From Bacteroidales bacterium (lineage in GTDB: Bacteria; Bacteroidota; Bacteroidia; Bacteroidales; Tenuifilaceae): a DNA stretch of 64,000 bases. Each line of letters starts with the position of its first letter. The first letter of the stretch is position 1. The notes below the pieces were generated by a model. It saw only the letters and a program-made list of their open reading frames with translations, had not been told where the DNA came from and did no database searches. Positions 1 to 64,000 of the stretch are shown here, one piece after another. The DNA is taken from NCBI GenBank assembly GCA_016931855.1, contig JAFGDZ010000068.1:62001-126000 (forward strand), given 5' to 3'. The position numbers were made by a program, and so were the translations under genes.

Positions 1-1
1 T

Positions 2-1384
2 AAAGTTGGCTTTTTTGCCGGTTCTCACGGAATCCCATCGGCAAACAAGCTACTCCCCGATGGCAACACCAGAAATATTGGGCTACCGTACCAAGAGGTA
101 AACCACTTAAAGCTATCGGTTAACGGTAACTTTTTTAGCCAAATAGGGAAAGTTGCTGTTGATATTGGTTACCAAAACAACCATCGCCAGGAGCACTCGC
201 TGTTTCACACTCATTACCCAACCCAAGAGCCTCCCAAAACAAGCCCAAACCTAGAGCTACTCTTCAGGCTGCAAACCCTATCGGCTAACATTGCTGTAAC
301 CCGTAAAATTAGTAGCGCAAGGGTAAGCTATGGGCTAAGCGGGTTATCGCAAACAAATGGCATAGGAGGCTACACGTTTTTGCTCCCCAAGTACGAAAAA
401 ACAGGACTAGGCGCTTTTGCTGTAGCCACAAAAAGCATCAACAGTAAGGTTAGCCTAAACGCAGGAATTAGGTACGATATTGGCTCAATATCAATAAAAG
501 AGTACGTATCGCCATACAATGGAACCACACGCGCCCCCAAGTTTACGGGCATGTACCACGACATAAGTTGGGGTGCTGGAATAACCTATGCTCCCACATC
601 AACTTTTAGCCTAAAAGGGAATATCGGGAAAAGTTTCAGAATGCCTAGTGCCAATGAGCTTAGCGCAAACGGCATTCACCACGGCTCATTTAGGTTCGAG
701 GTTGGAAGCACAAGCATTACCTCGGAGTATGCTTACCAGGCCGATATTGGGATACAATTCACATCAACCCTATTTGAAATTGGAGCTAGCCCATTTGTAA
801 GCTACTTCCCCAACTTCATATTCCTAAACCCAACGGGAGGCTACACCCATCCGGATGGATCTGAAATTACCGAGGCCGATGCAGGACAGGTTTACCAATA
901 CACACAAAGTAAAGCGCTAAGGTACGGCGGAGAGGTAACCGCCAAAGTACAGATGGGCAAGAACCTACACCTGAAAGCAAACGGGGAGATGGTTTTTGCT
1001 ACCGATTTTACCTATCCCCTACCCTTTACACCACCAATCCAATCGCATGTTGAGCTGGAATTCTCAATACCCTACTACTGGAAAAAGCTGCATAGAATTA
1101 CAGTAAGCATTCAGAGCGATATTGTGGCACCACAAAACCGCAATAGCAGAAATGAGCTGGGTACATCGGGCTACGCTTTACTAGATATCCACACAAGCAC
1201 TATCATTATAACAAGACTTGCCCCCATTAGCGTATCCCTACAGATCCAGAACCTGCTAAACAAAAAGTACTGGAACCACATGAATTTTTATCGTAGCATT
1301 GAAATCCCCGAAGTTGGACGAAACATAGTTGTATCGGCATCGATACCCATCTCTAAAAAGTTTGAAAATGAAGCTAAGGAGTAG
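2..1384 (+). CDS. TonB-dependent receptor, C-terminal part (5' end outside window)
   Basis: The reading frame is open from base 2, so the gene begins upstream; about 460 residues of the C-terminal half are visible. They show alternating amphipathic strands typical of a 22-stranded outer-membrane barrel, a FRMPSANEL segment typical of TonB-dependent receptors, and a C-terminal region containing QNLLNKKYWNHMNFYR, which resembles the closing strands of siderophore and metal receptors. The protein would take up a substrate across the outer membrane using TonB energy. The plug domain and TonB box are not in the window. The two genes that follow on the same strand encode His-rich exported proteins, which suggests a metal or metal-complex substrate. 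That substrate is inferred from context; the receptor family is seen in the sequence. Confidence 0.88.
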   Translation, partial: KVGFFAGSHGIPSANKLLPDGNTRNIGLPYQEVNHLKLSVNGNFFSQIGKVAVDIGYQNNHRQEHSLFHTHYPTQEPPKTSPNLELLFRLQTLSANIAVTRKISSARVSYGLSGLSQTNGIGGYTFLLPKYEKTGLGAFAVATKSINSKVSLNAGIRYDIGSISIKEYVSPYNGTTRAPKFTGMYHDISWGAGITYAPTSTFSLKGNIGKSFRMPSANELSANGIHHGSFRFEVGSTSITSEYAYQADIGIQFTSTLFEIGASPFVSYFPNFIFLNPTGGYTHPDGSEITEADAGQVYQYTQSKALRYGGEVTAKVQMGKNLHLKANGEMVFATDFTYPLPFTPPIQSHVELEFSIPYYWKKLHRITVSIQSDIVAPQNRNSRNELGTSGYALLDIHTSTIIITRLAPISVSLQIQNLLNKKYWNHMNFYRSIEIPEVGRNIVVSASIPISKKFENEAKE

Positions 1385-1703
1385 AATAAGCACAACCCTA
1401 CAAACGCTTAGCTTTATAGCACTTTTTAGTATGCCTAACATATACACGGGCATACATAAGCTAACGGCACACCATGAGCATTTCCACTGCAACGCAAGAA
1501 ACGAGAAGCATATCCACAAAGAGCATAAGGACTGCCCTATTTGCTCCTACTCGGTTCCTGCAATTGAAGCAACTGTCAACCCGGAAACCATAGCAGCAGC
1601 ACAACCAAAACCTACCATAAACGAGTCTCCCAAAAGTTCTTTTTATAATCGATTCAACTTTCAAAACATCCAGTTAAGAGCCCCACCAACGCGCACATCA
1701 TAA
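1368..1703 (+). CDS. small exported His/Cys-rich protein, probable metal binding
   Basis: About 111 residues from the ATG at 1368, which overlaps the end of the receptor gene by 17 bases and so suggests translational coupling. An earlier in-frame ATG at 1329 lies deeper in the receptor gene and would spoil the signal sequence. A hydrophobic segment near residues 8-24 looks like a signal or anchor. Residues of about 33-60 form a dense His/Cys cluster (HHEHFHC, then HIHKEHKDC and CPIC). The rest is Pro/Thr/Asn-rich and probably disordered. The layout recalls the small DUF2946-type proteins found next to copper-related TonB receptors in other phyla, but I cannot confirm homology. A periplasmic metal-binding or metal-sensing role is inferred. 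Confidence 0.7.
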   Translation: MKLRSRISTTLQTLSFIALFSMPNIYTGIHKLTAHHEHFHCNARNEKHIHKEHKDCPICSYSVPAIEATVNPETIAAAQPKPTINESPKSSFYNRFNFQNIQLRAPPTRTS

Positions 1704-1749
1704 CACAACATTAAACAGAACAAAAAAACTTAGACAAAATACATTTACA

Positions 1750-2211
1750 ATGATAAAGAGATTTGCAATACTAACAGTGGCGCTATTTGCCACAGCCCTA
1801 TTCTCTGCCTGCGAAAAGGATGGAGACACACAAAAGCCAACAATTACCATAATTGAACCAACCAGCGGAACTGCGCTTATTGCTGGAGACGAGATCCATT
1901 TTGAGGCGGATTTTAGCGACAATCAAGAACTAAAATCCTACAAAATAGATATTCATAGCGCAGAAGACGGACACACGCATACAAAGTCTATAGCAGCAGA
2001 AGATCATGCCTCATGGGCACTGCAAAAAAGCTGGAGCTTTGAAGCGGGGCAGAAAAATGCGCACATCCATCATCACGAAATTGTAATACCAACAACAATT
2101 GATGGCGTTGCCATAGAAACAGGCAGGTACCACTTGCTTGTTTACTGTACCGATAAGGATGGTAACGAGAGCTGGAAGGCAGTAAGCATTACCATAGCAA
2201 TGCCTAAATAG
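1750..2211 (+). CDS. DUF4625-like lipoprotein
   Basis: 153 residues with a lipoprotein signal: a charged start, a hydrophobic stretch and a lipobox-like LFSAC with Cys near residue 20. The mature part is one Ig-like beta-sandwich (KPTITIIEPTSGT, then a FSDNQELKSYKIDIH strand pair) of the DUF4625 type as I remember it. Histidines recur in two loops (GHTHTK and AHIHHHEIV), consistent with surface metal binding. It follows the TonB receptor and the His-rich small protein on the same strand, with a strong terminator just after its stop, so the three probably form the end of one operon. It may be a surface lipoprotein that presents metal to the receptor; that role is inferred. Confidence 0.78.
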   Translation: MIKRFAILTVALFATALFSACEKDGDTQKPTITIIEPTSGTALIAGDEIHFEADFSDNQELKSYKIDIHSAEDGHTHTKSIAAEDHASWALQKSWSFEAGQKNAHIHHHEIVIPTTIDGVAIETGRYHLLVYCTDKDGNESWKAVSITIAMPK

Positions 2212-2248
2212 AAAAAATGGCGGAAGCAAATTGCTTCCGCCATTTTTT
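2212..2248. terminator. bidirectional intrinsic terminator
   Basis: A near-perfect inverted repeat with arms of up to 18 bases (core ATGGCGGAAGCAA / TTGCTTCCGCCAT) flanked by an A-run and a T-run. It sits between the convergent DUF4625 gene and korB and would stop transcription on both strands. Confidence 0.88.
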
Positions 2249-2266
2249 ATATACACAAGGGTTCTA

Positions 2267-3292
2267 CTACTTAATATCGTAAGTTTCGCCGCTGTTAAGA
2301 AGATCATCAACACAGGTAATTTTAGCATGACGCTGCACTTCAAGAACCTGATCGCGAACATTATCGTCGTAAGTTGAGTCCTTAACGTTACGAATAACAC
2401 CAAGAGCAACAGGGTAGTTAGGATACTCCATGTTAACAAGCATCATGTGTACACCAGGATTTGGCTCATAAGCATCGTGGGTTAGCACATCGTCAAGAGT
2501 ATATCCATCCTGACCAATAGTAACTACCTTAAGACCCAGTCCGTTAAGCACAAGCCCTTTATCGCTATTCTTTCCAAACACCATTTTCTGTCCGTGGCGA
2601 AGAACGATTACCCTTTCGTCGCGGAACTCTTTATCGGTGATATTAGAGTGGGTACGGTCGTTAAAAATAACGCAGTTCTGAAGAATTTCCACAACCGAGG
2701 TACCATCGTGCTTAGCGGCCTCTACCATAATCTCCGAGGTAAGTTTAACCTCAACGTCTATGGTCCGGGCAAAGAATTTTCCTTGCGCACCAATAACCAG
2801 TTCACCTGGGCGGAAAGGGTGTTCTACTGTTCCGAAAGGAGAGGTTTTGGTAACCGAACCTAGCTTTGTGGTTGGGCTATACTGACCTTTAGTTAAGCCA
2901 TAAATCTCGTTATTGAACAGCAACATGTTGATGTCGATGTTACGACGAACGGCATGAATAAAGTGGTTACCACCAATGGCAAGAGAGTCGCCATCGCCAG
3001 ATATTTGCCAAACGCTAAGCTTTGGGTTTGCAACTTTAACACCAGTAGCAATTGCCGCTGCACGACCGTGGATTCCGTGAAAGCCGTATGTATTTACATA
3101 GTATGGAAAACGGCTAGAGCAGCCAATACCCGAAACAAAAACGTAGCGCTCACGAGCATAGTCAAGAACCTCAGACACATCGGGAAGAGCCTTTTGAACA
3201 GCACTAAGTACAGCATGGTCGCCACAACCAGGACACCATCTAACCTCTTGATCGCTCTTAAAATCCTGAGCAGTATAGTTATATTTTGCCAT
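2267..3292 (-). CDS. korB: 2-oxoglutarate:ferredoxin oxidoreductase, beta subunit
   Basis: 341 residues, the usual length for the TPP-binding beta subunit. The N-terminal CPGCG at about residues 20-24 and the TPP/Mg site GDGD at about 99-102 followed by NNEIYGLTKGQ from about 127 are characteristic. With korA just upstream (2-base gap), it catalyses reversible CoA-dependent oxidation of a 2-oxoacid, with electrons passed to ferredoxin, in the cytoplasm. The specificity call rests on resemblance to the two-subunit KorAB group common in Bacteroidota; pyruvate or branched-chain 2-oxoacid use cannot be ruled out. No separate ferredoxin-like delta subunit is encoded nearby. Confidence 0.93.
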   Translation of the reverse strand: MAKYNYTAQDFKSDQEVRWCPGCGDHAVLSAVQKALPDVSEVLDYARERYVFVSGIGCSSRFPYYVNTYGFHGIHGRAAAIATGVKVANPKLSVWQISGDGDSLAIGGNHFIHAVRRNIDINMLLFNNEIYGLTKGQYSPTTKLGSVTKTSPFGTVEHPFRPGELVIGAQGKFFARTIDVEVKLTSEIMVEAAKHDGTSVVEILQNCVIFNDRTHSNITDKEFRDERVIVLRHGQKMVFGKNSDKGLVLNGLGLKVVTIGQDGYTLDDVLTHDAYEPNPGVHMMLVNMEYPNYPVALGVIRNVKDSTYDDNVRDQVLEVQRHAKITCVDDLLNSGETYDIK

Positions 3293-3294
3293 AA

Positions 3295-5145
3295 TTATTT
3301 ACCTCCCAAAATTTGGTTAAACTTGTCCTTCAGTTCAATAATGGTGAATGGAAGACCTTGATATTTATTAAACTGCAGATAGTTAAACTGCTGATGCTCC
3401 ATGCGTAGGTGATTTGCCAATTGGCCAAGATTAAGCTCACATACAACAATTTTCTTGAAACGTTTAAACACATCAACAATATTGCGAGGAAGCGGATTGA
3501 TATAAGATATATGGCAAAGCGATACATCCTTACCCTCTGCGCGCATTTCCTGAACTGCGGTTAGCAAGTGGCCATAGGTTCCACCCCAACCAACAACAAG
3601 GAGTTCGCCCTCTTGAGCGCCAAAAACTTCCTGCTCTGGAAGGTACTCGGCAACCTTTGCAACCTTTGCAGCACGAATATCAACCATTTTTTCGTGGTTA
3701 ATAGGGTCGTGAGAAACAGTTCCTTTAAGGAAATCCTTCTCCAAACCACCCACGCGATGCTCTAAGCCCTTAGTACCAGGGAAAGCCCACCCGCGAGCAA
3801 GTTTCTCGTTACGGGCATAGGTCATGTAATTAGTAGTTCCTTCTGGCACAACAGGAGCCTTAATTGCAGGGTACTGGCTCATGCTTGGGATTAACCAAGG
3901 CTCGGTTCCGTTGGCAATAAAACCATCGGTTAGTAGAATAACTGGGGTCATGTGCTCAAGGGCAATTTTACTTGCCATAAAAGCGGCATCAAAGCAGTTG
4001 CTTGGAGTGTTAGCAGAGATAACCACTAGTGGGCACTCTCCATTCCTACCCCAAAGAGCCTGCATTAGGTCAGACTGCTCAGTTTTTGTAGGCAAACCAG
4101 TAGATGGGCCGCCACGCTGAACATCAACAATAACCAAAGGCAGCTCGGTCATTACAGCAAGTCCAATGGCCTCACTTTTAAGAGAAAGACCAGGGCCAGA
4201 GGTGCTAGTTACCGCAAAGTTACCAGCATAAGCAGCACCAATAGAGGTACAAATACCAGCAATTTCATCCTCAGCCTGAAGCGTTTTTACGCCCAGATCC
4301 TTACGTTTTGCCAGCTCAACTAAAATCTCAGTAGCTGGAGTAATAGGGTATGAGCCGCAAAACAGAGGAAGGTTAGCCTTCTCCGAAGCAGCAATAAAGC
4401 CCCAAGCGGTAGCCGTGTTACCGTTAACGTTACGGTATTTCCCTTTAGGAATGCTAGTTGCGGCAGGAACTTTATAAGTATTGGCAATAGCCTGAATGTT
4501 TGAAGCATAGTTATACCCATCCTTCAAAACCTTCTTGTTAGCATCAATAACACGAGGTTTTGATTTGAACTTCACCTCAAAGTAATGCTCTGTAAAGTTT
4601 AAAGGCCTATCAAACATAAAGTAAACCATACCTAGCGCAAACATGTTCTTGCTACGTACAATACTCTTGTTATCAAGATCGGTATCCTTAAGGCTCTCTT
4701 TGGTTAAACTTGTGATAGGAGCGTAAACAACCTTATAGTCCTCAAGTTTCAACTCAGTAATAGGATCGTCTGTTTTGAAACCTGCGCGTTGCAACCCCTT
4801 TTCGTTAAAGGTATCGCTATCGGCTACAATGGTTCCACCAGCCTTAACCCACTTAAAGTTAGCGCGAAGCGCTGCAGGATTCATAGCAACAAGAACGTCG
4901 CAATAGTCACCTGGGGTGTTTACTTTTTTGTTCCCAATATGAACCTGAAAACCCGATACACCACCTATTGTACCCTGTGGAGCACGAATTTCCGAAGGAT
5001 AGTCGGGGAATGTGCTAACCCCATTGCCAAATAAGGCTGACGCATCAGAAAATAGCGTTCCGGTTAGCTGCATACCATCACCCGAGTCTCCCGAAAACCG
5101 AATAACGACTTCGTCCAACTCAAGGACCGCTTTTTGTTTATCCAT
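3295..5145 (-). CDS. korA: 2-oxoglutarate:ferredoxin oxidoreductase, alpha subunit (gamma-alpha fusion)
   Basis: 616 residues. The first roughly 190 are the gamma domain (RFSGDSGDGMQLTG near residues 16-29, then a segment with PDYPSEIRAPQGT). The rest is the alpha domain with CGSYPITPATEI in the pyrimidine-binding region, a glycine-rich TSTSGPGLSLKSEA loop, and a C-terminal transketolase-like domain with VVGWGGTYGH. This fused form is standard for KorA of Bacteroidota. It pairs with KorB, two bases downstream, in one operon. In an anaerobe the enzyme would make succinyl-CoA from 2-oxoglutarate, or work in the reductive direction. A TAATTTTG element lies about 136 bases upstream of the ATG. 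Confidence 0.93.
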   Translation of the reverse strand: MDKQKAVLELDEVVIRFSGDSGDGMQLTGTLFSDASALFGNGVSTFPDYPSEIRAPQGTIGGVSGFQVHIGNKKVNTPGDYCDVLVAMNPAALRANFKWVKAGGTIVADSDTFNEKGLQRAGFKTDDPITELKLEDYKVVYAPITSLTKESLKDTDLDNKSIVRSKNMFALGMVYFMFDRPLNFTEHYFEVKFKSKPRVIDANKKVLKDGYNYASNIQAIANTYKVPAATSIPKGKYRNVNGNTATAWGFIAASEKANLPLFCGSYPITPATEILVELAKRKDLGVKTLQAEDEIAGICTSIGAAYAGNFAVTSTSGPGLSLKSEAIGLAVMTELPLVIVDVQRGGPSTGLPTKTEQSDLMQALWGRNGECPLVVISANTPSNCFDAAFMASKIALEHMTPVILLTDGFIANGTEPWLIPSMSQYPAIKAPVVPEGTTNYMTYARNEKLARGWAFPGTKGLEHRVGGLEKDFLKGTVSHDPINHEKMVDIRAAKVAKVAEYLPEQEVFGAQEGELLVVGWGGTYGHLLTAVQEMRAEGKDVSLCHISYINPLPRNIVDVFKRFKKIVVCELNLGQLANHLRMEHQQFNYLQFNKYQGLPFTIIELKDKFNQILGGK

Positions 5146-5280
5146 AACAGATACAGTTTAGTTTAAGCGCTGCGGGAACTTCCGAAAAACGTAAATGCAT
5201 ACAAAATACCAATGTATTCCATATGCATTATAATTGATTTTCAGTCATTTCAAATAAATATCCCGCCCAGAAATTTGATA

Positions 5281-5288
5281 CAAAATTA
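5281..5288 (-). promoter_or_regulatory. possible -7 element for korAB
   Basis: On the minus strand the octamer reads TAATTTTG, matching the Bacteroidota -7 form TAnnTTTG. No clear TTTG lies about 20 bases upstream. The call therefore rests on the octamer and its place in a 407-base AT-rich gap. Confidence 0.35.
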
Positions 5289-5366
5289 GTCTTTTTACTT
5301 AACAGAAAAGCCTTTTCGCCCTTTTTTCGAGCATATTTATTCATGATTAAAATCAGATTTAAAACG

Positions 5367-5397
5367 TTTGCGTAAACTGCTATCAATCTTGTATTTG
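5367..5397 (+). promoter_or_regulatory. Bacteroidota-type promoter upstream of the gamma-carbonic anhydrase gene
   Basis: TTTG at 5367-5370, a 19-base spacer, then TGTATTTG at 5390-5397, one mismatch from TAnnTTTG. A second, perfect -7 octamer TATCTTTG lies at 5473-5480, about 73 bases before the ATG, without a well-placed TTTG. Either could serve the gene at 5553. Confidence 0.45.
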
Positions 5398-5552
5398 CAA
5401 ACAGCTAGCTATCTACTGTTAGTAAATAAACAAAACAATCTTTGCAACATACAATAACTTAGGAAAAATGAATATCTTTGAGAGTTTGAGCTAAAAATAG
5501 TACAGATACTAAGCGAAACCAAAGGATAATAAAGGTACACCAAACACTAAGT

Positions 5553-6074
5553 ATGGCACTTATAAAATCGGTAAGGGGCTTTAGCCCGGAATTTGGAGAG
5601 GACTGCTACCTAGCAGAAACTGCGGTAATAATTGGCGACGTAATAGTTGGGAGTCAGTGCAGCATTTGGTTTGGAGCGGTTATTAGAGGCGATGTAAACT
5701 CAATTAGAATAGGCAACAGGGTAAATATACAGGATAATGCAGTACTTCATACGCTTTACCAAAAATCTACCATCGAAATTGGCGACGACGTATCAATTGG
5801 TCACAACGTAACAATACACGGAGCCTCTATAAAAAGCGGAGCATTAGTTGGCATGGGGGCTACTGTGCTTGATGGGGCTATTGTTGGCGAGGGGGCAATA
5901 ATTGCAGCAAACGCACTGGTATTGGCTAACACCATTGTAGAGCCAGGGAGTATTTACGCTGGGGTTCCTGCAAAATTTGTAAAAAAGGTTGATCCAGAAC
6001 AGGGAAAAGAGATCAACCAAAAAATCGCCCGTAACTACCTAATGTACAGCAGCTGGTTTAAGGAAGATGAGTAA
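5553..6074 (+). CDS. gamma-carbonic anhydrase family protein (left-handed beta-helix)
   Basis: 173 residues, the typical length of the YrdA/PaaY-like gamma-class family. Hexapeptide repeats (IVGSQCSIWF, VNIQDNAV, DVSIGHNVTIHGASI) build a left-handed beta-helix. The three zinc ligands of the family appear as His at about 66, 84 and 89, and the RGDVNSIRIG segment carries the conserved Arg and Asp. It may hydrate CO2 or serve as a metal-dependent trimer of unknown activity; many members are poorly active. Its 3' end overlaps the convergent murI gene by 17 bases. Confidence 0.88.
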   Translation: MALIKSVRGFSPEFGEDCYLAETAVIIGDVIVGSQCSIWFGAVIRGDVNSIRIGNRVNIQDNAVLHTLYQKSTIEIGDDVSIGHNVTIHGASIKSGALVGMGATVLDGAIVGEGAIIAANALVLANTIVEPGSIYAGVPAKFVKKVDPEQGKEINQKIARNYLMYSSWFKEDE

Positions 6075-6903
6075 AAGCGCTTAAATCTACATGTGCCTCA
6101 AATGTTGGCAAATCAAATAGTACATCATACTTCTGCTCTAGCACATAAACTAACGATTGTAGCACTGCCGTATCGCCGCTAGAGTAGAACGCAACAGAAG
6201 GCTCGTGGGATCTACTATTACACCCAGCAATACTCACCCCATTCAAAAGCCTTACCGCTTGCTTTGCAACAGCAGGTGAAGGGTCTACAATCTCAACGCT
6301 ACTAGGCAGTATTCGCCTTAAAGCGGGTATAAAAAATGGGTAATGAGTACACCCTAGCACTAACTCGTCAATACCTCTTACTAACATAGGATCAACATAT
6401 TTACGAAGAAGAGCATCTGCCTCATCAGACTCTGCCTTCCCCTGCTCTACAAGCTCAACCAACCCCTCTCCCACCTGATAGCAAACAGCAACCTCGGCAG
6501 CATAGCGTTTTGACGTTTCCTTATACAACCTCCCCTTAAATGTGCCCGCGGTAGCAAGTACGCCTATGCTGTTGGTTTTAGTACGAATGGCCGCTGGCTT
6601 TACTGCAGGCTCCATTCCCACAAACGGAACCCCGAAAGAAGCCCTTAAATGGTCTATAGCAGCAGCCGTAGCCGTATTGCATGCCACCACAATTAAATCG
6701 CAGCCCTTAGATAGTAAAAAGCGGGTAATACGAGTAGATAGGGCAACTATCTCGTCCTGCGGTTTATTCCCGTACGGGCAATTGGCCGAATCGGCAAAGT
6801 ACAGGTAAGAGCAGTGTGGCATAGCCTTAACCAGCTCTTTAAGTACAGTTAATCCGCCTGCACCTGAATCAAAAACCCCTATTTTAAAACTACGATCTAC
6901 CAT
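6058..6903 (-). CDS. murI: glutamate racemase
   Basis: About 281 residues from the ATG at 6903; an in-frame start at 6915 would add only four residues (MCFC) without conservation. It interconverts L- and D-glutamate for peptidoglycan. The motif FDSGAGGLTV (about 11-20) and the two catalytic cysteines, Cys75 in VACNTATA and Cys185 in GCTHYPF, are all present. It is the last gene of the envelope cluster, but a terminator at 7047-7075 separates it from ompH, so it may have its own promoter or depend on read-through. Its stop lies inside the convergent carbonic anhydrase gene. Confidence 0.94.
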   Translation of the reverse strand: MVDRSFKIGVFDSGAGGLTVLKELVKAMPHCSYLYFADSANCPYGNKPQDEIVALSTRITRFLLSKGCDLIVVACNTATAAAIDHLRASFGVPFVGMEPAVKPAAIRTKTNSIGVLATAGTFKGRLYKETSKRYAAEVAVCYQVGEGLVELVEQGKAESDEADALLRKYVDPMLVRGIDELVLGCTHYPFFIPALRRILPSSVEIVDPSPAVAKQAVRLLNGVSIAGCNSRSHEPSVAFYSSGDTAVLQSLVYVLEQKYDVLFDLPTFEAHVDLSAFTHLP

Positions 6904-7046
6904 ACAGAAGCACAACTTAACTATGAAAACCGATTACTAGAAACATCCTCACAATCAAAGAATTTCTCTGATACTCTCAAGAAAAGGAACCAAACAGAAA
7001 GCGGCAATTACCTATGGCATAGGTAGTGAATTTCATTGCTATATTC

Positions 7047-7075
7047 AAGAAAAGCCCAGCAGAATCTGCTGGGCC
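7047..7075 (-). terminator. intrinsic terminator after the bamA-ompH-ompH genes
   Basis: On the minus strand the hairpin GCCCAGCA / TGCTGGGC with a 5-base loop is followed by TTTTCTT. It lies about 22 bases beyond the stop of the second ompH gene and before murI. Confidence 0.8.
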
Positions 7076-7096
7076 TTCCGGTACTAAAAAGAATAT

Positions 7097-7618
7097 CTAC
7101 TTAGTAATTTTTAGCTCGGTTTTAACTAATGGTAAAATATCAACACTTTGCTCGGAGAAATACACAACCCCAGCAACGCTAATATCAAAAACGTAAAGGA
7201 ATCCATTATCCTTTGCTACCTTCTTAATTGCAGCATCGGCCTTTTCCATTAAAGGGCGCATTAGCTCACCTTGCACACGCTGATAATCTTGCTGTGCAGT
7301 AGCCTCAAACTCCTGAATACGCTGTTGCATATCGGTAAGTTCCTTTTCACGAGCCTCGCGAATGGCCTCGGTAAAGGTTGCACGCTTTTGCAAATAGGTT
7401 TGGTACTTATTATTAAGTTCTACTTGCAGTTGTTCAATTTGATCCGAAAGGTCTTTACCATAAGATTGAAGCTTTTTCTCTGCGCTATCGCGCTCTGGCA
7501 TAGCCATTAGAAGTTCCTGTCCGTTAATATGACCAAACTTTAGGGTAGTTTGAGCTTCTGCACTAAAGGCGCAAAAGAACAAGGTAATAGCCATTAGGCT
7601 TTTGATAATTCTGCTCAT
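7097..7618 (-). CDS. OmpH/Skp family periplasmic chaperone (second copy)
   Basis: 173 residues with a Sec signal peptide (MSRIIKSLMAITLFFCAFSAEA) and a long charged coiled coil at about residues 35-120, the tentacle arms of Skp. The N-terminal LKFGHINGQELLMAMPE strand and the C-terminal GFLYVFDISVAGVVYFSE strand form the trimer body. Skp holds unfolded outer-membrane proteins in the periplasm for BamA. It follows another OmpH gene and bamA on the same strand, as in other Bacteroidota. The tandem copies differ clearly in sequence, so their client ranges may differ. Confidence 0.9.
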   Translation of the reverse strand: MSRIIKSLMAITLFFCAFSAEAQTTLKFGHINGQELLMAMPERDSAEKKLQSYGKDLSDQIEQLQVELNNKYQTYLQKRATFTEAIREAREKELTDMQQRIQEFEATAQQDYQRVQGELMRPLMEKADAAIKKVAKDNGFLYVFDISVAGVVYFSEQSVDILPLVKTELKITK

Positions 7619-7666
7619 GTTATCTGTTGGTTTAATTTATACTCAAATTTACTAATTAGTCGTTCA

Positions 7667-8173
7667 CTAGTATCCCAATTTCTGTAGAACCTCGTCACTT
7701 TTATCGTAACGGGGGTTAGTATAGAGCATGTTGGGCGATGCTGCTGCATCAAATATTACAGCGTAGCCTCCCTCCTCGGCAATTTCCTTAACAATATTAA
7801 ACACCTGATCCTGAATTGGTTTAACCAACTCCTCGCGCTTTTTAAACAGAAGCCCCTCGCGCCCTAGGTACTTAACCTGCAAATCCTTCACCTCACGCTC
7901 ACGGGTAATAATTTCATCCTCACGTTTTTTGCGCATATCCTCGGTAAGGAGCACCTTCTCTGCCTGATAGTTATTGTACAGGGTCTCAATCTCGGCATAC
8001 CTATCCTCAATTTCCTTTTGATACTGTGCGCCAAGTTTATCTACTTGTTCCTGAGCGGCTTTATATGCTGGAATTTTCCCTAAAATATAGCCAGAGTCAA
8101 CAAAAGCAAACTTTTGTGCCATAGCACCAAATCCAAGCATGGCAAATACGAGTAGAGCAACAATTTTTTTCAT
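7667..8173 (-). CDS. OmpH/Skp family periplasmic chaperone (first copy)
   Basis: About 168 residues from the ATG at 8173, which starts a standard signal peptide (MKKIVALLVFAMLGFGAMAQ); an upstream in-frame start at 8215 would add 14 residues ahead of the signal and is unlikely. The mature protein begins KFAFVDSGYILGKIPAYKAAQ, a close match to the Skp start. A Glu/Lys-rich coiled coil follows at about 40-115, then the GGYAVIFDAAASPNMLYTN body strand. It lies 76 bases downstream of bamA and 48 bases before the second ompH gene, so all three are probably co-transcribed. Confidence 0.92.
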   Translation of the reverse strand: MKKIVALLVFAMLGFGAMAQKFAFVDSGYILGKIPAYKAAQEQVDKLGAQYQKEIEDRYAEIETLYNNYQAEKVLLTEDMRKKREDEIITREREVKDLQVKYLGREGLLFKKREELVKPIQDQVFNIVKEIAEEGGYAVIFDAAASPNMLYTNPRYDKSDEVLQKLGY

Positions 8174-8249
8174 TGTAATTATTTTCAAGTTCTTACTAAG
8201 GTTTAAAATCCTCACTCGGGAAACAAGAATCTTGCCAGTTTACACTAGG

Positions 8250-10718
8250 CTAGAATGGCATACCTATAACAAAGTGAAACTGACTGCCACTGGCATTAGG
8301 ATTCCCGGGAATGGGGTCGAATCCATAGCCCCAGTCAACACCTAACATTCCCAGCATTGGCAAGAACATACGCGCGCCAACACCTGCCGAGCGATGAATG
8401 TTGAATGGGTTTACCTCATTAAACTCGTACCATGAGTTACCCCCCTCAAGAAATGCTAACAAGTAGATAGCGGCCTGTGGCTTAAGGGAAATAGGATAGC
8501 GAAGCTCCATCGAGAACTTATCGTAAACATTATCGCTAGAGCTTATTAAGCTCTTTGTTAGCGAACCGTTTGTATAACCACGTAATCCAATATTCTCACT
8601 TCCATACTGGGTGTAACCCGACATACCATCGCCACCAACCACAAACCCTTCGAATGGAGAATAACCAACCTTACGGCTGTAATAGCCTAGATAGCCAAAC
8701 TGTGCATTTACGTTAAGAACAAGATCGCCAGCTAATGCCATATACCATTGCGCCTTACCTGTCCACTTGTGGTATTCTATCCACTTATACCGCTCGCTAT
8801 CTTTCATGGTAGGATCGCTGTAATCCTTTCCGTTAAACAGAGAGTATGGAGGGGTTAGCTGCACTGAAATACTAAAGTTTGATCCTCGGCGAGGGTATAT
8901 TAACTGGTCAACAGAGTTACGAGCAAAAGTAGTTCGTAAGCTAAAGTTATTTGACTGCCCATCGGAGAAGGAGAAGTACCCAACATAATTATCGAGCAGG
9001 TAGTTCTGAAAGCTCAGCTCAGTACTTAGCGTAAAATAGTCATCTGGCCAAGGCAAACGAGTACCTAGTGCAACCGAAGCTCCGGTAACCTTCATTGTTT
9101 GATCGCCAGCCCTAAAAATACTTGTGCTATTATTTCTAATGGTATGATAAACGGAGAACGAGAAGTTGGTTGGCTTTTTGCCACCCAGCCAGGGCTCGGC
9201 AAATGTAAAGCTAAAAGCTTTATAGTACTTACCATTTGTTTGTGCACGCAGGCTAAGCGTTTGGCTATCGCCTGAGGGTACGGGTCGCCAAGCATTCTTC
9301 TCAAACAGCCTGCGAACAGAGAAATTAGAGAACCTAATACCAATTGTACCTACAAACATATCGGCACCCCATCCGCCAGATATTTCTAACTGATCGTTAG
9401 CCTTCTCCTCTACAGCGTAGTGCAAATCAACAGTTCCATCGGCAGGATTGGGAAGCGGCTTAACGTCAAGTTTTTCTGGATCGAAGTGACCTAGCTGGGC
9501 AAGTTCTCTTATGGTACGGGTAATCTCCGACTTACTAAACAACGCACCTGGTTTTGACCAAACTTCACGGCGAATTACATGCTCATTGGTTTTTGTATTC
9601 CCTGCAATGGTAACCTTGTTGATAGTAGCCTGATCGCCCTCAAAAATACGCATCTCAAGATCTACCGAATCATTATCAACCTTTAGCTCAACTGGTTGAA
9701 GATTAAAGAACAGGTAGCCATCGTCCATATACACAGTAGAAACGGAGTTCTCATCAACAAATAGGCGTTTCTCCAATAGGCTTTGGTCGTACACATCGCC
9801 AGCGCTCATCCCAAGCACCTGATCTAGGGCTTCCGATGGAAGTTTTGTATTCCCTACCCACTTAATGCTGCGGATGTAGTACTTATTTCCCTCCTCGAGC
9901 CAAATTTTTATCCCAACACGGTTGCTGCTTACGGTAAAAACGGAGTCCTTTGTAACACGAGCATCGCGATACCCATGCTCATTGTAATACGCAATAAGGT
10001 TATTCTTATCCTCGTCGTAATCGTTTTCAATAAACTTTGACGATTTAAAAATATTCCAGTCCCTTCTGTGGGTTTTCTTCATAGCCTTGCGCAGCTTACG
10101 ATCAGCAATGGCTTTATTCCCATCAAAAACGATATCGCTAATTTTTACTTTGTCCTTTTTATCAATTGCAAAGGTGAGTCGTACACCATTAGAGACCACA
10201 GTGTCATTTTGCTGCGTAACGTCAACCTCTGCGTTTAGAAACCCCTTCCCTCTATAGTGCTTTTTAATAAGGAAAACGGAGTTATCTATTAAGGTTTCGG
10301 TAATTTGAGCGCCAACCCTAAGGCTTAGCATTTCTCTCAAATCTTCCACATCGCCTTTTTTAACGCCAGTTATGTTAATTGCCGATATGCGAGGACGCTC
10401 CTGAAGGAAGTAGTCTAAGTAGATATCGGATCCTTCAATTTTCGATGCAGTAATCTTTACATCGGAAAATAACCCTTGCGCCCAAAGTTTCTTAATGGCA
10501 CTGGTAATATCATCGCCAGGAATAGTAATTGTGTCACCCACAGCCAATCCGCTCACCGAAATAAGAACCATAGGATCTAAAAATTTTATTCCAGAAATGG
10601 AAATGTCCTTTATGGTGTATTCCTTAGAACTAGCATAGTCCATAGTAGAACTCTGTGCCGCAGCATACAGCGAGAACAGGCAAATAAAGGAGAACGAGAA
10701 AAGAATTTTCTTAAGCAT
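8250..10718 (-). CDS. bamA: outer membrane protein assembly factor BamA
   Basis: 822 residues: a signal peptide (about 1-21), five POTRA-like domains over roughly 30-440 (for example IKDISISGIKFLDP and INKVTIAGNTKTNEHVIRREV), and a 16-stranded barrel. The barrel carries the GLRGYTNGS segment that corresponds to the conserved (V/I)RG(F/Y) tip of lid loop 6, and it ends in HFVIGMPF with a C-terminal aromatic. It inserts beta-barrel proteins into the outer membrane. Two OmpH/Skp genes follow and uppS precedes it. A good promoter lies at 10817-10847, so bamA can be transcribed apart from the upstream genes. Confidence 0.95.
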   Translation of the reverse strand: MLKKILFSFSFICLFSLYAAAQSSTMDYASSKEYTIKDISISGIKFLDPMVLISVSGLAVGDTITIPGDDITSAIKKLWAQGLFSDVKITASKIEGSDIYLDYFLQERPRISAINITGVKKGDVEDLREMLSLRVGAQITETLIDNSVFLIKKHYRGKGFLNAEVDVTQQNDTVVSNGVRLTFAIDKKDKVKISDIVFDGNKAIADRKLRKAMKKTHRRDWNIFKSSKFIENDYDEDKNNLIAYYNEHGYRDARVTKDSVFTVSSNRVGIKIWLEEGNKYYIRSIKWVGNTKLPSEALDQVLGMSAGDVYDQSLLEKRLFVDENSVSTVYMDDGYLFFNLQPVELKVDNDSVDLEMRIFEGDQATINKVTIAGNTKTNEHVIRREVWSKPGALFSKSEITRTIRELAQLGHFDPEKLDVKPLPNPADGTVDLHYAVEEKANDQLEISGGWGADMFVGTIGIRFSNFSVRRLFEKNAWRPVPSGDSQTLSLRAQTNGKYYKAFSFTFAEPWLGGKKPTNFSFSVYHTIRNNSTSIFRAGDQTMKVTGASVALGTRLPWPDDYFTLSTELSFQNYLLDNYVGYFSFSDGQSNNFSLRTTFARNSVDQLIYPRRGSNFSISVQLTPPYSLFNGKDYSDPTMKDSERYKWIEYHKWTGKAQWYMALAGDLVLNVNAQFGYLGYYSRKVGYSPFEGFVVGGDGMSGYTQYGSENIGLRGYTNGSLTKSLISSSDNVYDKFSMELRYPISLKPQAAIYLLAFLEGGNSWYEFNEVNPFNIHRSAGVGARMFLPMLGMLGVDWGYGFDPIPGNPNASGSQFHFVIGMPF

Positions 10719-10816
10719 TATCTAACCTTGTTAGAATGTTTTGGTGTATAAAAGAATTAGTGCAAAAATAGCATTTACACAATACGTTCAGCTCCCATGC
10801 TATACGGGAAGGTGGA

Positions 10817-10847
10817 CAAATATAACTAAGTGATTGAAGTGTAACAA
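10817..10847 (-). promoter_or_regulatory. Bacteroidota-type promoter for bamA
   Basis: On the minus strand, TTG (10847-10845), a 20-base spacer, then TATATTTG (10824-10817), a full match to TAnnTTTG. It sits about 98 bases upstream of the bamA ATG, in the 148-base gap after uppS. Confidence 0.6.
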
Positions 10848-10866
10848 GCTAAAGTGTGTAAAATAG

Positions 10867-11616
10867 TTACAGCTGCTCACTAATTTTTCCGAATCTACGT
10901 TCCCTCTTCTGAAAATCGACAATGGCTCTATAGAGCTCTTCTTTGTCAAAATCAGGCCATAGCACATCAGTAAAATAGAACTCGGAGTAAGCAGCCTGCC
11001 AAAGCAGGAAGTTACTTAGGCGATACTCGCCACTGGTTCTAATAATAAGCTCGGGGTCTGGTATTCCGCCCGTGCATAGGTGAGACGATATTGTTTCTGA
11101 TGTAATATTGGCAGGGGATATTTGCCCGTCTAGCACGGACTTAGCAATGCGGGTCATTGCATTAGTAATCTCCCAGCGAGAGCTGTAGTTGAGCGCCAGA
11201 ATTAGATTTAGCCCATTACAGCCACTTGTTTTTGCGGTAGCTTCTTTTAGCTTAGCTGCAACACTAGGCGGCAGCGACTCCGTATCTCCTATAGTTCTTA
11301 AGCAAACCCCATTCTTAAGGAGGGTATCGGTTTCAGAATTAATAGTGGACACAAGTAATGACATCAGGGCTTCAATTTCTGGGCGGGGCCTATTCCAGTT
11401 CTCTGTAGAAAAAGCGTACAACGTTAAGTACTTAACGCCCAGCTCACCCGCAGCCTCAGTGACTGCTCTTACTGCATTTACCCCATTTCTATGACCAAAG
11501 ATACGCTGGTTACCTCGCTTCTTAGCCCAACGGCCATTGCCATCCATAATAATAGCAATGTGCTGTGGAATTTGCTCCTTTACAATACTCTCTTTCAATG
11601 ACATAAACTTAAACAT
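10867..11616 (-). CDS. uppS: isoprenyl transferase (undecaprenyl diphosphate synthase family)
   Basis: 249 residues. HIAIIMDGNGRWAKKRG (about 19-35) holds the catalytic Asp and the diphosphate-binding segment; FGHRNGVNAVR, TLYAFSTENWNRP and the C-terminal PDPELIIRTSGEYRLSNFLLWQ are all family signatures. It makes the C55 lipid carrier for peptidoglycan and polysaccharide synthesis. The ATG at 11616 shares a base with the TAA of the upstream DUF6089 gene (TAATG), which implies translational coupling; an alternative ATG lies four codons in. Confidence 0.95.
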   Translation of the reverse strand: MFKFMSLKESIVKEQIPQHIAIIMDGNGRWAKKRGNQRIFGHRNGVNAVRAVTEAAGELGVKYLTLYAFSTENWNRPRPEIEALMSLLVSTINSETDTLLKNGVCLRTIGDTESLPPSVAAKLKEATAKTSGCNGLNLILALNYSSRWEITNAMTRIAKSVLDGQISPANITSETISSHLCTGGIPDPELIIRTSGEYRLSNFLLWQAAYSEFYFTDVLWPDFDKEELYRAIVDFQKRERRFGKISEQL

Positions 11617-12254
11617 TACCTATAAGCCGGACAAATAAAGTCTCCGTTAAAAAGGCGGTAAGTTACGAATAATCCCACAAAAGAAAACCAGTCATTATTA
11701 TGAACTAGAGAATTTGAGTTTGTGGATGGGTTAACATATCCATCTATAGCATCGGAGAAAGTCTTGTGCATTTTCCACTCAGCGCCAATGGTAATACGCC
11801 CGCCAAGGGCATATTTTACCCCTACACCAAAAGGTACGTGGGTAGTAAAAGCACCATCAACTAGGGCGCCTCCTATGCCAATTGCCACATACGGAGCAAA
11901 GTTATTCCTAAAGTGATCGGTGGTATTAAATTTCAAGAAGTTCATCTCAAAAAGAGCCTCGGCTTGAACAACGCTTGTTGAGAAGGAGCTTTTAGCAGAT
12001 GGAAGGTAAGTATTGACAGGAGCCGTACCCTTTAATCCACCGTAGGTTGCTGATGCCCGCAGGGAATACATACTATTTAGGTTATACCTAAACAATAGCC
12101 CTAACGCAGGAGAGGGGCTGTAAAGGGGGGTTCCCGGGTTAAAGTCGCCAATGTAGTACGAACCACCTAAAAGAAGCCCAATGTCCTTACGCTCCTGAGA
12201 GAAGAGGGGAAACGCAAGTATTGAGCAGAAACAGAACAAAATAATGCCTCGCAT
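11616..12254 (-). CDS. DUF6089-family outer-membrane beta-barrel protein
   Basis: 212 residues with a signal peptide (about 1-19, FAFPLFSQ-like cleavage region) and a small barrel of about eight strands. Strands such as DIGLLLGGSYYIGDFNPG and APYVAIGIGGALVDGA, and the SLRASATYG segment, match the DUF6089 family that commonly lies upstream of uppS-bamA in Bacteroidota. The function is unknown; the context suggests a role in outer-membrane biogenesis. It is a distant paralogue of the protein encoded just upstream: both share a GVGVKYAL..RI..GAE block and a FSD..DG segment. Confidence 0.85.
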   Translation of the reverse strand: MRGIILFCFCSILAFPLFSQERKDIGLLLGGSYYIGDFNPGTPLYSPSPALGLLFRYNLNSMYSLRASATYGGLKGTAPVNTYLPSAKSSFSTSVVQAEALFEMNFLKFNTTDHFRNNFAPYVAIGIGGALVDGAFTTHVPFGVGVKYALGGRITIGAEWKMHKTFSDAIDGYVNPSTNSNSLVHNNDWFSFVGLFVTYRLFNGDFICPAYR

Positions 12255-12280
12255 TTATGCACTAAGTATTTCAAGTTTAT

Positions 12281-13036
12281 TTATGGTGTATAGCCCTTGC
12301 TCAGGTAGCGAGACTGTATTTTGTAGAAGAACTTAAAGTTTACCATGTAATAAACGTCATTGGATTTTGATGCGGATGGTTGAAATCCATCTAACAAATC
12401 GGAGAATGCATAGCGCCCACCAAGTTCTGCACCAAATGAGATGCGAGGAAAAAGGGCATACTTTACACCAACACCAATGGGTACTACTACCGAAAACGTT
12501 TTTGAGTCATCAAACCTTAACGACTCTTCAAAACTATTCTTCGCTGTAACCTTATAAGACAAACCGCCTACACCAGCAAAGACATAAACGCTTAGCGGTT
12601 GTTTATATTGTATAAAACCTTTTTGAGTTTGTAGCGCGCTGTAAAAATAGGGCTCATCGCTCTCCCTTATTATATAGTAAGCAGCCTGTACGGTAATTTC
12701 ATTAACCATTGTAGAGAAAGCATAATCGCGGGACTCATTTCGAGACCCGATATCGGACTGTGCAAGGAACCCAAAATTATAGCTCCCGTTAAAGTACAGC
12801 CTATCGGCAAAACGATACGAAAGGCCTAAATTAACTCCAGGCCTAGTTGAGGAGAGGCTCATGTCCCCTAGTCCCATTAAGTTTGACGAGGAAGAAGACC
12901 CTCCAATATCACCAAAATAATTTAAGGTGGTAAGCCCTCCCGTTACCTCAAGCCGTGCAAGTTTCCAACGCTGCGCTAGCGCACTTGAACTAAAAAGGAA
13001 CAGAGCAACAGTAGTGTATAATAAATATCTTTTCAT
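12281..13036 (-). CDS. DUF6089-like outer-membrane beta-barrel protein
   Basis: About 251 residues from the ATG at 13036, which opens a clean signal peptide (MKRYLLYTTVALFLFSSSALAQ); the longer ORF back to 13120 adds 28 residues lacking signal character. Strands such as LEVTGGLTTLNYFGDIGGSS, PGVNLGLSYRFADRLYFNGSYNFG and GVGVKYALFPRISFGAELGGRYAF mark a small barrel. It resembles the next gene downstream (26-base gap), so the pair looks like an old tandem duplication. A possible -7 element (TAAATTTG on the minus strand, 13144-13137) lies about 101 bases upstream. Confidence 0.82.
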   Translation of the reverse strand: MKRYLLYTTVALFLFSSSALAQRWKLARLEVTGGLTTLNYFGDIGGSSSSSNLMGLGDMSLSSTRPGVNLGLSYRFADRLYFNGSYNFGFLAQSDIGSRNESRDYAFSTMVNEITVQAAYYIIRESDEPYFYSALQTQKGFIQYKQPLSVYVFAGVGGLSYKVTAKNSFEESLRFDDSKTFSVVVPIGVGVKYALFPRISFGAELGGRYAFSDLLDGFQPSASKSNDVYYMVNFKFFYKIQSRYLSKGYTP

Positions 13037-13254
13037 AGGAGTAACCTGCTTAATTAAACCATCATTTCTACTAAGCCAACAAAAGCAATCCTTCATTTTA
13101 GCAGAAAATGGGCATAACACCCCAAAACTCTTTGTACAAATTTAATAGGAAAAACAATATATCACCTTATAAAAACGCATAATACATTATAACAGCAAAA
13201 ATGTCAAGTTGTTATGATAATTCTATAAAAAAACCGAGTCGCACCCAGATTCCT

Positions 13255-14133
13255 TTAGTTGCGCCTATCGGCTCCCCACATAAGTTTACCGCGAAGTGTC
13301 TTATAGTAGGATGTTCCATTTAAAACAACTACACCCACTTTGAATGGGGCGATGGCAATTTCAATAGATACTGGGGCGGGAATTGTATATGAATGGGAAT
13401 CTAGCGAAACCGTAACCGACTCATCGCGCCCCGAGGCCTCTAACCTCAACACGGAATTATCTGGGATTAGCAATGGCCTAACCGTTAAATGATGAGGAGC
13501 TATTGGTGATATAAGTAATGCGGAGGTGTTTGGGCTTACTATTGGCCCTCCAACGCTTAACGAGTAGGCTGTTGAGCCCGTTGGGGTTGAAACAATTAGC
13601 CCATCGGCCCAATAAGTACAAAGAAACTCATTGTTGATATACGCATTAACGGTTATCATTGATGAGCCATTCTTTTGGATAGAGAAATCGTTTAACCCAA
13701 AATGAAAAGGATTAAACGGGTTGTTATCCATTGTAACCGAGAGCATCGACCGTGCTTCAACCCGGTACTGATTGGTGAACAGCTGCTCAATGGCTTCGCC
13801 AATATTGCCTGATGCTATGTGCGCCAGAAACCCTAGCCGGCCAAAGTTTATTCCCACAACGGGAATGCACGACTCCTCTACATACGCAACCGACTCCAAG
13901 AATGTACCATCGCCACCCAGGCTCAGCATAATATCGGCGTGCATTTTAACCTGAGCGGGCGAATCAAACTCGCTGCACACAGGTAAATCAAAGTGCAACC
14001 TCTCCGAAAGGAACTGTTTAAACGGAGCATACAGAATAATTCCCGCATCGAAACGCGCCAACGATGAGAACAGCTCCTCTAGTTCGGGAGTTGTTTCCTC
14101 GGCCAACGACCTACCGTAAATTGCAATAATCAT
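13255..14133 (-). CDS. nadK: NAD kinase
   Basis: 292 residues, the usual length. The diagnostic GGDGTFLESV is at about 73-82, followed by GINFGRLGFLA and the second domain with DGLIVSTPTGSTAYSLSVGGP, where NAD binds. It phosphorylates NAD to NADP in the cytoplasm. It lies 14 bases downstream of a TamA/BamA-like barrel gene, a neighbourhood seen in other Bacteroidota. A gap of about 218 bases, without a recognised terminator, separates it from the next gene of the cluster. Confidence 0.95.
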   Translation of the reverse strand: MIIAIYGRSLAEETTPELEELFSSLARFDAGIILYAPFKQFLSERLHFDLPVCSEFDSPAQVKMHADIMLSLGGDGTFLESVAYVEESCIPVVGINFGRLGFLAHIASGNIGEAIEQLFTNQYRVEARSMLSVTMDNNPFNPFHFGLNDFSIQKNGSSMITVNAYINNEFLCTYWADGLIVSTPTGSTAYSLSVGGPIVSPNTSALLISPIAPHHLTVRPLLIPDNSVLRLEASGRDESVTVSLDSHSYTIPAPVSIEIAIAPFKVGVVVLNGTSYYKTLRGKLMWGADRRN

Positions 14134-14147
14134 GACGCTCTATTTTT

Positions 14148-15560
14148 CTAGTTGCGAAGAAAGGGGGCTCCTATGTGTAAAAAGAATCCGCTCTCGCCAA
14201 ATTTGTTAATGGTGTACTCTACCCTAAAGATATTGTCGTAGTAGGTTACCAAATCGAGCCCAACGCCCCAGCCGTATAAAAAGTTACCCTCCAAGGAATT
14301 ATCAACAGGGGTACTTGAATCTCGTATAACATATCCTGTATCTGCAAAGATATTCAAATACATGGCAAAATGAGCCTTTTTAAACTTCCCGTCGGGAACA
14401 AGGGGTAAATTTACCACACGGGTAGGCATAAGCTCATACTTAAGCGAGCTCTTGTTAATCATGTACCTTGAGCCGTTTAGCACGTAGTACTCAAACCCTC
14501 TGATATAGTCGGAAAAACCAATGGCCTCACTAAGAATGTATGGCAAGTTCTGCTTTGTGGCAATCTTCCCAAGCACATCAACCGATGAGTAGAATCTCCC
14601 TCCTAGCGGGAAATACCCTCTAACAGATCCCTCAAAACTTGTGGCATGGAAATCATCAAACGTAAACACCCCCTGCTGATGAAGCACGCCCTTAAAGTAG
14701 TGCCCTCTTAGTGGGTAAACCTTTGAATTGCGCTTGTCGTGAGTAATCTCGTAGCGCAACTCAAAAAAGGAGAGCCGGCTATTCCCCTGTCCCAAGTAAA
14801 GCGGATTTAGCCTTACCACAGTGTCCAGCACATTTAAATAGGTAAACCCAGTGCTAACCCTATGAAACCAGTGTAAGCGTGGGCGGTAAAGGTATGAGAG
14901 CTGAGCCTCAAGATAGTTCCGGGCAAAACCTTTATCTGATGTAAAGTAAACGGGCTCATTCCCTACCGTTTTAAAGGGGATCTCGTGACCTGCCACGTAA
15001 TTAAACAGCACATCAACCCCGTGATTATGGCTCCTATTAAGGTTATACGTAGTGTAATTAACGCTAAGCTGATTTCTATAACCTGCCACAGCCCTAAGCC
15101 TTAGCTGCTCATTTAACCCTCTAAAATTATCAACGCGCAAATAGCCGCCAAAGTTTACACGGGAATAGTTCCCCTCCTTTATAAGTACGCTTAAATTTCT
15201 ATCGGCAAATTCAAAAATGGGGAATGGCCAAATATACCAACGCTCCTCAACATCAACATAAAACTGAATATCCTCATTGCTAACCATATAGTTAACAAAC
15301 ACAAAATTAAACAGCGACGTTTTGTCCAGATTTTCAGTGGCCATTAAAGCCATTTGCTCAATGTTGGCAAAGGGGATGGTATCGTTTACAGCAAAGGGCA
15401 ATTCGCGCCTAACTATCCAGGCACGAGTAGTCTTATTGCCTGTAATGCTAATTTTTGACACTACGCACAGGCTATCCAACTGCTCGGCAGCAGTAGCTCC
15501 TTTGCCATGTAAAAAGAGAGCCAAAAGAGCTGCAGTAGTAGCAATACGTAGCGCGAACAT
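14148..15560 (-). CDS. BamA/TamA-family outer membrane protein
   Basis: 470 residues: a signal peptide (about 1-24), one POTRA-like domain (LCVVSKISITGNKTTRAWIVRREL, then FVFVNYMVSNEDIQFYVDVEER) and a C-terminal surface-antigen barrel. SYDYIRGFEY-like character appears at GFSDYIRGFEYYVLNGS, matching the conserved RGF tip of the BamA/TamA superfamily. It is much shorter than BamA, with only one or two POTRA modules, so it is probably an auxiliary barrel inserting or translocating particular outer-membrane cargo. It lies between the CBS protein gene (10-base gap) and nadK. Confidence 0.85.
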   Translation of the reverse strand: MFALRIATTAALLALFLHGKGATAAEQLDSLCVVSKISITGNKTTRAWIVRRELPFAVNDTIPFANIEQMALMATENLDKTSLFNFVFVNYMVSNEDIQFYVDVEERWYIWPFPIFEFADRNLSVLIKEGNYSRVNFGGYLRVDNFRGLNEQLRLRAVAGYRNQLSVNYTTYNLNRSHNHGVDVLFNYVAGHEIPFKTVGNEPVYFTSDKGFARNYLEAQLSYLYRPRLHWFHRVSTGFTYLNVLDTVVRLNPLYLGQGNSRLSFFELRYEITHDKRNSKVYPLRGHYFKGVLHQQGVFTFDDFHATSFEGSVRGYFPLGGRFYSSVDVLGKIATKQNLPYILSEAIGFSDYIRGFEYYVLNGSRYMINKSSLKYELMPTRVVNLPLVPDGKFKKAHFAMYLNIFADTGYVIRDSSTPVDNSLEGNFLYGWGVGLDLVTYYDNIFRVEYTINKFGESGFFLHIGAPFLRN

Positions 15561-15570
15561 AAGTTCCTAT

Positions 15571-16236
15571 TTAGATATTCAGGTATCGCATAAGGAGATT
15601 AAAACGATCCTCAAGCAGGTCGTCCTCCTCATCGTGCAGCATATATGAACCAAGAACGGTATAGTTATACCTATAAAAAGTTTGCTTAATAGATGTAACA
15701 TCCAAAACATTAAGTTTTAAAGTAAGTTCAAGCTTTACCGAATCGGGATGCGAGGTGATATAAGCACTAAGAATTTTAGCGTCGTTCCCCTCTACAATTT
15801 GGGAAACCTGCGCCATAGAGAAGTCGTTACTGTTCATCTCAAGTACTATAATACCACCAGGGTTCTTAAATGCGGATAGCTCTGAGAAGTAGTGCAGCAA
15901 GTCCATTAGCGTAATTACGCCCATATAGTTCTTTTTGGAGTCAAGCACGGGAATAACCGATAGCTTAAGCCTAGAGGCCACCTCCATTATCTCAAACACA
16001 TGCTGGTGCTCCATTACGTACGGACGAAGTAACGAGAGCTGATGGTTACCTATTGGCTCGCTGGGCTGGTTCATATCATATATATCCGATTCCGATATCA
16101 GCCCAAGAAACTCCTGATCGTTAACTATAGGAAGATGAAATATCTTAAATACATCCATCCAGTTTAACGCCGTGACACCAGTATCGGAAGTTCGTAAAGA
16201 GGGAACCACCTCTGAAATCATATCTTTTGCAACCAT
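15571..16236 (-). CDS. CBS-domain protein with C-terminal ACT-like region
   Basis: 221 residues. Two CBS motifs occupy about residues 5-130 (DVFKIFHLPIVNDQEFLGLISESDI and LKLSVIPVLDSKKNYMGVITLMDLL). A C-terminal region of about 140-210 (GGIIVLEMNSNDFSMAQVSQIVEG, then a strand with KLELTLKLN) resembles the ACT-like tail of AcuB-type proteins. CBS pairs bind adenine nucleotides, so this is probably a regulator that senses energy charge or NAD-related ligands. It heads the minus-strand envelope cluster and precedes the TamA-like gene by 10 bases. The partner is unknown. Confidence 0.85.
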   Translation of the reverse strand: MVAKDMISEVVPSLRTSDTGVTALNWMDVFKIFHLPIVNDQEFLGLISESDIYDMNQPSEPIGNHQLSLLRPYVMEHQHVFEIMEVASRLKLSVIPVLDSKKNYMGVITLMDLLHYFSELSAFKNPGGIIVLEMNSNDFSMAQVSQIVEGNDAKILSAYITSHPDSVKLELTLKLNVLDVTSIKQTFYRYNYTVLGSYMLHDEEDDLLEDRFNLLMRYLNI

Positions 16237-16257
16237 AACGATAATTAGTTAAAATGC

Positions 16258-16265
16258 TACCTTTG
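16258..16265 (+). promoter_or_regulatory. -7 element for pdxJ
   Basis: TACCTTTG, a full match to TAnnTTTG, 32 bases before the pdxJ ATG. No well-spaced TTTG is visible upstream. Confidence 0.45.
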
Positions 16266-16296
16266 CACTATATACATTAACATAAAAGCTAATCAC

Positions 16297-17010
16297 ATGA
16301 CCCGCTTAAGCGTAAATATAAACAAAATTGCCACGTTAAGGAATGCCCGCGGCGGTAATATCCCTAATGTGCAGAAGGCGGCAACCGATTGTCAACGTTT
16401 TGGTGCCGAAGGGATAACCGTTCATCCCCGCCCCGATGAGCGCCACATTAGATATCAGGATGTGTACGACCTAAAACCGCTGGTTACAACCGAGTTTAAC
16501 ATTGAGGGATACCCTTCGGAATCCTTTATCGAACTGGTTCTAAGCGCAATGCCTCAACAGGTAACCTTAGTTCCAGACCCCCCCGAAGCAATTACCTCAA
16601 ACACAGGTTGGGATACCATTAAGAACAAAGAACAGCTAAAAAAGGTTGTACGCATTTTTAAGGCGAAAGGTATTAGAACTTCTATTTTTGTTAACCCTGT
16701 CCCCGATTTGGTTAAGCACGCTGCCGATACGGGTACCGACAGAATTGAGCTGTACACCGAACCCTTTGCTGCAAACTTTAGCAACAACAAGGAAGCTGCC
16801 ATTGCACCATTTATTAGCGCAGCAATAGCCGCTAAAGAGGTTGGGCTTGGCGTAAATGCGGGTCACGACCTTAACCTTGACAACCTCAAATACTTTGCCA
16901 GCAACATACCAAACCTACTAGAGGTATCTATAGGTCATGCATTAATTGCCGACGCCCTCTACTTTGGATTGGAAAACACCATTCAGATGTACCTTAAGCA
17001 GCTTAGGTAG
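16297..17010 (+). CDS. pdxJ: pyridoxine 5'-phosphate synthase
   Basis: 237 residues of the PdxJ TIM-barrel family. [17 protein letters not shown] starts the protein, and the active-site loop [14 protein letters not shown] (His43, Arg45, His50) is intact. Later segments such as [29 protein letters not shown] and [15 protein letters not shown] are standard. It condenses 1-deoxyxylulose 5-phosphate with 3-amino-1-phosphohydroxyacetone to make pyridoxine phosphate (DXP-dependent vitamin B6 route). It is divergent from the CBS gene, as is common in Bacteroidota. Confidence 0.95.
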
Positions 17011-17030
17011 AAAGGGGAAAGGCTAAAGGA

Positions 17031-17104
17031 GAAAAGTTCAAGACTTAAGATTCAATACGCTAGATACTAGAGCACAGAAACTAGACGCCTAACACCTAGA
17101 ATCC
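17031..17104. repeat. short degenerate CTAGA-rich low-complexity tract
   Basis: Between pdxJ and the hydrolase gene, the word CTAGA occurs several times (in GCTAGATACTAGAG, AAACTAGACG and CACCTAGAAT) after an AGACTTAAGAT word. It encodes nothing. A related AGATGTTAG / GACTTAAGAT arrangement occurs near 49910. It looks like decayed short-repeat filler, with no hairpin or promoter in it. Confidence 0.5.
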
Positions 17105-17109
17105 ACAAC

Positions 17110-17910
17110 ATGAAACTATTCTACAGAAACATAGGAACGGGGGAGCCCATTGTAGTTCTACATGGGCTTTACGGTTCTTCCGATAACTGGTTAACCGTTG
17201 GGAAGGCGCTTGCAGAGAATAACAGGGTAATCCTATTAGACCAACGCAACCACGGGCAAAGCCCGCATAGCGCCAACCACAACTACGCCCTAATGGCCGA
17301 TGACCTGCACACTTTTTTAGCCTCGGAAAGTATTATAAATCCAATAATTGTAGGGCACTCAATGGGCGGCAAAGTGGCCATGCGGTACACCTTAGAACAC
17401 CCTGACACGGTTAAAGGGCTAATTGTTGTAGATATTTCGCCAGAGGAGTACACAGAACGAAAGCAAAGCGCTGCATCGCACCTGGAGGAACACCGCAGAA
17501 TAATTACAGCCATGCAGGCGCTTCCTTTGGGGCAACTAGACGCAAGAAATGATGCAGATACCCTTTTAAGCGAGGCTATACCTCAAGCAAGGATTCGCCA
17601 GTTCTTACTAAAGAACTTAAAGCGTAACAAAGATGGGGCATTTTACTGGGGACTTAACCTTGATGCCATTCAGCAGAACCTTTTCACCCTTATGGAAGGT
17701 ATAAACAGCAAGGGCTACACCTACAATGGACCAGTGCTGTTTGTAAAGGGAGGCGAATCGGACTACATAACAGATGATAGCAGGAACAGAATAGAGAATA
17801 TCTTTCCCAGTGCTCAAATACGCACAATAGAAAATGCGGGACATTGGGTTCACGCAGAGCAAACGGACAAATTCCTAGAGCTAGTTCAGAGTTTTTTAAT
17901 GCGGATATAA
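17110..17910 (+). CDS. alpha/beta-fold hydrolase (YbfF-like esterase)
   Basis: 266 residues with a complete hydrolase triad: oxyanion loop LHGLYGSSDNW (about 18-28), nucleophile Ser84 in GHSMGGKVAM, an acid in the VVDISPEEY region or later, and His245 in AGHWVHAEQ. The sequence and length match the YbfF/YbdB-type carboxylesterases that hydrolyse short acyl esters or acyl-CoA. There is no signal peptide, so it is cytoplasmic. The substrate cannot be told from sequence. It follows pdxJ on the same strand after a 99-base repeat-like gap and is probably transcribed on its own. Confidence 0.88.
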   Translation: MKLFYRNIGTGEPIVVLHGLYGSSDNWLTVGKALAENNRVILLDQRNHGQSPHSANHNYALMADDLHTFLASESIINPIIVGHSMGGKVAMRYTLEHPDTVKGLIVVDISPEEYTERKQSAASHLEEHRRIITAMQALPLGQLDARNDADTLLSEAIPQARIRQFLLKNLKRNKDGAFYWGLNLDAIQQNLFTLMEGINSKGYTYNGPVLFVKGGESDYITDDSRNRIENIFPSAQIRTIENAGHWVHAEQTDKFLELVQSFLMRI

Positions 17911-17971
17911 GGCTGCGCTCAAAATTACCTTAGCAAGGCAACACTAGCTTGCTACATCAAGAGTTAGGTAC

Positions 17972-18700
17972 CTAATTCTGTACACGCTCAATATTTTCAG
18001 CCTCAATAAGTGGCTCGCCCTTATACTTAAGGAGCAACTGGGCAACCGTTAGCGTATCCTTTTCGCAGTAAACGGCTATACGCTCCACATCGTTCTCATT
18101 GTAAAAGACGTTGGCAACCTGACTCCCATCAATGTCATCTTTGGGTGTAGGGATACCAAACACATAAGCCAATAGGCTTAACGATGTGTAGTGCTTATAA
18201 TCGCCAAACTTCCACAGCTCCATAGTATCAAGAAAAGGAACTTCCCAAGGCTTTTTGCCAGCAACATCAAGCATTGGCGGAATAGGTAATCCATTAATAA
18301 GCATACGGCGAGCAATAAACGGAAAATCAAACTCTTTCCCGTTGTGAGCACAAAGGAACGAGGTGTTGCGCGCCCCAAACCGGTTTAGCATAACAGAAAA
18401 ACCCTCAAGCAGCAATCTCTCATCGGCTCCGGCAAACGACTTCACCCTAAAATAGCGCTGCCCCTCTTTGCTAACAACCATTCCAGCCGATATACATACA
18501 ACTTTACCAAACTCAGCGTAAATTCCAGCACGCTGGTAAACCTGTTCAGGGGTGTCAACCTGAGGATCCTTGGTTAGGGAAACCGCCTTTTTATTCCATA
18601 GAGCCTTGTGCTCTACAGGCAGATTGGAGTAGTTGGAAAACTGAGGAACCGTTTCTATATCAAGAAACAGCACATCCTCAATGCTTACATGGTTTAGCAT
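17972..18700 (-). CDS. predicted DEDDy 3'-5' exonuclease (PolB-exo2 type)
   Basis: 242 residues of the stand-alone exonuclease family related to the proofreading domain of B-family polymerases. Exo I is FLDIETVP (Asp14, Glu16), exo II is SFLCAHNGKEFDFPFIARR, and exo III is IAVYCEKDTLTVAQL with the Asp four residues after Tyr, as in DEDDy enzymes. It probably trims DNA or RNA 3' ends in repair. It starts 11 bases after the uridine kinase stop, so the two genes should be one operon. Confidence 0.86.
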   Translation of the reverse strand: MLNHVSIEDVLFLDIETVPQFSNYSNLPVEHKALWNKKAVSLTKDPQVDTPEQVYQRAGIYAEFGKVVCISAGMVVSKEGQRYFRVKSFAGADERLLLEGFSVMLNRFGARNTSFLCAHNGKEFDFPFIARRMLINGLPIPPMLDVAGKKPWEVPFLDTMELWKFGDYKHYTSLSLLAYVFGIPTPKDDIDGSQVANVFYNENDVERIAVYCEKDTLTVAQLLLKYKGEPLIEAENIERVQN

Positions 18701-18711
18701 AGGCCTTAGGT

Positions 18712-19335
18712 TTAGTCCAATCCGTGTTTACGCAAGGTTTTCTCAATTATTGATGTTAGAATATTTATGGCCACAGAGTTATTTCCACCCTGCGGAACAA
18801 TAATATCAGCATAACGCTTTGTTGGCTCAATAAACTGAAGGTGCATTGGCTTAACCGTTCTCTCGTATCGCTCAAGAACCTTGTTAACCGAGCGCCCCCG
18901 CTCAACAATGTCGCGAGCAATTACTCGGGACAAGCGGTCGTCGGCATCGGCATCAACAAACACTTTAACATCCATTAAATCGCGCAGCTCAGGATGAGTA
19001 AGAATTAGAATCCCCTCCACAATAACAACATGACGGGGATTAATCCGAACAGACTCCTTTGCCCGCGCACAGGTTAAGTAGGAGTATATAGGCTGCTCAA
19101 TGTGCCTACCCTCTTTTAACGCCTGCACATGTTTTACTAAAAGTTCAAACTCAATAGAAGCAGGATGGTCGAAATTTATCTCCTGACGCTCCTCTAATGG
19201 AAGATGAGAATTATCGCGATAGTATGAATCCTGAGGAATTACAACAACTTCACCAGGAGGGAGTAATTCTACTATCCGTTTTACAACGGTAGTTTTACCA
19301 GAACCAGTGCCTCCTGCAATACCAATTACAAGCAT
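18712..19335 (-). CDS. udk: uridine kinase
   Basis: 207 residues. The P-loop GIAGGTGSGKTTV lies at about 5-17; QDSYYRDNSHLPLEERQEINFDHP is the substrate-binding segment, and VEGILILTHPELRD and RDIVERGRSVNKVLERYERTVKPM are family signatures. It phosphorylates uridine and cytidine in pyrimidine salvage. It is the first gene of a two-gene unit with the exonuclease gene and is divergent from manA. Confidence 0.95.
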   Translation of the reverse strand: MLVIGIAGGTGSGKTTVVKRIVELLPPGEVVVIPQDSYYRDNSHLPLEERQEINFDHPASIEFELLVKHVQALKEGRHIEQPIYSYLTCARAKESVRINPRHVVIVEGILILTHPELRDLMDVKVFVDADADDRLSRVIARDIVERGRSVNKVLERYERTVKPMHLQFIEPTKRYADIIVPQGGNNSVAINILTSIIEKTLRKHGLD

Positions 19336-19488
19336 CGCATTAAAATCGTTAAAGTTCTTAACTTTGTTTGGTCATTTTACACTGTGCTAAAGTACAAATC
19401 TTTTGCAAACATTAGCGACCGTAAAACAAATTCTATCAAGTTGTTAAATGCATAAAAACGCTAGGCAACTGAAAAACAAGCAGAAAAC

Positions 19489-20475
19489 ATGAGCGAACTA
19501 TATCCCCTAAAATTTAAACCACAGCTAAAGGAGCGCATTTGGGGCGGGAATCAACTCTCCACTCTACTCAACAAACCCACTGAAAACACAGAAAAAGCAT
19601 ACGGCGAGAGCTGGGAAATAAGCGGAGTAGAAAACAGCATATCGGTTGTATCAAACGGGTTTCTAGCGGGGAACAACTTAGAGGAGCTTATTGAAATCTA
19701 CATGGGCGATTTAGTTGGCGACAAAGTTTTTGATAGGTTTGGGCTAGAATTCCCCCTACTCATAAAACTTATTGATGCCAAGGAAGCACTATCTATTCAG
19801 GTTCACCCCAACGACGAGTTGGCCATGGAGCGCCACCAAACCTCTGGCAAAACCGAGCTATGGTATGTTATAAATAGCGGTAGCGATGCCGAAATAATTA
19901 CAGGTTTTTCAAAAGCAACCACAAAAAACGAGTACCTAGACTACCTTAACAGCGGTAGAATAAAGGAACTGCTAAACGTTGAGAAGGCGAGCAAAGGAGA
20001 TGTGTTCTTTATTCCATCGGGACGCGTTCATGCCATTGGTGCTGGCATACTACTTGCCGAGATACAGCAAACATCGGATATAACCTATCGCATATACGAC
20101 TGGGATAGAACCGATGCCAACGGAAACACCAGAGAGCTCCACACCGAACTTGCCGTTGATGCAATAGACTTTAAGCACTACTCAGACTACAAGGTAGCAT
20201 CGCCCGATGAGATTAATAAAACACACGAACTTACTACTTGCAAGTATTTCACAACCAACAAGCTATCGTTTAGTAAGACTTTTGCACGCGACTACAACTT
20301 TATAGACTCCTTTGTTGTTTACCTTTGCACTGAAGGCGCGTTTAAAATTGTGTACGGAAGCGGCATTTCTACTTCAGTTTTTCAGGGGGAAACTGTACTT
20401 TTGCCCGCCGACCTAAAGAATGTGATGCTAAAACCAGAACCATTCTCAACTATTTTGGAAACATACATTAAATAA
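19489..20475 (+). CDS. manA: mannose-6-phosphate isomerase, class I
   Basis: 328 residues, the short Bacteroidota form. Zinc ligands are visible: Gln104 and His106 in IQVHPND, Glu123 in KTELWYVI, and His181 in GRVHAIGAG. RIWGGNQLSTLL near the start and TYRIYDWDRTDANGNTRELH further on are typical. It interconverts mannose 6-phosphate and fructose 6-phosphate, feeding GDP-sugar synthesis or mannose use. A TAACTTTG octamer at 19359-19366 could be a -7 element, though it lies about 120 bases upstream of the ATG and lacks a partner. Confidence 0.94.
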   Translation: MSELYPLKFKPQLKERIWGGNQLSTLLNKPTENTEKAYGESWEISGVENSISVVSNGFLAGNNLEELIEIYMGDLVGDKVFDRFGLEFPLLIKLIDAKEALSIQVHPNDELAMERHQTSGKTELWYVINSGSDAEIITGFSKATTKNEYLDYLNSGRIKELLNVEKASKGDVFFIPSGRVHAIGAGILLAEIQQTSDITYRIYDWDRTDANGNTRELHTELAVDAIDFKHYSDYKVASPDEINKTHELTTCKYFTTNKLSFSKTFARDYNFIDSFVVYLCTEGAFKIVYGSGISTSVFQGETVLLPADLKNVMLKPEPFSTILETYIK

Positions 20476-20598
20476 AAAGCCCCATTCGCTTTAAAAAAAG
20501 GTGTATTTATGGGCATTTTACTTTCATCCATAAAATTGACAAAATGTTACCTAACACGCATTAATGTGAATAGATTTTTTTAGTAACTTCAAACATTG

Positions 20599-21189
20599 AT
20601 GGACAATGTAATCTACTTCATAAAATCTACCCTCTCCAACGAGATGGCATCTAGTGGTTTTCCCCTTATATATAAGGGCGAAGTAAACCACCAGATTATG
20701 CGTTCTTTTGCCTTTATGGCAAACCGTAAGATTGCTGAAAAAAACCTGTCAACATCGGTTAGGAAAAGAGTTTTCCATATTATGATTGAGTGCCTGCAGA
20801 ACGTAACCAAGCACTCCGACGACTTTGACGAAACCGAGAAGCACATTGGAAACGGCCTTTTTATTGTTGGAGAAAATAAGGACTCCTTTTACGTGATTAC
20901 AGGAAACCTTGTTGATAACGACAAAGTAAAAAACCTCCAGGATAGAATAGATCTTTTAAACAGGCTTACACCCAAACAGATAAAAGATGCGTTTCTTAAG
21001 CAGATGGTGGAAGGAGAACTTACAGAGAAAGGTGGAGCAGGACTTGGGCTAATTGACATTGCCCGCAAATCGAGCAGAAAGCTATACTACCACTTTGTTC
21101 CGTACGATGCCAACAGAAATTACTTTATACTTGCCATTACAATCCCATTTGAACAGGACTTAAGTGAGACCGAGGACGCTGAAGATTAG
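20599..21189 (+). CDS. SiaB-like protein kinase (DUF6272)
   Basis: 196 residues from the ATG at 20599; a TTG one codon earlier is unlikely to be used. The region FHIMIECLQNVTKHSDDF (about 55-73) resembles the N-box of GHKL ATPases, and GGAGLGLIDIARKSSRKLYY (about 148-167) the G-box, as in SiaB-type threonine kinases and anti-sigma-like kinases. Such proteins phosphorylate STAS-domain partners in partner-switching pathways. No STAS partner or PP2C phosphatase gene is adjacent. The protein is cytoplasmic. The kinase activity is inferred from family resemblance. Confidence 0.78.
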   Translation: MDNVIYFIKSTLSNEMASSGFPLIYKGEVNHQIMRSFAFMANRKIAEKNLSTSVRKRVFHIMIECLQNVTKHSDDFDETEKHIGNGLFIVGENKDSFYVITGNLVDNDKVKNLQDRIDLLNRLTPKQIKDAFLKQMVEGELTEKGGAGLGLIDIARKSSRKLYYHFVPYDANRNYFILAITIPFEQDLSETEDAED

Positions 21190-21304
21190 TTTCCCATTCC
21201 ATTAAATTGGCACGCTTTTTATAGAACTGTTTTAGTTTTAAAACGCTTTTACTATAATTGCTAACTCAAAGCGCACTATTGGAAAAACCGAAATACTTTA
21301 CACA

Positions 21305-22291
21305 ATGAGAACATTATCGCTACTATACTGCTTGCTTTTGTTAGGAACGCCTCTTTTTTCCCAAGTACCCAGAAACACCAGCGAGGAAGAGGAGCGCGCA
21401 CGGGTATCAAGGAACAAGATTAAGCAAACCACCCAGTGGATTCATAAGTACAAACAAGGCAAGCCCGATCCGAAAGGATATAAAGCCACAGAAACCAAGT
21501 ACGACAAGAACGGAAACCCAATAGAGGTAATTAACTACCGCGCTAACGGAGAGGTTTCGTCTAGGCTACTATACAAATACGACAAGAGCAACAACCGTAT
21601 AGAGTACCTCAAAATTGAGAAAATGAACAAACCTCAGCCAGAGGTAACCTTTAAGCAGGTGTTTAGCTACGATGCTCAAGGGAAAAAGGTTCTTGAGGTG
21701 GGGTTTGATGGTACCGCTGGGTATAAAATAGATTACACCTACCATGCTGATGGTAAACCCAAGGACATTCTTAAATACAATGCCAGCAAACAAATTGTGG
21801 AAAAATGGGATTACTCCTACACTGAAAACAAGCAGGTCATTAAAATTTACAAACCCGAAAACAAGCTTGACCACACCGTTGAAAAAACATACAACAAAGC
21901 GGATAGACTTGTAGTAGAAACAAGGTTTGCAGCCGATGGCAAAGAGCTAAGAAAGGTGAATTTCACATACAACAAGGACGGTAAGGTGTTGGAAGAAACA
22001 GAGTACTACTCAACTACGTTCTCGAAAAAACTTATCTACTCCTACAACGCAAAGAACCTACTTATAAAGGTTGAGCAGGAGCAACAAGAGGGAGATAAAA
22101 TAGTTTATAGCACCTTTATTTACGATAATAACGAAAACTTGCTTGAAGAAAGTTGGTTTGATGGGGATCCTAGCGATTACTCAAAAAAAGAGTCGAATTA
22201 CGACAAGAAGAGCAATGTAACCGAAGTTGAATCTTACTACGCTCCATACAAATACCGCTCACTTTACAAGTACACATACGAGTACTTTTAG
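21305..22291 (+). CDS. exported protein with YD-like (RHS-type) repeats
   Basis: 328 residues with a signal peptide (MRTLSLLYCLLLLGTPLFSQ). The mature part is a run of about ten beta-hairpin repeats of the form K-Y-D-x-x-G-x-x-x-E-x-x-Y, such as TKYDKNGNPIEVINYRANGE, FSYDAQGKKVLEVGFDG and FTYNKDGKVLEETEYY. These resemble the YD repeats of RHS shells but form a short stand-alone solenoid with no toxin domain. It is probably periplasmic or surface-exposed and may be a scaffold or binding protein. It follows the SiaB-like gene after about 115 bases and ends at a clear terminator. Confidence 0.75.
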   Translation: MRTLSLLYCLLLLGTPLFSQVPRNTSEEEERARVSRNKIKQTTQWIHKYKQGKPDPKGYKATETKYDKNGNPIEVINYRANGEVSSRLLYKYDKSNNRIEYLKIEKMNKPQPEVTFKQVFSYDAQGKKVLEVGFDGTAGYKIDYTYHADGKPKDILKYNASKQIVEKWDYSYTENKQVIKIYKPENKLDHTVEKTYNKADRLVVETRFAADGKELRKVNFTYNKDGKVLEETEYYSTTFSKKLIYSYNAKNLLIKVEQEQQEGDKIVYSTFIYDNNENLLEESWFDGDPSDYSKKESNYDKKSNVTEVESYYAPYKYRSLYKYTYEYF

Positions 22292-22310
22292 CAACAAATA
22301 ACATTACACC

Positions 22311-22350
22311 AAAAACCTTAAAAGAACCCCTTTTAAGGTTTTTCTTTTTA
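22311..22350 (+). terminator. intrinsic terminator after the YD-repeat gene
   Basis: A perfect 14-base inverted repeat (AAAAACCTTAAAAG / CTTTTAAGGTTTTT) with a 5-base loop, followed by more T. It lies about 20 bases after the stop at 22291. Confidence 0.82.
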
Positions 22351-22365
22351 AACTGACCTCACCCC

Positions 22366-23235
22366 ATGGATAAGAATACACTTGAAAAAAGAGTTCTTAA
22401 GGTACAGCGAGACGAGCTAACTGGGCATTATATATACAAAAAGCTTGCTGCTGCAGAAAAGAACAACCACAACAAGAGAATTCTGGAACAAATAGCAGCA
22501 GATGAACTAGAGCATTACAACTTCTTTAGGCAAATATCGGGGAAAGCGGTAAAGCACAGCAAAGCCAAGGTAATGCTCTACTACCTAATAGCACGAACTC
22601 TAGGTGTAACCTTTGGCGTAAAGCTAATGGAGAAGCAAGAACTAAATGCACAAAGGTACTATACCGAGATAGCGCACCTTGTTCCATCTGTTGACAAAAT
22701 AATAGAAGCAGAGGAGCAACATGAGACCCAACTAATAAACATGCTTAAAGAAGAAAAACTGAACTACGTTGGCTCCATTGTACTTGGATTAAACGATGCA
22801 CTTGTTGAACTAACAGGAACCCTTGCAGGGCTTACCTTTGCCCTACAAAAAACAGATTTAATAGCCGTTGTTGGACTAATAACAGGAATTGCAGCATCGC
22901 TCTCAATGGCCGCATCGGAATACCTCTCAACCAAAGCCGAGAACGAGAATGAAAACGCACTAAAATCGGCCATATATACAGGGATAGCCTACATTGCTAC
23001 AGTACTCATACTTGTAACCCCGTACTTTTTTATAGACCATTACATGCTCGCGCTATCCGCAACAATTGCTAATGCCATTTTAATAATCCTCGCATTTAAC
23101 TATTACATTGCAATTGCTAAGGACTTAAACTTCAAAAGAAGATTTGTGGAGATGGCAGCAATAAGCCTTGGTGTAGCAGCCCTCTCATTTGGCATTGGAG
23201 TACTAGTTAGAACCTTTTTAGGGGTCGATATTTAG
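22366..23235 (+). CDS. ferritin-like/VIT1 fusion iron transporter (MbfA-type)
   Basis: 289 residues. Residues 1-130 are a ferritin-like four-helix domain with diiron ligands: Glu17, Glu47 and His50 (ELEH), Glu92, and Glu116 and His119 (EEQH). Residues 135-289 form a VIT1/CCC1 membrane domain (IVLGLNDALVELTGTLAGLTFAL, then SLSMAASEYLSTKAE and further hydrophobic helices). In alphaproteobacteria this arrangement (MbfA) exports iron under iron or peroxide stress. The protein sits in the inner membrane with the diiron domain in the cytoplasm. A flavin reductase gene follows after 38 bases, which may be meaningful because reduced flavin releases ferric iron. Confidence 0.88.
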   Translation: MDKNTLEKRVLKVQRDELTGHYIYKKLAAAEKNNHNKRILEQIAADELEHYNFFRQISGKAVKHSKAKVMLYYLIARTLGVTFGVKLMEKQELNAQRYYTEIAHLVPSVDKIIEAEEQHETQLINMLKEEKLNYVGSIVLGLNDALVELTGTLAGLTFALQKTDLIAVVGLITGIAASLSMAASEYLSTKAENENENALKSAIYTGIAYIATVLILVTPYFFIDHYMLALSATIANAILIILAFNYYIAIAKDLNFKRRFVEMAAISLGVAALSFGIGVLVRTFLGVDI

Positions 23236-23273
23236 AACGCATAGCTAACGAACCCACCCAAAAACACTACAAC

Positions 23274-23792
23274 ATGTCACTATTAGAAGATTTTACGCAA
23301 ATTAACCCACTGTTACTCGACCTAAAAGTGTTTGACCTAATAGACAACCAGTGGATGCTAATTACGGCGGGGAACACAGACAAGATGAACACCATGACCG
23401 CCTCCTGGGGAACATTAGGCATACTATGGAACAAGCCCATAGCAATAATCTTTATAAGGCCACAGCGGTACACTTACGAATTTATTGAGGCCAATGACCT
23501 ATTTAGCCTAAGCTTCTTTGACGAGAGCTACAGAGATGCCCTTGAGTTCTGCGGAACAAAGTCGGGCAGAGATTACAACAAGCCAGAGGAAACAGGGCTT
23601 ACAACCACACCTACGCCAAACGGAGCTATTGCGTTTAACGAAGCAGAGCTAATACTTGAGTGCAAAAAATTATACTTTGGCGACATCAAGGAGATGAACT
23701 TTTTAGACCCAACCATTGTTTCAAGAAACTACCCACATAAAGATTTTCATCGGTTTTACATTGGAGAAATCATTGGTAGCTACAAAAGGTAA
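23274..23792 (+). CDS. flavin reductase family protein
   Basis: 172 residues of the FMN-binding split-barrel family. MLITAGNTDKMNTMTASWGTLG (about 29-50) and KPIAIIFIRPQRYTYEFIE match the FMN-binding core, and FDESYRDALEFCGTKSGRD is typical of this group in Bacteroidota and Firmicutes. It probably reduces flavin, or uses bound flavin to reduce another substrate, in the cytoplasm. Its TAA overlaps the ATG of the next gene (TAATG), so the two are translationally coupled. Co-location with the iron transporter suggests a part in iron mobilisation, which is inference. Confidence 0.88.
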   Translation: MSLLEDFTQINPLLLDLKVFDLIDNQWMLITAGNTDKMNTMTASWGTLGILWNKPIAIIFIRPQRYTYEFIEANDLFSLSFFDESYRDALEFCGTKSGRDYNKPEETGLTTTPTPNGAIAFNEAELILECKKLYFGDIKEMNFLDPTIVSRNYPHKDFHRFYIGEIIGSYKR

Positions 23793-24193
23793 TGAATACA
23801 GCAAATTACACTGTACTTATTTACGATAGCAGCTGTGCCCTTTGTTCATGGGCTGTACGGCTGGTATTGGCCATAGACAAAAAAGACAGAATACGACTAT
23901 CGTCACAGCAAACACCCTTTGCAAAAGAGGTAATAGCGTGGAGTAGCATAAATGCAAACAGTACAGTAATTGCGGTAAAAGGAAATCAGATTAAATCCAA
24001 AAGTGCAGCAATACTTTTAACGCTGCACGAAATTGGAGGAGTATGGAGCCTCGTATCCAAACTCATGAAGCTAATCCCCCCTGAATTGCTAGACAAAATG
24101 TATGATTTAATAGCAAAAAACAGAACAAAATTTGGTAACCAAACAAGCTGCATTGCCGTAAAGCCTAAGTATAAACACAAATTTCTAATGTAA
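23792..24193 (+). CDS. DCC-family (DUF393) thiol-disulfide protein
   Basis: 133 residues. The family-defining DxxCxxC motif is present as DSSCALCSW, with cysteines at about 15 and 18 after a VLIYDSS strand, as in thioredoxin-fold DCC proteins. KGNQIKSKSAAILLTLHEIGGVW and LYDLIAKNR-like MYDLIAKNRTKFG are the other conserved parts. A redox role is generally assumed but unproved. It is coupled to the flavin reductase gene by a one-base overlap. Confidence 0.85.
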   Translation: MNTANYTVLIYDSSCALCSWAVRLVLAIDKKDRIRLSSQQTPFAKEVIAWSSINANSTVIAVKGNQIKSKSAAILLTLHEIGGVWSLVSKLMKLIPPELLDKMYDLIAKNRTKFGNQTSCIAVKPKYKHKFLM

Positions 24194-24208
24194 TTCGCTT
24201 AGTCCGTA

Positions 24209-24226
24209 GTATTGCTAGTGCAATAC
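24209..24226. repeat. short perfect inverted repeat
   Basis: GTATTGC-TAGT-GCAATAC, a 7-base-arm palindrome with a 4-base loop. It lies 16 bases after the DCC gene and about 44 bases before the DUF3078 gene. There is no T-run after it, so it may be an operator or an RNA hairpin rather than a terminator. Confidence 0.45.
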
Positions 24227-24269
24227 GCGTGTAAAAAACATACTAAGCATTTTTATTCTTAGGCTGAAT

Positions 24270-25247
24270 ATGCAAGGAGGAACAAAACTAAAAATCCTAG
24301 CCTTGCTTTTTATTGTATCAATATCAGTAAAAGTAAAGGCATTTAGCACCCCCTTTATTGTGGAGCAGGATACAACTACTGCAGACACACTTAAGCCCAC
24401 TCCCACATGGGTTATCAAAGGTAACTTTGCAATTACGTTTAGTCAAATATCCTTAGCAAACTGGGTGGCTGGAGGAGAGAATGCAATCTCGGGGAACGGG
24501 TCAACGCTTATTACGGCCAACTACTCCAAAGGGAAGAACAAATGGGACAACACCCTTGATGTTGGCTATGGGTTAACCCGACAAGGAAAAGATAAGCAGA
24601 TAAAGAATGAGGATCGTATAGACATATCCTCCATATATGGCCGTAACGCAAGTAAAAAATGGTACTACAGCACGATGCTTGGATTTAAAACCCAGTTTGC
24701 AAAGGGGTATAAGTACCCCAACGACTCCACTGCTATCTCAGATTTCATGGCACCTGCATACCTTCAGCTCTCTCTGGGGATGAACTACAAGCCAAACAAT
24801 TTATTTAACGTGATGATATCCCCTGTATCAGGGAAACTGACCATTGTTAACGTACAGGAACTTGCAAACAAAGGCTCATTTGGAGTTACACCTGCAAAAT
24901 ACGATGAGAACGGGAACCTAATTAAGCAAGGAGAAAACACGAGAACTGAGCTTGGAGGATCGGTAAAGATTCTTTACACCAATGAGTTCTGGCAAAAAAA
25001 AGTGGGCTTTAGGTCTAAAACGGAATTTTTCTCTAACTATATGGATAAACCCCAAAACATTGATATTAGCTGGGATATAACTATTGAGTTTAGGATAACC
25101 ACATACATATCGGCAAAAGTGCAAACCTGGATGCTATACGATAATGACCAGAAGGTGGAGGTGAAGAGTCAGAATGGGGAAACCAAAAAAGTATCTAAAG
25201 TACAGGTTAAGGAGATGCTGGGAATAGGCTTCGCTTACAAGTTCTAA
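24270..25247 (+). CDS. DUF3078 outer-membrane protein
   Basis: 325 residues with a signal peptide (about 1-24). WVIKGNFAITFSQISLANWVAGGENAISGN matches the start of the DUF3078 domain, where the LANW.AGGE phrase recurs in the family. The rest is amphipathic strands typical of a porin-like barrel, ending KEMLGIGFAYKF with a C-terminal aromatic. The function is unknown. It overlaps the convergent S4 gene by 4 bases, with no terminator between them. Confidence 0.86.
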   Translation: MQGGTKLKILALLFIVSISVKVKAFSTPFIVEQDTTTADTLKPTPTWVIKGNFAITFSQISLANWVAGGENAISGNGSTLITANYSKGKNKWDNTLDVGYGLTRQGKDKQIKNEDRIDISSIYGRNASKKWYYSTMLGFKTQFAKGYKYPNDSTAISDFMAPAYLQLSLGMNYKPNNLFNVMISPVSGKLTIVNVQELANKGSFGVTPAKYDENGNLIKQGENTRTELGGSVKILYTNEFWQKKVGFRSKTEFFSNYMDKPQNIDISWDITIEFRITTYISAKVQTWMLYDNDQKVEVKSQNGETKKVSKVQVKEMLGIGFAYKF

Positions 25248-25657
25248 TCATCATCCCAATCATCAATAAATGATGATGCTCCCCTTACGTCATCAAGAGT
25301 TCGGCGTTCCTTCTTTGTTGGCCTGCCAGCCCCTCTTTCGCGGGAGCCGTTAAACGCCATAAAATCAGGATTCAGCTTATCTAGTTCTGTTTGTGGGGTT
25401 AGATTCTCCAGGTAATCGGCAATGAGCTTTGCTCCCACCCTATTGCTGGGAATACCCAACACCTTAAAGGTGTAAACAACAGGTGGCTTACGAACGGTTA
25501 CAGTATCGCCAACACGAACATCTTTGGCAGGCTTAACCTGTGCTTCGTTAATAGTTACACGCCCCTTTTTGCAGGCCTCGGCAGCTATAGATCGGGTTTT
25601 AAATACCCGAACCGACCAAAGCCACTTATCAATCCGTTTTTCATCGGTAGCAGCCAT
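25244..25657 (-). CDS. S4-domain RNA-binding protein (Hsp15-like)
   Basis: 137 residues. The S4 domain occupies about 6-70 (RIDKWLWSVRVFKTRSIAAEACKKG, VTINEAQVKPAKDVRVGDTV), followed by a basic and then acidic tail. Hsp15-type proteins bind free 50S subunits carrying nascent chains and help to recycle stalled ribosomes. It is the last gene of the rplY-pth-S4 unit, 3 bases after pth; both other members also act in translation. Confidence 0.88.
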   Translation of the reverse strand: MAATDEKRIDKWLWSVRVFKTRSIAAEACKKGRVTINEAQVKPAKDVRVGDTVTVRKPPVVYTFKVLGIPSNRVGAKLIADYLENLTPQTELDKLNPDFMAFNGSRERGAGRPTKKERRTLDDVRGASSFIDDWDDD

Positions 25658-25660
25658 AAC

Positions 25661-26224
25661 CTACTTGTTATTAAACAGGCTCATGGTGCGAGGAACGCCA
25701 ATAGCCCCAACGCTAAGAATCATATCGCCAGCCGACTTAATGCGCTCGGGCAGCAAAGCGTGCTCCTCCTTGGTCCATTCGCCCAATACATAATCTACCT
25801 GCATTCCCTTTGGGAATTCGTTGCCAATACCAAAGCGTAGCCGTGCATAGTTCTGGTGTCCAAGGATAGCATCGATGCTACGAAGCCCGTTATGACCGCC
25901 ATCGCTACCCTTAACGCGCAAGCGTAGGGTTCCTAGCGGAAGAGCTAAATCATCAACCACAACAAGCATGTTTTCCAAGGGAATTTTCTCGGACTGGAGC
26001 CAGTAGTTAACAGCCTTACCACTCAGGTTCATATAAGTAGAGGGCTTAAGCAAAACGTAAGTTCGGCCCCTATGCTTTAGTTCGGCAACAGCACCATATC
26101 GGCTATCGCTAAAAGCAATATTGGACGCCCCAGCAAGAGCGTCCAATACCATAAATCCAATATTGTGACGGGTGTTGGCATACTCTTTACCAATATTACC
26201 TAGCCCGACTACTAAATGTTTCAA
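25661..26224 (-). CDS. pth: peptidyl-tRNA hydrolase (TTG start)
   Basis: 187 residues. [23 protein letters not shown] (about 2-24) holds the catalytic His and Asn10; [15 protein letters not shown] and [29 protein letters not shown] with the active Asp are intact. It frees tRNA from peptidyl-tRNA that drops off ribosomes. The start codon is TTG at 26224-26222: the conserved N-terminus begins right there and there is no in-frame ATG between it and the end of rplY. Confidence 0.95.
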
Positions 26225-26249
26225 ATTTAAACAGCTTTAGCAGTTACAA

Positions 26250-26825
26250 CTATTTACCTTCGGCGGCTTGTGCTCCACGAGCAGCCCTAGTTAGCTTAAC
26301 AGTAGCAACAACGGTTGACTTAGGGTCAACAATATTAATGTTATCGAACTTAAGTTCGCCTACAAGACGCGTTTTGCCAAGGCCAAGCTCAGTTACATCA
26401 ACATCAAGTGTGTCGGGCATATCCTTAACAAACCCATTAGCACGTAGCTTACGGGTAATAAGCATAAGTTTACCCCCTTGACGAGCACCTTCTGCAACAC
26501 CAGTAAGAACTATAGGTAGAGCAACGGTTACTTTTTTGTCAGCAAAAATTTGCTGGAAGTCAACGTGGATAATAGCATCAGAAACTGGGTGGAACTGAAT
26601 ATCCTTTAAAATAGCCTCAAAAACTTTTCCGTTAAGATTTAGCTTAATAACGTAAACGTTTGGGGTGTAAATAATTGGCTTAAGATCTTTAACTACAACT
26701 GAGAACATAACAGGAGCTTCTCCTCCGTAAAGAATAGCAGGTACTAGCTCTTCGCTTCTTAGCTTCTTTGCAAATTTCTTTCCGGTCTCAGTTCTTAATG
26801 AACCGTTAAGTTCAATGGATTTCAT
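26250..26825 (-). CDS. rplY: 50S ribosomal protein L25 (Ctc/TL5 form)
   Basis: 191 residues: the N-terminal 5S-rRNA-binding domain (about 1-95, with GKKFAKKLRSEELVPAILYGG and FQQIFADKKV) and the C-terminal TL5-type beta domain (about 96-180, ending DPKSTVVATVKL). This longer form is usual in Bacteroidota. A consensus promoter at 26928-26959 lies about 103 bases upstream. Pth follows 25 bases downstream. Confidence 0.94.
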   Translation of the reverse strand: MKSIELNGSLRTETGKKFAKKLRSEELVPAILYGGEAPVMFSVVVKDLKPIIYTPNVYVIKLNLNGKVFEAILKDIQFHPVSDAIIHVDFQQIFADKKVTVALPIVLTGVAEGARQGGKLMLITRKLRANGFVKDMPDTLDVDVTELGLGKTRLVGELKFDNINIVDPKSTVVATVKLTRAARGAQAAEGK

Positions 26826-26927
26826 GGTGTAATAATTAAATTGTTAATAACTGACGTTACTCAGAGCTGCCCCTCATCTTTGTCAGCTCCCCATCACGCC
26901 ATTATTAGCGAGGGGTAAAATGGGCTG

Positions 26928-26959
26928 CAAATATAGCTACAAAAAGCATACATACGCAA
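26928..26959 (-). promoter_or_regulatory. Bacteroidota-type promoter for rplY-pth-S4
   Basis: On the minus strand, TTG (26959-26957), a 21-base spacer, then TATATTTG (26935-26928). It is in the short gap between prs and rplY. Confidence 0.58.
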
Positions 26960-26981
26960 CCCTATACTGTTCTTTTACAAG

Positions 26982-27926
26982 CTAAATAATAAAATTAGCG
27001 CTGATTGACTGGTAGTTATACACTTTATTGATAACATCAGCAAACAGGTCGGCAACACAAAGAACCCTAATTTTGCTGGTATCAACACCCTCGCGTAATG
27101 GGATAGTGTTAGTAACAACAAGTTCTGTTAGCGATGAATTAGCAATGCGCTCATATGCATTACCAGAAAGTACTGGGTGAGTAGCAAATGCCCTAACGCT
27201 AAGCGCACCTTTCTCCATCATCATGTCGGCCGCTTTGGTAAGGGTACCCGCGGTGTCAACCATGTCGTCAAGAATAACTACGTTTTTGCCTTCCACATCG
27301 CCAATAGCGGTCATCTCACCAACTACGTTGGCCTTTTCCCTGTTCTTGTGGCATATTATCAAGGACGCGTCGAGGAACCGAGCGTAGGCGTTGGCCCGTT
27401 TTGCGCCGCCCATATCGGGAGCTGCAATGGCAATATTCTCAAGGTTCAGGTTCTTGATGTAGGGAACAAAAATTGATGATGCGTAAAGATGATCAACAGG
27501 AACATCAAAGAAGCCCTGAATTTGATCGGCGTGTAGATCCATGGTCATCACCCTATCAACCCCTGCTGCGCAAAGGATGTTGGCTACCATTTTAGCACCA
27601 ATGGAAACACGAGGCTTATCTTTTCTATCCTGACGAGCCCACCCAAAGTAAGGGATAACCGCAACAACTTTATATGCAGAAGCGCGATGAGCGGCATCTA
27701 CCATAAGCAGTAGCTCAAAGAGGTTCTCGGTTGGAGGGAAGGTTGATTGAATGATAAACACAGTTGAGCCCCTAACAGACTCGTCAAACGATGGCTGAAA
27801 TTCTCCATCGCTGAACACAGTTACGTTTGACTTACCTAGTTCAATACCAAAACTTTTTGCCATATCCTCGGCTAAGTAGCGAGTAGCCCTTCCGGTAAAG
27901 AACTTGATTTGGTGCTTGTTATACAT
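26982..27926 (-). CDS. prs: ribose-phosphate pyrophosphokinase
   Basis: 314 residues. VFSDGEFQPSFDESVRG, the ATP loop YFGWARQDRK (about 95-104), TMDLHADQIQGFFDVPVDHLYAS and the PRPP site VVILDDMVDTAGTLTKAA are all present. It makes PRPP from ribose 5-phosphate and ATP for nucleotide, His and Trp synthesis. Prs next to L25 is conserved in many bacteria. A TAAATTTG octamer on the minus strand at 27969-27962 may be its -7 element. Confidence 0.96.
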   Translation of the reverse strand: MYNKHQIKFFTGRATRYLAEDMAKSFGIELGKSNVTVFSDGEFQPSFDESVRGSTVFIIQSTFPPTENLFELLLMVDAAHRASAYKVVAVIPYFGWARQDRKDKPRVSIGAKMVANILCAAGVDRVMTMDLHADQIQGFFDVPVDHLYASSIFVPYIKNLNLENIAIAAPDMGGAKRANAYARFLDASLIICHKNREKANVVGEMTAIGDVEGKNVVILDDMVDTAGTLTKAADMMMEKGALSVRAFATHPVLSGNAYERIANSSLTELVVTNTIPLREGVDTSKIRVLCVADLFADVINKVYNYQSISANFII

Positions 27927-27986
27927 GAATTTGTTGTTTAACTGGGAGTTTTTTGGTTGCGCAAATTTAAGAAAATAACACCCAAA

Positions 27987-28607
27987 TTATTCCATATCAG
28001 CAGATAAAAGAGATGTTTTAGAATTCACTTCATCAATAAAACCCATTATATCCTCGCGCCCATCGCGTTTTACTGCCGACGAGAGAAAAATAGAGGGCAG
28101 CTCTTCCCAACCTTCAAGCAGGCGCTCCTTGTAAACCCTTATGTTCTCATCTAGCTGAATTTTACCCAGCTTGTCCACTTTAGTAAATACAATGGCAAAG
28201 GGAACTTGATTTTGCCCAAGCCACTCAAGAAACTCAAGGTCGTTTTTTTGAGGCTCTAACCGGCTATCTATCAAAACAAAAAGACAGTACAAATTTTCCC
28301 GTTCAAGCACATACCCCTTTATTATTTGCGAGAAACCGCTGCGTAACGATTTTGATACCTTGGCATAGCCATAACCGGGTAAATCCACAAGATACCAATT
28401 GCCGTTGACTATAAAGTGATTGATTAGCTGCGTTTTGCCCGGCCTACCAGATACTTTTGCGAGGGTTCCATCGCCTACAAGCATGTTAATTAACGATGAT
28501 TTGCCAACATTGGATCGACCAATAAAAGCATACTCTGGGAGTTTGGGATCGGGACACAGCTTAACCGATGGGCTACTTTTAACGAATTTGGCCGAACGAA
28601 TTTGCAT
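27987..28607 (-). CDS. engB: ribosome-biogenesis GTPase EngB/YihA
   Basis: 206 residues of the small GTPase family acting in late 50S assembly. G1 is GRSNVGKSS (about 30-38), G3 is DLPGYGYAKVS, G4 is TKVDKLG, and SSAVKRDGREDI covers G5. VSGRPGKTQLIN is the G2 region. It has a likely single-gene promoter: TACCTTTG on the minus strand (28676-28669), about 62 bases upstream, just after the dipeptidase terminator. Confidence 0.95.
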   Translation of the reverse strand: MQIRSAKFVKSSPSVKLCPDPKLPEYAFIGRSNVGKSSLINMLVGDGTLAKVSGRPGKTQLINHFIVNGNWYLVDLPGYGYAKVSKSLRSGFSQIIKGYVLERENLYCLFVLIDSRLEPQKNDLEFLEWLGQNQVPFAIVFTKVDKLGKIQLDENIRVYKERLLEGWEELPSIFLSSAVKRDGREDIMGFIDEVNSKTSLLSADME

Positions 28608-28668
28608 AACAGCGATTATTAGGTATATACATTTTGGTAATTAGCCTCACCTCAGGCAAATTATTGAG

Positions 28669-28676
28669 CAAAGGTA
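28669..28676 (-). promoter_or_regulatory. possible -7 element for engB
   Basis: TACCTTTG on the minus strand, a perfect TAnnTTTG. A -33 element would fall within the neighbouring terminator stem, where no TTG is seen. Confidence 0.35.
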
Positions 28677-28679
28677 AAT

Positions 28680-28700
28680 AAAAAACCCCGGTAAACCGGG
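28680..28700 (-). terminator. intrinsic terminator after the dipeptidase gene
   Basis: On the minus strand CCCCGG-TTTA-CCGGGG is followed by TTTTT. It is 27 bases beyond the stop at 28727. Confidence 0.88.
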
Positions 28701-28726
28701 GCTAATTGTGTTTAAGGCAAACTATA

Positions 28727-29962
28727 CTAACCATTCTGCTTAGCAAATTCTTGCGCTTTACGGAAAACACGCAGGAAATTTTCGCCCCAAATTTTTCTAA
28801 TATCTTTTTCGGAGTAGCCTCTACGTAGCAGCTCCACGGTAATGTTCTTCATTTCGCTGGCATCACGGCATCCATCAACACCTCCTCCTCCATCAAAATC
28901 GGTACCAATGCCAACATGGTCTATGCCTGCAACCTTAACCATATGGTCTATGTGATCAACCACATCGGAAACGGTGGCTAGTTTCGAGGGGTACTTCTCA
29001 TTAATTACGTGCCACTCAGAGTATGCTATCATCCTAACGCTATCGGACAAGTTCTTAAACCCGCCGTACTTCTGTTGCAGCTCTGCACGAGCGCTATCCC
29101 TTGCTGGGTTTGGCTCAGGCGTTTTTACATAGTCACTAAGGATACACATTTGCACCACGCCACCGGTTTCGGCAAGCTTAGTAAGCATCTCGTCGGTAAG
29201 GTTACGCGGATTATCGCAAATTGCGCGCGCACAGCTGTGCGAGGCAAAGACTGGGGTTTTGGAGAGCTCCACTGCATCAAAAAAGGCCTTGTCGGATATG
29301 TGGGATACGTCAACAAGCATCCCAAGCCTATTCATTTCGGCAATTACCTCCTTACCAAACTCACTTACCCCGTTGTGAAGAGGGCCTTCGGAATCGGTTG
29401 ACGAGTCGCAAATTTGGTTGTTGCGGGTATGGCTTAACGTTACGTAACGAGCGCCCAGGTTGTAGTAATCCTGCAGCAGAGAAAGGTTGGTACCAATGGG
29501 GTACCCATTTTCAACACCTATATAAATAGCCCGTTTGCCTTCATTTTTCAAACGCGCGGCATCATCGGGATTAACGGCAATGGCAGCCCTATTAGGGAAA
29601 CGCGCCACCTCTTTTTGCACTGCGCTAAAAATATCGAGAGCACGCTGGTGTACCTCGGCATACTTTTCGGGCGTACAATCGTCCTGCCCAATAAACACGG
29701 CAAAGAATGCGGCATCGAGCCCACCCTTTTCCATTTTGGCTAAATCAACACGGCTGCCACGAGCGGTATTGTTCTCTCCCCCAAAGTCGAAGCCTTGGCG
29801 AAGGAAATCCAGAGGAGTATCGGTATGGGTATCAATGGTTACCATCTTGCCATGCAGCTTATTGGCTTGCTCCAAGAGCTGCTCTTGACTCTTACTTTGG
29901 GGTGAGCTGCAAGAGAATTGCATAGTCACAAAAAAGAAGAGTAGTGATATTGTAAAGCGCAT
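28727..29962 (-). CDS. membrane dipeptidase, M19 family, lipoprotein
   Basis: 411 residues. A lipoprotein signal ends at Cys18 (TMQFSCSS). Zinc-site residues of the renal dipeptidase family are seen: His46 and Asp48 in DTHTDTP, Glu in YIGVENGYPIG, His in VDVSHISDKAF, and His in ASHSCARAICDNPRNLTDEM. IDHVGIGTDFDGGGG completes the site. It cleaves dipeptides, probably on the periplasmic or outer face, which suits a peptide-using organism. It is a single gene with its own terminator. Confidence 0.93.
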   Translation of the reverse strand: MRFTISLLFFFVTMQFSCSSPQSKSQEQLLEQANKLHGKMVTIDTHTDTPLDFLRQGFDFGGENNTARGSRVDLAKMEKGGLDAAFFAVFIGQDDCTPEKYAEVHQRALDIFSAVQKEVARFPNRAAIAVNPDDAARLKNEGKRAIYIGVENGYPIGTNLSLLQDYYNLGARYVTLSHTRNNQICDSSTDSEGPLHNGVSEFGKEVIAEMNRLGMLVDVSHISDKAFFDAVELSKTPVFASHSCARAICDNPRNLTDEMLTKLAETGGVVQMCILSDYVKTPEPNPARDSARAELQQKYGGFKNLSDSVRMIAYSEWHVINEKYPSKLATVSDVVDHIDHMVKVAGIDHVGIGTDFDGGGGVDGCRDASEMKNITVELLRRGYSEKDIRKIWGENFLRVFRKAQEFAKQNG

Positions 29963-30043
29963 ACACTGGTGTATTTTAAGGTTAATGGTGCTTTGATTTT
30001 TAGATTTGGCAATGGTTTAACCCTTGTTAACAGAATGTGCACC

Positions 30044-30076
30044 AAAAAAGAAAGCTGGATGTGTACATCCAGCTTC
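30044..30076 (-). terminator. intrinsic terminator after the YceI gene
   Basis: On the minus strand an 11-base-arm hairpin (AAGCTGGATGT / ACATCCAGCTT) is followed by TCTTTTTTG. It begins about 23 bases after the stop at 30099. Confidence 0.85.
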
Positions 30077-30098
30077 CGATATTTAGAATTAGTAGGTT

Positions 30099-30758
30099 CT
30101 ACTTTGTAATGAGCTCTATACGCAAACCCATTTCGTCGTTAATAAAGTTGTCCTTTAGGTTAGCAATCACGGATTTAGAACCGTAGTTAACACCCCAATC
30201 AACTCTATTAACTACAAACTGAGGGGTTTTAGCTTCAAGTATTGCGCCATTCATTGTTACCATTGCAGGGAAAGCAATACCTTTTGTTACACCGCGTAGG
30301 GTTAAATTTCCTTCGATGGTTACATTAGCGTTCTCGGTAACAGGATTAAGCGGAATTACCTTGGTTATAACAAATGTTGCTGTAGGGAATGAATCAACTA
30401 AGAAAAAGTCGGGCGATAAAAGGTGGTCAACCAACATCTTATTCATCTTCTCATCGGTTAGATCCAGCACTTTAATGGATTTCATATCCATTGTAAACTC
30501 GCCACCAACAAGAGCGCCTTCGTTAACACGAACAAATCCGTTGTAGAGGCTAACTGTTCCATTATGTAAGCCTGTAGGCTTTGCTCCTTCCCAGTAAACT
30601 AGCGTTTTAGAGAGATCAACCATTACTTCCTGTCCAGCAGTAGTACTAACTGCACTGGCGTTGGTAGAATCAACTTTTTCGCCCTTTGGCCCATTGCATG
30701 CAACAAGGGTAACTAGCAGTAAAGCGGAAACTGCTGCAACAACCTGTAACTTTCTCAT
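30099..30758 (-). CDS. YceI-family lipoprotein (lipid/isoprenoid-binding lipocalin fold)
   Basis: 219 residues. The signal ends in a lipobox LVTLVAC with Cys21, then a Ser/Thr-rich linker, then the YceI barrel (about 47-219) with VYWEGAKPTGLHNGTVSL, GGEFTMDMKSIKV, LRGVTKGIAFPAMVTM and DWGVNYGSKSVIANLKDNFINDE. YceI proteins bind polyisoprenoids or other amphiphiles. The lipid anchor places it on the outer membrane. It is a single gene between terminator and acyltransferase gene. Confidence 0.92.
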   Translation of the reverse strand: MRKLQVVAAVSALLLVTLVACNGPKGEKVDSTNASAVSTTAGQEVMVDLSKTLVYWEGAKPTGLHNGTVSLYNGFVRVNEGALVGGEFTMDMKSIKVLDLTDEKMNKMLVDHLLSPDFFLVDSFPTATFVITKVIPLNPVTENANVTIEGNLTLRGVTKGIAFPAMVTMNGAILEAKTPQFVVNRVDWGVNYGSKSVIANLKDNFINDEMGLRIELITK

Positions 30759-30834
30759 ATTATCAACTTTAAATTGGTTAAAAGCCTGTCACTTTAGCAT
30801 AGTAACAGCTTTGGAGCAAAAAAGTTCAACAAAG

Positions 30835-32643
30835 CTATTCAGGCTCAAAGGTGTAATCGGAAAGATTAAACCTGTCTAGCAGCGATTTATCGTTAATTTC
30901 CTTAGAAAGCGAGGTTATAGTGTCAATTGGAACTTGGAACAGATCAAGGATAAGTAAGCCATCTAACGCATCGTTAAACTTAGGGTCAACGTTAAAGCCA
31001 ATTATTTTACCATTAAGCTTGATGTACTTTTTAAGCAGAACGGGCATACGGTACTCCTCCTGTTCAATATCCTTAATGAACTTATCTAGCTTCTCAATAT
31101 CGTTGGATCCATCAAAAATAACATCGGTATCCTCCTTGCTAATGGGAACGCGGAACATGTTGCGAGGAGTGATAAAGCGCGCAAACTCATCGTCGAAGTA
31201 GTTTGCCTTCATAAAGTTTATGATAACCCCCTTAGAGTAGCTGGAGAAGTTGCTTGAGATGCTAACTGGGCCAATAAGGTAACGGTACTCAGGATTCTTA
31301 ATAAGGAAGTATAGAATCCCTTTCCACAACAGGAATAGGGGCAAAGGCTTACGCTGGTAGTCCTTAACAATAAAGGAGCGACCAAGCTCTATGCTCTGCT
31401 GCAGAATAGGAGAAAAAGCAGAGTCAATTTTAAAAAGGCTCTGAATATAAAAGCCCTTTACGCCGTAACGATCCAGTATTTCCTTTCCCTTACCAACACG
31501 GTATGCTCCCACTATGCGCTTCTCGTCCATGTCCCAAATAAAGAGCTGCCAGTAGTACAAGTCAAACTCGTCAATATCGATTTTACGATTTGTCCCCTCG
31601 CCTACCTCACGGAACGTAATCTCCCGCAGGCGGCCAAGCTCATTCATTACATTGGGCATCTCCACCGAGGGCGCACAGATAACGCAGTAGTTCTTACTTT
31701 TGAAGAGGGTGTAGCTCTTCATGAGCGTATCAACCTCTCCTTCAATAATTTCCTGCGGAACGGGAGGTATAACGGGCTCGGGTTGCTTTTCGGATCGGAG
31801 GCGATAGTTAAAAAACTTTTTAACCTCCAACGATGAGCCTAGAGCATAGGTTTTTAGGCGTAAAAACCTACCAAATCGGCTTATATCGGTAAATTCCTTT
31901 TGCTCGTCAACAGAGATTGGATGGCCTATTCGAATTTTAACAACCTTGTTGCGCTTATTCAAAATTTCGGAAGGGAGCTTTACCGTACGAAGTAGCGGGT
32001 GAATAAGCCCAAGGATATGGAATAACCGGCTATTGGTTCCTTGAAAATACACGGGAACAACAGGAACCTCGGCTAGCTTAATGAATTTAAGAATGGAATC
32101 CTGCCACTGCCTATCGGCAATACCTGACGACTCTGTGTTATAGTATGTAGAAACCTCGCCAGCTGGGAATATTCCCAATGGCATTCCAGACTTTAGGTGG
32201 TTGAAAGCATTTTTAATACCTGCAACGCTTGATGTTACCTTGTAACTTCCCTCAAAAGGATCAACAGGTAGAATAAAATCTTTAATTGGGTCAATTCTTC
32301 GAAGCAGAAAATTTGCCAGCACCTTGTAATCGGGACGTTCTTCGGCCAACAGCTTAATTAGCAGAATGCCATCAATCCCTCCGTAGGGATGGTTTGACAC
32401 GGTAATAAAAGCACCATCCTTGGGAATTCGCTTTAACTCCTCCGGATTTACATCAAACTGTATCTGCAGCTCGCTTAGCGCTCCGTTCAGAAAATCGAGC
32501 CCCTTGCGATCGGCATAACGCGCATAAAGTTTATTCAACTTATTTAAGCGAAGAATAAACATAAGCAACTTAGCTACACCACCACCACCAATAGCACCTA
32601 ACCGAGTTGCCTTCCTAAAATCCTCTGTTTCTACAAGTTTCAT
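30835..32643 (-). CDS. bifunctional acyltransferase, OlsF-like (PlsC domain + GNAT domain)
   Basis: About 602 residues from the ATG at 32643; the longer ORF from 32676 adds 11 residues with no conserved look. The N-terminal half (about 40-260) is a PlsC-type acyltransferase with SNHPYGGIDG (His and Asp separated by five residues, as in related aminolipid enzymes) and LGIFPAGEVSTY. The C-terminal half (about 310-590) is a GNAT-like N-acyltransferase (RIVGAYRVGKGKEI, SIELGRSFIVKDYQRKPLPLFLLWKG). OlsF enzymes make ornithine lipid in one polypeptide; in Bacteroides the glycine/ornithine-type lipids need two genes, GlsB and GlsA. The amino acid used here is unknown. It would act at the inner membrane. 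Confidence 0.82.
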   Translation of the reverse strand: MKLVETEDFRKATRLGAIGGGGVAKLLMFILRLNKLNKLYARYADRKGLDFLNGALSELQIQFDVNPEELKRIPKDGAFITVSNHPYGGIDGILLIKLLAEERPDYKVLANFLLRRIDPIKDFILPVDPFEGSYKVTSSVAGIKNAFNHLKSGMPLGIFPAGEVSTYYNTESSGIADRQWQDSILKFIKLAEVPVVPVYFQGTNSRLFHILGLIHPLLRTVKLPSEILNKRNKVVKIRIGHPISVDEQKEFTDISRFGRFLRLKTYALGSSLEVKKFFNYRLRSEKQPEPVIPPVPQEIIEGEVDTLMKSYTLFKSKNYCVICAPSVEMPNVMNELGRLREITFREVGEGTNRKIDIDEFDLYYWQLFIWDMDEKRIVGAYRVGKGKEILDRYGVKGFYIQSLFKIDSAFSPILQQSIELGRSFIVKDYQRKPLPLFLLWKGILYFLIKNPEYRYLIGPVSISSNFSSYSKGVIINFMKANYFDDEFARFITPRNMFRVPISKEDTDVIFDGSNDIEKLDKFIKDIEQEEYRMPVLLKKYIKLNGKIIGFNVDPKFNDALDGLLILDLFQVPIDTITSLSKEINDKSLLDRFNLSDYTFEPE

Positions 32644-33066
32644 AATAAAAAAGTGTTGTACAAAGTACAAAATCATTAAAAAGTGCCATGCAAAGCACAG
32701 GACAAATATAGCAAGGGATTGGAATAAAAGCCCCCCCTGGCAAACAAGAAAAAAAACTCTCTATACAAAAGAGTAAAACATGCATGAATCCGCTGTAAAT
32801 ATCGAAAAAAACAATTATCAAAACAACCTTGATACAATTGGGTTGGAAACGAGCAACGCCTAAAGAGTGATTTACCATAACTTCTTGGCGAAAAACTCGT
32901 ATGCCCTTTTTGTGAAATCATTGCTAAACATTGTACCTTTGCTATTAATTAGCATAGGCTAATGCACTGTTAAAGACACCATAAGAAATAGGCTAAGGAA
33001 ACCTTTAACATTTTGGCACAGCAAATGTTACAAACAAAACAATATAACTATTTAATACTTTTACTG
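32644..33066. other. divergent intergenic region between the acyltransferase gene and the first paralogue
   Basis: A 423-base gap. It carries a candidate minus-strand -7 element TATATTTG (32710-32703) for the acyltransferase and a strong plus-strand promoter at 32909-32941. ORFs on the minus strand here are short, lack homology features and look spurious. A C-rich run lies at 32731-32737. Confidence 0.6.
32909..32941 (+). promoter_or_regulatory. consensus Bacteroidota promoter for the paralogue gene at 33067
   Basis: TTTG (32909-32912), a 21-base spacer and TACCTTTG (32934-32941): a full match at both elements. The transcript would have a leader of roughly 120 bases. Confidence 0.65.
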
Positions 33067-33912
33067 ATGAAGAGAATTATTCTATTAGCCCTTTTCCTGG
33101 GCGTAGCCATGGGCGCGTTTGCTGACAGAAACGTAATAAGGCACGAGGACATTAAAACCTTCCTTAAAACAAAAACCTACGTTGTACTGGAAGACAACCC
33201 AATGTCGGCTTACAATTTTAAAATCAAGGAAGCCGTTGAAAAGTCTTGGACTATAACTCCTTACGAATTTATTTCTTCGGCACAATTTGAGGAAATGCGT
33301 AAGGATATTGACAAGTCGTTCCTTGTAATGATACAGGTGAAATTTACCAAGGATAAGCTGGAAGCTCTTTACAACTTTATGAGCGTTGCTCTTGGCTCGG
33401 GAGTTAGCAAAATAACCGATATGCCCGACATTGTATCTATTCCGCTGAGCTACTCCAGCGTTGCCGAAGACAGCTACGTTTACAAAATTGAGAGCTTTAT
33501 TCGGTTTATGCAGGAGCACATCCGCATGCTTGAGAAAAATCCAGAGCTAATAAAGAACAACATCTACGAGTACTACAATAAAAGCATGAAGGACAACGTA
33601 AAATCGAAAGAGCTTTGGCTTCTGGAGAAGGACGTTGACAAAAGCATTCGTAGCCTAGACAAAATTAGGAAAACATACCCTCATATAGTAAGAATTGTTA
33701 AGGAGGAAGATATTGAGAAGGCCATAGCAGAGAAGAACCAGAGTGTTGTTTTTCTGCACAAAGTAGGCCCAGAGGGAACTCGCCTACAGGCACGTTGCTA
33801 CAAAGTGCTAGTTGGGGCTGGCGACGATAAATTTTACTACTTCGACTACCACACCATTGACAAAAGCAGTGGGGACGGATTCCTAAGCAAGGATTTCAAG
33901 AGAATAAAGTAG
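33067..33912 (+). CDS. exported protein of unknown function, paralogue A
   Basis: About 281 residues from the ATG at 33067, which gives a clean signal peptide (MKRIILLALFLGVAMGAFA); the longer frame from 33013 uses a non-ATG start. I do not recognise a family. It matches the next gene across its length: shared blocks include VVL..., EAV.K.WT.TP.E.ISS..F, FDKDK/FTKDK.E..YNF, an S.MP...PFS-like segment, an IV..EE.E.A segment, VFLH.V.PE and RCYK.L. Mixed alpha/beta with no membrane helix after the signal; likely periplasmic. A consensus promoter precedes it and a terminator follows it. Confidence 0.75.
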   Translation: MKRIILLALFLGVAMGAFADRNVIRHEDIKTFLKTKTYVVLEDNPMSAYNFKIKEAVEKSWTITPYEFISSAQFEEMRKDIDKSFLVMIQVKFTKDKLEALYNFMSVALGSGVSKITDMPDIVSIPLSYSSVAEDSYVYKIESFIRFMQEHIRMLEKNPELIKNNIYEYYNKSMKDNVKSKELWLLEKDVDKSIRSLDKIRKTYPHIVRIVKEEDIEKAIAEKNQSVVFLHKVGPEGTRLQARCYKVLVGAGDDKFYYFDYHTIDKSSGDGFLSKDFKRIK

Positions 33913-33927
33913 CCCTTTTAATAACAC

Positions 33928-33970
33928 AAAGCCGCTGTTGTTGAGCCACATAAAACAACAGCGGCTTTAT
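33928..33970 (+). terminator. intrinsic terminator between the paralogues
   Basis: A 15-base inverted repeat (AAAGCCGCTGTTGTT / AACAACAGCGGCTTT with an 11-base loop), 16 bases after the stop of paralogue A. The T-run is short (TTTATTA). Confidence 0.72.
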
Positions 33971-34036
33971 TACGTTTACTAGTTAGAAGGAATAATACGC
34001 TACAACAATGTTTCATCAACATAAAAAACAGAAATC

Positions 34037-34900
34037 ATGAAAAGAATCATAGCCGTTTTTACCATAGCACTTGCTATGCTGCCTGCCACACTTTGCGCCC
34101 AAGGAACAGTGCCTAGCCAGCAACAAATAGCCAACTTTGCCAAAACAACCACCCTGGTTGTACTTGATGGGCGAGACATGGCATTTGATGCCATGCTAAG
34201 TGAAGCCGTAAAAAAGAACTGGACACTAACCCCTTTTGAACTTATTAGTTCAGAACGATTTGAACAGGAGAAAACCAATACTAACTACTCCTTTCTACTG
34301 CTTACTCAAACTACGTTTGACAAAGACAAGATTGAAACAACTTATAACTTTTTCAACTTGGTTCTGGCTCATCCAACGGGAGATATAAGCGAAATGCCCG
34401 TTTTAGCACACATGCCATTTAGCGGCGCACGGCTAACCAGCAGCAACAACATTTACAAAACGGGCGCAGTTCTAAAGGCCATTCAGTGCCAAGCAAGGAA
34501 AGCCACTATAGCTCCCGACAAGTACACTGGAAAACTTTCAACGGCCAACAACTACATCAAAGAGCTAAAGGGGAAAACGCTAATTGTATCGGCTAGCCAG
34601 CTACAGGAAGGCATTGGAACAGAGGAGGCATTTGGCAAACTCTATAAAAATACGTTTAAAATAGTTTCCAACGAGGAACTTGAGCAGGCAGTATTAAATC
34701 CTGAAAGCAAAACCGTATTTTTGCACCTAGTTGCACCAGAAGAGGAAGCAGCCCAAGGCCGTTGCTACAAGATGCTTATTGATGCCTACTCTGGTGAGGT
34801 GCACTACTCAAAAATGCACCGAATATCGGCCACAAAGCCTTGCAATCTACTAAAAAGCGACCTGAGAAAAATACGCTGGGCCCCATTTCACTGGCTGTAA
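34037..34900 (+). CDS. exported protein of unknown function, paralogue B
   Basis: 287 residues with a signal peptide (MKRIIAVFTIALAMLPATLCAQ). It is a full-length paralogue of the preceding gene: TLVVLDGRDMAFDAMLSEAV.KNWTLTPFELISS corresponds to YVVLEDNPMSAYNFKIKEAV.KSWTITPYEFISS, and both end with VFLH.V.PE, RCYK.L and a Tyr-rich HRI/HTI segment. The C-terminus KIRWAPFHWL differs. The sequences have diverged widely outside these blocks, so the duplication is not recent. Function unknown; periplasmic location inferred. Confidence 0.75.
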   Translation: MKRIIAVFTIALAMLPATLCAQGTVPSQQQIANFAKTTTLVVLDGRDMAFDAMLSEAVKKNWTLTPFELISSERFEQEKTNTNYSFLLLTQTTFDKDKIETTYNFFNLVLAHPTGDISEMPVLAHMPFSGARLTSSNNIYKTGAVLKAIQCQARKATIAPDKYTGKLSTANNYIKELKGKTLIVSASQLQEGIGTEEAFGKLYKNTFKIVSNEELEQAVLNPESKTVFLHLVAPEEEAAQGRCYKMLIDAYSGEVHYSKMHRISATKPCNLLKSDLRKIRWAPFHWL

Positions 34901-34961
34901 CCAATGCCTTGACATGAGGTCTTTGCCATAAGTTTGGATACAAAAACAACAAATAGTAAAC

Positions 34962-36638
34962 ATGTCCGACGAGAAGATTATTTTTTCAATGGTTGGGGTG
35001 AGCAAAACGTTCCCGCCCCACAAAAGAGTACTTAACAACATCTACCTATCGTTCTTTTACGGAGCCAAGATTGGTATTATTGGTTTGAACGGTTCAGGTA
35101 AATCTACCCTGCTAAAGATTATTGCAGGGATTGAGAAATCATTTGAAGGCGAAGTGGTTTTCTCGCCAGGCTATACCGTAGGCTACCTTGAGCAGGATCC
35201 ACATTTGGACGAATCCAAAACCGTTAAAGAGGTTGTACAGGAAGGCGTTCAGGAAATTATGGATCTGCTAAAGGAGTACGAGGCGGTTAACGCCAAGTTC
35301 ATGGAGCCCATGAGCGATGATGAGATGAACAAGCTTATTGAGCGCCAAGGAGAACTTACAGAGAAGATTGACCATGTTGACGGATGGAACCTCGACGCCA
35401 AGCTAGAGCGCGCCATGGATGCGCTGCGTTGCCCAGACCCTGACGCTTCGGTTAAAGTGCTATCGGGAGGAGAGCGCCGCCGCGTTGCCCTTTGTCGCCT
35501 GCTGCTTCGCGAACCAGATGTACTTCTGCTCGACGAGCCCACTAACCACCTTGATGCCGAGTCTATTGACTGGCTAGAGATGCACCTACAGCAGTACAAA
35601 GGAACCGTTATTGCTATTACCCACGACCGTTACTTCCTTGATAACGTGGCTGGCTGGATTCTGGAACTTGACCGTGGCGAGGGTATTCCTTGGAAAGGGA
35701 ACTACTCATCGTGGCTTGACCAAAAAACTAAGCGCATGGCCATGGAGGAGAAACAGGAAAGCAAGCGCCGCAAAACCCTTGAGCGCGAGCTGGAATGGGT
35801 TAGAATGGCTCCAAAAGCCCGCCATGCAAAGGGCAAAGCCCGTTTGGCTGCTTACGACAAGCTAATGAACGAGGATGTAAAGCAGAAAGAGGATAAGCTG
35901 GAGATATTTATTCCCAACGGCCCCCGATTAGGAAATGTTGTTATTGATGCCAAAGAGGTGGCTAAGGCCTACGGAGAGAAGCTGCTGTTTGACAATTTAA
36001 ACTTTACCCTTCCTCCAAACGGAATTGTTGGTGTTATTGGCCCTAATGGCGCGGGTAAAACTACCCTATTCCGCCTAATTATGGGACTAGACAAAGCCGA
36101 CAAGGGAACTTTCAGCGTTGGCGAAACGGTTAAGCTATCGTACGTTGACCAGCAGCATAAGGATATCGACCCAGAAAAAACCGTATTTGAGGTAATTTCT
36201 GCTGGGCTGGATAATATTATACTTGGGGGCAAGCCCGTTAACGCTAGGGCATACGTTTCGCGCTTCAACTTCTCTGGCGCCGACCAAGAGAAGAAGTGCG
36301 GCATGCTATCGGGCGGTGAGCGTAACAGGCTACACCTTGCCATGGCGCTAAAAGAAGAGGGTAACGTAATTCTTCTGGACGAGCCAACCAACGATATAGA
36401 CGTAAACACCCTACGTGCACTGGAAGAGGGTCTTGAGAGCTTTGCTGGCTGCGCTGTGGTAATTAGCCACGACCGCTGGTTCCTAGACCGTATTGCCACC
36501 CATATACTTGCGTTTGAAGGGAACTCGCAGGTTTACTTCTTTGAGGGTTCATACTCCGAGTACGAGGAGAATAGGAAGAAACGCCTTGGTGATGAAACTC
36601 CTACAAGAATAAAGTACAGGAAGTTGATGGAAAGCTAA
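34962..36638 (+). CDS. ettA: energy-dependent translational throttle protein EttA (ABC-F)
   Basis: 558 residues, no membrane segments, two ABC cassettes. Cassette 1 has GLNGSGKSTLLKII, LSGGERRRVALCRLLL and LLLDEPTNHLDAES; cassette 2 has GPNGAGKTTLFRLI, LSGGERNRLHLAMAL and LLDEPTNDIDVNTL. The linker with ERELEWVRMAPKARHAKGKARL and the arm insertion in domain 1 fit EttA rather than the antibiotic-resistance ABC-F proteins. It binds the ribosomal E site and gates the first peptide bond according to ATP/ADP level. Confidence 0.94.
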   Translation: MSDEKIIFSMVGVSKTFPPHKRVLNNIYLSFFYGAKIGIIGLNGSGKSTLLKIIAGIEKSFEGEVVFSPGYTVGYLEQDPHLDESKTVKEVVQEGVQEIMDLLKEYEAVNAKFMEPMSDDEMNKLIERQGELTEKIDHVDGWNLDAKLERAMDALRCPDPDASVKVLSGGERRRVALCRLLLREPDVLLLDEPTNHLDAESIDWLEMHLQQYKGTVIAITHDRYFLDNVAGWILELDRGEGIPWKGNYSSWLDQKTKRMAMEEKQESKRRKTLERELEWVRMAPKARHAKGKARLAAYDKLMNEDVKQKEDKLEIFIPNGPRLGNVVIDAKEVAKAYGEKLLFDNLNFTLPPNGIVGVIGPNGAGKTTLFRLIMGLDKADKGTFSVGETVKLSYVDQQHKDIDPEKTVFEVISAGLDNIILGGKPVNARAYVSRFNFSGADQEKKCGMLSGGERNRLHLAMALKEEGNVILLDEPTNDIDVNTLRALEEGLESFAGCAVVISHDRWFLDRIATHILAFEGNSQVYFFEGSYSEYEENRKKRLGDETPTRIKYRKLMES

Positions 36639-36694
36639 TTCTATGTACATTAGCAACATCAACTTATCTTTAGAACACTAAAAATAGGAATACA

Positions 36695-37051
36695 ATGGAA
36701 AGAATTGGCTACGCAAGTAACGAGGAAAAAACATGGGCAATGCTTTGCCACCTTAGCGCCTTAGCGGGTTACATTATTCCCCTTGGCAATTTTATTGGCC
36801 CGTTGGTTATTTGGCTTATAAAAAAGGACGAGTACGCCGAAGTGAACAGACAGGGCAAAGAGGCGCTTAACTTTCAAATATCCATGCTAATATACTTTGC
36901 AATAGCAGGAATACTAACATTGGTTCTAATTGGATTCCTAGCGCTAATTGCACTTGCCGTTTTTAACTTTGTAATGATAATTATAGCCTCGGTAAAGTCA
37001 AATAATGGGGAGCCTTTCTCCTACCCGTTAGCATTGAAACTTATTAGCTAG
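36695..37051 (+). CDS. DUF4870 membrane protein
   Basis: 118 residues. EEKTWAMLCHLSALAGYIIPLGNFIGPLVIWLIKKDEYAEV is the family pattern, followed by VNRQGKEALNFQISMLIYFAIAG and a third hydrophobic helix. About four membrane helices are likely. The family is Tic20-like and its role is unknown. It is 56 bases downstream of ettA and ends at a strong terminator. Confidence 0.88.
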   Translation: MERIGYASNEEKTWAMLCHLSALAGYIIPLGNFIGPLVIWLIKKDEYAEVNRQGKEALNFQISMLIYFAIAGILTLVLIGFLALIALAVFNFVMIIIASVKSNNGEPFSYPLALKLIS

Positions 37052-37069
37052 CCAAATTCCTATGCATAC

Positions 37070-37104
37070 ACAAAAGGCGCTTAACTGCGCCTTTTGTTTT
37101 TTTT
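37070..37104 (+). terminator. intrinsic terminator after the DUF4870 gene
   Basis: An 11-base perfect stem (ACAAAAGGCGC / GCGCCTTTTGT) with a 6-base loop, then eight T (37097-37104). The opposite strand offers only a weak A/T run, so it mainly serves the plus strand; it lies between convergent genes. Confidence 0.9.
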
Positions 37105-37125
37105 AGAACCTGCCATAATCTTATA

Positions 37126-37857
37126 CTACTGCTTAAGTGCCGCTTTTGTAAATATGTACTCGGGAATTTTCTGGTTAAACTTAATTGAGGTCATTTTGTA
37201 CTCCGTGCCATCGCCCTGCTTTAGCATATCCTTAAACACTATGGATATTGGAAACCATCGTCCATCAATCTGCTTAACATCGCTCATGGTGGTGCGTTTA
37301 AGCAGTTGCCCACTCTTGGCAAACAGGTCCTCTCTTAGTGGCACAAAGTGCTCCGTATCCACCCAAATTTTACGGGAATGGTAAGCCACATCGGAAACCT
37401 TGGCAGCAAGCTCAAGCACAAAGGTTTTGCGCCCATCAACATCCTCGGTTCCCGCTAGCGTAGCGGTGTACACCTCCGTTAACTTCCTGTCGTCCATCAT
37501 ATCCTCATAGGACAAATCGGAACCCATAACCGATTGCCGCAGCATGTGCCCCGAGAGCTGTATGGTTCTATCGGTAGATGGGGAGTATATCCAAAGCTGG
37601 TTATCCAGCTTAAGCATCTTTGTACCCTGCTCCCTAGCTGGAGTTAGGTACTCCGTAAACGACTGCTTAGTGCCTACCGAGTATGTGCGCGAGGTTATTG
37701 TGCGGCTGTTCCGCTTGCCGTGAATTGTCATTGAGGCCTCAACAATACGGTTATCGGAAGCCATATTCTCATCAACCTTACTAAGAATATCCTCGGCATT
37801 TTGCGCAGCTGCCAATAGCGTTGTAAGGCTAAGTATCATGGTTAATAGTACTCTCAT
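37126..37857 (-). CDS. LolA-like periplasmic lipoprotein-sorting protein
   Basis: About 243 residues from the ATG at 37857, giving a signal peptide (MRVLLTMILSLTTLLAAAQ); an upstream start at 37893 is less likely. The mature part fits the LolA-like family (COG2834): ADNRIVEASMTIHGK-type strands, KMLKLDNQLWIYSPSTDRTIQLSGHMLRQSVMGSDLSYEDMM, RKIWVDTEHFVPLREDLFAKSG and FPISIVFKDMLKQGDGTEY. The fold is a half-barrel that carries acyl chains. It is the last gene of the TetR-barrel-ATPase-permease-permease unit, 80 bases after permease 2. Confidence 0.86.
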   Translation of the reverse strand: MRVLLTMILSLTTLLAAAQNAEDILSKVDENMASDNRIVEASMTIHGKRNSRTITSRTYSVGTKQSFTEYLTPAREQGTKMLKLDNQLWIYSPSTDRTIQLSGHMLRQSVMGSDLSYEDMMDDRKLTEVYTATLAGTEDVDGRKTFVLELAAKVSDVAYHSRKIWVDTEHFVPLREDLFAKSGQLLKRTTMSDVKQIDGRWFPISIVFKDMLKQGDGTEYKMTSIKFNQKIPEYIFTKAALKQ

Positions 37858-37937
37858 TGTAGTTTTATTTATGGCGATTAAAATCAATATCACTCTAAAA
37901 ATGCATTTTTATGTTGATGATTTTAAGAGGCAACGCG

Positions 37938-39212
37938 TTACGCCTCTAGCTCCTTAAACAGTTTTGCCGTTTGGCGCCGATATATCCCCACTCCTGCAAG
38001 CATTGAGCCAACAACGGTAGAGACCAGTCCCGGAATGAGCCCTAAGTAGTAGTCAGCGGGTGTTATGCGAGCTTTAATAACGGTGGGCATCATCATGGCA
38101 GCGCCCTCCATCATCCCCGAAATATCGATACCATAAACCTGAAGCAGAAGCGCAAAGAAAAGCCCAATTGCCGTTCCAATGGCCGTACCAATAACACCTA
38201 TAACCACCGATTCATAAATAAGGGTACGGTAAACATGCCCCTTCTCCTCGCCCATGGCAAGGCGTACACCAAACTCTCCGTAACGGCGCAAGCTGCCAAG
38301 CAAACCTGCATTCCAAAGCACTAAAGCCATGGCTAGAACAAATATTGATGATATTATGCCAGTCCATGTATTTAGCAAGCTAACATACGACCCCATGTTC
38401 CCCTGCTGGCTTAAGCTCTTCATTACTGGAGCATACTCGCTACTGCTATCGGCATGCAAGGCGTTAAACCGTTGTGCAATGGCAATGGCATCATCATCGG
38501 AATAAAATCCGCCCTCCAAAAAACCAAGCACCTCGCCAGCAGCATTCTGCATATCAAGAGCATATCGGGCATCCTCTATATCAACAATTAGCGCACCCCT
38601 ATCAAGCGCCTCGGCACCAAAAGCAATGGTTCCCACAATGGTAAAGTTGTACATGCTCATGCTGCCATTCATGGTGGAGCCAATAAGAGTAACCACATCG
38701 CCAGGGAGCACCCCAAGCTTCTCGGCAAACAGGTTGCTAATTAGCGCCTCGCCAGCATTTTGAATTAACCTACCGCGAACCAACGACTTTGGAATATTTA
38801 AGCGCTCAACCTCGGAACTTGCAGGGGAAAGAAAATCGATACCCATTCCCATTGCAGGCCCCTGCGCACGGGTTTCGCCAGTGCTATCGGGGGCATCAAC
38901 CAAACCACCAAACTGAATTCGGGTAACCCAAGCCACAGTGGGGTATTCCCGTTGCAAACTAGAGAGCAGCGAATCGGAATCAAGAAGCGCCAAATCATTT
39001 GGTGTTTGGCTCATATTATCGGCATACCCCTTGGTCATTACCTTTAGATGCCCATGGCTAAACCTTGCGTTTAGCTCAATGGTATCGCCCATAAAACCGT
39101 TTATGTACGCGTGAATAAAAACAGTAAGCATAACCCCAATGGCCACAACAATAATGGGCATCTGGCTGCGACTTTTATCGCGGAGCAATCCCTTTACTAG
39201 AAATTTTATCAT
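37938..39212 (-). CDS. FtsX/LolE-type ABC transporter permease 2
   Basis: 424 residues. One N-terminal helix (about 15-35, SRSQMPIIVVAIGVMLTVFIHA), a large periplasmic domain (about 45-270) and three C-terminal helices with the FtsX pattern (ISSIFVLAMALVLWNAGLLGSLRRYGEFGVRLAMGE, VIGVIGTAIGTAIGLFFALLLQ). The topology is that of LolC/LolE and MacB rather than a solute importer. Its ATG overlaps the stop of permease 1 by 4 bases, so the two are probably made in equal amounts as a heterodimer. Confidence 0.9.
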   Translation of the reverse strand: MIKFLVKGLLRDKSRSQMPIIVVAIGVMLTVFIHAYINGFMGDTIELNARFSHGHLKVMTKGYADNMSQTPNDLALLDSDSLLSSLQREYPTVAWVTRIQFGGLVDAPDSTGETRAQGPAMGMGIDFLSPASSEVERLNIPKSLVRGRLIQNAGEALISNLFAEKLGVLPGDVVTLIGSTMNGSMSMYNFTIVGTIAFGAEALDRGALIVDIEDARYALDMQNAAGEVLGFLEGGFYSDDDAIAIAQRFNALHADSSSEYAPVMKSLSQQGNMGSYVSLLNTWTGIISSIFVLAMALVLWNAGLLGSLRRYGEFGVRLAMGEEKGHVYRTLIYESVVIGVIGTAIGTAIGLFFALLLQVYGIDISGMMEGAAMMMPTVIKARITPADYYLGLIPGLVSTVVGSMLAGVGIYRRQTAKLFKELEA

Positions 39213-40384
39213 TGTATTTTCCCCCTAAGCGCTTCGGTTGGATTCATTTTAGCAATTTTCCGTGCAGGCCAGTAGCTCACAACAGTTGTAACCAGCACAA
39301 CAATAAGCACTGTTGATAGCACCAGCCCAATGCTGTAAACAGGATAAAGCGTTTGTGCCATGGCCATGCCGTAATCGCTAACGTCCATAGGCATAGTCCA
39401 ACCCGCTTTGGCTTGCCAAATAAGGAATGGCATACCGTAAACCGCTGCCACCAACGCTGCCAAGATGGAGTGCATGGCTCCCTCAACGGTGAAAAGTCCT
39501 ACCACCTGGCGCCGGGTGTACCCCAATGCGATGTAGGTGCCAATCTCCTTCTGTCGGCGGAATATGGATAGCACCTGAGTATCGAAAATAGCCAGCATGG
39601 CCAGCAGCAGTAGTATCATGTAAAATACGCTTTGCCCAACGGTTTTGGTTTTAATAAGATCATCAACCGATTTGGTTAGCTCCCCTTTCGATTTAAGAGT
39701 CCAACCTTCAACCTGTGGGCGCTCCTTCTCGGCATCGGCAAAGGTGAGCAGAGATGCCTGATTGGGCAGCATTAGCATGGATTGCAGCTTATCCAGCGCA
39801 ATGTATATTTTACCCGCCTCAACAGCCGGAACGTTGCACGAGAATACATCAACAATAACCACATCGGCAGCATCAAACATTCCCTGAGCATCGCGCCAAC
39901 GGATGGTAACATAATCGCCAACACTAAGCTTTAGGTTGCGCGCCACCATGTTTCCAATAACCGCAGGAATAGCATCGGTTAAGGAGTCCAACCTATGCGT
40001 GGGTAGCATAAAAATGCGCTGCGAGGGGCGGATTCCCCTAATGGAAATGGGCTGCATGCGCCCCTGCGGATAAATGGTTGCCTGCGCAATAAGCATGGGT
40101 TCAATAGCGCCACATTCCACATCGGGAAGCAGCTCCTGCGGAATTGGGGCATGGCTATCGGCAAAGGTAAAGGGGTCGAAAGGGTCGTAGGTTTGGTGCC
40201 AGTACTGTCCGCCGCCAATTTCCCAGTTGGTCATATCGGTTTTTGCCTGATAGTCCCAGCCAACCATAACGCCCTTCATCCAAATAATAACCACAAAGGA
40301 GAACGATAGCACAACAACGTTTAGCCACGTTCGTAAACCTGCACCAATAAGATTTCGGTATGCCAGTTTTATTGCCAGTTTCAT
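39209..40384 (-). CDS. FtsX/LolC-type ABC transporter permease 1
   Basis: 391 residues with the same layout as its neighbour: an N-terminal helix (about 17-37, WLNVVVLSFSFVVIIWMKGVM), a periplasmic domain (about 45-265) and three helices (FYMILLLLAMLAIFDTQVLSIFRRQKEIGTYIALGYTRRQVVGLF, SIGLVLSTVLIVVLVTTVVSYWPARKIAKMNPTEALRG). The NPTEALR ending is typical of MacB/LolC permeases. It lies 12 bases after the ATPase gene. Confidence 0.9.
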   Translation of the reverse strand: MKLAIKLAYRNLIGAGLRTWLNVVVLSFSFVVIIWMKGVMVGWDYQAKTDMTNWEIGGGQYWHQTYDPFDPFTFADSHAPIPQELLPDVECGAIEPMLIAQATIYPQGRMQPISIRGIRPSQRIFMLPTHRLDSLTDAIPAVIGNMVARNLKLSVGDYVTIRWRDAQGMFDAADVVIVDVFSCNVPAVEAGKIYIALDKLQSMLMLPNQASLLTFADAEKERPQVEGWTLKSKGELTKSVDDLIKTKTVGQSVFYMILLLLAMLAIFDTQVLSIFRRQKEIGTYIALGYTRRQVVGLFTVEGAMHSILAALVAAVYGMPFLIWQAKAGWTMPMDVSDYGMAMAQTLYPVYSIGLVLSTVLIVVLVTTVVSYWPARKIAKMNPTEALRGKIQ

Positions 40385-40396
40385 GATGCAACAGTT

Positions 40397-41089
40397 TTAG
40401 CTATGTTCAACAACCTCGTCCTTATCTATCCTACCATCGAGCAGGAAAATCTTACGGCGCAGGTAGCCTATAACCTTCTCGTCGTGAGTAGCAAACACAA
40501 AAGTGGTGTTCAAATCGCGGTTAAGCGCCTCCATTGTTTTAAGAATATTGTGCGAGTTTGCCGCATCCAGATTGGCCGTTGGCTCATCGGCAAGCACAAG
40601 CGACGGGCGCTTTACCATTGCCCTAGCAATGGCTACGCGTTGGCACTCGCCTCCCGAGAGCTGTGGCGGCTTAGACTTAGCCTTATCGGTTAGCCCAACC
40701 CACGCCAGAGCTTCCATCACCATCATTTTACGCTCGGCAGCAGGTAGTTTTAACAGTAACAGAGGGAACTCCACATTCTCGTAAACGGTATGCACTTGTA
40801 ACAAGTTGTAACTTTGAAAAATAAAGCCAAGGCTTTCCTTTCGCAGCATTGCCGACTGCTTTGCGCTTAGTGCGCCAATAGAGTTCCCTAAAACAATGGC
40901 CTCCCCATCGGACGGCACATCAAGCGAGCCCAATATATTTAGCAGCGTTGTTTTACCAGAACCACTAGGGCCAATTAGCCCAACAAACTCACCCTTGCCA
41001 ATGGTGATATTAATATTTTTTAGCGCTGTAAACTCCCCCTTACCCATGGGAAAGCGCTTGGTGAGATTCTTAACGTCGATTAGGTTCAT
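40397..41089 (-). CDS. LolD/MacB-type ABC transporter ATP-binding protein
   Basis: 230 residues. Walker A GPSGSGKTTLLNIL (about 40-53), Q-loop FIFQSYNLLQVHTVYENVEFPLL, signature LSGGECQRVAIARAMVKRP, Walker B LVLADEPTANLD, and switch His in FVFATHDE. The LLQVHTVYENVEFPLL stretch is characteristic of the LolD/MacB/FtsE branch. It powers the two permeases encoded directly downstream. The signature has Cys instead of the more usual Gln (LSGGECQRV), which is tolerated in this branch. Confidence 0.93.
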   Translation of the reverse strand: MNLIDVKNLTKRFPMGKGEFTALKNINITIGKGEFVGLIGPSGSGKTTLLNILGSLDVPSDGEAIVLGNSIGALSAKQSAMLRKESLGFIFQSYNLLQVHTVYENVEFPLLLLKLPAAERKMMVMEALAWVGLTDKAKSKPPQLSGGECQRVAIARAMVKRPSLVLADEPTANLDAANSHNILKTMEALNRDLNTTFVFATHDEKVIGYLRRKIFLLDGRIDKDEVVEHS

Positions 41090-41126
41090 AGCACATAAGT
41101 TTCATTTTATTTTCATTAGCGCAGGC

Positions 41127-42251
41127 CTAATGGTTAAAAACTACCATAAGCTGCACCCCTTTTCCTCCAAACAAGCTGTAAGATTGATTTTGATTGATGA
41201 TATCGGCACTATCTGGATTCCAATAGGCCATTAGGTGAAACGAGAAACGGTTATACTGGCGCTGCCAGTTAAAAAAGGAGAAAAGGTCGCCCGTATCTAC
41301 ATTGTAATAGGCCATAACACCAGCATTATCGAACAGTGTTACTGGATAGCTAAGCGAGAGCAAGGCGAAGCTTGCTGTGTTGTAAAAATCGATGGAGCCC
41401 TTGTCGAACGATGCAAACAGCAGTTCGGTTGCTGCGTACAATCCACTTCCTATGCCAAAAGTGTAATCGGCACCAACGTTTACAAGGGTCTGGTTGGTAA
41501 GGTAATCCAAGTTAGCGCTGGAGTGTGTCCACGATGCCTCAACCCAAAAACCTATGGCCCAGTTAAACTTAGCATCTAACCCCCAGCGGCTCTCAGAGGC
41601 ATCTTTGAAATTTTGAAAAGGGAAACCAAACTTACTCACTTCCACCAATCGGTTGTGAAAGGAGACCGCCATTTCGCCACTTGGCAACGGGTACTGCACC
41701 CTGCCTCCAAATTCGGGCTGGCTATTGCTGCTTGGCATTAGCTCCCACCCCTTTAGCTTATCGTCGCCGTAAAGAGCCCAGAACCACACATTAGCATTAT
41801 TAAGAAAGTAGTACCGCCCCATAATACCCCAAACACCATCAGTTAGCTTAAGCGGGTCGCGGGTATCCATTTGGTCGAACCACATTAGCGGGCGAATAAT
41901 AGTTGCCGAACCAAAGTTTATTTTTTGTAGGCCCAACCTTAGCTCGAACTGCTGCGCCGATACGCGAGCCCAAGCCCTATAGGGTTTCACCCTTCCTTCC
42001 AAATCCATTTCGGTTTGCCATGAGGTGAAAGCGTTGGCCGAAAGCTCCAAATCAAACATGCTACCACTAGGGTATCGGCGCTCGTAGTTTAGCTGAGGAA
42101 TATACCTACCACCCAGCATTACACTTTCAAAGGATTCGTTATAAACCGCCCAAACCGATGCCTGTCCCTTAAAGAGCAGGGTATCTGCAGGCTCATTAGA
42201 AAACACAGCCAGAGACAGAAATAAAGCAAGGGCAAATAGCGCTGATCTCAT
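41127..42251 (-). CDS. outer-membrane beta-barrel protein, porin-like
   Basis: About 374 residues from the ATG at 42251, which opens a signal peptide (MRSALFALALFLSLAVFS) and lies 4 bases beyond the TetR stop; an alternative ATG at 42263 would overlap that gene. The mature protein has the alternating strands of a porin (RRYPSGSMFDLELSANAFTSW, FELRLGLQKINFGSATIIRP, AMFEAS-like strands) and ends GVQLMVVFNH. The segment LRLGLQKINFGSA.I.RP.MWFD recalls DUF1302-type or alginate-type barrels, but I cannot name the family with confidence. Its position between TetR and ATPase genes suggests it is the outer-membrane part of the export system. Confidence 0.75.
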   Translation of the reverse strand: MRSALFALALFLSLAVFSNEPADTLLFKGQASVWAVYNESFESVMLGGRYIPQLNYERRYPSGSMFDLELSANAFTSWQTEMDLEGRVKPYRAWARVSAQQFELRLGLQKINFGSATIIRPLMWFDQMDTRDPLKLTDGVWGIMGRYYFLNNANVWFWALYGDDKLKGWELMPSSNSQPEFGGRVQYPLPSGEMAVSFHNRLVEVSKFGFPFQNFKDASESRWGLDAKFNWAIGFWVEASWTHSSANLDYLTNQTLVNVGADYTFGIGSGLYAATELLFASFDKGSIDFYNTASFALLSLSYPVTLFDNAGVMAYYNVDTGDLFSFFNWQRQYNRFSFHLMAYWNPDSADIINQNQSYSLFGGKGVQLMVVFNH

Positions 42252-42255
42252 AGGG

Positions 42256-42834
42256 CTAATCATGGTTAACAATTCCGTAAGTTATTAAATTGGTAAACTC
42301 AAGCACCAAATCCTGAGGCTTATCGTAAAGGGCAACCACCTTACTATCGGCCACTAGCTCTGCAGCCTTTTGTGCCAGAACCAGCAGCAGCTCCGGCTTA
42401 AAATCGCTCCTAAACCACCCCTTTTGCTGACCTTCGCGAAAAACGGTTATCACATCAGTCCAAGCCACCCGAGTTTTCTCCTCGATATAGGTTGATAGCC
42501 CCAGCTCCGGATTTGCATAGAAATCGGCTAGGAACTCGCGGCTAATATCGTTTGTACCCTCCAGCTTCATCTGTATCATGCCCCGCATTTTTTCCGATAC
42601 CGATGCATCGGAGCCCATAAGCAGCTTAAACTGCTCCACTCCATCATCAACAACCATATCAAAAACAGCCTTTGCCAGCTCCAACTTATTGGGATAAAAC
42701 TTATAAAAGGTCATTTTGCTAACCTTAGCCGTAGCGCAAACCTCTTCTATGGTGACGCGCTTAAAGCCGTACCTCCAGAATAGCTCCTTGGCTGTACTAA
42801 CAATATCCTTATGTTTTTTGCTACTGAACTCCAT
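42256..42834 (-). CDS. TetR/AcrR-family transcriptional regulator
   Basis: 192 residues. The N-terminal helix-turn-helix is clear at about 10-55 (IVSTAKELFWRYGFKRVTIEEVCATAKVSKMTFYKFYPNKLEL). The helical ligand-binding domain follows with no recognisable specificity. It is the first gene of the minus-strand unit and probably represses it. A TATATTTG -7 element at 42866-42859 overlaps one arm of an inverted repeat (ATATACG / CGTATAT), a candidate operator. Confidence 0.92.
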   Translation of the reverse strand: MEFSSKKHKDIVSTAKELFWRYGFKRVTIEEVCATAKVSKMTFYKFYPNKLELAKAVFDMVVDDGVEQFKLLMGSDASVSEKMRGMIQMKLEGTNDISREFLADFYANPELGLSTYIEEKTRVAWTDVITVFREGQQKGWFRSDFKPELLLVLAQKAAELVADSKVVALYDKPQDLVLEFTNLITYGIVNHD

Positions 42835-42858
42835 ACTCTAAAAAGATTACTTTCAATG

Positions 42859-42901
42859 CAAATATATACGTTTTAAATCTATTTGTATTTTTTTCGTATA
42901 T
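42859..42901 (-). promoter_or_regulatory. candidate promoter and operator of the TetR-ABC unit
   Basis: The minus strand carries TATATTTG at 42866-42859, a full -7 match, 25 bases from the tetR start. It overlaps the arm ATATACG (42864-42870) of an inverted repeat whose second arm CGTATAT is at 42895-42901, 24 bases apart. No TTTG is found about 20 bases upstream. Confidence 0.38.
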
Positions 42902-43041
42902 TTATTTAGATAAAGCAAATAACACTTTAACATTTGTCTAAAATCAGCACAACTCAATCGCACTGCTATACAACACAACCAAAGCCATATTACTAGCCGA
43001 TAGAACAACATTTTACACCCAAGCCCTAGCCAAAATATTTC

Positions 43042-43049
43042 TATATTTG
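43042..43049 (+). promoter_or_regulatory. -7 element for hisS
   Basis: TATATTTG, a full TAnnTTTG match, about 110 bases before the hisS ATG at 43159. The upstream TTTG is missing or poorly spaced. Confidence 0.4.
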
Positions 43050-43158
43050 CAGGGCGATGAAAAAATGCAGAGGAGATGGATACCGCAATTGCACTATGCA
43101 CGCTGGCTACTCCCTTGCCTAACATCATTTGCAGCAACACAATAACGGCTTTAATAAT

Positions 43159-44541
43159 ATGGCAGTACAAAAACCAAGCATTCCAAAAGGAACAAGAGAT
43201 TTCTCGCCCACAGAAATGTCGAGGCGCAACTATATTTTCGACACCATCAAATCGGTGTTTAAACTTTACGGATATCAACCCATTGAAACACCATCAATGG
43301 AGAACCTATCAACCCTACTGGGCAAGTATGGCGAGGAGGGCGATAAGCTACTTTTCAAAATCCTTAACTCTGGCGATTTCCTAAAAGGGATTGATAGCCA
43401 AGAGCTAACTGGCGAGGTTAATACCAATGCTCTTTCGGTAAAGATGTGCGAAAAGGGATTACGCTACGACCTTACCGTTCCGTTTGCACGCTTTGTGGTT
43501 CAGTACCAAAACGAGATAACCTTCCCATTCAAACGATTCCAGATGCAGCCCGTTTGGCGCGCCGACAGGCCACAAAAGGGTCGCTACCGCGAGTTTTACC
43601 AATGCGATGTTGATGTTATTGGCAGCAATTCCCTTCTAAATGAGGTTGAGCTAATACAGATTATTAACGATGTGTTCCAAAAGCTAAGCGTTGGTGCCAT
43701 TATCAAACTAAACAACCGCAAAATACTTAGCGGAATGGCTGAAATGATTGGTCACGCCGATAAGCTAATTGACATTACTGTTGCCATTGATAAGATTGAT
43801 AAGATTGGCATTGATGCGGTAAACAAGGAGCTTGAGGAGAAGGGAATTCCGCGCGAAGGCATTGAGAAGCTGCAACCCGTTATAACTCTTAGCGGAACCA
43901 ACGAGCAAAAGCTAAGCACGCTGAAAGGCGTTTTAGCCCAATCGGAAGTTGGCATGAAGGGTATTGAGGAGGTTGAAGCCATACTTTCGTACCTAAGCGG
44001 ACTTGGTGCTATGCACGTTGATATTGAACTAGACCTATCGCTAGCCCGTGGGCTTAACTACTACACCGGAGCAATATTTGAGGTTAAGGCTAAGGATGTG
44101 GCCATTGGCTCCATTTGTGGAGGCGGCCGCTACGATGACCTTACCGGTATTTTTGGGCTAAAGAATGTGAGCGGAGTTGGCGTATCGTTTGGTGCCGACC
44201 GCATTTACGACGTTATGCTACAGCTAAACCTCTTCCCAGAGAGCTTGCTCACCAGCTCGCAGGTGATGTTTGCCAACTTTGGCGAGGCAGAGGCTGCCTT
44301 TTGCCTACCACTAATTAAAACCCTACGCGAGCAAGGCATAAGCGCCGAGCTCTACCCCGATAACACAAAAATGAAAAAGCAATTCGACTATGCTAACAAG
44401 AAGAACATACGACTTGTGGCAGTGGTTGGTGAATCAGAAATGCAGGGCAACAAGGTATCCGTGAAGAATATGGTTACAGGGGAACAGGTAGATGTACCTA
44501 CCGCCCAACTTGTGAATCATATTTTAGACGCTGGGGTGTAG
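43159..44541 (+). CDS. hisS: histidine--tRNA ligase
   Basis: About 460 residues from the ATG at 43159 ([20 protein letters not shown]); the ORF could be opened ten codons earlier at 43129, but the conserved N-terminus starts here. Class II motifs: motif 1 around [13 protein letters not shown], motif 2 [23 protein letters not shown], histidine loop [15 protein letters not shown], and motif 3 [10 protein letters not shown] then [13 protein letters not shown]. The C-terminal anticodon-binding domain includes [33 protein letters not shown]. Confidence 0.96.
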
Positions 44542-44605
44542 ATTCCAAAACAAACAAGAATCTACAATCAGCAAAAGTCAATCACTTAAACCAATTACAG
44601 GAAAC

Positions 44606-46105
44606 ATGAACAAGCATTTAATATCACCACAGCCGCTTACCTACGAACTACTAGAGCGCATTATAAACGAGCCGTTCCACTTCGAACTATCAGATGAGTC
44701 GAAGCAGCTAATTCAAAAGTGCCGCGATTACATCGACAGGAAGATGGAGAACCACGATACCCCAATTTACGGTATCACCACAGGATTTGGTTCACTATGC
44801 AACCACACCATCTCTCGCGATGAGCTTTCGCAGCTTCAGAAGAACCTTGTAATGTCCCATGCTTGCAGCACTGGAACCGAGGTTCAACCAGAAATTGTTA
44901 GGCTAATGCTTTTCCTTAAAGCACATGCTCTATCGCTAGGAAACTCTGGCGTACAAGTGGAAACCGTACAGCGCATTCTCGATTTTCTTAACAACGGTGT
45001 ACTACCTGTGGTTTACGATCGTGGCTCACTAGGTGCTTCGGGCGACCTAGCTCCACTATCTAACCTATTCCTACCACTTATTGGAATGGGTGATGTTTAC
45101 TACAAAGGAGTAAAACAGGATGCAGCCAATGTGCTAAAAGAGTTTGGTTGGGAACCCATTGAGCTAAAATCAAAAGAGGGTCTTGCGCTACTTAACGGAA
45201 CCCAGTTCATGAGTTCACATGGTGTTTACGCCATGATTAAAACCTTTAAGATTGTTAAGCTAGCCGATATTATTGGCGCAGTTTCCCTTGAGGCTTTCGA
45301 TGGTAGAATTGAACCATTCCACCCAAATATCCAAAGCGTTAGACCACACCAAGGACAAATTGAAACAGCCCGCAATATCCGCAAGATACTTGAGGGTAGC
45401 GAGCTAATTGCACGTCCTAAAAAGCACGTTCAGGATCCTTACTCATTCCGTTGCATGCCACAGGTTCACGGAGCCAGCAAGGATGCAATAAACTACGTGG
45501 CTCACGTGCTACTTACCGAAGTAAACTCGGTAACCGATAACCCAACCGTTTGGCCCGATGAGGATCTAGTTATATCTGGTGGTAACTTCCACGGACAACC
45601 ACTTGCGCTTAGCTACGATTTCCTTGCTATTGCGCTATCGGAACTTGGCAACATATCGGAACGTAGAACTGCTCAGCTAATCCTTGGCCTACGCGGACTA
45701 CCTGAGTTCCTTGTGGCAAACCCAGGATTAAACAGCGGCTTTATGATTCCACAGTATGCAGCAGCAGCCATGGTAAGCCAGAACAAGCAGCTATGCAGCC
45801 CAGCATCGGTTGACTCAATTGTTTCGTCGAACGGACAAGAGGATCACGTGAGTATGGGTGCAAATGCAGCAACTAAGCTACTACGCGTGGTTGATAACGT
45901 AGAGCGCATTCTTGCTATTGAGCTGTTCGATGCAGCTCAGGCGCTTGATTTCCGCCGTCCAGCCAAAACATCTCCATACTTAGAGGAGTTCCTTGCGGCA
46001 TACCGCAAGCAGGTTAGCTTTATCAACGAGGATAAAATCATGTATCGTGAGATTGAGAAAACCCTTGACTTCCTTCGCAACGGAGAGTTTGAGAAGCAAC
46101 TATAG
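44606..46105 (+). CDS. hutH: histidine ammonia-lyase
   Basis: 499 residues. The self-formed MIO cofactor triad Ala144-Ser145-Gly146 lies in RGSLGASGDLAPLSN, and YGITTGFGSL is the other signature. QDPYSFRCMPQVHGA and NPTVWPDEDLVISGGNFHGQP are conserved active-site parts. It converts histidine to urocanate and ammonia, the first step of histidine fermentation. It follows hisS by 64 bases. No hutU, hutI or formiminotransferase gene is in the window, so the rest of the pathway must be elsewhere. Confidence 0.95.
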   Translation: MNKHLISPQPLTYELLERIINEPFHFELSDESKQLIQKCRDYIDRKMENHDTPIYGITTGFGSLCNHTISRDELSQLQKNLVMSHACSTGTEVQPEIVRLMLFLKAHALSLGNSGVQVETVQRILDFLNNGVLPVVYDRGSLGASGDLAPLSNLFLPLIGMGDVYYKGVKQDAANVLKEFGWEPIELKSKEGLALLNGTQFMSSHGVYAMIKTFKIVKLADIIGAVSLEAFDGRIEPFHPNIQSVRPHQGQIETARNIRKILEGSELIARPKKHVQDPYSFRCMPQVHGASKDAINYVAHVLLTEVNSVTDNPTVWPDEDLVISGGNFHGQPLALSYDFLAIALSELGNISERRTAQLILGLRGLPEFLVANPGLNSGFMIPQYAAAAMVSQNKQLCSPASVDSIVSSNGQEDHVSMGANAATKLLRVVDNVERILAIELFDAAQALDFRRPAKTSPYLEEFLAAYRKQVSFINEDKIMYREIEKTLDFLRNGEFEKQL

Positions 46106-46129
46106 ATTACATCTAAACATTTTTTCAGG

Positions 46130-46154
46130 AAAGCACCCTTGTGGTGCTTTTTTT
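46130..46154 (+). terminator. intrinsic terminator after hutH
   Basis: AAAGCACC-CTTGT-GGTGCTTT followed by TTTT, about 25 bases after the hutH stop. Confidence 0.85.
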
Positions 46155-46199
46155 GTATCCAATAGATTCATTACTACTTTAAAAATCAAAATCCATTCT

Positions 46200-46883
46200 A
46201 TGAAAAAATCCACACCCTACAAAATTATTATATCCATAACCCTTTTACTCTTTGCGATTACGATACCCGCAAGGGCACAGCAAAGCAAACCATTTGAACT
46301 AAGCGTTAAGCTTCACCCTCTAGCATTTATAAATCCAGAAAGGCCATCATTACAAGGAGATATAAGCCTAACTTTCCGCAGTAAAGTTGGTCTCGATGTT
46401 ACCTACGGCCAGAGATTCATGGAATTAACTCCTATTTTGCAAAATTTTGATTCCCTAGCAATTAATGCACATGGATATAATTTAAGACTAGAGCTAAAAA
46501 TTTATAACATCAACCTAATAGGATTTTCCAACTACAAAAACACAAAAGAATATCTATCTGTAGGTTATTGGATTGTAAACGACTACAGCAATAAGAAGAT
46601 GGAATACTACAAAAACTCAACTCTCAATATCGATTACTATGGGCTACACAAAAAGATGAATGTTTTTGCTATGAACTACGGTGTAACACATAGTACAAAT
46701 AAATGGATATTAGAAGCACAGTGTGGCATTGGGATAAGATCAGGACACTACAACTGGATTAATAGTGAATACACCAAAACTGTCCATATCCTATATGGGG
46801 ATACTTATTCTTATGAACTTGAAGGGCATAAGATATTTCCCCATTTCAACATAAGTATAAGAATTGGATACGTAATAATATAA
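46200..46883 (+). CDS. outer-membrane beta-barrel protein of unknown function
   Basis: About 227 residues from the ATG at 46200; the frame is open back into hutH but those codons lack any protein-like feature. A signal peptide is clear (MKKSTPYKIIISITLLLFAITIPARAQ). The mature part shows short amphipathic strands rich in Tyr and Asn (GLDVTYGQRFMELTP, GYNLRLELKIYNINLIGFSNYK) and ends FNISIRIGYVII, as in small Bacteroidota barrels. The gene is more AT-rich than its neighbours, and I recognise no family. Confidence 0.68.
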   Translation: MKKSTPYKIIISITLLLFAITIPARAQQSKPFELSVKLHPLAFINPERPSLQGDISLTFRSKVGLDVTYGQRFMELTPILQNFDSLAINAHGYNLRLELKIYNINLIGFSNYKNTKEYLSVGYWIVNDYSNKKMEYYKNSTLNIDYYGLHKKMNVFAMNYGVTHSTNKWILEAQCGIGIRSGHYNWINSEYTKTVHILYGDTYSYELEGHKIFPHFNISIRIGYVII

Positions 46884-46905
46884 ACAACCAGCCAGCACCA
46901 AAAAC

Positions 46906-46930
46906 AAAAAGCCGGAGGAGTGCCCCGGCA
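46906..46930 (-). terminator. intrinsic terminator after the Spy-like gene
   Basis: On the minus strand GCCGG-N9-CCGGC is followed by TTTTTG. It lies about 22 bases beyond the stop at 46952 and ends the sigma-factor unit. Confidence 0.78.
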
Positions 46931-46951
46931 AGAAGTATATAGATTGAAAAT

Positions 46952-47395
46952 CTAGTCGTTTTTAGAAGAACGCCTAATCTGCTGCAACAGGTAGGTCTTA
47001 AACTCATAATCGGCCTGGTAAAGCCGCATAACCTTATCGGGGGAAAGTATTGCTAGGAACTTAGCATGGAATTCAACAAGCAAATCGGCCTCTTCCTTAT
47101 GAAACTTAATGTACATATCGGCATACTTCTTGGCTTCGGCAGTGGACATCTTTGCTGAGTTCTCAGAAAAGTACTTCATTGCAGCTTGCCGATCGGCAAT
47201 TATGGTGTTCTTGCGCTCCCAGTACTCGTTATAGACGGGCCAAAAGGCCTGAGCTTCATCAGAAGTAAGCTTAAGTTTCTGTGTAAAGAAGGCTATTTTC
47301 TGAGCTTTTACTATCTCCTCTTTGCTCTGCTCCTGGCTATAACCAGCAATAGAGAAAAGGGCAAGTAGTAGCGAAAAGGCTAGAAATCGTTTCAT
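46952..47395 (-). CDS. Spy/CpxP-like periplasmic protein
   Basis: 147 residues with a signal peptide (MKRFLAFSLLLALFSIAGYSQ) and a nearly all-helical, highly charged body. KLKLTSDEAQAFWPVYNEYWERK and LAILSPDKVMRLYQADYEFK resemble the LTxxQ-type helices of Spy/CpxP proteins, in which helix pairs act as chaperone or sensor in the periplasm. It is the last gene of the ECF sigma-factor unit. A part in envelope-stress feedback is inferred from this position. Confidence 0.72.
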   Translation of the reverse strand: MKRFLAFSLLLALFSIAGYSQEQSKEEIVKAQKIAFFTQKLKLTSDEAQAFWPVYNEYWERKNTIIADRQAAMKYFSENSAKMSTAEAKKYADMYIKFHKEEADLLVEFHAKFLAILSPDKVMRLYQADYEFKTYLLQQIRRSSKND

Positions 47396-47401
47396 GATAT
47401 A

Positions 47402-47857
47402 CTATTTATACTGCTCCATAAGTGAGACGTAGTCGACATTCTCCTCAAGAAGGTACTGAATCATCTCATCGGAAACATCCTTCTTAATTGAGTCGTAAAT
47501 ATTTACGGGTTCCATTGCTTCAACAGCCTCAACTAGTTGAGCCTCATCGAACTCGGCAACGTGTTTGGATACAATATCAACGTAATCGGTTGAGGTAACC
47601 TCTGGTGCGTTAAAGGATGGATTTACAAGGTAGTATCCCCAGTAAGACATCACTGCTAAGAAGCAAAAACCAGCGACAAGGGCAAGCTGAGCTTTAAGGA
47701 CACGAACAATGCCAGAGGACTCATGCTGCTCTACCTTAGGTTGGCAGTACTCTTGAACACGGGTAGGCAACGCCTCAAAGTACCCATGGGGAGTACTAAA
47801 GGGGTTACTATTCCCTGCGTTTTTTAGTGACCTTCCTATGTTTTTAAACTCGCTCAT
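47402..47857 (-). CDS. single-pass membrane protein, possible anti-sigma factor
   Basis: 151 residues. A cytoplasmic N-terminal part (about 1-55) starts with NAGNSNPFSTPHGYFEALPTRVQE, the FxTPxGYFExLPxR phrase common in proteins encoded beside ECF sigma factors in Bacteroidota. One membrane helix follows (about 58-76, QLALVAGFCFLAVMSYWGYYLV). The acidic C-terminal part (about 80-151) would be periplasmic. The size, topology and position between the sigma and the Spy-like genes make it a likely anti-sigma factor, though there is no zinc-binding anti-sigma motif. Confidence 0.72.
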   Translation of the reverse strand: MSEFKNIGRSLKNAGNSNPFSTPHGYFEALPTRVQEYCQPKVEQHESSGIVRVLKAQLALVAGFCFLAVMSYWGYYLVNPSFNAPEVTSTDYVDIVSKHVAEFDEAQLVEAVEAMEPVNIYDSIKKDVSDEMIQYLLEENVDYVSLMEQYK

Positions 47858-47901
47858 AACAAATACTTTCTGAACTTATGACATTTATAATATAGTAGGG
47901 T

Positions 47902-48450
47902 TTAATCCCCTTCCATGAATTTCTCAATTTTCTTTACAGCATGATGATAGGATGCTTTTAACGCACCAACAGAGGTACCTAACACTTCCGACATCTCCTC
48001 GTACTTCATCTCATCAAAATACTTCATATTAAACACCAACCGCTGCTTGTCGGGCAAAGTAAGTATTGCTTTTTGCAGCTTAAGCTGCAGCTCATCGCCA
48101 TTAAAGTAGGGGTCGCTCTCCAAAGAACGGGAGAGCTGCTGTTCTACATCAACCAGAGGGAGAAAGTACTTGGTACGCTTACGCTTGAGAAAGGTAAGCG
48201 CCTCATTTGTGGCTATGCGGTAAAGCCAAGTGAAGAGCTGCGAATCCTCGCGAAAGGTTTCCAGCCCTCCCCAGACTTTAAGAAAAGTATTCTGGATAAC
48301 ATCGTCGGAATCGTCGTGGTTAACAACAATTTTCCGAACGTGCCAGTACAATCGCTCTTGGTACTTACGAACAATAAGGTTAAAAGCGTAGTTCCTTGAG
48401 TCGGGACTACGAAACATTTCCAGCAATTCCTTATCGCTACAAGTGCTCAT
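47902..48450 (-). CDS. ECF-family RNA polymerase sigma factor
   Basis: About 182 residues from the ATG at 48450; a TTG two codons earlier is unlikely. Region 2 spans about 20-90 (YAFNLIVRKYQERLYWHVRKIV, DDSDDVIQNTFLKVWGGLETFRE, LFTWLYRIATNEALTFLKRKR). Region 4 spans about 125-175 (LPDKQRLVFNMKYFDEMKYEEMSEVLGTSVGALKASYHHAVKKIEKF). It lies 18 bases after the transketolase C-terminal gene and before the putative anti-sigma gene, so it may be co-transcribed with the carbon-metabolism genes. Confidence 0.92.
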   Translation of the reverse strand: MSTCSDKELLEMFRSPDSRNYAFNLIVRKYQERLYWHVRKIVVNHDDSDDVIQNTFLKVWGGLETFREDSQLFTWLYRIATNEALTFLKRKRTKYFLPLVDVEQQLSRSLESDPYFNGDELQLKLQKAILTLPDKQRLVFNMKYFDEMKYEEMSEVLGTSVGALKASYHHAVKKIEKFMEGD

Positions 48451-48467
48451 TGGCAACTACCTAAAGG

Positions 48468-49421
48468 CTATTTACGAGCTATTACTTTTTGAACAGCCTC
48501 AACAATGTTAGGGGTGTCGAGCCCGTACTTAACCATTAGCTGCTCTGGAGTACCACTCTCGCCAAAGGTATCGTTAACGGCAACCATCTCTAACGGAGCA
48601 GGATGCTTACGTGCTAAAACCTGAGCCACGCTATCGCCCAATCCACCGTTCATAAAGTGCTCCTCGGCGGTTACAACGGCACGAGTTTTTGACACGGAGC
48701 GTAGAATAGCCTCCTCGTCGAGCGGCTTAATGGTGTGAATGTTGATAACCTCGGCAGATATTCCCTTTTGCTCAAGCACCTCGGCAGCCTGTAGTGCTTT
48801 CCAAACAAGGTGTCCGGTTGCAAATATGGTAACATCGGTACCCTCGGTTAGCTGTAGAGCCTTACCAATAACAAACTCCTGATCCTCTGGTATAAAAATG
48901 GGTACCACAGGACGTCCAAAGCGAAGGTAAACAGGGCCATTCCAAGCGGCAGCCGCAATGGTTGCAGCCTTAGTTTGGTTGTAGTCGCAAGGGTTAATAA
49001 CGGTCATGTTTGGAAGCATCTTCATTAGCCCCAAATCTTCCATCATTTGGTGGGTAGCGCCATCTTCGCCAAGGGTTAGCCCAGCGTGAGAGGCTGCAAT
49101 TTTTACGTTGGTATTTGAGTAGGCAACGCTCTGGCGAATTTGGTCGTACACCCTACCAGTAGCAAATGCTGCAAAGGTTCCGGCAAAAGGGATTTTGCCG
49201 CTTACAGCAAGACCTGCCGATACGCCAATCATGTTAGCCTCGGCAATACCTGCTTGAAAAAAGCGCTCGGGATGCTCCTTAATAAAGTCATCCATTTTAA
49301 GAGATCCAATAAGGTCGGCGCAAAGCGCAACCACGTTGGGATTGGTTTTCCCCAACTCATATAACCCAGCGCCAAATCCTGAACGGGTATCCTTATTTCC
49401 TAGTGAAACAAACTTCTTCAT
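48468..49421 (-). CDS. transketolase, C-terminal subunit
   Basis: About 317 residues from the ATG at 49421 ([17 protein letters not shown]); the longer ORF from 49466 adds a Cys-rich stretch with no conservation. [60 protein letters not shown] and the C-terminal [12 protein letters not shown]-like [16 protein letters not shown] belong to the pyrimidine-binding and C-terminal domains of transketolase. It pairs with the TPP subunit encoded at 50008-50853 to transfer two-carbon units in the pentose phosphate route. Confidence 0.93.
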
Positions 49422-49498
49422 GAAATATATTCTCTTTATGCAAAGCCCATTGGAGGAGCAACGCAATAATCCGTTTATAATACAACAGTAAGGGATCC

Positions 49499-49894
49499 TT
49501 ACTTTTTCTGCATACGCTCTGAGGCCTCTTTCCTAATAAGGCCAATAATAAGCAGCTCGGCGCTAGCGTAATTGGTTGCCAAAGGGATGTTTCGTACATT
49601 GCAAGTTTCGAGCAAGTTACGAATATCCTCATGGTGCTGCTGAACCACTTTATGATCGCGAAGGAAGATTACGATATCAACCTCACCCCGATCAATCATA
49701 TCAGTAATTTGGATATACCCACCAGCCTGTCCTTGGCTTAGGTGACGGCATTTAATGCCCTGCGACTCCAAAAACTCAGCAGTACGACCAGTTGCAATAA
49801 GATTAACTCCTGGAGTCCAATCTTGGCGCTCTTGAAGGAATTGAACCAGCTCGGCTTTCTTCGCATCGTGAGCAATAACAACAATATTTTTCAT
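49499..49894 (-). CDS. methylglyoxal-synthase-fold protein with altered active site
   Basis: 131 residues of the MGS-like domain family: [19 protein letters not shown] (about 2-20), [12 protein letters not shown] (about 31-42) and [15 protein letters not shown] near the end match MgsA. In E. coli MgsA the catalytic Asp71 sits in SGPMGGDQQVG; the matching stretch here is [10 protein letters not shown] with Tyr60 in place of that Asp. The later Asp (IFLRDHKV, Asp80) and the His/Asp area (QQHHEDI) are kept. It lies between the two halves of transketolase and probably belongs to their operon. It may be a sensor or an enzyme of altered specificity rather than a true methylglyoxal synthase. Confidence 0.8.
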
Positions 49895-50007
49895 AGTAAA
49901 TCAGATGTTAGACTTAAGATGTTAGTACTACGATAGAAAAACATCAATAGCAATTAACATTTGAGAACCAGTAATTGCTTAGCGATGATGCTTACTAACC
50001 TTTACGT

Positions 50008-50853
50008 TTAGTAATCGCCAAGAGTTTCAGGGAGCTGTGCCATTGCGCGGGCAAATTCCTCATCGTTAGGTGCTTTGCCGTGCCATTTGTGAGTACCCAT
50101 CATATAGTCAACTCCCATGCCCATCTCTGTGCGCATAAGTATGCATACTGGTTTTCCGTTACCAGTTAGCTTCTTTGCCTGAGCAAAGCCTTCAAGAAGC
50201 TGAGCCATATCGTTACCGTTAGCCTCAACAACGTCCCAACCAAATGCAACCCACTTAGCTTTAAGGTCGCCAAGGGACATTACCTGGTCGGTAGGGCCAT
50301 CAATTTGCTTCCCGTTAAAATCGACGGTTGCAATAAGGTTATCAATTTTACGAGCAGCAGCAAACATTACCGCTTCCCAAATTTGGCCCTCCTGTAGCTC
50401 GCCATCGCCGTGTAGGGTGTAAACAAGGTTCTTGTCGCCGTTAAGCTTTTTAGCAAGGGCTGCTCCGGCTGCAACCGAGAGTCCTTGACCAAGAGAACCT
50501 GAGGCTACACGAATACCAGGCAGATGCTCGGCAGGAGTTGGATGCCCTTGTAAGCGTGAGTTAATTAAGCGGAATGTGCCCAGCTCTTTTACCTCAAAAT
50601 ACCCGCTACGAGCAAGTACGCTGTACCACGCTGGAGAGATGTGCCCGTTTGAAAGGAAAAACATATCTTGCCCCGCTCCGCTAAGGGTAAACTTAGCTGG
50701 GTTGTGGTTAAGAACATCGAAGTAAAGTGCAGTAAAAAAATCGGCACAGCCTAAAGAGCCGCCGGGGTGACCACTAGCAGGTGCGTGTACCATGCGGATA
50801 ATATCGCGCCTAACCTGCGTAGCAATTGATTGTAACTTTGTAATATCAGCCAT
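50008..50853 (-). CDS. transketolase, N-terminal (TPP-binding) subunit
   Basis: 281 residues. HAPASGHPGGSLGCADFFTALYF (about 23-45), VASGSLGQGLSVAAGAALA and the TPP/Mg motif GDGELQEGQIWEAVMFAA, with the Asn of VDFNGKQIDG, are intact. It is the first half of a split transketolase; the second half is encoded at 48468-49421 with the MGS-like gene between them. A promoter at 50892-50923 leaves a short leader of about 30 bases. Confidence 0.94.
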   Translation of the reverse strand: MADITKLQSIATQVRRDIIRMVHAPASGHPGGSLGCADFFTALYFDVLNHNPAKFTLSGAGQDMFFLSNGHISPAWYSVLARSGYFEVKELGTFRLINSRLQGHPTPAEHLPGIRVASGSLGQGLSVAAGAALAKKLNGDKNLVYTLHGDGELQEGQIWEAVMFAAARKIDNLIATVDFNGKQIDGPTDQVMSLGDLKAKWVAFGWDVVEANGNDMAQLLEGFAQAKKLTGNGKPVCILMRTEMGMGVDYMMGTHKWHGKAPNDEEFARAMAQLPETLGDY

Positions 50854-50891
50854 GTGATTATAATTCTATAAATCAACTTTTATCCAAGCTG

Positions 50892-50923
50892 CAAAGGTAT
50901 AACTTTAAACCGTTTACACTAAA
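50892..50923 (-). promoter_or_regulatory. Bacteroidota-type promoter for the transketolase unit
   Basis: On the minus strand TTTAG (50923-50919) lies 19 bases before TACCTTTG (50899-50892). The -7 octamer is perfect; the upstream element deviates from TTTG. It is about 39 bases from the ATG at 50853. Confidence 0.52.
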
Positions 50924-51040
50924 CAGATGACAACTGTTTTAAGAATGATACAATAAATTTTGGAAGGCACAATTACGGGCATTAGCAAAAACAATAAATA
51001 CAAACAACATAAATATCAATAACTTACAGCACAAACTACA

Positions 51041-51080
51041 CAAAAAAGAAACGGCTACTTGCCTAAGCCAATAGCCGTTT
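51041..51080 (-). terminator. intrinsic terminator downstream of the SusCD operon
   Basis: On the minus strand a 9-base stem (AAACGGCTA / TAGCCGTTT) with a 14-base loop is followed by a TTTCTTTTTTG tract. It lies about 112 bases beyond the stop at 51192. Confidence 0.75.
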
Positions 51081-51191
51081 CGGGTAAAACTACAATTGAG
51101 GGGATCTTAAAAAAATCTTATGCACAGGTTATTTAGCGTATGCCTGCATCAATAATCTGTGCTGGGGTGTGCATCCCATGGTTGCAATATT

Positions 51192-53234
51192 TTACTTCAC
51201 AAAAACTCTAACTACTCGCTTGTCGCCACTTGTTGTTTCAACGTGCAACAGGTAAATACCAGCGCTTAAACCAGCAACGCTAATTGAGTTTTGCCCAGCA
51301 ACCTCTCTTACCATGACTCCAGCAACGCTGAATAGCTTTGCGCGCACCACATTCTCTAGATTGATATGAGTTGTAGCGTAGGTAGGGTAAACACGGAAAT
51401 CGGCAAGTAAGTTGTTGTCTATTCCTGTTGGAGCCTCAACGGTTATTGAGAACGTAACCGAAGCCGATAGAGAGTATGGGTCGGTTGCAGTTACCTTAAC
51501 TTCAATAGTTCCCATATTTTCCTTAGCAGGAGTTCCGGAGATAGTTCCAGCATCGGCATTGTAGGCTAGCCAAGAAGGAAGCACCGAGCCATCTTTTAGT
51601 GTAACGGTAATGGTTAGAGGATCATTATCTGCATCGGAAAATAGGTTTGCAGGAAGAGCTACGGTTAGCACCTCGCTAGCACGAACGGTAGCATTATTAA
51701 TGGTTGCACTTGCAACAGGGGCGTGGTTCTCGCCAATTACAAGAAGGTATGAATCGTAAACATAGTTACCCTCAACCAAAGAGCTTGTAACCTGTGTTCC
51801 AAACATGTTTGCCTTAGCAGCATCGGTAGCTTTAAATATACCTGTTGCCACTAAATTCCCTTGAGATGTTAGAGCAACTCCGCTAACATACTCCAGAGAG
51901 TCGCCACCAAAGGAGTTTGCGGCCCAGGTGCTGGCAGCAAAATCGTATGATGCAAGAAAAACATCGGTAGTATCGTAGTTGGATGCAAGAGATTGGCTCT
52001 CGGTAACATCGAAGGTGCGAGCAAACTCCCCTGCCATATATAACTTGTTGGCTTTAGATATTGCCAACAGCCCTGTGTTATTTGCTGCGTTACCAAAACT
52101 GTGTGCCAGTTCTACTGCACCTGTTTCGGCATTTGCCTGTGCTACAAAATAGTCGGATTTTCCAGCAGAGGTAACTTTAATCGCATCGGAAAGAACCAGT
52201 TCATTCTCAAAGTTACCAGCCAGTGCAAGATTTCCATTTTCCATAACAGAAAGATGAGACACTAGCCCATCGGGCTGATTAGTTGCATCGGCACCTGATG
52301 TTGACACAACGTAAAGATTATCCCAAAGCAATGTCCCTGCTGCGTCTATTTTAGCTACCAAAAAGCCATTAAGCGGATTTGACAGGTATAATGGTACTGT
52401 CCAAGTTTTTGAACCATCAACATACTCCCAATCACCTGTACCATAACAGCTAAAATAGATATCCCCATCTGAATCGTTGGCAATGGCACTACCCTTAACC
52501 AAATTTTGCCCTTCGGCAGCAGCATAAATGGCTCCTGCAGATGTAAAGTCACCAGTAGCTCTATCAATTGCAGCATAGAATGCAGCACCACTAGACAGTG
52601 TAAAACCTCCGCCTAAATCCTGATACTTTGATGTAAACGTACTATTACCTAGGGTAATGCTACAATCGAAAGAACCTGCAAGTAAAACTTTATCATTACT
52701 ACCTGCAACAATGGTGTTAAGTAAAAGGCCTTCGTCAAGCATACCACTAGGATTACCCTCAATAAGTTGATGCCATACCAAAGAACCTTCTGTATTGAAA
52801 CTAAAAAGAAGCGAATGTTTCTCCAAATAGGAGGTAAGGGTAACACTTTGAACATCACCTTTAGCCGAATTTATCTCTTGATCGCCCTTAATGTTGGCTG
52901 CAATCACCAAATTATCGCCAACAAATACGACGCCCACAGGAGATATTGCACCCTTTACATATGCGCCCCAAACAGGCTCGCCATCGGCGCTGTACTTTAG
53001 TATATATGTACTTCCCGACTCAATAGGGGTAAGGGTTTTTCCTGCAAAATCGAACTCAACGTTAAATTGCCCCACCATATACATGGAGTTATCGGGGCCT
53101 ACAGCAACTAGCTCTGTGCTAATTGGCTTATCCATAGGTGTAGCAAACTGAACCAGTTTTTTTGTCACATCTTCGGCCATGCCAGCAATAGTCATGCAGC
53201 AAACGGCCAGCAGTGTAAGGTAAAAATGTCTCAT
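51192..53234 (-). CDS. T9SS-secreted protein with beta-propeller-like repeats and a cadherin-like domain
   Basis: 680 residues. Signal peptide (about 1-20, LLAVCCMTIAGMA), then about 480 residues of repeated strands with phrases such as DNSMYMVGQFNVEFDFAG, NKVLLAGSFDCSITLGNSTF and GNLALAGNFENELVLSD, resembling SBBP-type propeller blades. About residues 505-600 form an Ig-like cadherin-type domain (LPANLFSDADNDPLTITVTL, WLAYNADAGTISGTPA). The last roughly 70 residues are a type-A T9SS tail (DFRVYPTYATTHINLENV, LSAGIYLLHVETTSGDKRVVRVFVK). It should be secreted and surface-attached. It is the last gene of the metalloprotease-SusC-SusD operon. Enzyme residues are not seen, so a binding role is more likely. 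Confidence 0.85.
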   Translation of the reverse strand: MRHFYLTLLAVCCMTIAGMAEDVTKKLVQFATPMDKPISTELVAVGPDNSMYMVGQFNVEFDFAGKTLTPIESGSTYILKYSADGEPVWGAYVKGAISPVGVVFVGDNLVIAANIKGDQEINSAKGDVQSVTLTSYLEKHSLLFSFNTEGSLVWHQLIEGNPSGMLDEGLLLNTIVAGSNDKVLLAGSFDCSITLGNSTFTSKYQDLGGGFTLSSGAAFYAAIDRATGDFTSAGAIYAAAEGQNLVKGSAIANDSDGDIYFSCYGTGDWEYVDGSKTWTVPLYLSNPLNGFLVAKIDAAGTLLWDNLYVVSTSGADATNQPDGLVSHLSVMENGNLALAGNFENELVLSDAIKVTSAGKSDYFVAQANAETGAVELAHSFGNAANNTGLLAISKANKLYMAGEFARTFDVTESQSLASNYDTTDVFLASYDFAASTWAANSFGGDSLEYVSGVALTSQGNLVATGIFKATDAAKANMFGTQVTSSLVEGNYVYDSYLLVIGENHAPVASATINNATVRASEVLTVALPANLFSDADNDPLTITVTLKDGSVLPSWLAYNADAGTISGTPAKENMGTIEVKVTATDPYSLSASVTFSITVEAPTGIDNNLLADFRVYPTYATTHINLENVVRAKLFSVAGVMVREVAGQNSISVAGLSAGIYLLHVETTSGDKRVVRVFVK

Positions 53235-53260
53235 AGTTTTAGGTATTATTTGGTTTTGTA

Positions 53261-54595
53261 CTATAGGTTACTATTGTTCTCCTTTGCTTCCTTGGGAAAA
53301 GGAATGGTGTAACGGGCATCGCCCTGATTAAGGGTAAACGTTTCGCCGTTGAATGTTTTAACAAGCCGAGGTTGGGTGGTGCGACGTAAATCGAACCAGC
53401 GATGCCCCTCAAGGGCAAGCTCACGGTAGCGCTCGGCCAGCACCTCGGTAAGCAAAACATCCTTATCGGCAATAGCCTCAAGGCGCGTCTTCTCCTGTGC
53501 AAAGTAGCTAGCGGTAAGCCTTGTTTGCATCAAGGCAAAAAGATAGGTGCGGCTCTCGTTAAGGTTTCCCGTACGAGCGTAAACCTCGGCAAGGTTAAGG
53601 TATAGCTCTGCAGTACGGAATGAGACCCTAAAGTCTATGCTCCCACCCTTTTTTATGCTAAACACGCCAAGCGCCACCTCCTTAAAGGTTGTGCGCTTGC
53701 GGATATCGCTTGATGGGTACATTGCCACAAGCGAAGCAGAGGGCTTAAGCGCAGCAACATAAGCATCGCGCATTACGTAATCGAGCGCCATTATTGATTC
53801 GGGCGAATCAAACTGACTGGGCACTACTTTGGTACTAGCATTCAAATCCACAAGCTGATTATTATAAACCAACGCTGTAAGCGCTGCGGCTTCGGCTAAG
53901 TCCCAGCTTTCCATGTACAGGTGAACCCGAGCCTCGAACGCTGCTGATGCCGCTTTTGAGAATCGGTAGTGCTCGCCCACGGGCCACATGGTAATGTTAA
54001 GAAGAGTGTTGGCGTTGGCAATATCAGAAAGGATGCTGTTATACACTTCGGAAAGTGTGCTCTTTTTTAGAACCACATCGGTGTTTGTATCCAACGACAG
54101 GGGTATTGCTGGGGTAGCTGCCGCTGTGGCCGCGTTGTAGTGAGGGGCAAACAGGTTTGCTAGAGTAAAGTGCGAATAGGCTCTTAATAGGTAGGCCTCA
54201 CCCACAAGTTGCCTAAAACCCTCATTCTGTTGGCCATCTAAAGCGCTAACATTCTCTATAATATAGTTGGCATTGTAAATAACATAGTAATAATCCTTCC
54301 ACTTAAAATCATCAGAGAAATCATTCTTACCTATATCGTTCCAAGAATAAATATCAAGGTAGTTACTTACATCCATACTATTTGCACCCGTCAAATCAAC
54401 CTCATCGCTACGGAAAGTGGCCAATCCCCTATCTGCAGGAAATTTGGAGTAGGCATTAGTTATAAGAGCGCGATACTGCTCCTGTGTTTCGGGAATAACG
54501 CGCCCAACGGGCTTGATATCCAAGAAGTCGTCGCACGATGATAAAAGTACCGTAAGTATAAGTAGTACTACTGCTGCTCTGCTCTTCATAATCAT
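53261..54595 (-). CDS. SusD/RagB-family surface lipoprotein
   Basis: 444 residues; a lipoprotein signal with lipobox LLSSC (Cys near 21). The body matches the SusD/RagB family: DFLDIKPVGRVIPETQEQYRALITNAYSKFP, YYVIYNANYIIENVSALDG, LVGEAYLLRAYSHFTLANLFAPHY, with TPR-like helices, and a C-terminal RELALEGHRWFDLRR. It forms the lid of the SusC transporter encoded just upstream and captures the substrate at the cell surface. Two in-frame ATGs (54595 and 54589) are possible starts. Confidence 0.94.
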   Translation of the reverse strand: MIMKSRAAVVLLILTVLLSSCDDFLDIKPVGRVIPETQEQYRALITNAYSKFPADRGLATFRSDEVDLTGANSMDVSNYLDIYSWNDIGKNDFSDDFKWKDYYYVIYNANYIIENVSALDGQQNEGFRQLVGEAYLLRAYSHFTLANLFAPHYNAATAAATPAIPLSLDTNTDVVLKKSTLSEVYNSILSDIANANTLLNITMWPVGEHYRFSKAASAAFEARVHLYMESWDLAEAAALTALVYNNQLVDLNASTKVVPSQFDSPESIMALDYVMRDAYVAALKPSASLVAMYPSSDIRKRTTFKEVALGVFSIKKGGSIDFRVSFRTAELYLNLAEVYARTGNLNESRTYLFALMQTRLTASYFAQEKTRLEAIADKDVLLTEVLAERYRELALEGHRWFDLRRTTQPRLVKTFNGETFTLNQGDARYTIPFPKEAKENNSNL

Positions 54596-54665
54596 ATTTT
54601 TAATGGCGTGTAACAGCGGTGCTATTACTTGCCGTATTTCATCAACAATTCAAAAAAAACAAACA

Positions 54666-57600
54666 CTAGAAACTTAAGTTCACGCTAAGCGTAACCGATT
54701 TTGGGATTGGCTGCGCAAAGGGGTTCTTCATTGTTTCGGGATCAAGAAAACCCTCGTAATCGAACCCGTAAACTAGCAGGTTCTTAGCCTCAAGGTTAAC
54801 CTTTAGGTTCTGAACACGTAGCTTTTTGGCAAGCTTCTCGGGAACGCTGTAGCCTATACGTACGGACTGTAAGCGTACATAACCCGCATCGCGTAGCCAA
54901 AGCGAGAAGGACTGATCGTAGCCAAAATCGCTGTAACCACCATACTCAGCAACCCTAGTGCCACCAAGAGCATCCTCCGAGATTAAGCGGGGTAGCGTGC
55001 CCTCCTCATTGTTAAAGGTCCACGAGTTAAGTATATCGCCACTTACATTTAAGCCCCTGTCGTAACTAGTTAATCGGTAGTATGGCTGAATAAGGTATTT
55101 ATTACCAAAGTTTGTAACTACCGATGCGTAAAAGTCCCAGTTCTTATAGCGAACAATATTGGTAAAGCCACCACTGTAGGGAGCCTCATCGGTACCAGAG
55201 TAGTTGTAAACGCTGCGCTCATCGAGAGCCGACAGGCCACGCTCAACGCTCCCCCCAACACCCTGACGAAGCTGTAGCAGATCCGTTAGCAGAACAGCCT
55301 GGCCGTTTGCATCGTAAATTAGAGGATACCCAAACTCGTCGAGCCCAGCATAGGGCAAGGTAAATATTGCGCCAATGGGATAGCCCTCTGTAACAGGTGT
55401 GCGCTGGTCGCTACGAACGGTTACGCGGTTTATCCTATTGTAGTTGTAAGCAAAGTTAAGCTGAGCATCCCAGCTAAGCTTCTCGGTTTTAAGAAGCAGT
55501 GCAGAAAGGTTTAGCTCAATTCCCCTATTGGTAAGGCTAGACCAGTTAATGGTGGTGTACGCAAAACCTGTTTCCAGAGGAAGCTGTTTCATCCCAATAA
55601 GGTCGGTACTCTCGCGCTGATAGTAATCGGCACTTAGCTTATAGCGATTACGGATAATGGCCAAATCGAAACCGAAGTTGTAGGTTGATGTTTTCTCCCA
55701 GCGTAGGCGCTCATTTGGTGGCGATGAAACGGTAATATTAGGCTCGTTTACCCCAGGCAGTATGTTTACATCGGGCTTCCACTCCCCTACTAATTTTGGC
55801 GATGTGGACTTATCGATATTCCCCTGCAAGCCGTAGGATGCCCTAATGCGCAAATCGCTTAACCAGCTAACATTCTTAAGGAAAGCCTCCTCCGAAGCAC
55901 GCCACAAGCCGCTAACAGAGTATAAGGGAAGGTAACGGTACTTAGGATCGACCCCAAAAATATTGCTCCCATCGTACCGTATGCTTGAGCCCAAGGTGTA
56001 ACGGCGCTTATAGGTATAAGAACCTGTTCCAAAGAACGATATAAAAGCATTCTCGTAGTAGTTTCTACGGAATAACGGGAACACTCCCGCATAGCTCTCA
56101 TCGGGGTAAATAACTGGTTTTGACGTAAGGGTATTAGGATCGTAACCATATGCAGCAGAGAAGATAGACTCCTCGGTAGAGCGGCGCAGCTCGTTACCCA
56201 CCATAACCTCAAACTCATGGTAATCGCCAACCAGCTTGCTGTAGCGTAGCATATTCTTTAGCGTGTACTGGAACGTTGTGGCATCGGTATTCTTAATGAC
56301 GCCCCCGGTTGGAATAAATGGCCCAGTTACAAGTCGGCTCATCTCAATCTCCTTGCGGGCTGAGTAACTATTCTCGCCAGAGTACGCCTGAACATTCTTT
56401 ACGTCGTACTGAACGCCGTACTGAACATCGAGCACAAGGGCAGGAAGAATTCTGTATGATAGATCGAAGATGGCGTTCATAGACTTCACCTTCATGCTAT
56501 TACTGGTATTGCTGCGCTCCTCGAAAATATTGAACGGAATATTTCCACCTTTGCCATAGCCCTGCATATCGGGGTCGTAAACATAGCTGCCATCGGCATC
56601 CTTTACCGTTAGGTATGGATTAGCCCTACGAGAGTAGAACAAAGGGTTGGTAAACCCATCGGTAAGCGTTAGGTACGATGTGTTCTCGCGCTGATTTGCA
56701 AAAATACTTGCCCCAACGGTTAGCCTCTCCGAGAACTTATAATCGGTTTTAGCCGTAATGCTGTAACGGGTTGATCCTACCCCAATGGTAGTACCCTTTT
56801 CATCGTAAAAGCCTGTAGATAGGAAATAGTTAGCCTCTTCGTTTCCGCCCGAAATACTTACGTAGTGATCCTGGCTAACGGAGCTACGGAATAAAAGATC
56901 GTTCCAATCTGTGTTTACGTTACGTAGGGAATTAATTTGCGACTGCGCATCGGCAGAAAGCGCATCCCATCCACCGTTAACAAAGGAACCGGTTTCGCCC
57001 AAACCGCCAAGGATGCGAGCAACGCCACCCTTATCCTTTAGGTAGTCGTAATCGCTACGGAGCAGGGCTAGTTCCAAATCAACCTTTTGACTTGATGTTA
57101 AAAGATTTAGCCTTGAGATATCGGCTTTACCCACAACCGATGTTTTTCCGCTGTAGTTAACGCGCACATTCCCCTTTTTTCCCTTTTTTGTGGTGATAAC
57201 AATAACTCCATTGGCCGCACGCGCACCGTAGATAGCGGTAGCCGCAGCGTCCTTTAACACAGTAACACTCTCTATATCGGCAGGGTTAATACCCGCAATG
57301 GCCGATGAGTAAAGCTGGTCTATATTACTATCAGATAAATCGGGCAAATCCGTTCCCTCCAGGGGCATCCCATCGAGCACCCAGAGCGGATCCTGCGTTC
57401 CGTTTAACGAGGATGTACCCCTAATCCTAATTTTAGCAGGAGCACCAGGAGCACCCGAAACCGATGCTACGCTTACCCCTGCCATTTGACCTTGCAGCAT
57501 TTGATCAACACTCATGGCCACCTGAGGCGTTTCCTGTAGCGAAATTTTGCTCACCGACGAGGTGTTTTTTCGCCTATCAACTTTACCATAACCAGTAACC

Positions 57601-57956
57601 ACAACGGCATCAAGGGTTTGTGTTTCGGCCTGAAGCCGAACCGTAACAAATTCGGCACCCTTAACATCAACAAATTCGGCCTTATAGCCCAAGTACTGTA
57701 CGGTTATACGATCAGTTTCGGCAGGAACGGAAATAACGAAACGTCCATCCAAGTCGGTAATAGTTCCAAACGAGCTATTTAGCTCATCAGAATTAGGTTT
57801 TAAAGCAACAACAGAAGCCCCAATAAGGGGCATCTGGTCGGCTTTATCAAGTACAATTCCCTTCACCTCACGCTTAGCCTGGGCAAATACATTAGCCCCT
57901 TGCAGCGCAAGCATAAGCCCTAAGCTAATTGCAACAAAAACAGCTCTTCTTGTCAT
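54666..57956 (-). CDS. SusC/RagA-family TonB-linked outer-membrane transporter
   Basis: About 1096 residues from the ATG at 57956; the frame extends two codons to a TTG that is unlikely to be used. Signal peptide, a carboxypeptidase-D-like domain (about 30-112, KREVKGIVLDKADQMPLIGASV), TonB box region (TLDAVVVTGYGKVDRR), plug (VLKDAAATAIYGARAANGVIVITTKKG) and a 22-stranded barrel ending SVTLSVNLSF. With SusD it imports large nutrients across the outer membrane. The absence of nearby sugar enzymes and the presence of proteases point to peptides, as for RagAB; this is inferred. Confidence 0.95.
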   Translation of the reverse strand: MTRRAVFVAISLGLMLALQGANVFAQAKREVKGIVLDKADQMPLIGASVVALKPNSDELNSSFGTITDLDGRFVISVPAETDRITVQYLGYKAEFVDVKGAEFVTVRLQAETQTLDAVVVTGYGKVDRRKNTSSVSKISLQETPQVAMSVDQMLQGQMAGVSVASVSGAPGAPAKIRIRGTSSLNGTQDPLWVLDGMPLEGTDLPDLSDSNIDQLYSSAIAGINPADIESVTVLKDAAATAIYGARAANGVIVITTKKGKKGNVRVNYSGKTSVVGKADISRLNLLTSSQKVDLELALLRSDYDYLKDKGGVARILGGLGETGSFVNGGWDALSADAQSQINSLRNVNTDWNDLLFRSSVSQDHYVSISGGNEEANYFLSTGFYDEKGTTIGVGSTRYSITAKTDYKFSERLTVGASIFANQRENTSYLTLTDGFTNPLFYSRRANPYLTVKDADGSYVYDPDMQGYGKGGNIPFNIFEERSNTSNSMKVKSMNAIFDLSYRILPALVLDVQYGVQYDVKNVQAYSGENSYSARKEIEMSRLVTGPFIPTGGVIKNTDATTFQYTLKNMLRYSKLVGDYHEFEVMVGNELRRSTEESIFSAAYGYDPNTLTSKPVIYPDESYAGVFPLFRRNYYENAFISFFGTGSYTYKRRYTLGSSIRYDGSNIFGVDPKYRYLPLYSVSGLWRASEEAFLKNVSWLSDLRIRASYGLQGNIDKSTSPKLVGEWKPDVNILPGVNEPNITVSSPPNERLRWEKTSTYNFGFDLAIIRNRYKLSADYYQRESTDLIGMKQLPLETGFAYTTINWSSLTNRGIELNLSALLLKTEKLSWDAQLNFAYNYNRINRVTVRSDQRTPVTEGYPIGAIFTLPYAGLDEFGYPLIYDANGQAVLLTDLLQLRQGVGGSVERGLSALDERSVYNYSGTDEAPYSGGFTNIVRYKNWDFYASVVTNFGNKYLIQPYYRLTSYDRGLNVSGDILNSWTFNNEEGTLPRLISEDALGGTRVAEYGGYSDFGYDQSFSLWLRDAGYVRLQSVRIGYSVPEKLAKKLRVQNLKVNLEAKNLLVYGFDYEGFLDPETMKNPFAQPIPKSVTLSVNLSF

Positions 57957-58013
57957 CAACAAAATATTTAGCGGTACAAACCAGTTGATTTTTCAAATCC
58001 AAATAAAAATGCA

Positions 58014-60662
58014 CTACTCAGCCTTAAGCGCATCGTTAATACGCATAACTAAATCCTGATAGTGGTATCGGGTAGCAGCATCGGCAGCACTAAGCCTTTG
58101 CTGCAACAAATTGCGAATACGGAGCAGCTCACCACGCTTTACAGACACAATATCGGACACACGGTTCAGCTGTGTAAACTTAATTTTACGGGTTGCACTA
58201 TAAAAAGATACATCCTGATTATGAGTACAGTTAGCATGACTGCAAAGGTGATGCGCCCCAACCTTGGGTTCCAACGCTAATTGAGCAAGAGCCTTTTTCT
58301 CCTTTCGGGCAGCGCCCCTATCGCTTGCAATAATTAGCGCATCAACATAGCCCTTTTGCGCCACCCGATCCTGTATTGTTAGCATCTGGCCACGGCGAGT
58401 CTTAGCAAACAACGCCTCGTTAAGCTGATTTAGTAAATCAAGAGCAGAGTATGCGTTTTTACCGTTTAGCGCCTCGTTCTCGTACATACGAGCCAAACGC
58501 TCCTCGCTTAGTATATCCCAGAATATGTACGACTGGTAGTTCTTTAGCAGCTCCAGCGGCGCAAACTCATAGTATCCGTTTGGAGAGTTCTTTACAGGGT
58601 AAACCTTTGTGAAGATATCGTTGCCAAACAACCACTCGGGGTACGTTAGCACCTCATCAATTAGGTAGGTTACCGATTTATACTGAATATCCTTTGGTAC
58701 AAACACATAAGAAGGGCCATCGGCCAAGTAATGCCTATCGTTAAGGTAAATACCCCCCACATTAGCAAGCACATGGTAAGAGTACAAATGCCACTGATCT
58801 AGGATATCGTGAAGGAATTTACCCGCCTCAATGTAGTTCCCCTCCTCGGCCTTGGTCCAATCCAGCACCTGAGGGAGAATAGTTTTTAAGCTTTTAACCC
58901 CAAGGGTTGAAGCAGCAACGGCATCGCTGCCAATATCCTCACTCTGAGAGCGAGGGTCAACCACCTCGCGAGGATCTTGCTGTGGGCCATAGAAGTAAAG
59001 CGGATTGTTTTTATGCTGCGCAATAAAAGCATTAACCTTAGCCTCCTCTTCGAAAGGAGTTGCTGCGCCATAGTAACGGTAGGCAAACTCAATGGCGTAC
59101 TTATCGTACTCGCCAATTTGAGGGGTTAGCATGGAAACCCCATCGCCTGGCTGAGCTACGTAGTTAAAGCGCGCATAGTCCATAATTGACGATGCGGTTC
59201 CAGATGTTGATGTAAAGGAGGGAGAGCGCAGCGAATCGACACTATAGGCAAACGATGCCGCCATGTTGTGAGCAAGGCCTAGCGTGTGGCCAATTTCGTG
59301 CGACGACACAAAGCGGATGGCCTCGCCCATGTACTCGTCGGAAAACACATTCCCCTGTCCCGCAGGGTTTAACAAACCCGTTTGCAAGCGAACCCAGCGG
59401 TGTAGCGCCCCCATTACGTTGTGCCACCAAATAACATCGGCCTCAATAATTTCGCCGCTACGAGGATCCATAACCGATGGGCCCATGGCATTAGCCAACG
59501 ATGAGGCAGCATAGGTTACAACGGAGTAGCGAACATCATCGGGGTCGAAGTTAGAATCGGTTGTAGGCGCATCCATTGCCACAATGGCGTTTTTGAAACC
59601 CGCGCGCTCAAAGGCGGCTTGCCAATCCTCTATTCCCAGTTTAATGTACTTACGCCATTGTGGGGGTGTTGCCGGATCGATATAGTAAACAATTGGCTTA
59701 GCAGGCTCAACCAGCTCCCCTTTAAAGTACCGCTCCATATCCTCAGGCTTAGGCTCTAAGCGCCAACGGGTAACCAGTTCGCGCTTATCAACGCTTTGCT
59801 GCTTATCGGTAATGTACCATTTAGGCACAGTAAAAAGGCCAACGCGCTCATCGGCAAAGCGAGGAACCATTGGTTTTTCAGGAAGCAGTACGATATTGGT
59901 AGTAACCTCTACGGTAAGGAAAGCATCCTCCTCGGCACCCGGAATGCGCGTAGAAAGCTCCGAGCGGGCAATTAGGTTATCGTGAAAGCTCTTAATGTGC
60001 TTAATTCTGGAGATATCCTTTATTGGAGACGTTCCAATGCCTAGTATCCCAAATATATTCTGAATGCTGTTGCTGCTACCATCGAATAGCTTATTCACCT
60101 TAACCACAACGGCGGTTGAGTCGGCATTAAAGCACTCTACAGAAAAGCTCTCGCTAATGGTAGATATAAAGTTATCGAGAACCGAGGCGTGAATTGCATC
60201 GTTGGGATCACTCTCAACCAAAGGCTTATTCTCACGGATATACAGCTTCTTTTGGTCGGGAGCAAACTCAAGGTTGAGCATCAGGTTCTGGTAGTTTATT
60301 CCCTTGTTTAAACCCGTGTCGTTTAGTTTTGCGCTAACCTTAGACACCTTATTAACAACAAGCAAATCGCGACCAAGCACGGCAAAGGGAACCTCCATAA
60401 AGTAATCGTCCTTTACCTTGTAAATATTAACAAACCCCGAATCGGAATTTGCGGTTGATGTAACAACCTCGGCAAATTTTTTAAGCCCTCCTTTTCCAGA
60501 TTCCTCCTTTTTCTCATCGGAAGCCTTATCCTTCTTTCCCTTTTTCCACTTCCAAGGTGAAGATGAAAAAGAAGAACTAGGAGCAACTGCTGTCTCTGAA
60601 AAAGAAGGGCTCCAACCCAAACTTAGTACAACTACTAAACCTAAACCTAAAATTGTTCTCAT
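58014..60662 (-). CDS. zinc-dependent metalloprotease (DUF5117/DUF5118 type)
   Basis: About 882 residues from the ATG at 60662; the ORF reaches back to a TTG at 60707. A signal peptide (LGLGLVVVLSLGWSPSFS) precedes a basic linker (KWKKGKKDK), the N-terminal domains with FMEVPFAVLGRDLLVVNKVSK, and a metzincin-like catalytic site HEIGHTLGLAH (His455, Glu456, His459, His465) followed by a SIMDYARFNY Met-turn. The long extracellular protein would degrade proteins outside the cell or in the periplasm. It is encoded about 57 bases upstream of susC and probably heads the operon. It has no T9SS tail. Confidence 0.92.
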   Translation of the reverse strand: MRTILGLGLVVVLSLGWSPSFSETAVAPSSSFSSSPWKWKKGKKDKASDEKKEESGKGGLKKFAEVVTSTANSDSGFVNIYKVKDDYFMEVPFAVLGRDLLVVNKVSKVSAKLNDTGLNKGINYQNLMLNLEFAPDQKKLYIRENKPLVESDPNDAIHASVLDNFISTISESFSVECFNADSTAVVVKVNKLFDGSSNSIQNIFGILGIGTSPIKDISRIKHIKSFHDNLIARSELSTRIPGAEEDAFLTVEVTTNIVLLPEKPMVPRFADERVGLFTVPKWYITDKQQSVDKRELVTRWRLEPKPEDMERYFKGELVEPAKPIVYYIDPATPPQWRKYIKLGIEDWQAAFERAGFKNAIVAMDAPTTDSNFDPDDVRYSVVTYAASSLANAMGPSVMDPRSGEIIEADVIWWHNVMGALHRWVRLQTGLLNPAGQGNVFSDEYMGEAIRFVSSHEIGHTLGLAHNMAASFAYSVDSLRSPSFTSTSGTASSIMDYARFNYVAQPGDGVSMLTPQIGEYDKYAIEFAYRYYGAATPFEEEAKVNAFIAQHKNNPLYFYGPQQDPREVVDPRSQSEDIGSDAVAASTLGVKSLKTILPQVLDWTKAEEGNYIEAGKFLHDILDQWHLYSYHVLANVGGIYLNDRHYLADGPSYVFVPKDIQYKSVTYLIDEVLTYPEWLFGNDIFTKVYPVKNSPNGYYEFAPLELLKNYQSYIFWDILSEERLARMYENEALNGKNAYSALDLLNQLNEALFAKTRRGQMLTIQDRVAQKGYVDALIIASDRGAARKEKKALAQLALEPKVGAHHLCSHANCTHNQDVSFYSATRKIKFTQLNRVSDIVSVKRGELLRIRNLLQQRLSAADAATRYHYQDLVMRINDALKAE

Positions 60663-60733
60663 ATATAGTGAAATATCTAGTGTTATCAACTTTGTCAAAA
60701 ATCTCAATAACAGTAGAGTTCACCAAAAAGAAA

Positions 60734-60771
60734 GGAGTGAAGAGGGAAAAAGAGGGAGTGAAGAGGGAAAA
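60734..60771. repeat. tandem 17-base purine-rich repeat
   Basis: GGAGTGAAGAGGGAAAA at 60734-60750 is repeated exactly at 60755-60771, four bases apart (period 21). The tract is almost purely purine on the plus strand. It lies in the 215-base divergent region between the metalloprotease and C10 peptidase genes. Confidence 0.75.
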
Positions 60772-60877
60772 GAATCAGCAAAGCGATTAGAACAGGTGAC
60801 TACAGTCATGTTTTTATTACATATTTTTTCATAATATTGCATTACAATTAACCTAAAATAACACTAAGACAACCTAA

Positions 60878-63379
60878 ATGAGAAAAAATTTACTCACACT
60901 ACTATTTAGCATAATAGTACTATTGGGCTATAGTGCCCCCATAGGAGTTGAAAAAGCACAACAAATAGCTGAGAAATTTTTATCCCAACAAAAAGGGACA
61001 AAAACACAACAACAACTTGTACTTACATATACTGGCATAAACAGAGAGAGTAAGGGCGGACAGGCAACTTTCTACGTATTTTCAGGAAAAGGGAATGAGG
61101 GATTTGTAATAGCTGCTGCCGACAACAATATTACCCCCATACTAGGATACGCTACACAAGGAACATTTGATGCAGATAACATGCCAGAGAACCTACGCTA
61201 CTGGCTATCCTTTTACGAAGAAAACATTCCTTTACTAGCAGCAAAGGGCAAAGTTGCAAACGTTAACAAAGGCACAAATAGCGTGCAACCCCTATTAAGG
61301 GATATGGCCTGGGATCAAGGAGCACCGTACAACGATTTAACACCAAGAAACGCTGAATCAAAAGCAACCGCATCCGGATGCGTTGCAACAGCAATGGCTC
61401 AAATAATGCGTTATCACCGTTGGCCAGTAAAAGGAAGTGGAACTGTTTCCTACACAACAAGAACCCTAAAAAAGACTCTTACTCAGGACTTAGGAGCCAA
61501 GCCTTTTGACTGGAACAACATGCCTGGCATATACTCAAGCACTAGTACTACAGCCCAAAACGCTGCCGTTGCCCAGCTAATGTACTACGCAGGAGTTTCT
61601 GTAGAAATGGATTACGACATACCCGCCAACGGCGGAAGCGGAGCCTATTCATCTGACGTTCCAAACGCTTTAGTTAAAAACTTCAATTACAGTATAGGTA
61701 TTGAACTCCTTTACAGAAACACATACCATTACACCGAATGGGCAGAGGTAATTAAAGCAGAACTAGATGCTAAACGCCCTGTTTACTACGCAGGAGGAAG
61801 TCCACAAGGAGGTCACGCCTTTGTTTGCGACGGATACGATGAGAATGGATTATTCCACATTAACTGGGGTTGGAGTGGCATGTCTAACGGATACTTTAGC
61901 CTACTAGAAATGAACCCCGACGCTCAAGGCATTGGCGCTGGAGGTGGCGGTGGTTACATAAACGGACAGCAAATTATTACGGGCATTAGACCACCTCAAG
62001 CAGGAGAAACCAATGCTCCAGCCTACTTTGTTTTTGAAACGCTAAGTAGCAGCAAACAAAAAATGGGTAAAGCAGAAACAACCTCTATAAACATTACCCA
62101 ATTCTGGAACTACTCTGCATTATCCTCATTTACTGGCAATATAGGTGTGGCGCTATACAATGAAAACGGAGACTTAACAAACTTATTAACACAAGATGAT
62201 ATCACCAAACCTATTTTACCTGGATATGGAGCGAAAGAGTTCTCTTTTGACAACATTGCATTTACCAATGTAGCCAATGGGACATACCGTTTACACCTAA
62301 TATCAAAGACAGAAAGCAGCAACACATGGACACAAATTAAAAGCCTTAACGCCATCACTAACTACATTACTGTTGAGGTAACTGATACAGAGATTATTTT
62401 CGGTTCTCAATCAACCTCTTCTGCGCTCACCCTAGAAGGAACCATTGGCCTACCTGAAAAAGTTTACACAAACAAACCAGTAGAGGTAAGCATGACTTTA
62501 AAGAATGACGGACAAACGGAATACTCTTCTTTTGTAGGAATAAGTGTTACACAAGAGAGTAAAGAAGAGGTTGTTATCTACGGAAAGGTTATAATTCCTG
62601 TGGGAGCAACCCAAACATTCTACTTCACAGCTAGCTCTTTTACCGAAACTGCAGGAGAGGTTACCGTTAAAGCCCTTTACGATATATATAACGGAGCAAA
62701 CAGCCTGGATACATTATCGGGGATACTTACGAGTAAGCAAGTTAACATACTTGCCAGTACTACCACCCAAGGATTAATGCCATCGGTAATATCATATACC
62801 ATTGACAAAAATTCCGTTGCTGCAACAGAAGAATTCACTGTTACTGCAACACTTAAAAGTAACGATGCAACAAATCATTTTGACACACACCTTATGATTT
62901 TTGTATTCAAAGGGAATAACCAAGCAGGAAGTTTTGGGTACACTCCTAATTTTAGTCTTGCTCCTTCCGAGGAAAAAACATTAACATTCAGAAGCAGTTT
63001 AACCCTTGCCCCTGGTGTTTACACGTTAATATTTGCCTTTTACAACCCAGAAGATGAAATGTTTAACAGATTCACCGGAGCACAAGACATTGACGTAACC
63101 CTTACTGAATACGCCAATCCAGTAACTGATCCTACTGAAGAACAAGCAGAACTTAGGGTGTACCCTAACCCTGCGTTGGATGTAATCTCAGTTAACGGAT
63201 TAGCCTCACAAGGTAATAGCCTAAAACTATTCAACATGCAGGGACAAATTACCCTTGATGAAAGGATTGAGAACAATAGCACTATAAACATTAGCCATTT
63301 ACCTAGTGGAGTTTACATTGCAGTTATTACTGACAAAAACGGAACGATTTCCAAAAAAGTTAAGGTTGTAAAACAATAA
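60878..63379 (+). CDS. C10-family (streptopain-like) cysteine peptidase with T9SS tail
   Basis: 833 residues. Signal peptide (about 1-19), a Spi/SpeB-type propeptide (about 20-130, with ATFYVFSGKGNEGFVIAAADNNITPILGYA), then the catalytic domain: Cys168 in ASGCVATAMAQIM, preceded by WDQGAPYN, and His313 in GGHAFVCDGYDENGLFHINWGWSG, with a Trp/Asn-rich WGW end. Two or more Ig-like domains follow (about 390-750). The final roughly 75 residues (LRVYPNPALDVISVNGL, LPSGVYIAVITDKNG) are a T9SS sorting tail. It should be a secreted, surface-bound protease that is self-inhibited until the propeptide is removed. It is divergent from the metalloprotease operon. Confidence 0.93.
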   Translation: MRKNLLTLLFSIIVLLGYSAPIGVEKAQQIAEKFLSQQKGTKTQQQLVLTYTGINRESKGGQATFYVFSGKGNEGFVIAAADNNITPILGYATQGTFDADNMPENLRYWLSFYEENIPLLAAKGKVANVNKGTNSVQPLLRDMAWDQGAPYNDLTPRNAESKATASGCVATAMAQIMRYHRWPVKGSGTVSYTTRTLKKTLTQDLGAKPFDWNNMPGIYSSTSTTAQNAAVAQLMYYAGVSVEMDYDIPANGGSGAYSSDVPNALVKNFNYSIGIELLYRNTYHYTEWAEVIKAELDAKRPVYYAGGSPQGGHAFVCDGYDENGLFHINWGWSGMSNGYFSLLEMNPDAQGIGAGGGGGYINGQQIITGIRPPQAGETNAPAYFVFETLSSSKQKMGKAETTSINITQFWNYSALSSFTGNIGVALYNENGDLTNLLTQDDITKPILPGYGAKEFSFDNIAFTNVANGTYRLHLISKTESSNTWTQIKSLNAITNYITVEVTDTEIIFGSQSTSSALTLEGTIGLPEKVYTNKPVEVSMTLKNDGQTEYSSFVGISVTQESKEEVVIYGKVIIPVGATQTFYFTASSFTETAGEVTVKALYDIYNGANSLDTLSGILTSKQVNILASTTTQGLMPSVISYTIDKNSVAATEEFTVTATLKSNDATNHFDTHLMIFVFKGNNQAGSFGYTPNFSLAPSEEKTLTFRSSLTLAPGVYTLIFAFYNPEDEMFNRFTGAQDIDVTLTEYANPVTDPTEEQAELRVYPNPALDVISVNGLASQGNSLKLFNMQGQITLDERIENNSTINISHLPSGVYIAVITDKNGTISKKVKVVKQ

Positions 63380-63387
63380 TAACATTT

Positions 63388-63438
63388 AACCCAGTGCTCA
63401 CACTAACGGGTACAGTAGTTAGTATGAAGCACTGGGTT
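63388..63438 (+). terminator. hairpin terminator after the C10 peptidase gene
   Basis: An 11-base stem (AACCCAGTGCT / AGCACTGGGTT) with a 29-base loop, followed by TTCTTCT. It begins 8 bases after the stop. The T-tract is broken, so it may be leaky. Confidence 0.65.
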
Positions 63439-63477
63439 TCTTCTATTAACTTTTGGGTTCAGCAAAAAAAACCGCAA

Positions 63478-64000
63478 ATGAGAACAGTACAAATACTTGG
63501 GATAACAAGTATCTTGCTTTTTAGTATGTGCAAAGCGCCACAAAAAGCACAGAATGAAAACACAGAAACATCTTCATATTTGGATAAGAAAGAAGAACCC
63601 CTACTTAAGGGTAATCCTCCAAAAGCAATGGCGCAAGCCATTGTTTACAAAACCAGGAGCAGCTACAATAATTTAGTACCAGTAACCCTAAACGAGGCGC
63701 GTAACGCCATTGTGTCGTACCCTGCTCCTACCGACATTTACTACAAAGGAGAACTGGCCAAGCCAACAATACTTGCAAATGGCTACCTACTAGACAACAG
63801 AGGAGTAAACCCAAATACGGCATTCCTAGGTATTAGCTACGAAGAATACAGCAAACTTAGCGATATTACCTCCGAATTTCTTTGGCAAAACATAATTGAT
63901 GCAACTCCTTTGGTTGAGTTGTACCACTGTGGGAATCGTGCAGATTTTAGTAACGAGGTAGATGAGCTTAACGAAATAATACATGGTGGATTTAAAAATT
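63478..64000 (+). CDS. lipoprotein of unknown function (3' end outside window)
   Basis: 174 residues are visible and the frame is open to the last base. The ATG at 63478 gives a lipoprotein signal (QILGITSILLFSMC, Cys near 18); an in-frame ATG at 63424 lies inside the terminator hairpin and would spoil the signal. Segments such as MAQAIVYKTRSSYNNLVPVTL, IVSYPAPTDIYYKGELAKPT and YLLDNRGVNPNTAFLGISYEEYSKL recall a lipoprotein family of Bacteroidales for which I know no function. It follows the C10 peptidase gene by 98 bases. An inhibitor role is conceivable but unsupported. Confidence 0.75.
   Translation, partial: MRTVQILGITSILLFSMCKAPQKAQNENTETSSYLDKKEEPLLKGNPPKAMAQAIVYKTRSSYNNLVPVTLNEARNAIVSYPAPTDIYYKGELAKPTILANGYLLDNRGVNPNTAFLGISYEEYSKLSDITSEFLWQNIIDATPLVELYHCGNRADFSNEVDELNEIIHGGFKN

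Follow-up and report, generated by a model that had tools for sequence, protein, structure and literature searches.

A conserved six-gene unit of Bacteroidota that may export a hydrophobic molecule through a Lol-like ABC complex, a LolA-fold carrier and an outer-membrane barrel

We found that six genes, encoding a TetR-family regulator, an outer-membrane barrel, an ABC ATPase, two permeases and a LolA-like carrier, form a conserved unit across many Bacteroidota. It represents one of three classes of a module whose carrier belongs to the family PF17131. On balance, we consider it probable that the six products jointly make up a self-regulated exporter that spans the envelope, encoded by one transcription unit, for a hydrophobic, probably acyl-chain-bearing molecule. 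In the 64,000-nucleotide stretch analysed here (the window), a sequence-only reading had placed six open reading frames on the minus strand; all were recovered at the same positions, in the order tetR, barrel, ATPase, permease 1, permease 2 and LolA-like carrier (Table 1), and every spacing was reproduced, namely 4, 37 and 12 bases, then a 4-base overlap and then 80 bases (taking the ATG codons at 42251 and 37857 as starts). The genes are presumably co-transcribed. Because the hairpin between the convergent transcripts was called on the plus strand only, its role for the six-gene operon is putative; terminator-like sites in the region numbered 6, against 7.0 expected in shuffles, and a scan for sigma-70-type promoters gave no excess (8 found, 10.4 expected).

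Table 1. Features of the six-gene unit and its flanks in the window.
Feature	Coordinates	Strand	Basis
TetR-family regulator, 192 aa, first gene of unit	42256..42834	-	PF00440 TetR_N 3.2e-11
Outer-membrane beta-barrel, 374 aa, signal peptide	41127..42251	-	AlphaFold2 model, no family match
LolD/MacB-type ABC ATPase, 230 aa	40397..41089	-	PF00005 ABC_tran 1.6e-32
FtsX/LolC-type permease 1, 391 aa	39209..40384	-	PF02687 FtsX 1.8e-15
FtsX/LolE-type permease 2, 424 aa	37938..39212	-	PF02687 4.7e-15, MacB_PCD 1.3e-8
Periplasmic LolA-fold carrier, 243 aa	37126..37857	-	PF17131 LolA_like 7.7e-60
Predicted TetR operator ATACGA-N22-ACGTAT	42866..42899		Conserved dyad upstream of tetR
Hairpin between convergent transcripts, possible terminator	37070..37097		Terminator prediction

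First, the genes remain linked. A pattern search for barrel relatives gave 515 matches, of which 58 were without a confirmed relative and 457 were confirmed; the best 80 of these 457 loci were analysed, each count covering the loci whose contig has room for the gene in question. Beside the barrel, the ATPase was present in 60 of 60 loci, permease 1 in 50 of 50, permease 2 in 47 of 47 and the carrier in 45 of 45, as judged with profiles built from members of those same loci, and TetR was present in 59 of 72 and absent from 13. Where there was full room (40 loci), all six genes occurred in 31 and the exact order of the window in 28, and 9 had no TetR. A second set comprised 39 loci, drawn from genomes of the order and of the phylum; of the 36 that offered enough room, 34 had the ATPase and 26 had TetR next to the barrel; longer stretches (L223, L224) of the two loci that missed the ATPase (L017, L020) show it in a rearranged order. 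The set was found permuted, with its genes still together, at L074 and L223-L225. The sequence-only reading would have been undone if the barrel and LolA-like genes had not been conserved with the ABC genes in relatives, and the linkage in both sets shows that they are. The distribution is patchy: within the order the unit was traced in 32 of 198 genomes, and a phylum sample gave 12 of 296, both counts including the own genome and the second also one marginal match. Maribellus maritimus and Carboxylicivirga mesophila are cultured, harmless hosts of the unit. A recurrent flanking family was sought as a clue to the substrate, and none was found; the commonest occurred in 5 of 58 loci, with no biosynthetic hint.

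To what kind of module does the unit belong? In a census of 60 regions around PF17131 carriers, taken from the top-scoring part of the PF17131 genes, every region held an inner-membrane engine, MMPL in 25 and Lol-type ABC in 35, proportions that do not amount to a survey because contigs with a known class C barrel had been omitted (L170 slipped in). All 56 regions uncut by contig ends held a barrel as well. Class A combines an MMPL engine with a DUF1302 barrel; class B, an ABC engine with a second barrel family (the barrels at L159-L161 fit no Pfam family); and class C, to which the window belongs, a Lol-type ABC engine with an unnamed barrel family. The interpretation given from the sequence is partly supported; the three-class module, with an engine of either MMPL or ABC type, had been missed. 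An OMPLA-like gene with the motif HxSNG, whose Pfam scores fall under the cut-off, occurred in 8 of the 60 regions, all of class A and one a fragment, whereas a search of the 80 class C loci revealed none. Its presence in some MMPL sisters hints at a lipid cargo. Our literature search found no paper that combined four or more of the terms LolA, MMPL, TetR, outer membrane phospholipase A, Bacteroidota and DUF1302.

Second, a conserved dyad, WTACGA-N22-WCGTAW, that had escaped the earlier reader lies upstream of tetR as a predicted operator, and its right end touches the element TATATTTG (42859-42866), which we take to resemble the Bacteroidota -7 box. The dyad emerged only on comparing half-sites spaced by 22, and it was counted, at that fixed spacing, with the consensus TTACGA-N22-TCGTAA in 63 upstream sequences (the window and 62 of the best 80 loci). 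A site with at most one mismatch was present in 19 of the 63 and with at most two in 32, against averages of 0.05 and 0.75 in shuffled upstreams; within two mismatches, it was not found in the other 31. The corresponding counts in 56 hold-out upstreams were 15 and 26. The window's own site has three mismatches to the counting consensus and fits WTACGA-N22-WCGTAW exactly; one further exact site occurs in the genome, inside an open reading frame. The exact dyad is absent from the 13 loci in which TetR is missing despite sufficient room and from 3 more that are cut before TetR, and at L074 it precedes the ATPase gene, which is the first of the set there. None of the TetR upstreams examined in class A (20) and class B (24), whose start codons were crudely placed, contained the dyad at two mismatches or fewer. 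When palindromes of any sequence were counted upstream of tetR, the outcome was mixed: 7-bp arms without mismatch numbered 48, against 19.4 in simple shuffles (maximum 35), and 47 of 63 loci had 8-bp arms with one mismatch, where simple shuffles gave 40.9 (maximum 48). The promoter-near inverted repeats returned by a repeat finder (42855-42889 and 42905-42942) differ from the conserved dyad and were set aside. The conserved dyad at the tetR promoter supports local TetR autoregulation, and the TetR control that had been claimed for the unit, whose first product carries a TetR_N domain, is now backed by a conserved predicted site.

TetR autoregulation is typical of efflux operons and would suit a detoxifying pump, in which the same machine would handle foreign amphiphiles or drugs, both as cargo and as TetR ligand. 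The patchy distribution would also suit such a pump, but the engine is Lol-like and comes with a soluble LolA-fold shuttle, and no adaptor protein or TolC-type channel is found among the six products; we therefore regard this alternative as unlikely, even though the AmeABCD system, in the accessible text of its paper, protects from monoterpenes (PMC6394551). BT_2792-2795 was considered as a homologue and rejected; in the available part of its paper, this operon encodes an efflux pump for bile salts, and no link to the six-gene set is made.

Third, the unit is distinct from the housekeeping Lol system. The ATPase, in which Walker A, LSGGE, Walker B and the H-loop His are recognisable, scored 229.9 bits against the LolD equivalog TIGR02211 (cut-off 307.75), third best in its own genome after two more LolD-like ATPases elsewhere; because no ATPase of this genome passes, the cut-off is strict for the phylum. 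Against the LolC/E equivalog TIGR02212 (cut-off 362.45), permeases 1 and 2 gave about 52.2-53.2 and 25.8-30.6 bits, and other LolC/E-like permeases of the genome, likewise below the cut-off, gave 218.6 and 169.4. A separate PF03548 LolA gene also lies elsewhere. Because the genome holds these separate and better Lol-like genes, we rejected the identification of the unit with housekeeping LolCDE, which the sequence-only reading had named as a possible refutation. By profile, permease 1 is nearest to the solved structure of LolF, then YtrF and LolC, and permease 2 to LolF, then MacB. No LolB-type lipoprotein is among the six gene products.

The carrier has a plain signal peptide, with no lipobox seen, and is the sole PF17131 match in the genome at E 0.001. 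Its AlphaFold2 model (pLDDT 89) predicts a LolA fold, with Foldseek matches to 3buu, Porphyromonas gingivalis LolA3 (9tp6) and the DUF1329 protein 4z48 (TM 0.79), and LolA3 is also related to it by sequence (2e-17). PF03548 was not reported on the carrier at E 0.1, and its score against LolA1_Flavo NF053572 was 23.2 bits (cut-off 100). The carrier alignment (A2) comprises 50 of the 56 carriers found and that of the window. Proteins of PF17131 carry the annotation 'outer membrane lipoprotein-sorting protein'.

Might the unit be a second Lol route for a subset of lipoproteins, with the barrel as acceptor or surface-display gate? In favour, the ATPase and permeases lie closest to LolD, LolF and LolC, the carrier fold is of LolA type, and the authors who described Borrelia BBJ23-29 consider lipoproteins for a similar set, in the accessible text (PMC13078400). 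However, no lipoprotein gene was seen within the unit, the ATPase, permeases and carrier lie far below the Lol equivalog cut-offs (strict for the phylum), and inducible control of a single operon would seem unsuited to bulk sorting. Moreover, according to the available parts of two papers (PMC13103446, PMC11885536), P. gingivalis LolA3 binds LolB weakly, and deletion of Flavobacterium johnsoniae lolA3, which belongs to the carrier's family by the papers' naming, leaves gliding and amylase secretion intact. We consider lipoprotein sorting more doubtful still than efflux; among the cargoes first offered for the unit, a lipid or hydrophobic compound moved by a dedicated exporter fits best, and of the three a lipoprotein has the least in its favour.

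The AlphaFold2 model of the barrel has 18 strands (mean pLDDT 85), and its predicted fold is of the Occ/OprD/AlgE type, with OccK2 aligned at VIA Z 23.4 (rmsd 2.9, 296 aligned) and Omp85 absent among the 50 VIA matches listed. The barrel matched no Pfam or NCBIfam name, and its sequence gave no match to solved structures at E up to 1. Among 50 class C barrels, Pfam reported Porin_4 in 4 (best 2.9e-4) and did not report PF06980 (DUF1302) at E 1. In profile-profile comparisons, class C barrels matched class B barrels at 88% (E 3e-6) and class A barrels at 61% (E 8e-5), a weak kinship with DUF1302 barrels, and controls (reversed and OMPLA-like) reached at most 14%. The barrel ends in His, not Phe, and the terminal His is present in 45 of the 50 rows, some of them cut short, of the alignment (A3) of 49 of the best 80 loci and the window. 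Occ/OprD proteins are uptake channels, and their rank as the best VIA matches (Z about 23) would suit an inward route, with a hydrophobic compound admitted by the barrel, moved inwards by the carrier and taken up by the ABC complex; yet AlgE, an exporter, gives an alignment almost as good (Z 22.1, which is 1.3 less than the best), and those type VII ABC systems that have been characterised (LolCDE, MacB) work as extractors or exporters. We consider this route the least likely of all, although P. gingivalis, in the accessible texts, induces its MMPL sister operon when iron or hemin is scarce, which suits acquisition as well (PMC10434189, PMC10470040).

How, then, might the favoured exporter work? 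TetR would occupy the 34-bp dyad over its own promoter, repressing the unit until the cargo or a related molecule binds TetR and releases it. The ATPase would assemble with both FtsX-type permeases into a type VII ABC complex resembling that of Lol, and ATP-driven movement of its periplasmic domains would lift the molecule out of the inner membrane. The groove of the LolA-fold carrier would receive the acyl part and the carrier would cross the periplasm, presumably outwards, to pass the cargo to the 18-strand barrel, which would replace LolB as the outer-membrane acceptor and from which the cargo would enter the outer membrane or pass across it.

The census suggests that PF17131 carriers belong to dedicated export modules with their own engine, their own barrel and usually their own regulator. 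We speculate, as a possibility rather than a probability, that in Bacteroidota the PF17131 (LolA3-like) carriers, rather than being lipoprotein chaperones, serve as the shuttle of a general, usually TetR-controlled trans-envelope module for lipid export. Besides the shuttle, this module would consist of an outer-membrane barrel and an exchangeable MMPL or Lol-type ABC engine, and it would bring free acyl lipids to the outer membrane or beyond it with no need of LolB; the class found in the window would use the hitherto unnamed barrel family with its unusual terminal His. If so, a Lol-like ABC complex would combine with a LolA-type shuttle and a barrel into an inducible lipid route that is complete from the inner membrane through the outer one, in which the inner-membrane engine is exchangeable and the shuttle-and-barrel logic constant. 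The census also supplies partners, a promoter site and class-specific barrels for testing.

Several known systems resemble the unit in part. MacAB-TolC shares the MacB periplasmic core domain of permease 2, but the unit has a separate ATPase in place of a fused ATPase-permease, and neither an HlyD-type adaptor nor TolC is among its six products. The Lol system (LolCDE-LolA-LolB) has a type VII ABC engine with a separate ATPase and two permeases and a periplasmic LolA-fold carrier; the unit differs in that a barrel replaces LolB, the carrier is of PF17131 rather than PF03548, and it has its own TetR and dyad. Borrelia BBJ23-29, in the accessible text (PMC13078400), likewise unites a MacB/LolE-like ABC, a LolA-like carrier and a barrel in one cluster, with a proposed non-polar ligand, whereas its barrel is Omp85, its permease is proposed to be homodimeric, and it has TPR proteins and, as described there, no TetR. 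P. gingivalis PG1178-PG1181, listed in the available parts of three papers as TetR, MMPL, lipoprotein-sorting protein and hypothetical (PMC10434189, PMC10470040, PMC12119571), resembles the unit in having TetR and a LolA_like-type protein in an inducible unit and differs in its MMPL engine and its induction by iron or hemin shortage; by product names, not sequence, it would fit class A. AmeABCD of Castellaniella defragrans consists, in the accessible text (PMC6394551), of a DUF1302 barrel, a DUF1329 LolA-superfamily protein, AmeC and an HAE3 RND protein, and its deletion lowers monoterpene tolerance and increases Nile Red uptake in CCCP-treated cells. The unit shares the LolA-fold carrier of the Ame-type and class A systems, with ABC in place of their RND/MMPL engine. 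Although AmeABCD differs from the unit in its RND engine, DUF1302 barrel and additional AmeC, it too joins a barrel, a periplasmic LolA-superfamily protein and an inner-membrane engine, and it too is a proposed exporter of hydrophobic compounds.

How firmly do these six genes belong together? In the window, the genes for TetR, the barrel, the ATPase, permease 1, permease 2 and the carrier follow one another in this order on the minus strand, and both the order and the intergenic spacings claimed by the sequence-only reading match the ORF coordinates exactly. Because a divergent gene lies upstream and a convergent gene and a hairpin lie downstream, we consider the unit self-contained; terminator-like hairpins are no more frequent in the region than in shuffled sequence. 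A Pfam family was assigned to every member except the barrel, for which neither Pfam nor NCBIfam supplied a family name. The ATPase retains the motifs GPSGSGKTT, LSGGE and LADEP and the H-loop His, and the N-termini of the carrier and barrel resemble ordinary signal peptides, with no lipobox.

A search of GTDB species genomes with a profile of the barrel yielded 515 pattern matches, of which 457 were confirmed as relatives, and the best 80 of these 457 loci were analysed. Where the contig was long enough, they contained the ATPase (60/60), permease 1 (50/50), permease 2 (47/47), the carrier (45/45) and TetR (59/72), as judged with profiles built from members of those same loci. Of 40 loci long enough for the whole set, 31 were complete and nine were without TetR; 28 of the complete loci have exactly the gene order of the window. 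A further set of 39 loci showed the ATPase adjoining the barrel in 34 of the 36 with room, and TetR in 26 of 36. Six regions of this set, including both loci without an adjoining ATPase, were re-read at greater length, and all six contained the barrel, ATPase, both permeases and carrier. Their core order is that of the window in three and permuted in three (L223-L225, with an extra copy of permease 1 in L224); TetR was seen in the permuted regions and not in L226-L228. Parabacteroides sp. PFB2-10 (locus L074) likewise has a permuted gene order. The same content despite a permuted order is expected of a functional unit. We conclude that the six genes are a real unit, and the set first observed in the sequence alone is confirmed in its coordinates and spacings.

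The spread of the unit is patchy: of 198 genomes from the order, 32 carry it, as do 12 of 296 in a sample of the phylum, one of the 12 being marginal (own genome counted in both). The record titles of the best 80 of the 457 loci are of Bacteroidota, with Prolixibacteraceae, Marinilabiliaceae, Saprospiraceae, Rhodocytophagaceae and Chitinophagaceae represented, except for two MAGs labelled Deltaproteobacteria and Candidatus Fermentibacteria (L056 and L102). The isolate series of these two (Zod_Metabat) is that of several Bacteroidales MAGs, and their class C genes may reflect mis-binning or transfer. We also observed that permease 1 occurs twice in three Carboxylicivirga and Saccharicrinis loci (L098, L103 and L106), and that L074 has a second LolD-like ATPase gene (4252-4926), whose end is separated from the class C ABC genes that follow by some 50 bases.

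Might the unit simply be the housekeeping Lol system? This is ruled out by better matches elsewhere in the same genome: LolC/E-like permeases at two places score 218.6 and 169.4 bits (52.2 and 25.8 for the permeases of the unit), LolD-like ATPases at two others score 255.6 and 245.7 bits (229.5 for the ATPase of the unit), and a further place holds a PF03548 LolA gene. None of these Lol-like ATPases and permeases passes an equivalog cut-off, and any assignment of particular ones to lipoproteins is inferential. At E 0.001, the carrier of the unit is the sole PF17131 match in the genome. Among solved structures, the profile of permease 1 is nearest to LolF, then to YtrF and LolC, and that of permease 2 to LolF, then to MacB. 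The earlier view of the set largely stands; the joint function of the six genes is one that we, too, infer.

The AlphaFold2 model of the carrier (pLDDT 89) matched the LolA-superfamily structures 3buu, 9tp6 (P. gingivalis LolA3) and 3bk5 and the DUF1329 protein 4z48 in Foldseek with TM 0.71-0.79, LolA structures such as 4mxt and 8cgm lying well behind; by sequence, 3buu (1.4e-18) and 9tp6 (2e-17) were best. The barrel model (pLDDT 85) has 18 strands by DSSP and aligned best with OccK2/OpdF (Z 23.4, rmsd 2.9, 296 aligned); AlgE, which exports alginate, scored 1.3 lower (Z 22.1, rmsd 3.5, 299 aligned). These likenesses reflect a common fold and are not evidence of function. Outer-membrane barrels usually have Phe as their last residue, as do 23 of 24 and 30 of 31 members of the sister barrel families. 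A C-terminal His (VFNH-type) ends 45 of the 50 class C barrels aligned, some rows of which are cut short; such a terminus is unusual for a BAM substrate.

Which other modules contain such a carrier? Of 198 genomes from the order, 143 have a PF17131 match, which exceeds the cut-off in 123. We surveyed 60 regions from the top-scoring part of these matches, excluding contigs with a known class C barrel, and an engine (an MMPL or Lol-type ABC transporter) adjoins the carrier in all 60. Class A (MMPL) accounts for 25 regions, with weak scores in L178 and L199, and class B (ABC) for 34, arranged carrier-permease-permease-ATPase-barrel apart from slight variations; one region, L170, is of class C, the type of the window. 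Barrels were identified in 56 regions; the four without one (L170, L171, L174 and L190) are interrupted by contig ends, in L190 of class B after a mere permease fragment. A same-strand TetR lies within 7.5 kb in 40 of the 60. DUF1302 is the family of the class A barrels (all three that were tested matched PF06980, at 5.8e-12 to 1.8e-8); for the class B barrels of L159-L161, Pfam offered no fitting family. In single-pair profile-profile comparisons with hhalign, whose E-values are without library calibration, the class A and B barrels are firmly joined (99.4%, E 2e-21), whereas class C is joined more loosely to B (88%, 3e-6) and to A (61%, 8e-5); reversed profiles and OMPLA-like barrels, the controls, did not exceed 14% and 7%, respectively. 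A quick tree built from 111 carriers separates each class from the rest by a single branch (support 100 for C, 99 for B and 86 for A), and the class labels require two changes, the minimum possible. Engine and barrel type therefore appear to have been inherited jointly with the carrier. Four MMPL-type regions (L148, L155, L165 and L166) have two further ORFs matching the ABC-ATPase profile (576-594 aa in L148 and L155) beside the MMPL, carrier and DUF1302-type barrel genes, and resemble the product lists of iron-regulated P. gingivalis and Prevotella operons. A 13- to 136-fold rise under iron shortage is reported for the MMPL-type operon PG1175-1181 of P. gingivalis (PMC10434189).

How might the unit be controlled? 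Comparison of seven tetR upstream regions by eye suggested a dyad, TTACGA-N22-TCGTAA, which occurs in 19 of 63 class C upstreams with at most one mismatch and in 32 with at most two. Other spacings from 14 to 30 gave 0-2 and 0-10, respectively, and 20 dinucleotide shuffles averaged 0.05 and 0.75; with the seven prompting upstreams removed, the dyad was found in 15 and 26 of 56. The form WTACGA-N22-WCGTAW fits 29 of 63 upstreams, including that of the window, and 24 of the 56 hold-outs. The right half-site continues in register into TAnnTTT, which we take to resemble the Bacteroidota -7 element, in 28 of 51 upstreams having a site with at most three mismatches. The exact dyad was absent from 13 loci with room that lack TetR and from three more cut before TetR. 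In L074, it lies just upstream of the ATPase gene, there the first of the set, and a second site falls inside ORF 13263-14117, which reads as thymidylate synthase-like; the single further exact dyad in the genome of the window is also inside an ORF. These findings support a local autoregulator that would bind the dyad and repress the unit, with the cargo as its likely ligand.

Features located in the window and in class A regions
Feature	Source	Position	Remark
Divergent upstream neighbour	window	43129-44541	putative histidyl-tRNA synthetase by sequence reading
Convergent gene downstream of the unit	window	36695-37051	
Hairpin between the unit and the convergent transcript	window	37070-37097	called on + strand only
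Predicted dyad	window	42866-42899	WTACGA-N22-WCGTAW
Barrel C-terminal end	window	41127-41138	VFNH-type
OMPLA-like protein	L143	3124-4029	HHSNG
OMPLA-like protein	L146	8896-9843	HHSNG
OMPLA-like protein	L147	5050-5970	HHSNG
OMPLA-like protein	L150	8694-9641	HHSNG
OMPLA-like protein	L157	10313-11215	HHSNG
OMPLA-like protein	L163	4420-5484	HHSNG
OMPLA-like protein	L167	7773-8693	HHSNG

The genes flanking class C loci gave no biosynthetic or cargo clue. An OMPLA-related protein occurs in eight of the 60 surveyed regions, all of class A, and was not found in the best 80 of the 457 class C loci. One copy (L158) is a fragment; all seven longer proteins carry HHSNG, which fits the OMPLA signature HxSNG. 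Pfam PLA1 was reported for three of four OMPLA-like proteins, at 17-24 bits and thus below the 27-bit cut-off, and a fifth protein scanned beside them is a ZIP transporter. Published relatives point alike to a hydrophobic cargo: AmeABCD is proposed to export hydrophobic compounds (PMC6394551), and a non-polar ligand is proposed for Borrelia BBJ23-29 (PMC13078400). For P. gingivalis LolA3, binding of A22 at 66 uM, weak binding of LolB and no binding of polymyxin are reported (PMC13103446).

No published description of the six-gene class C set was recognised in the open-licence literature, judged mostly from listings. By analogy, the unit probably works like a Lol-type extractor with the barrel as acceptor. 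It has such an extractor in common with the Lol system, but differs from it in the putative barrel acceptor, and tests of membership did not place it there. Nor could it be assigned to the DUF1302/MMPL type by the tests made. Its relation to the system proposed for Borrelia BBJ23-29 is one of likeness.
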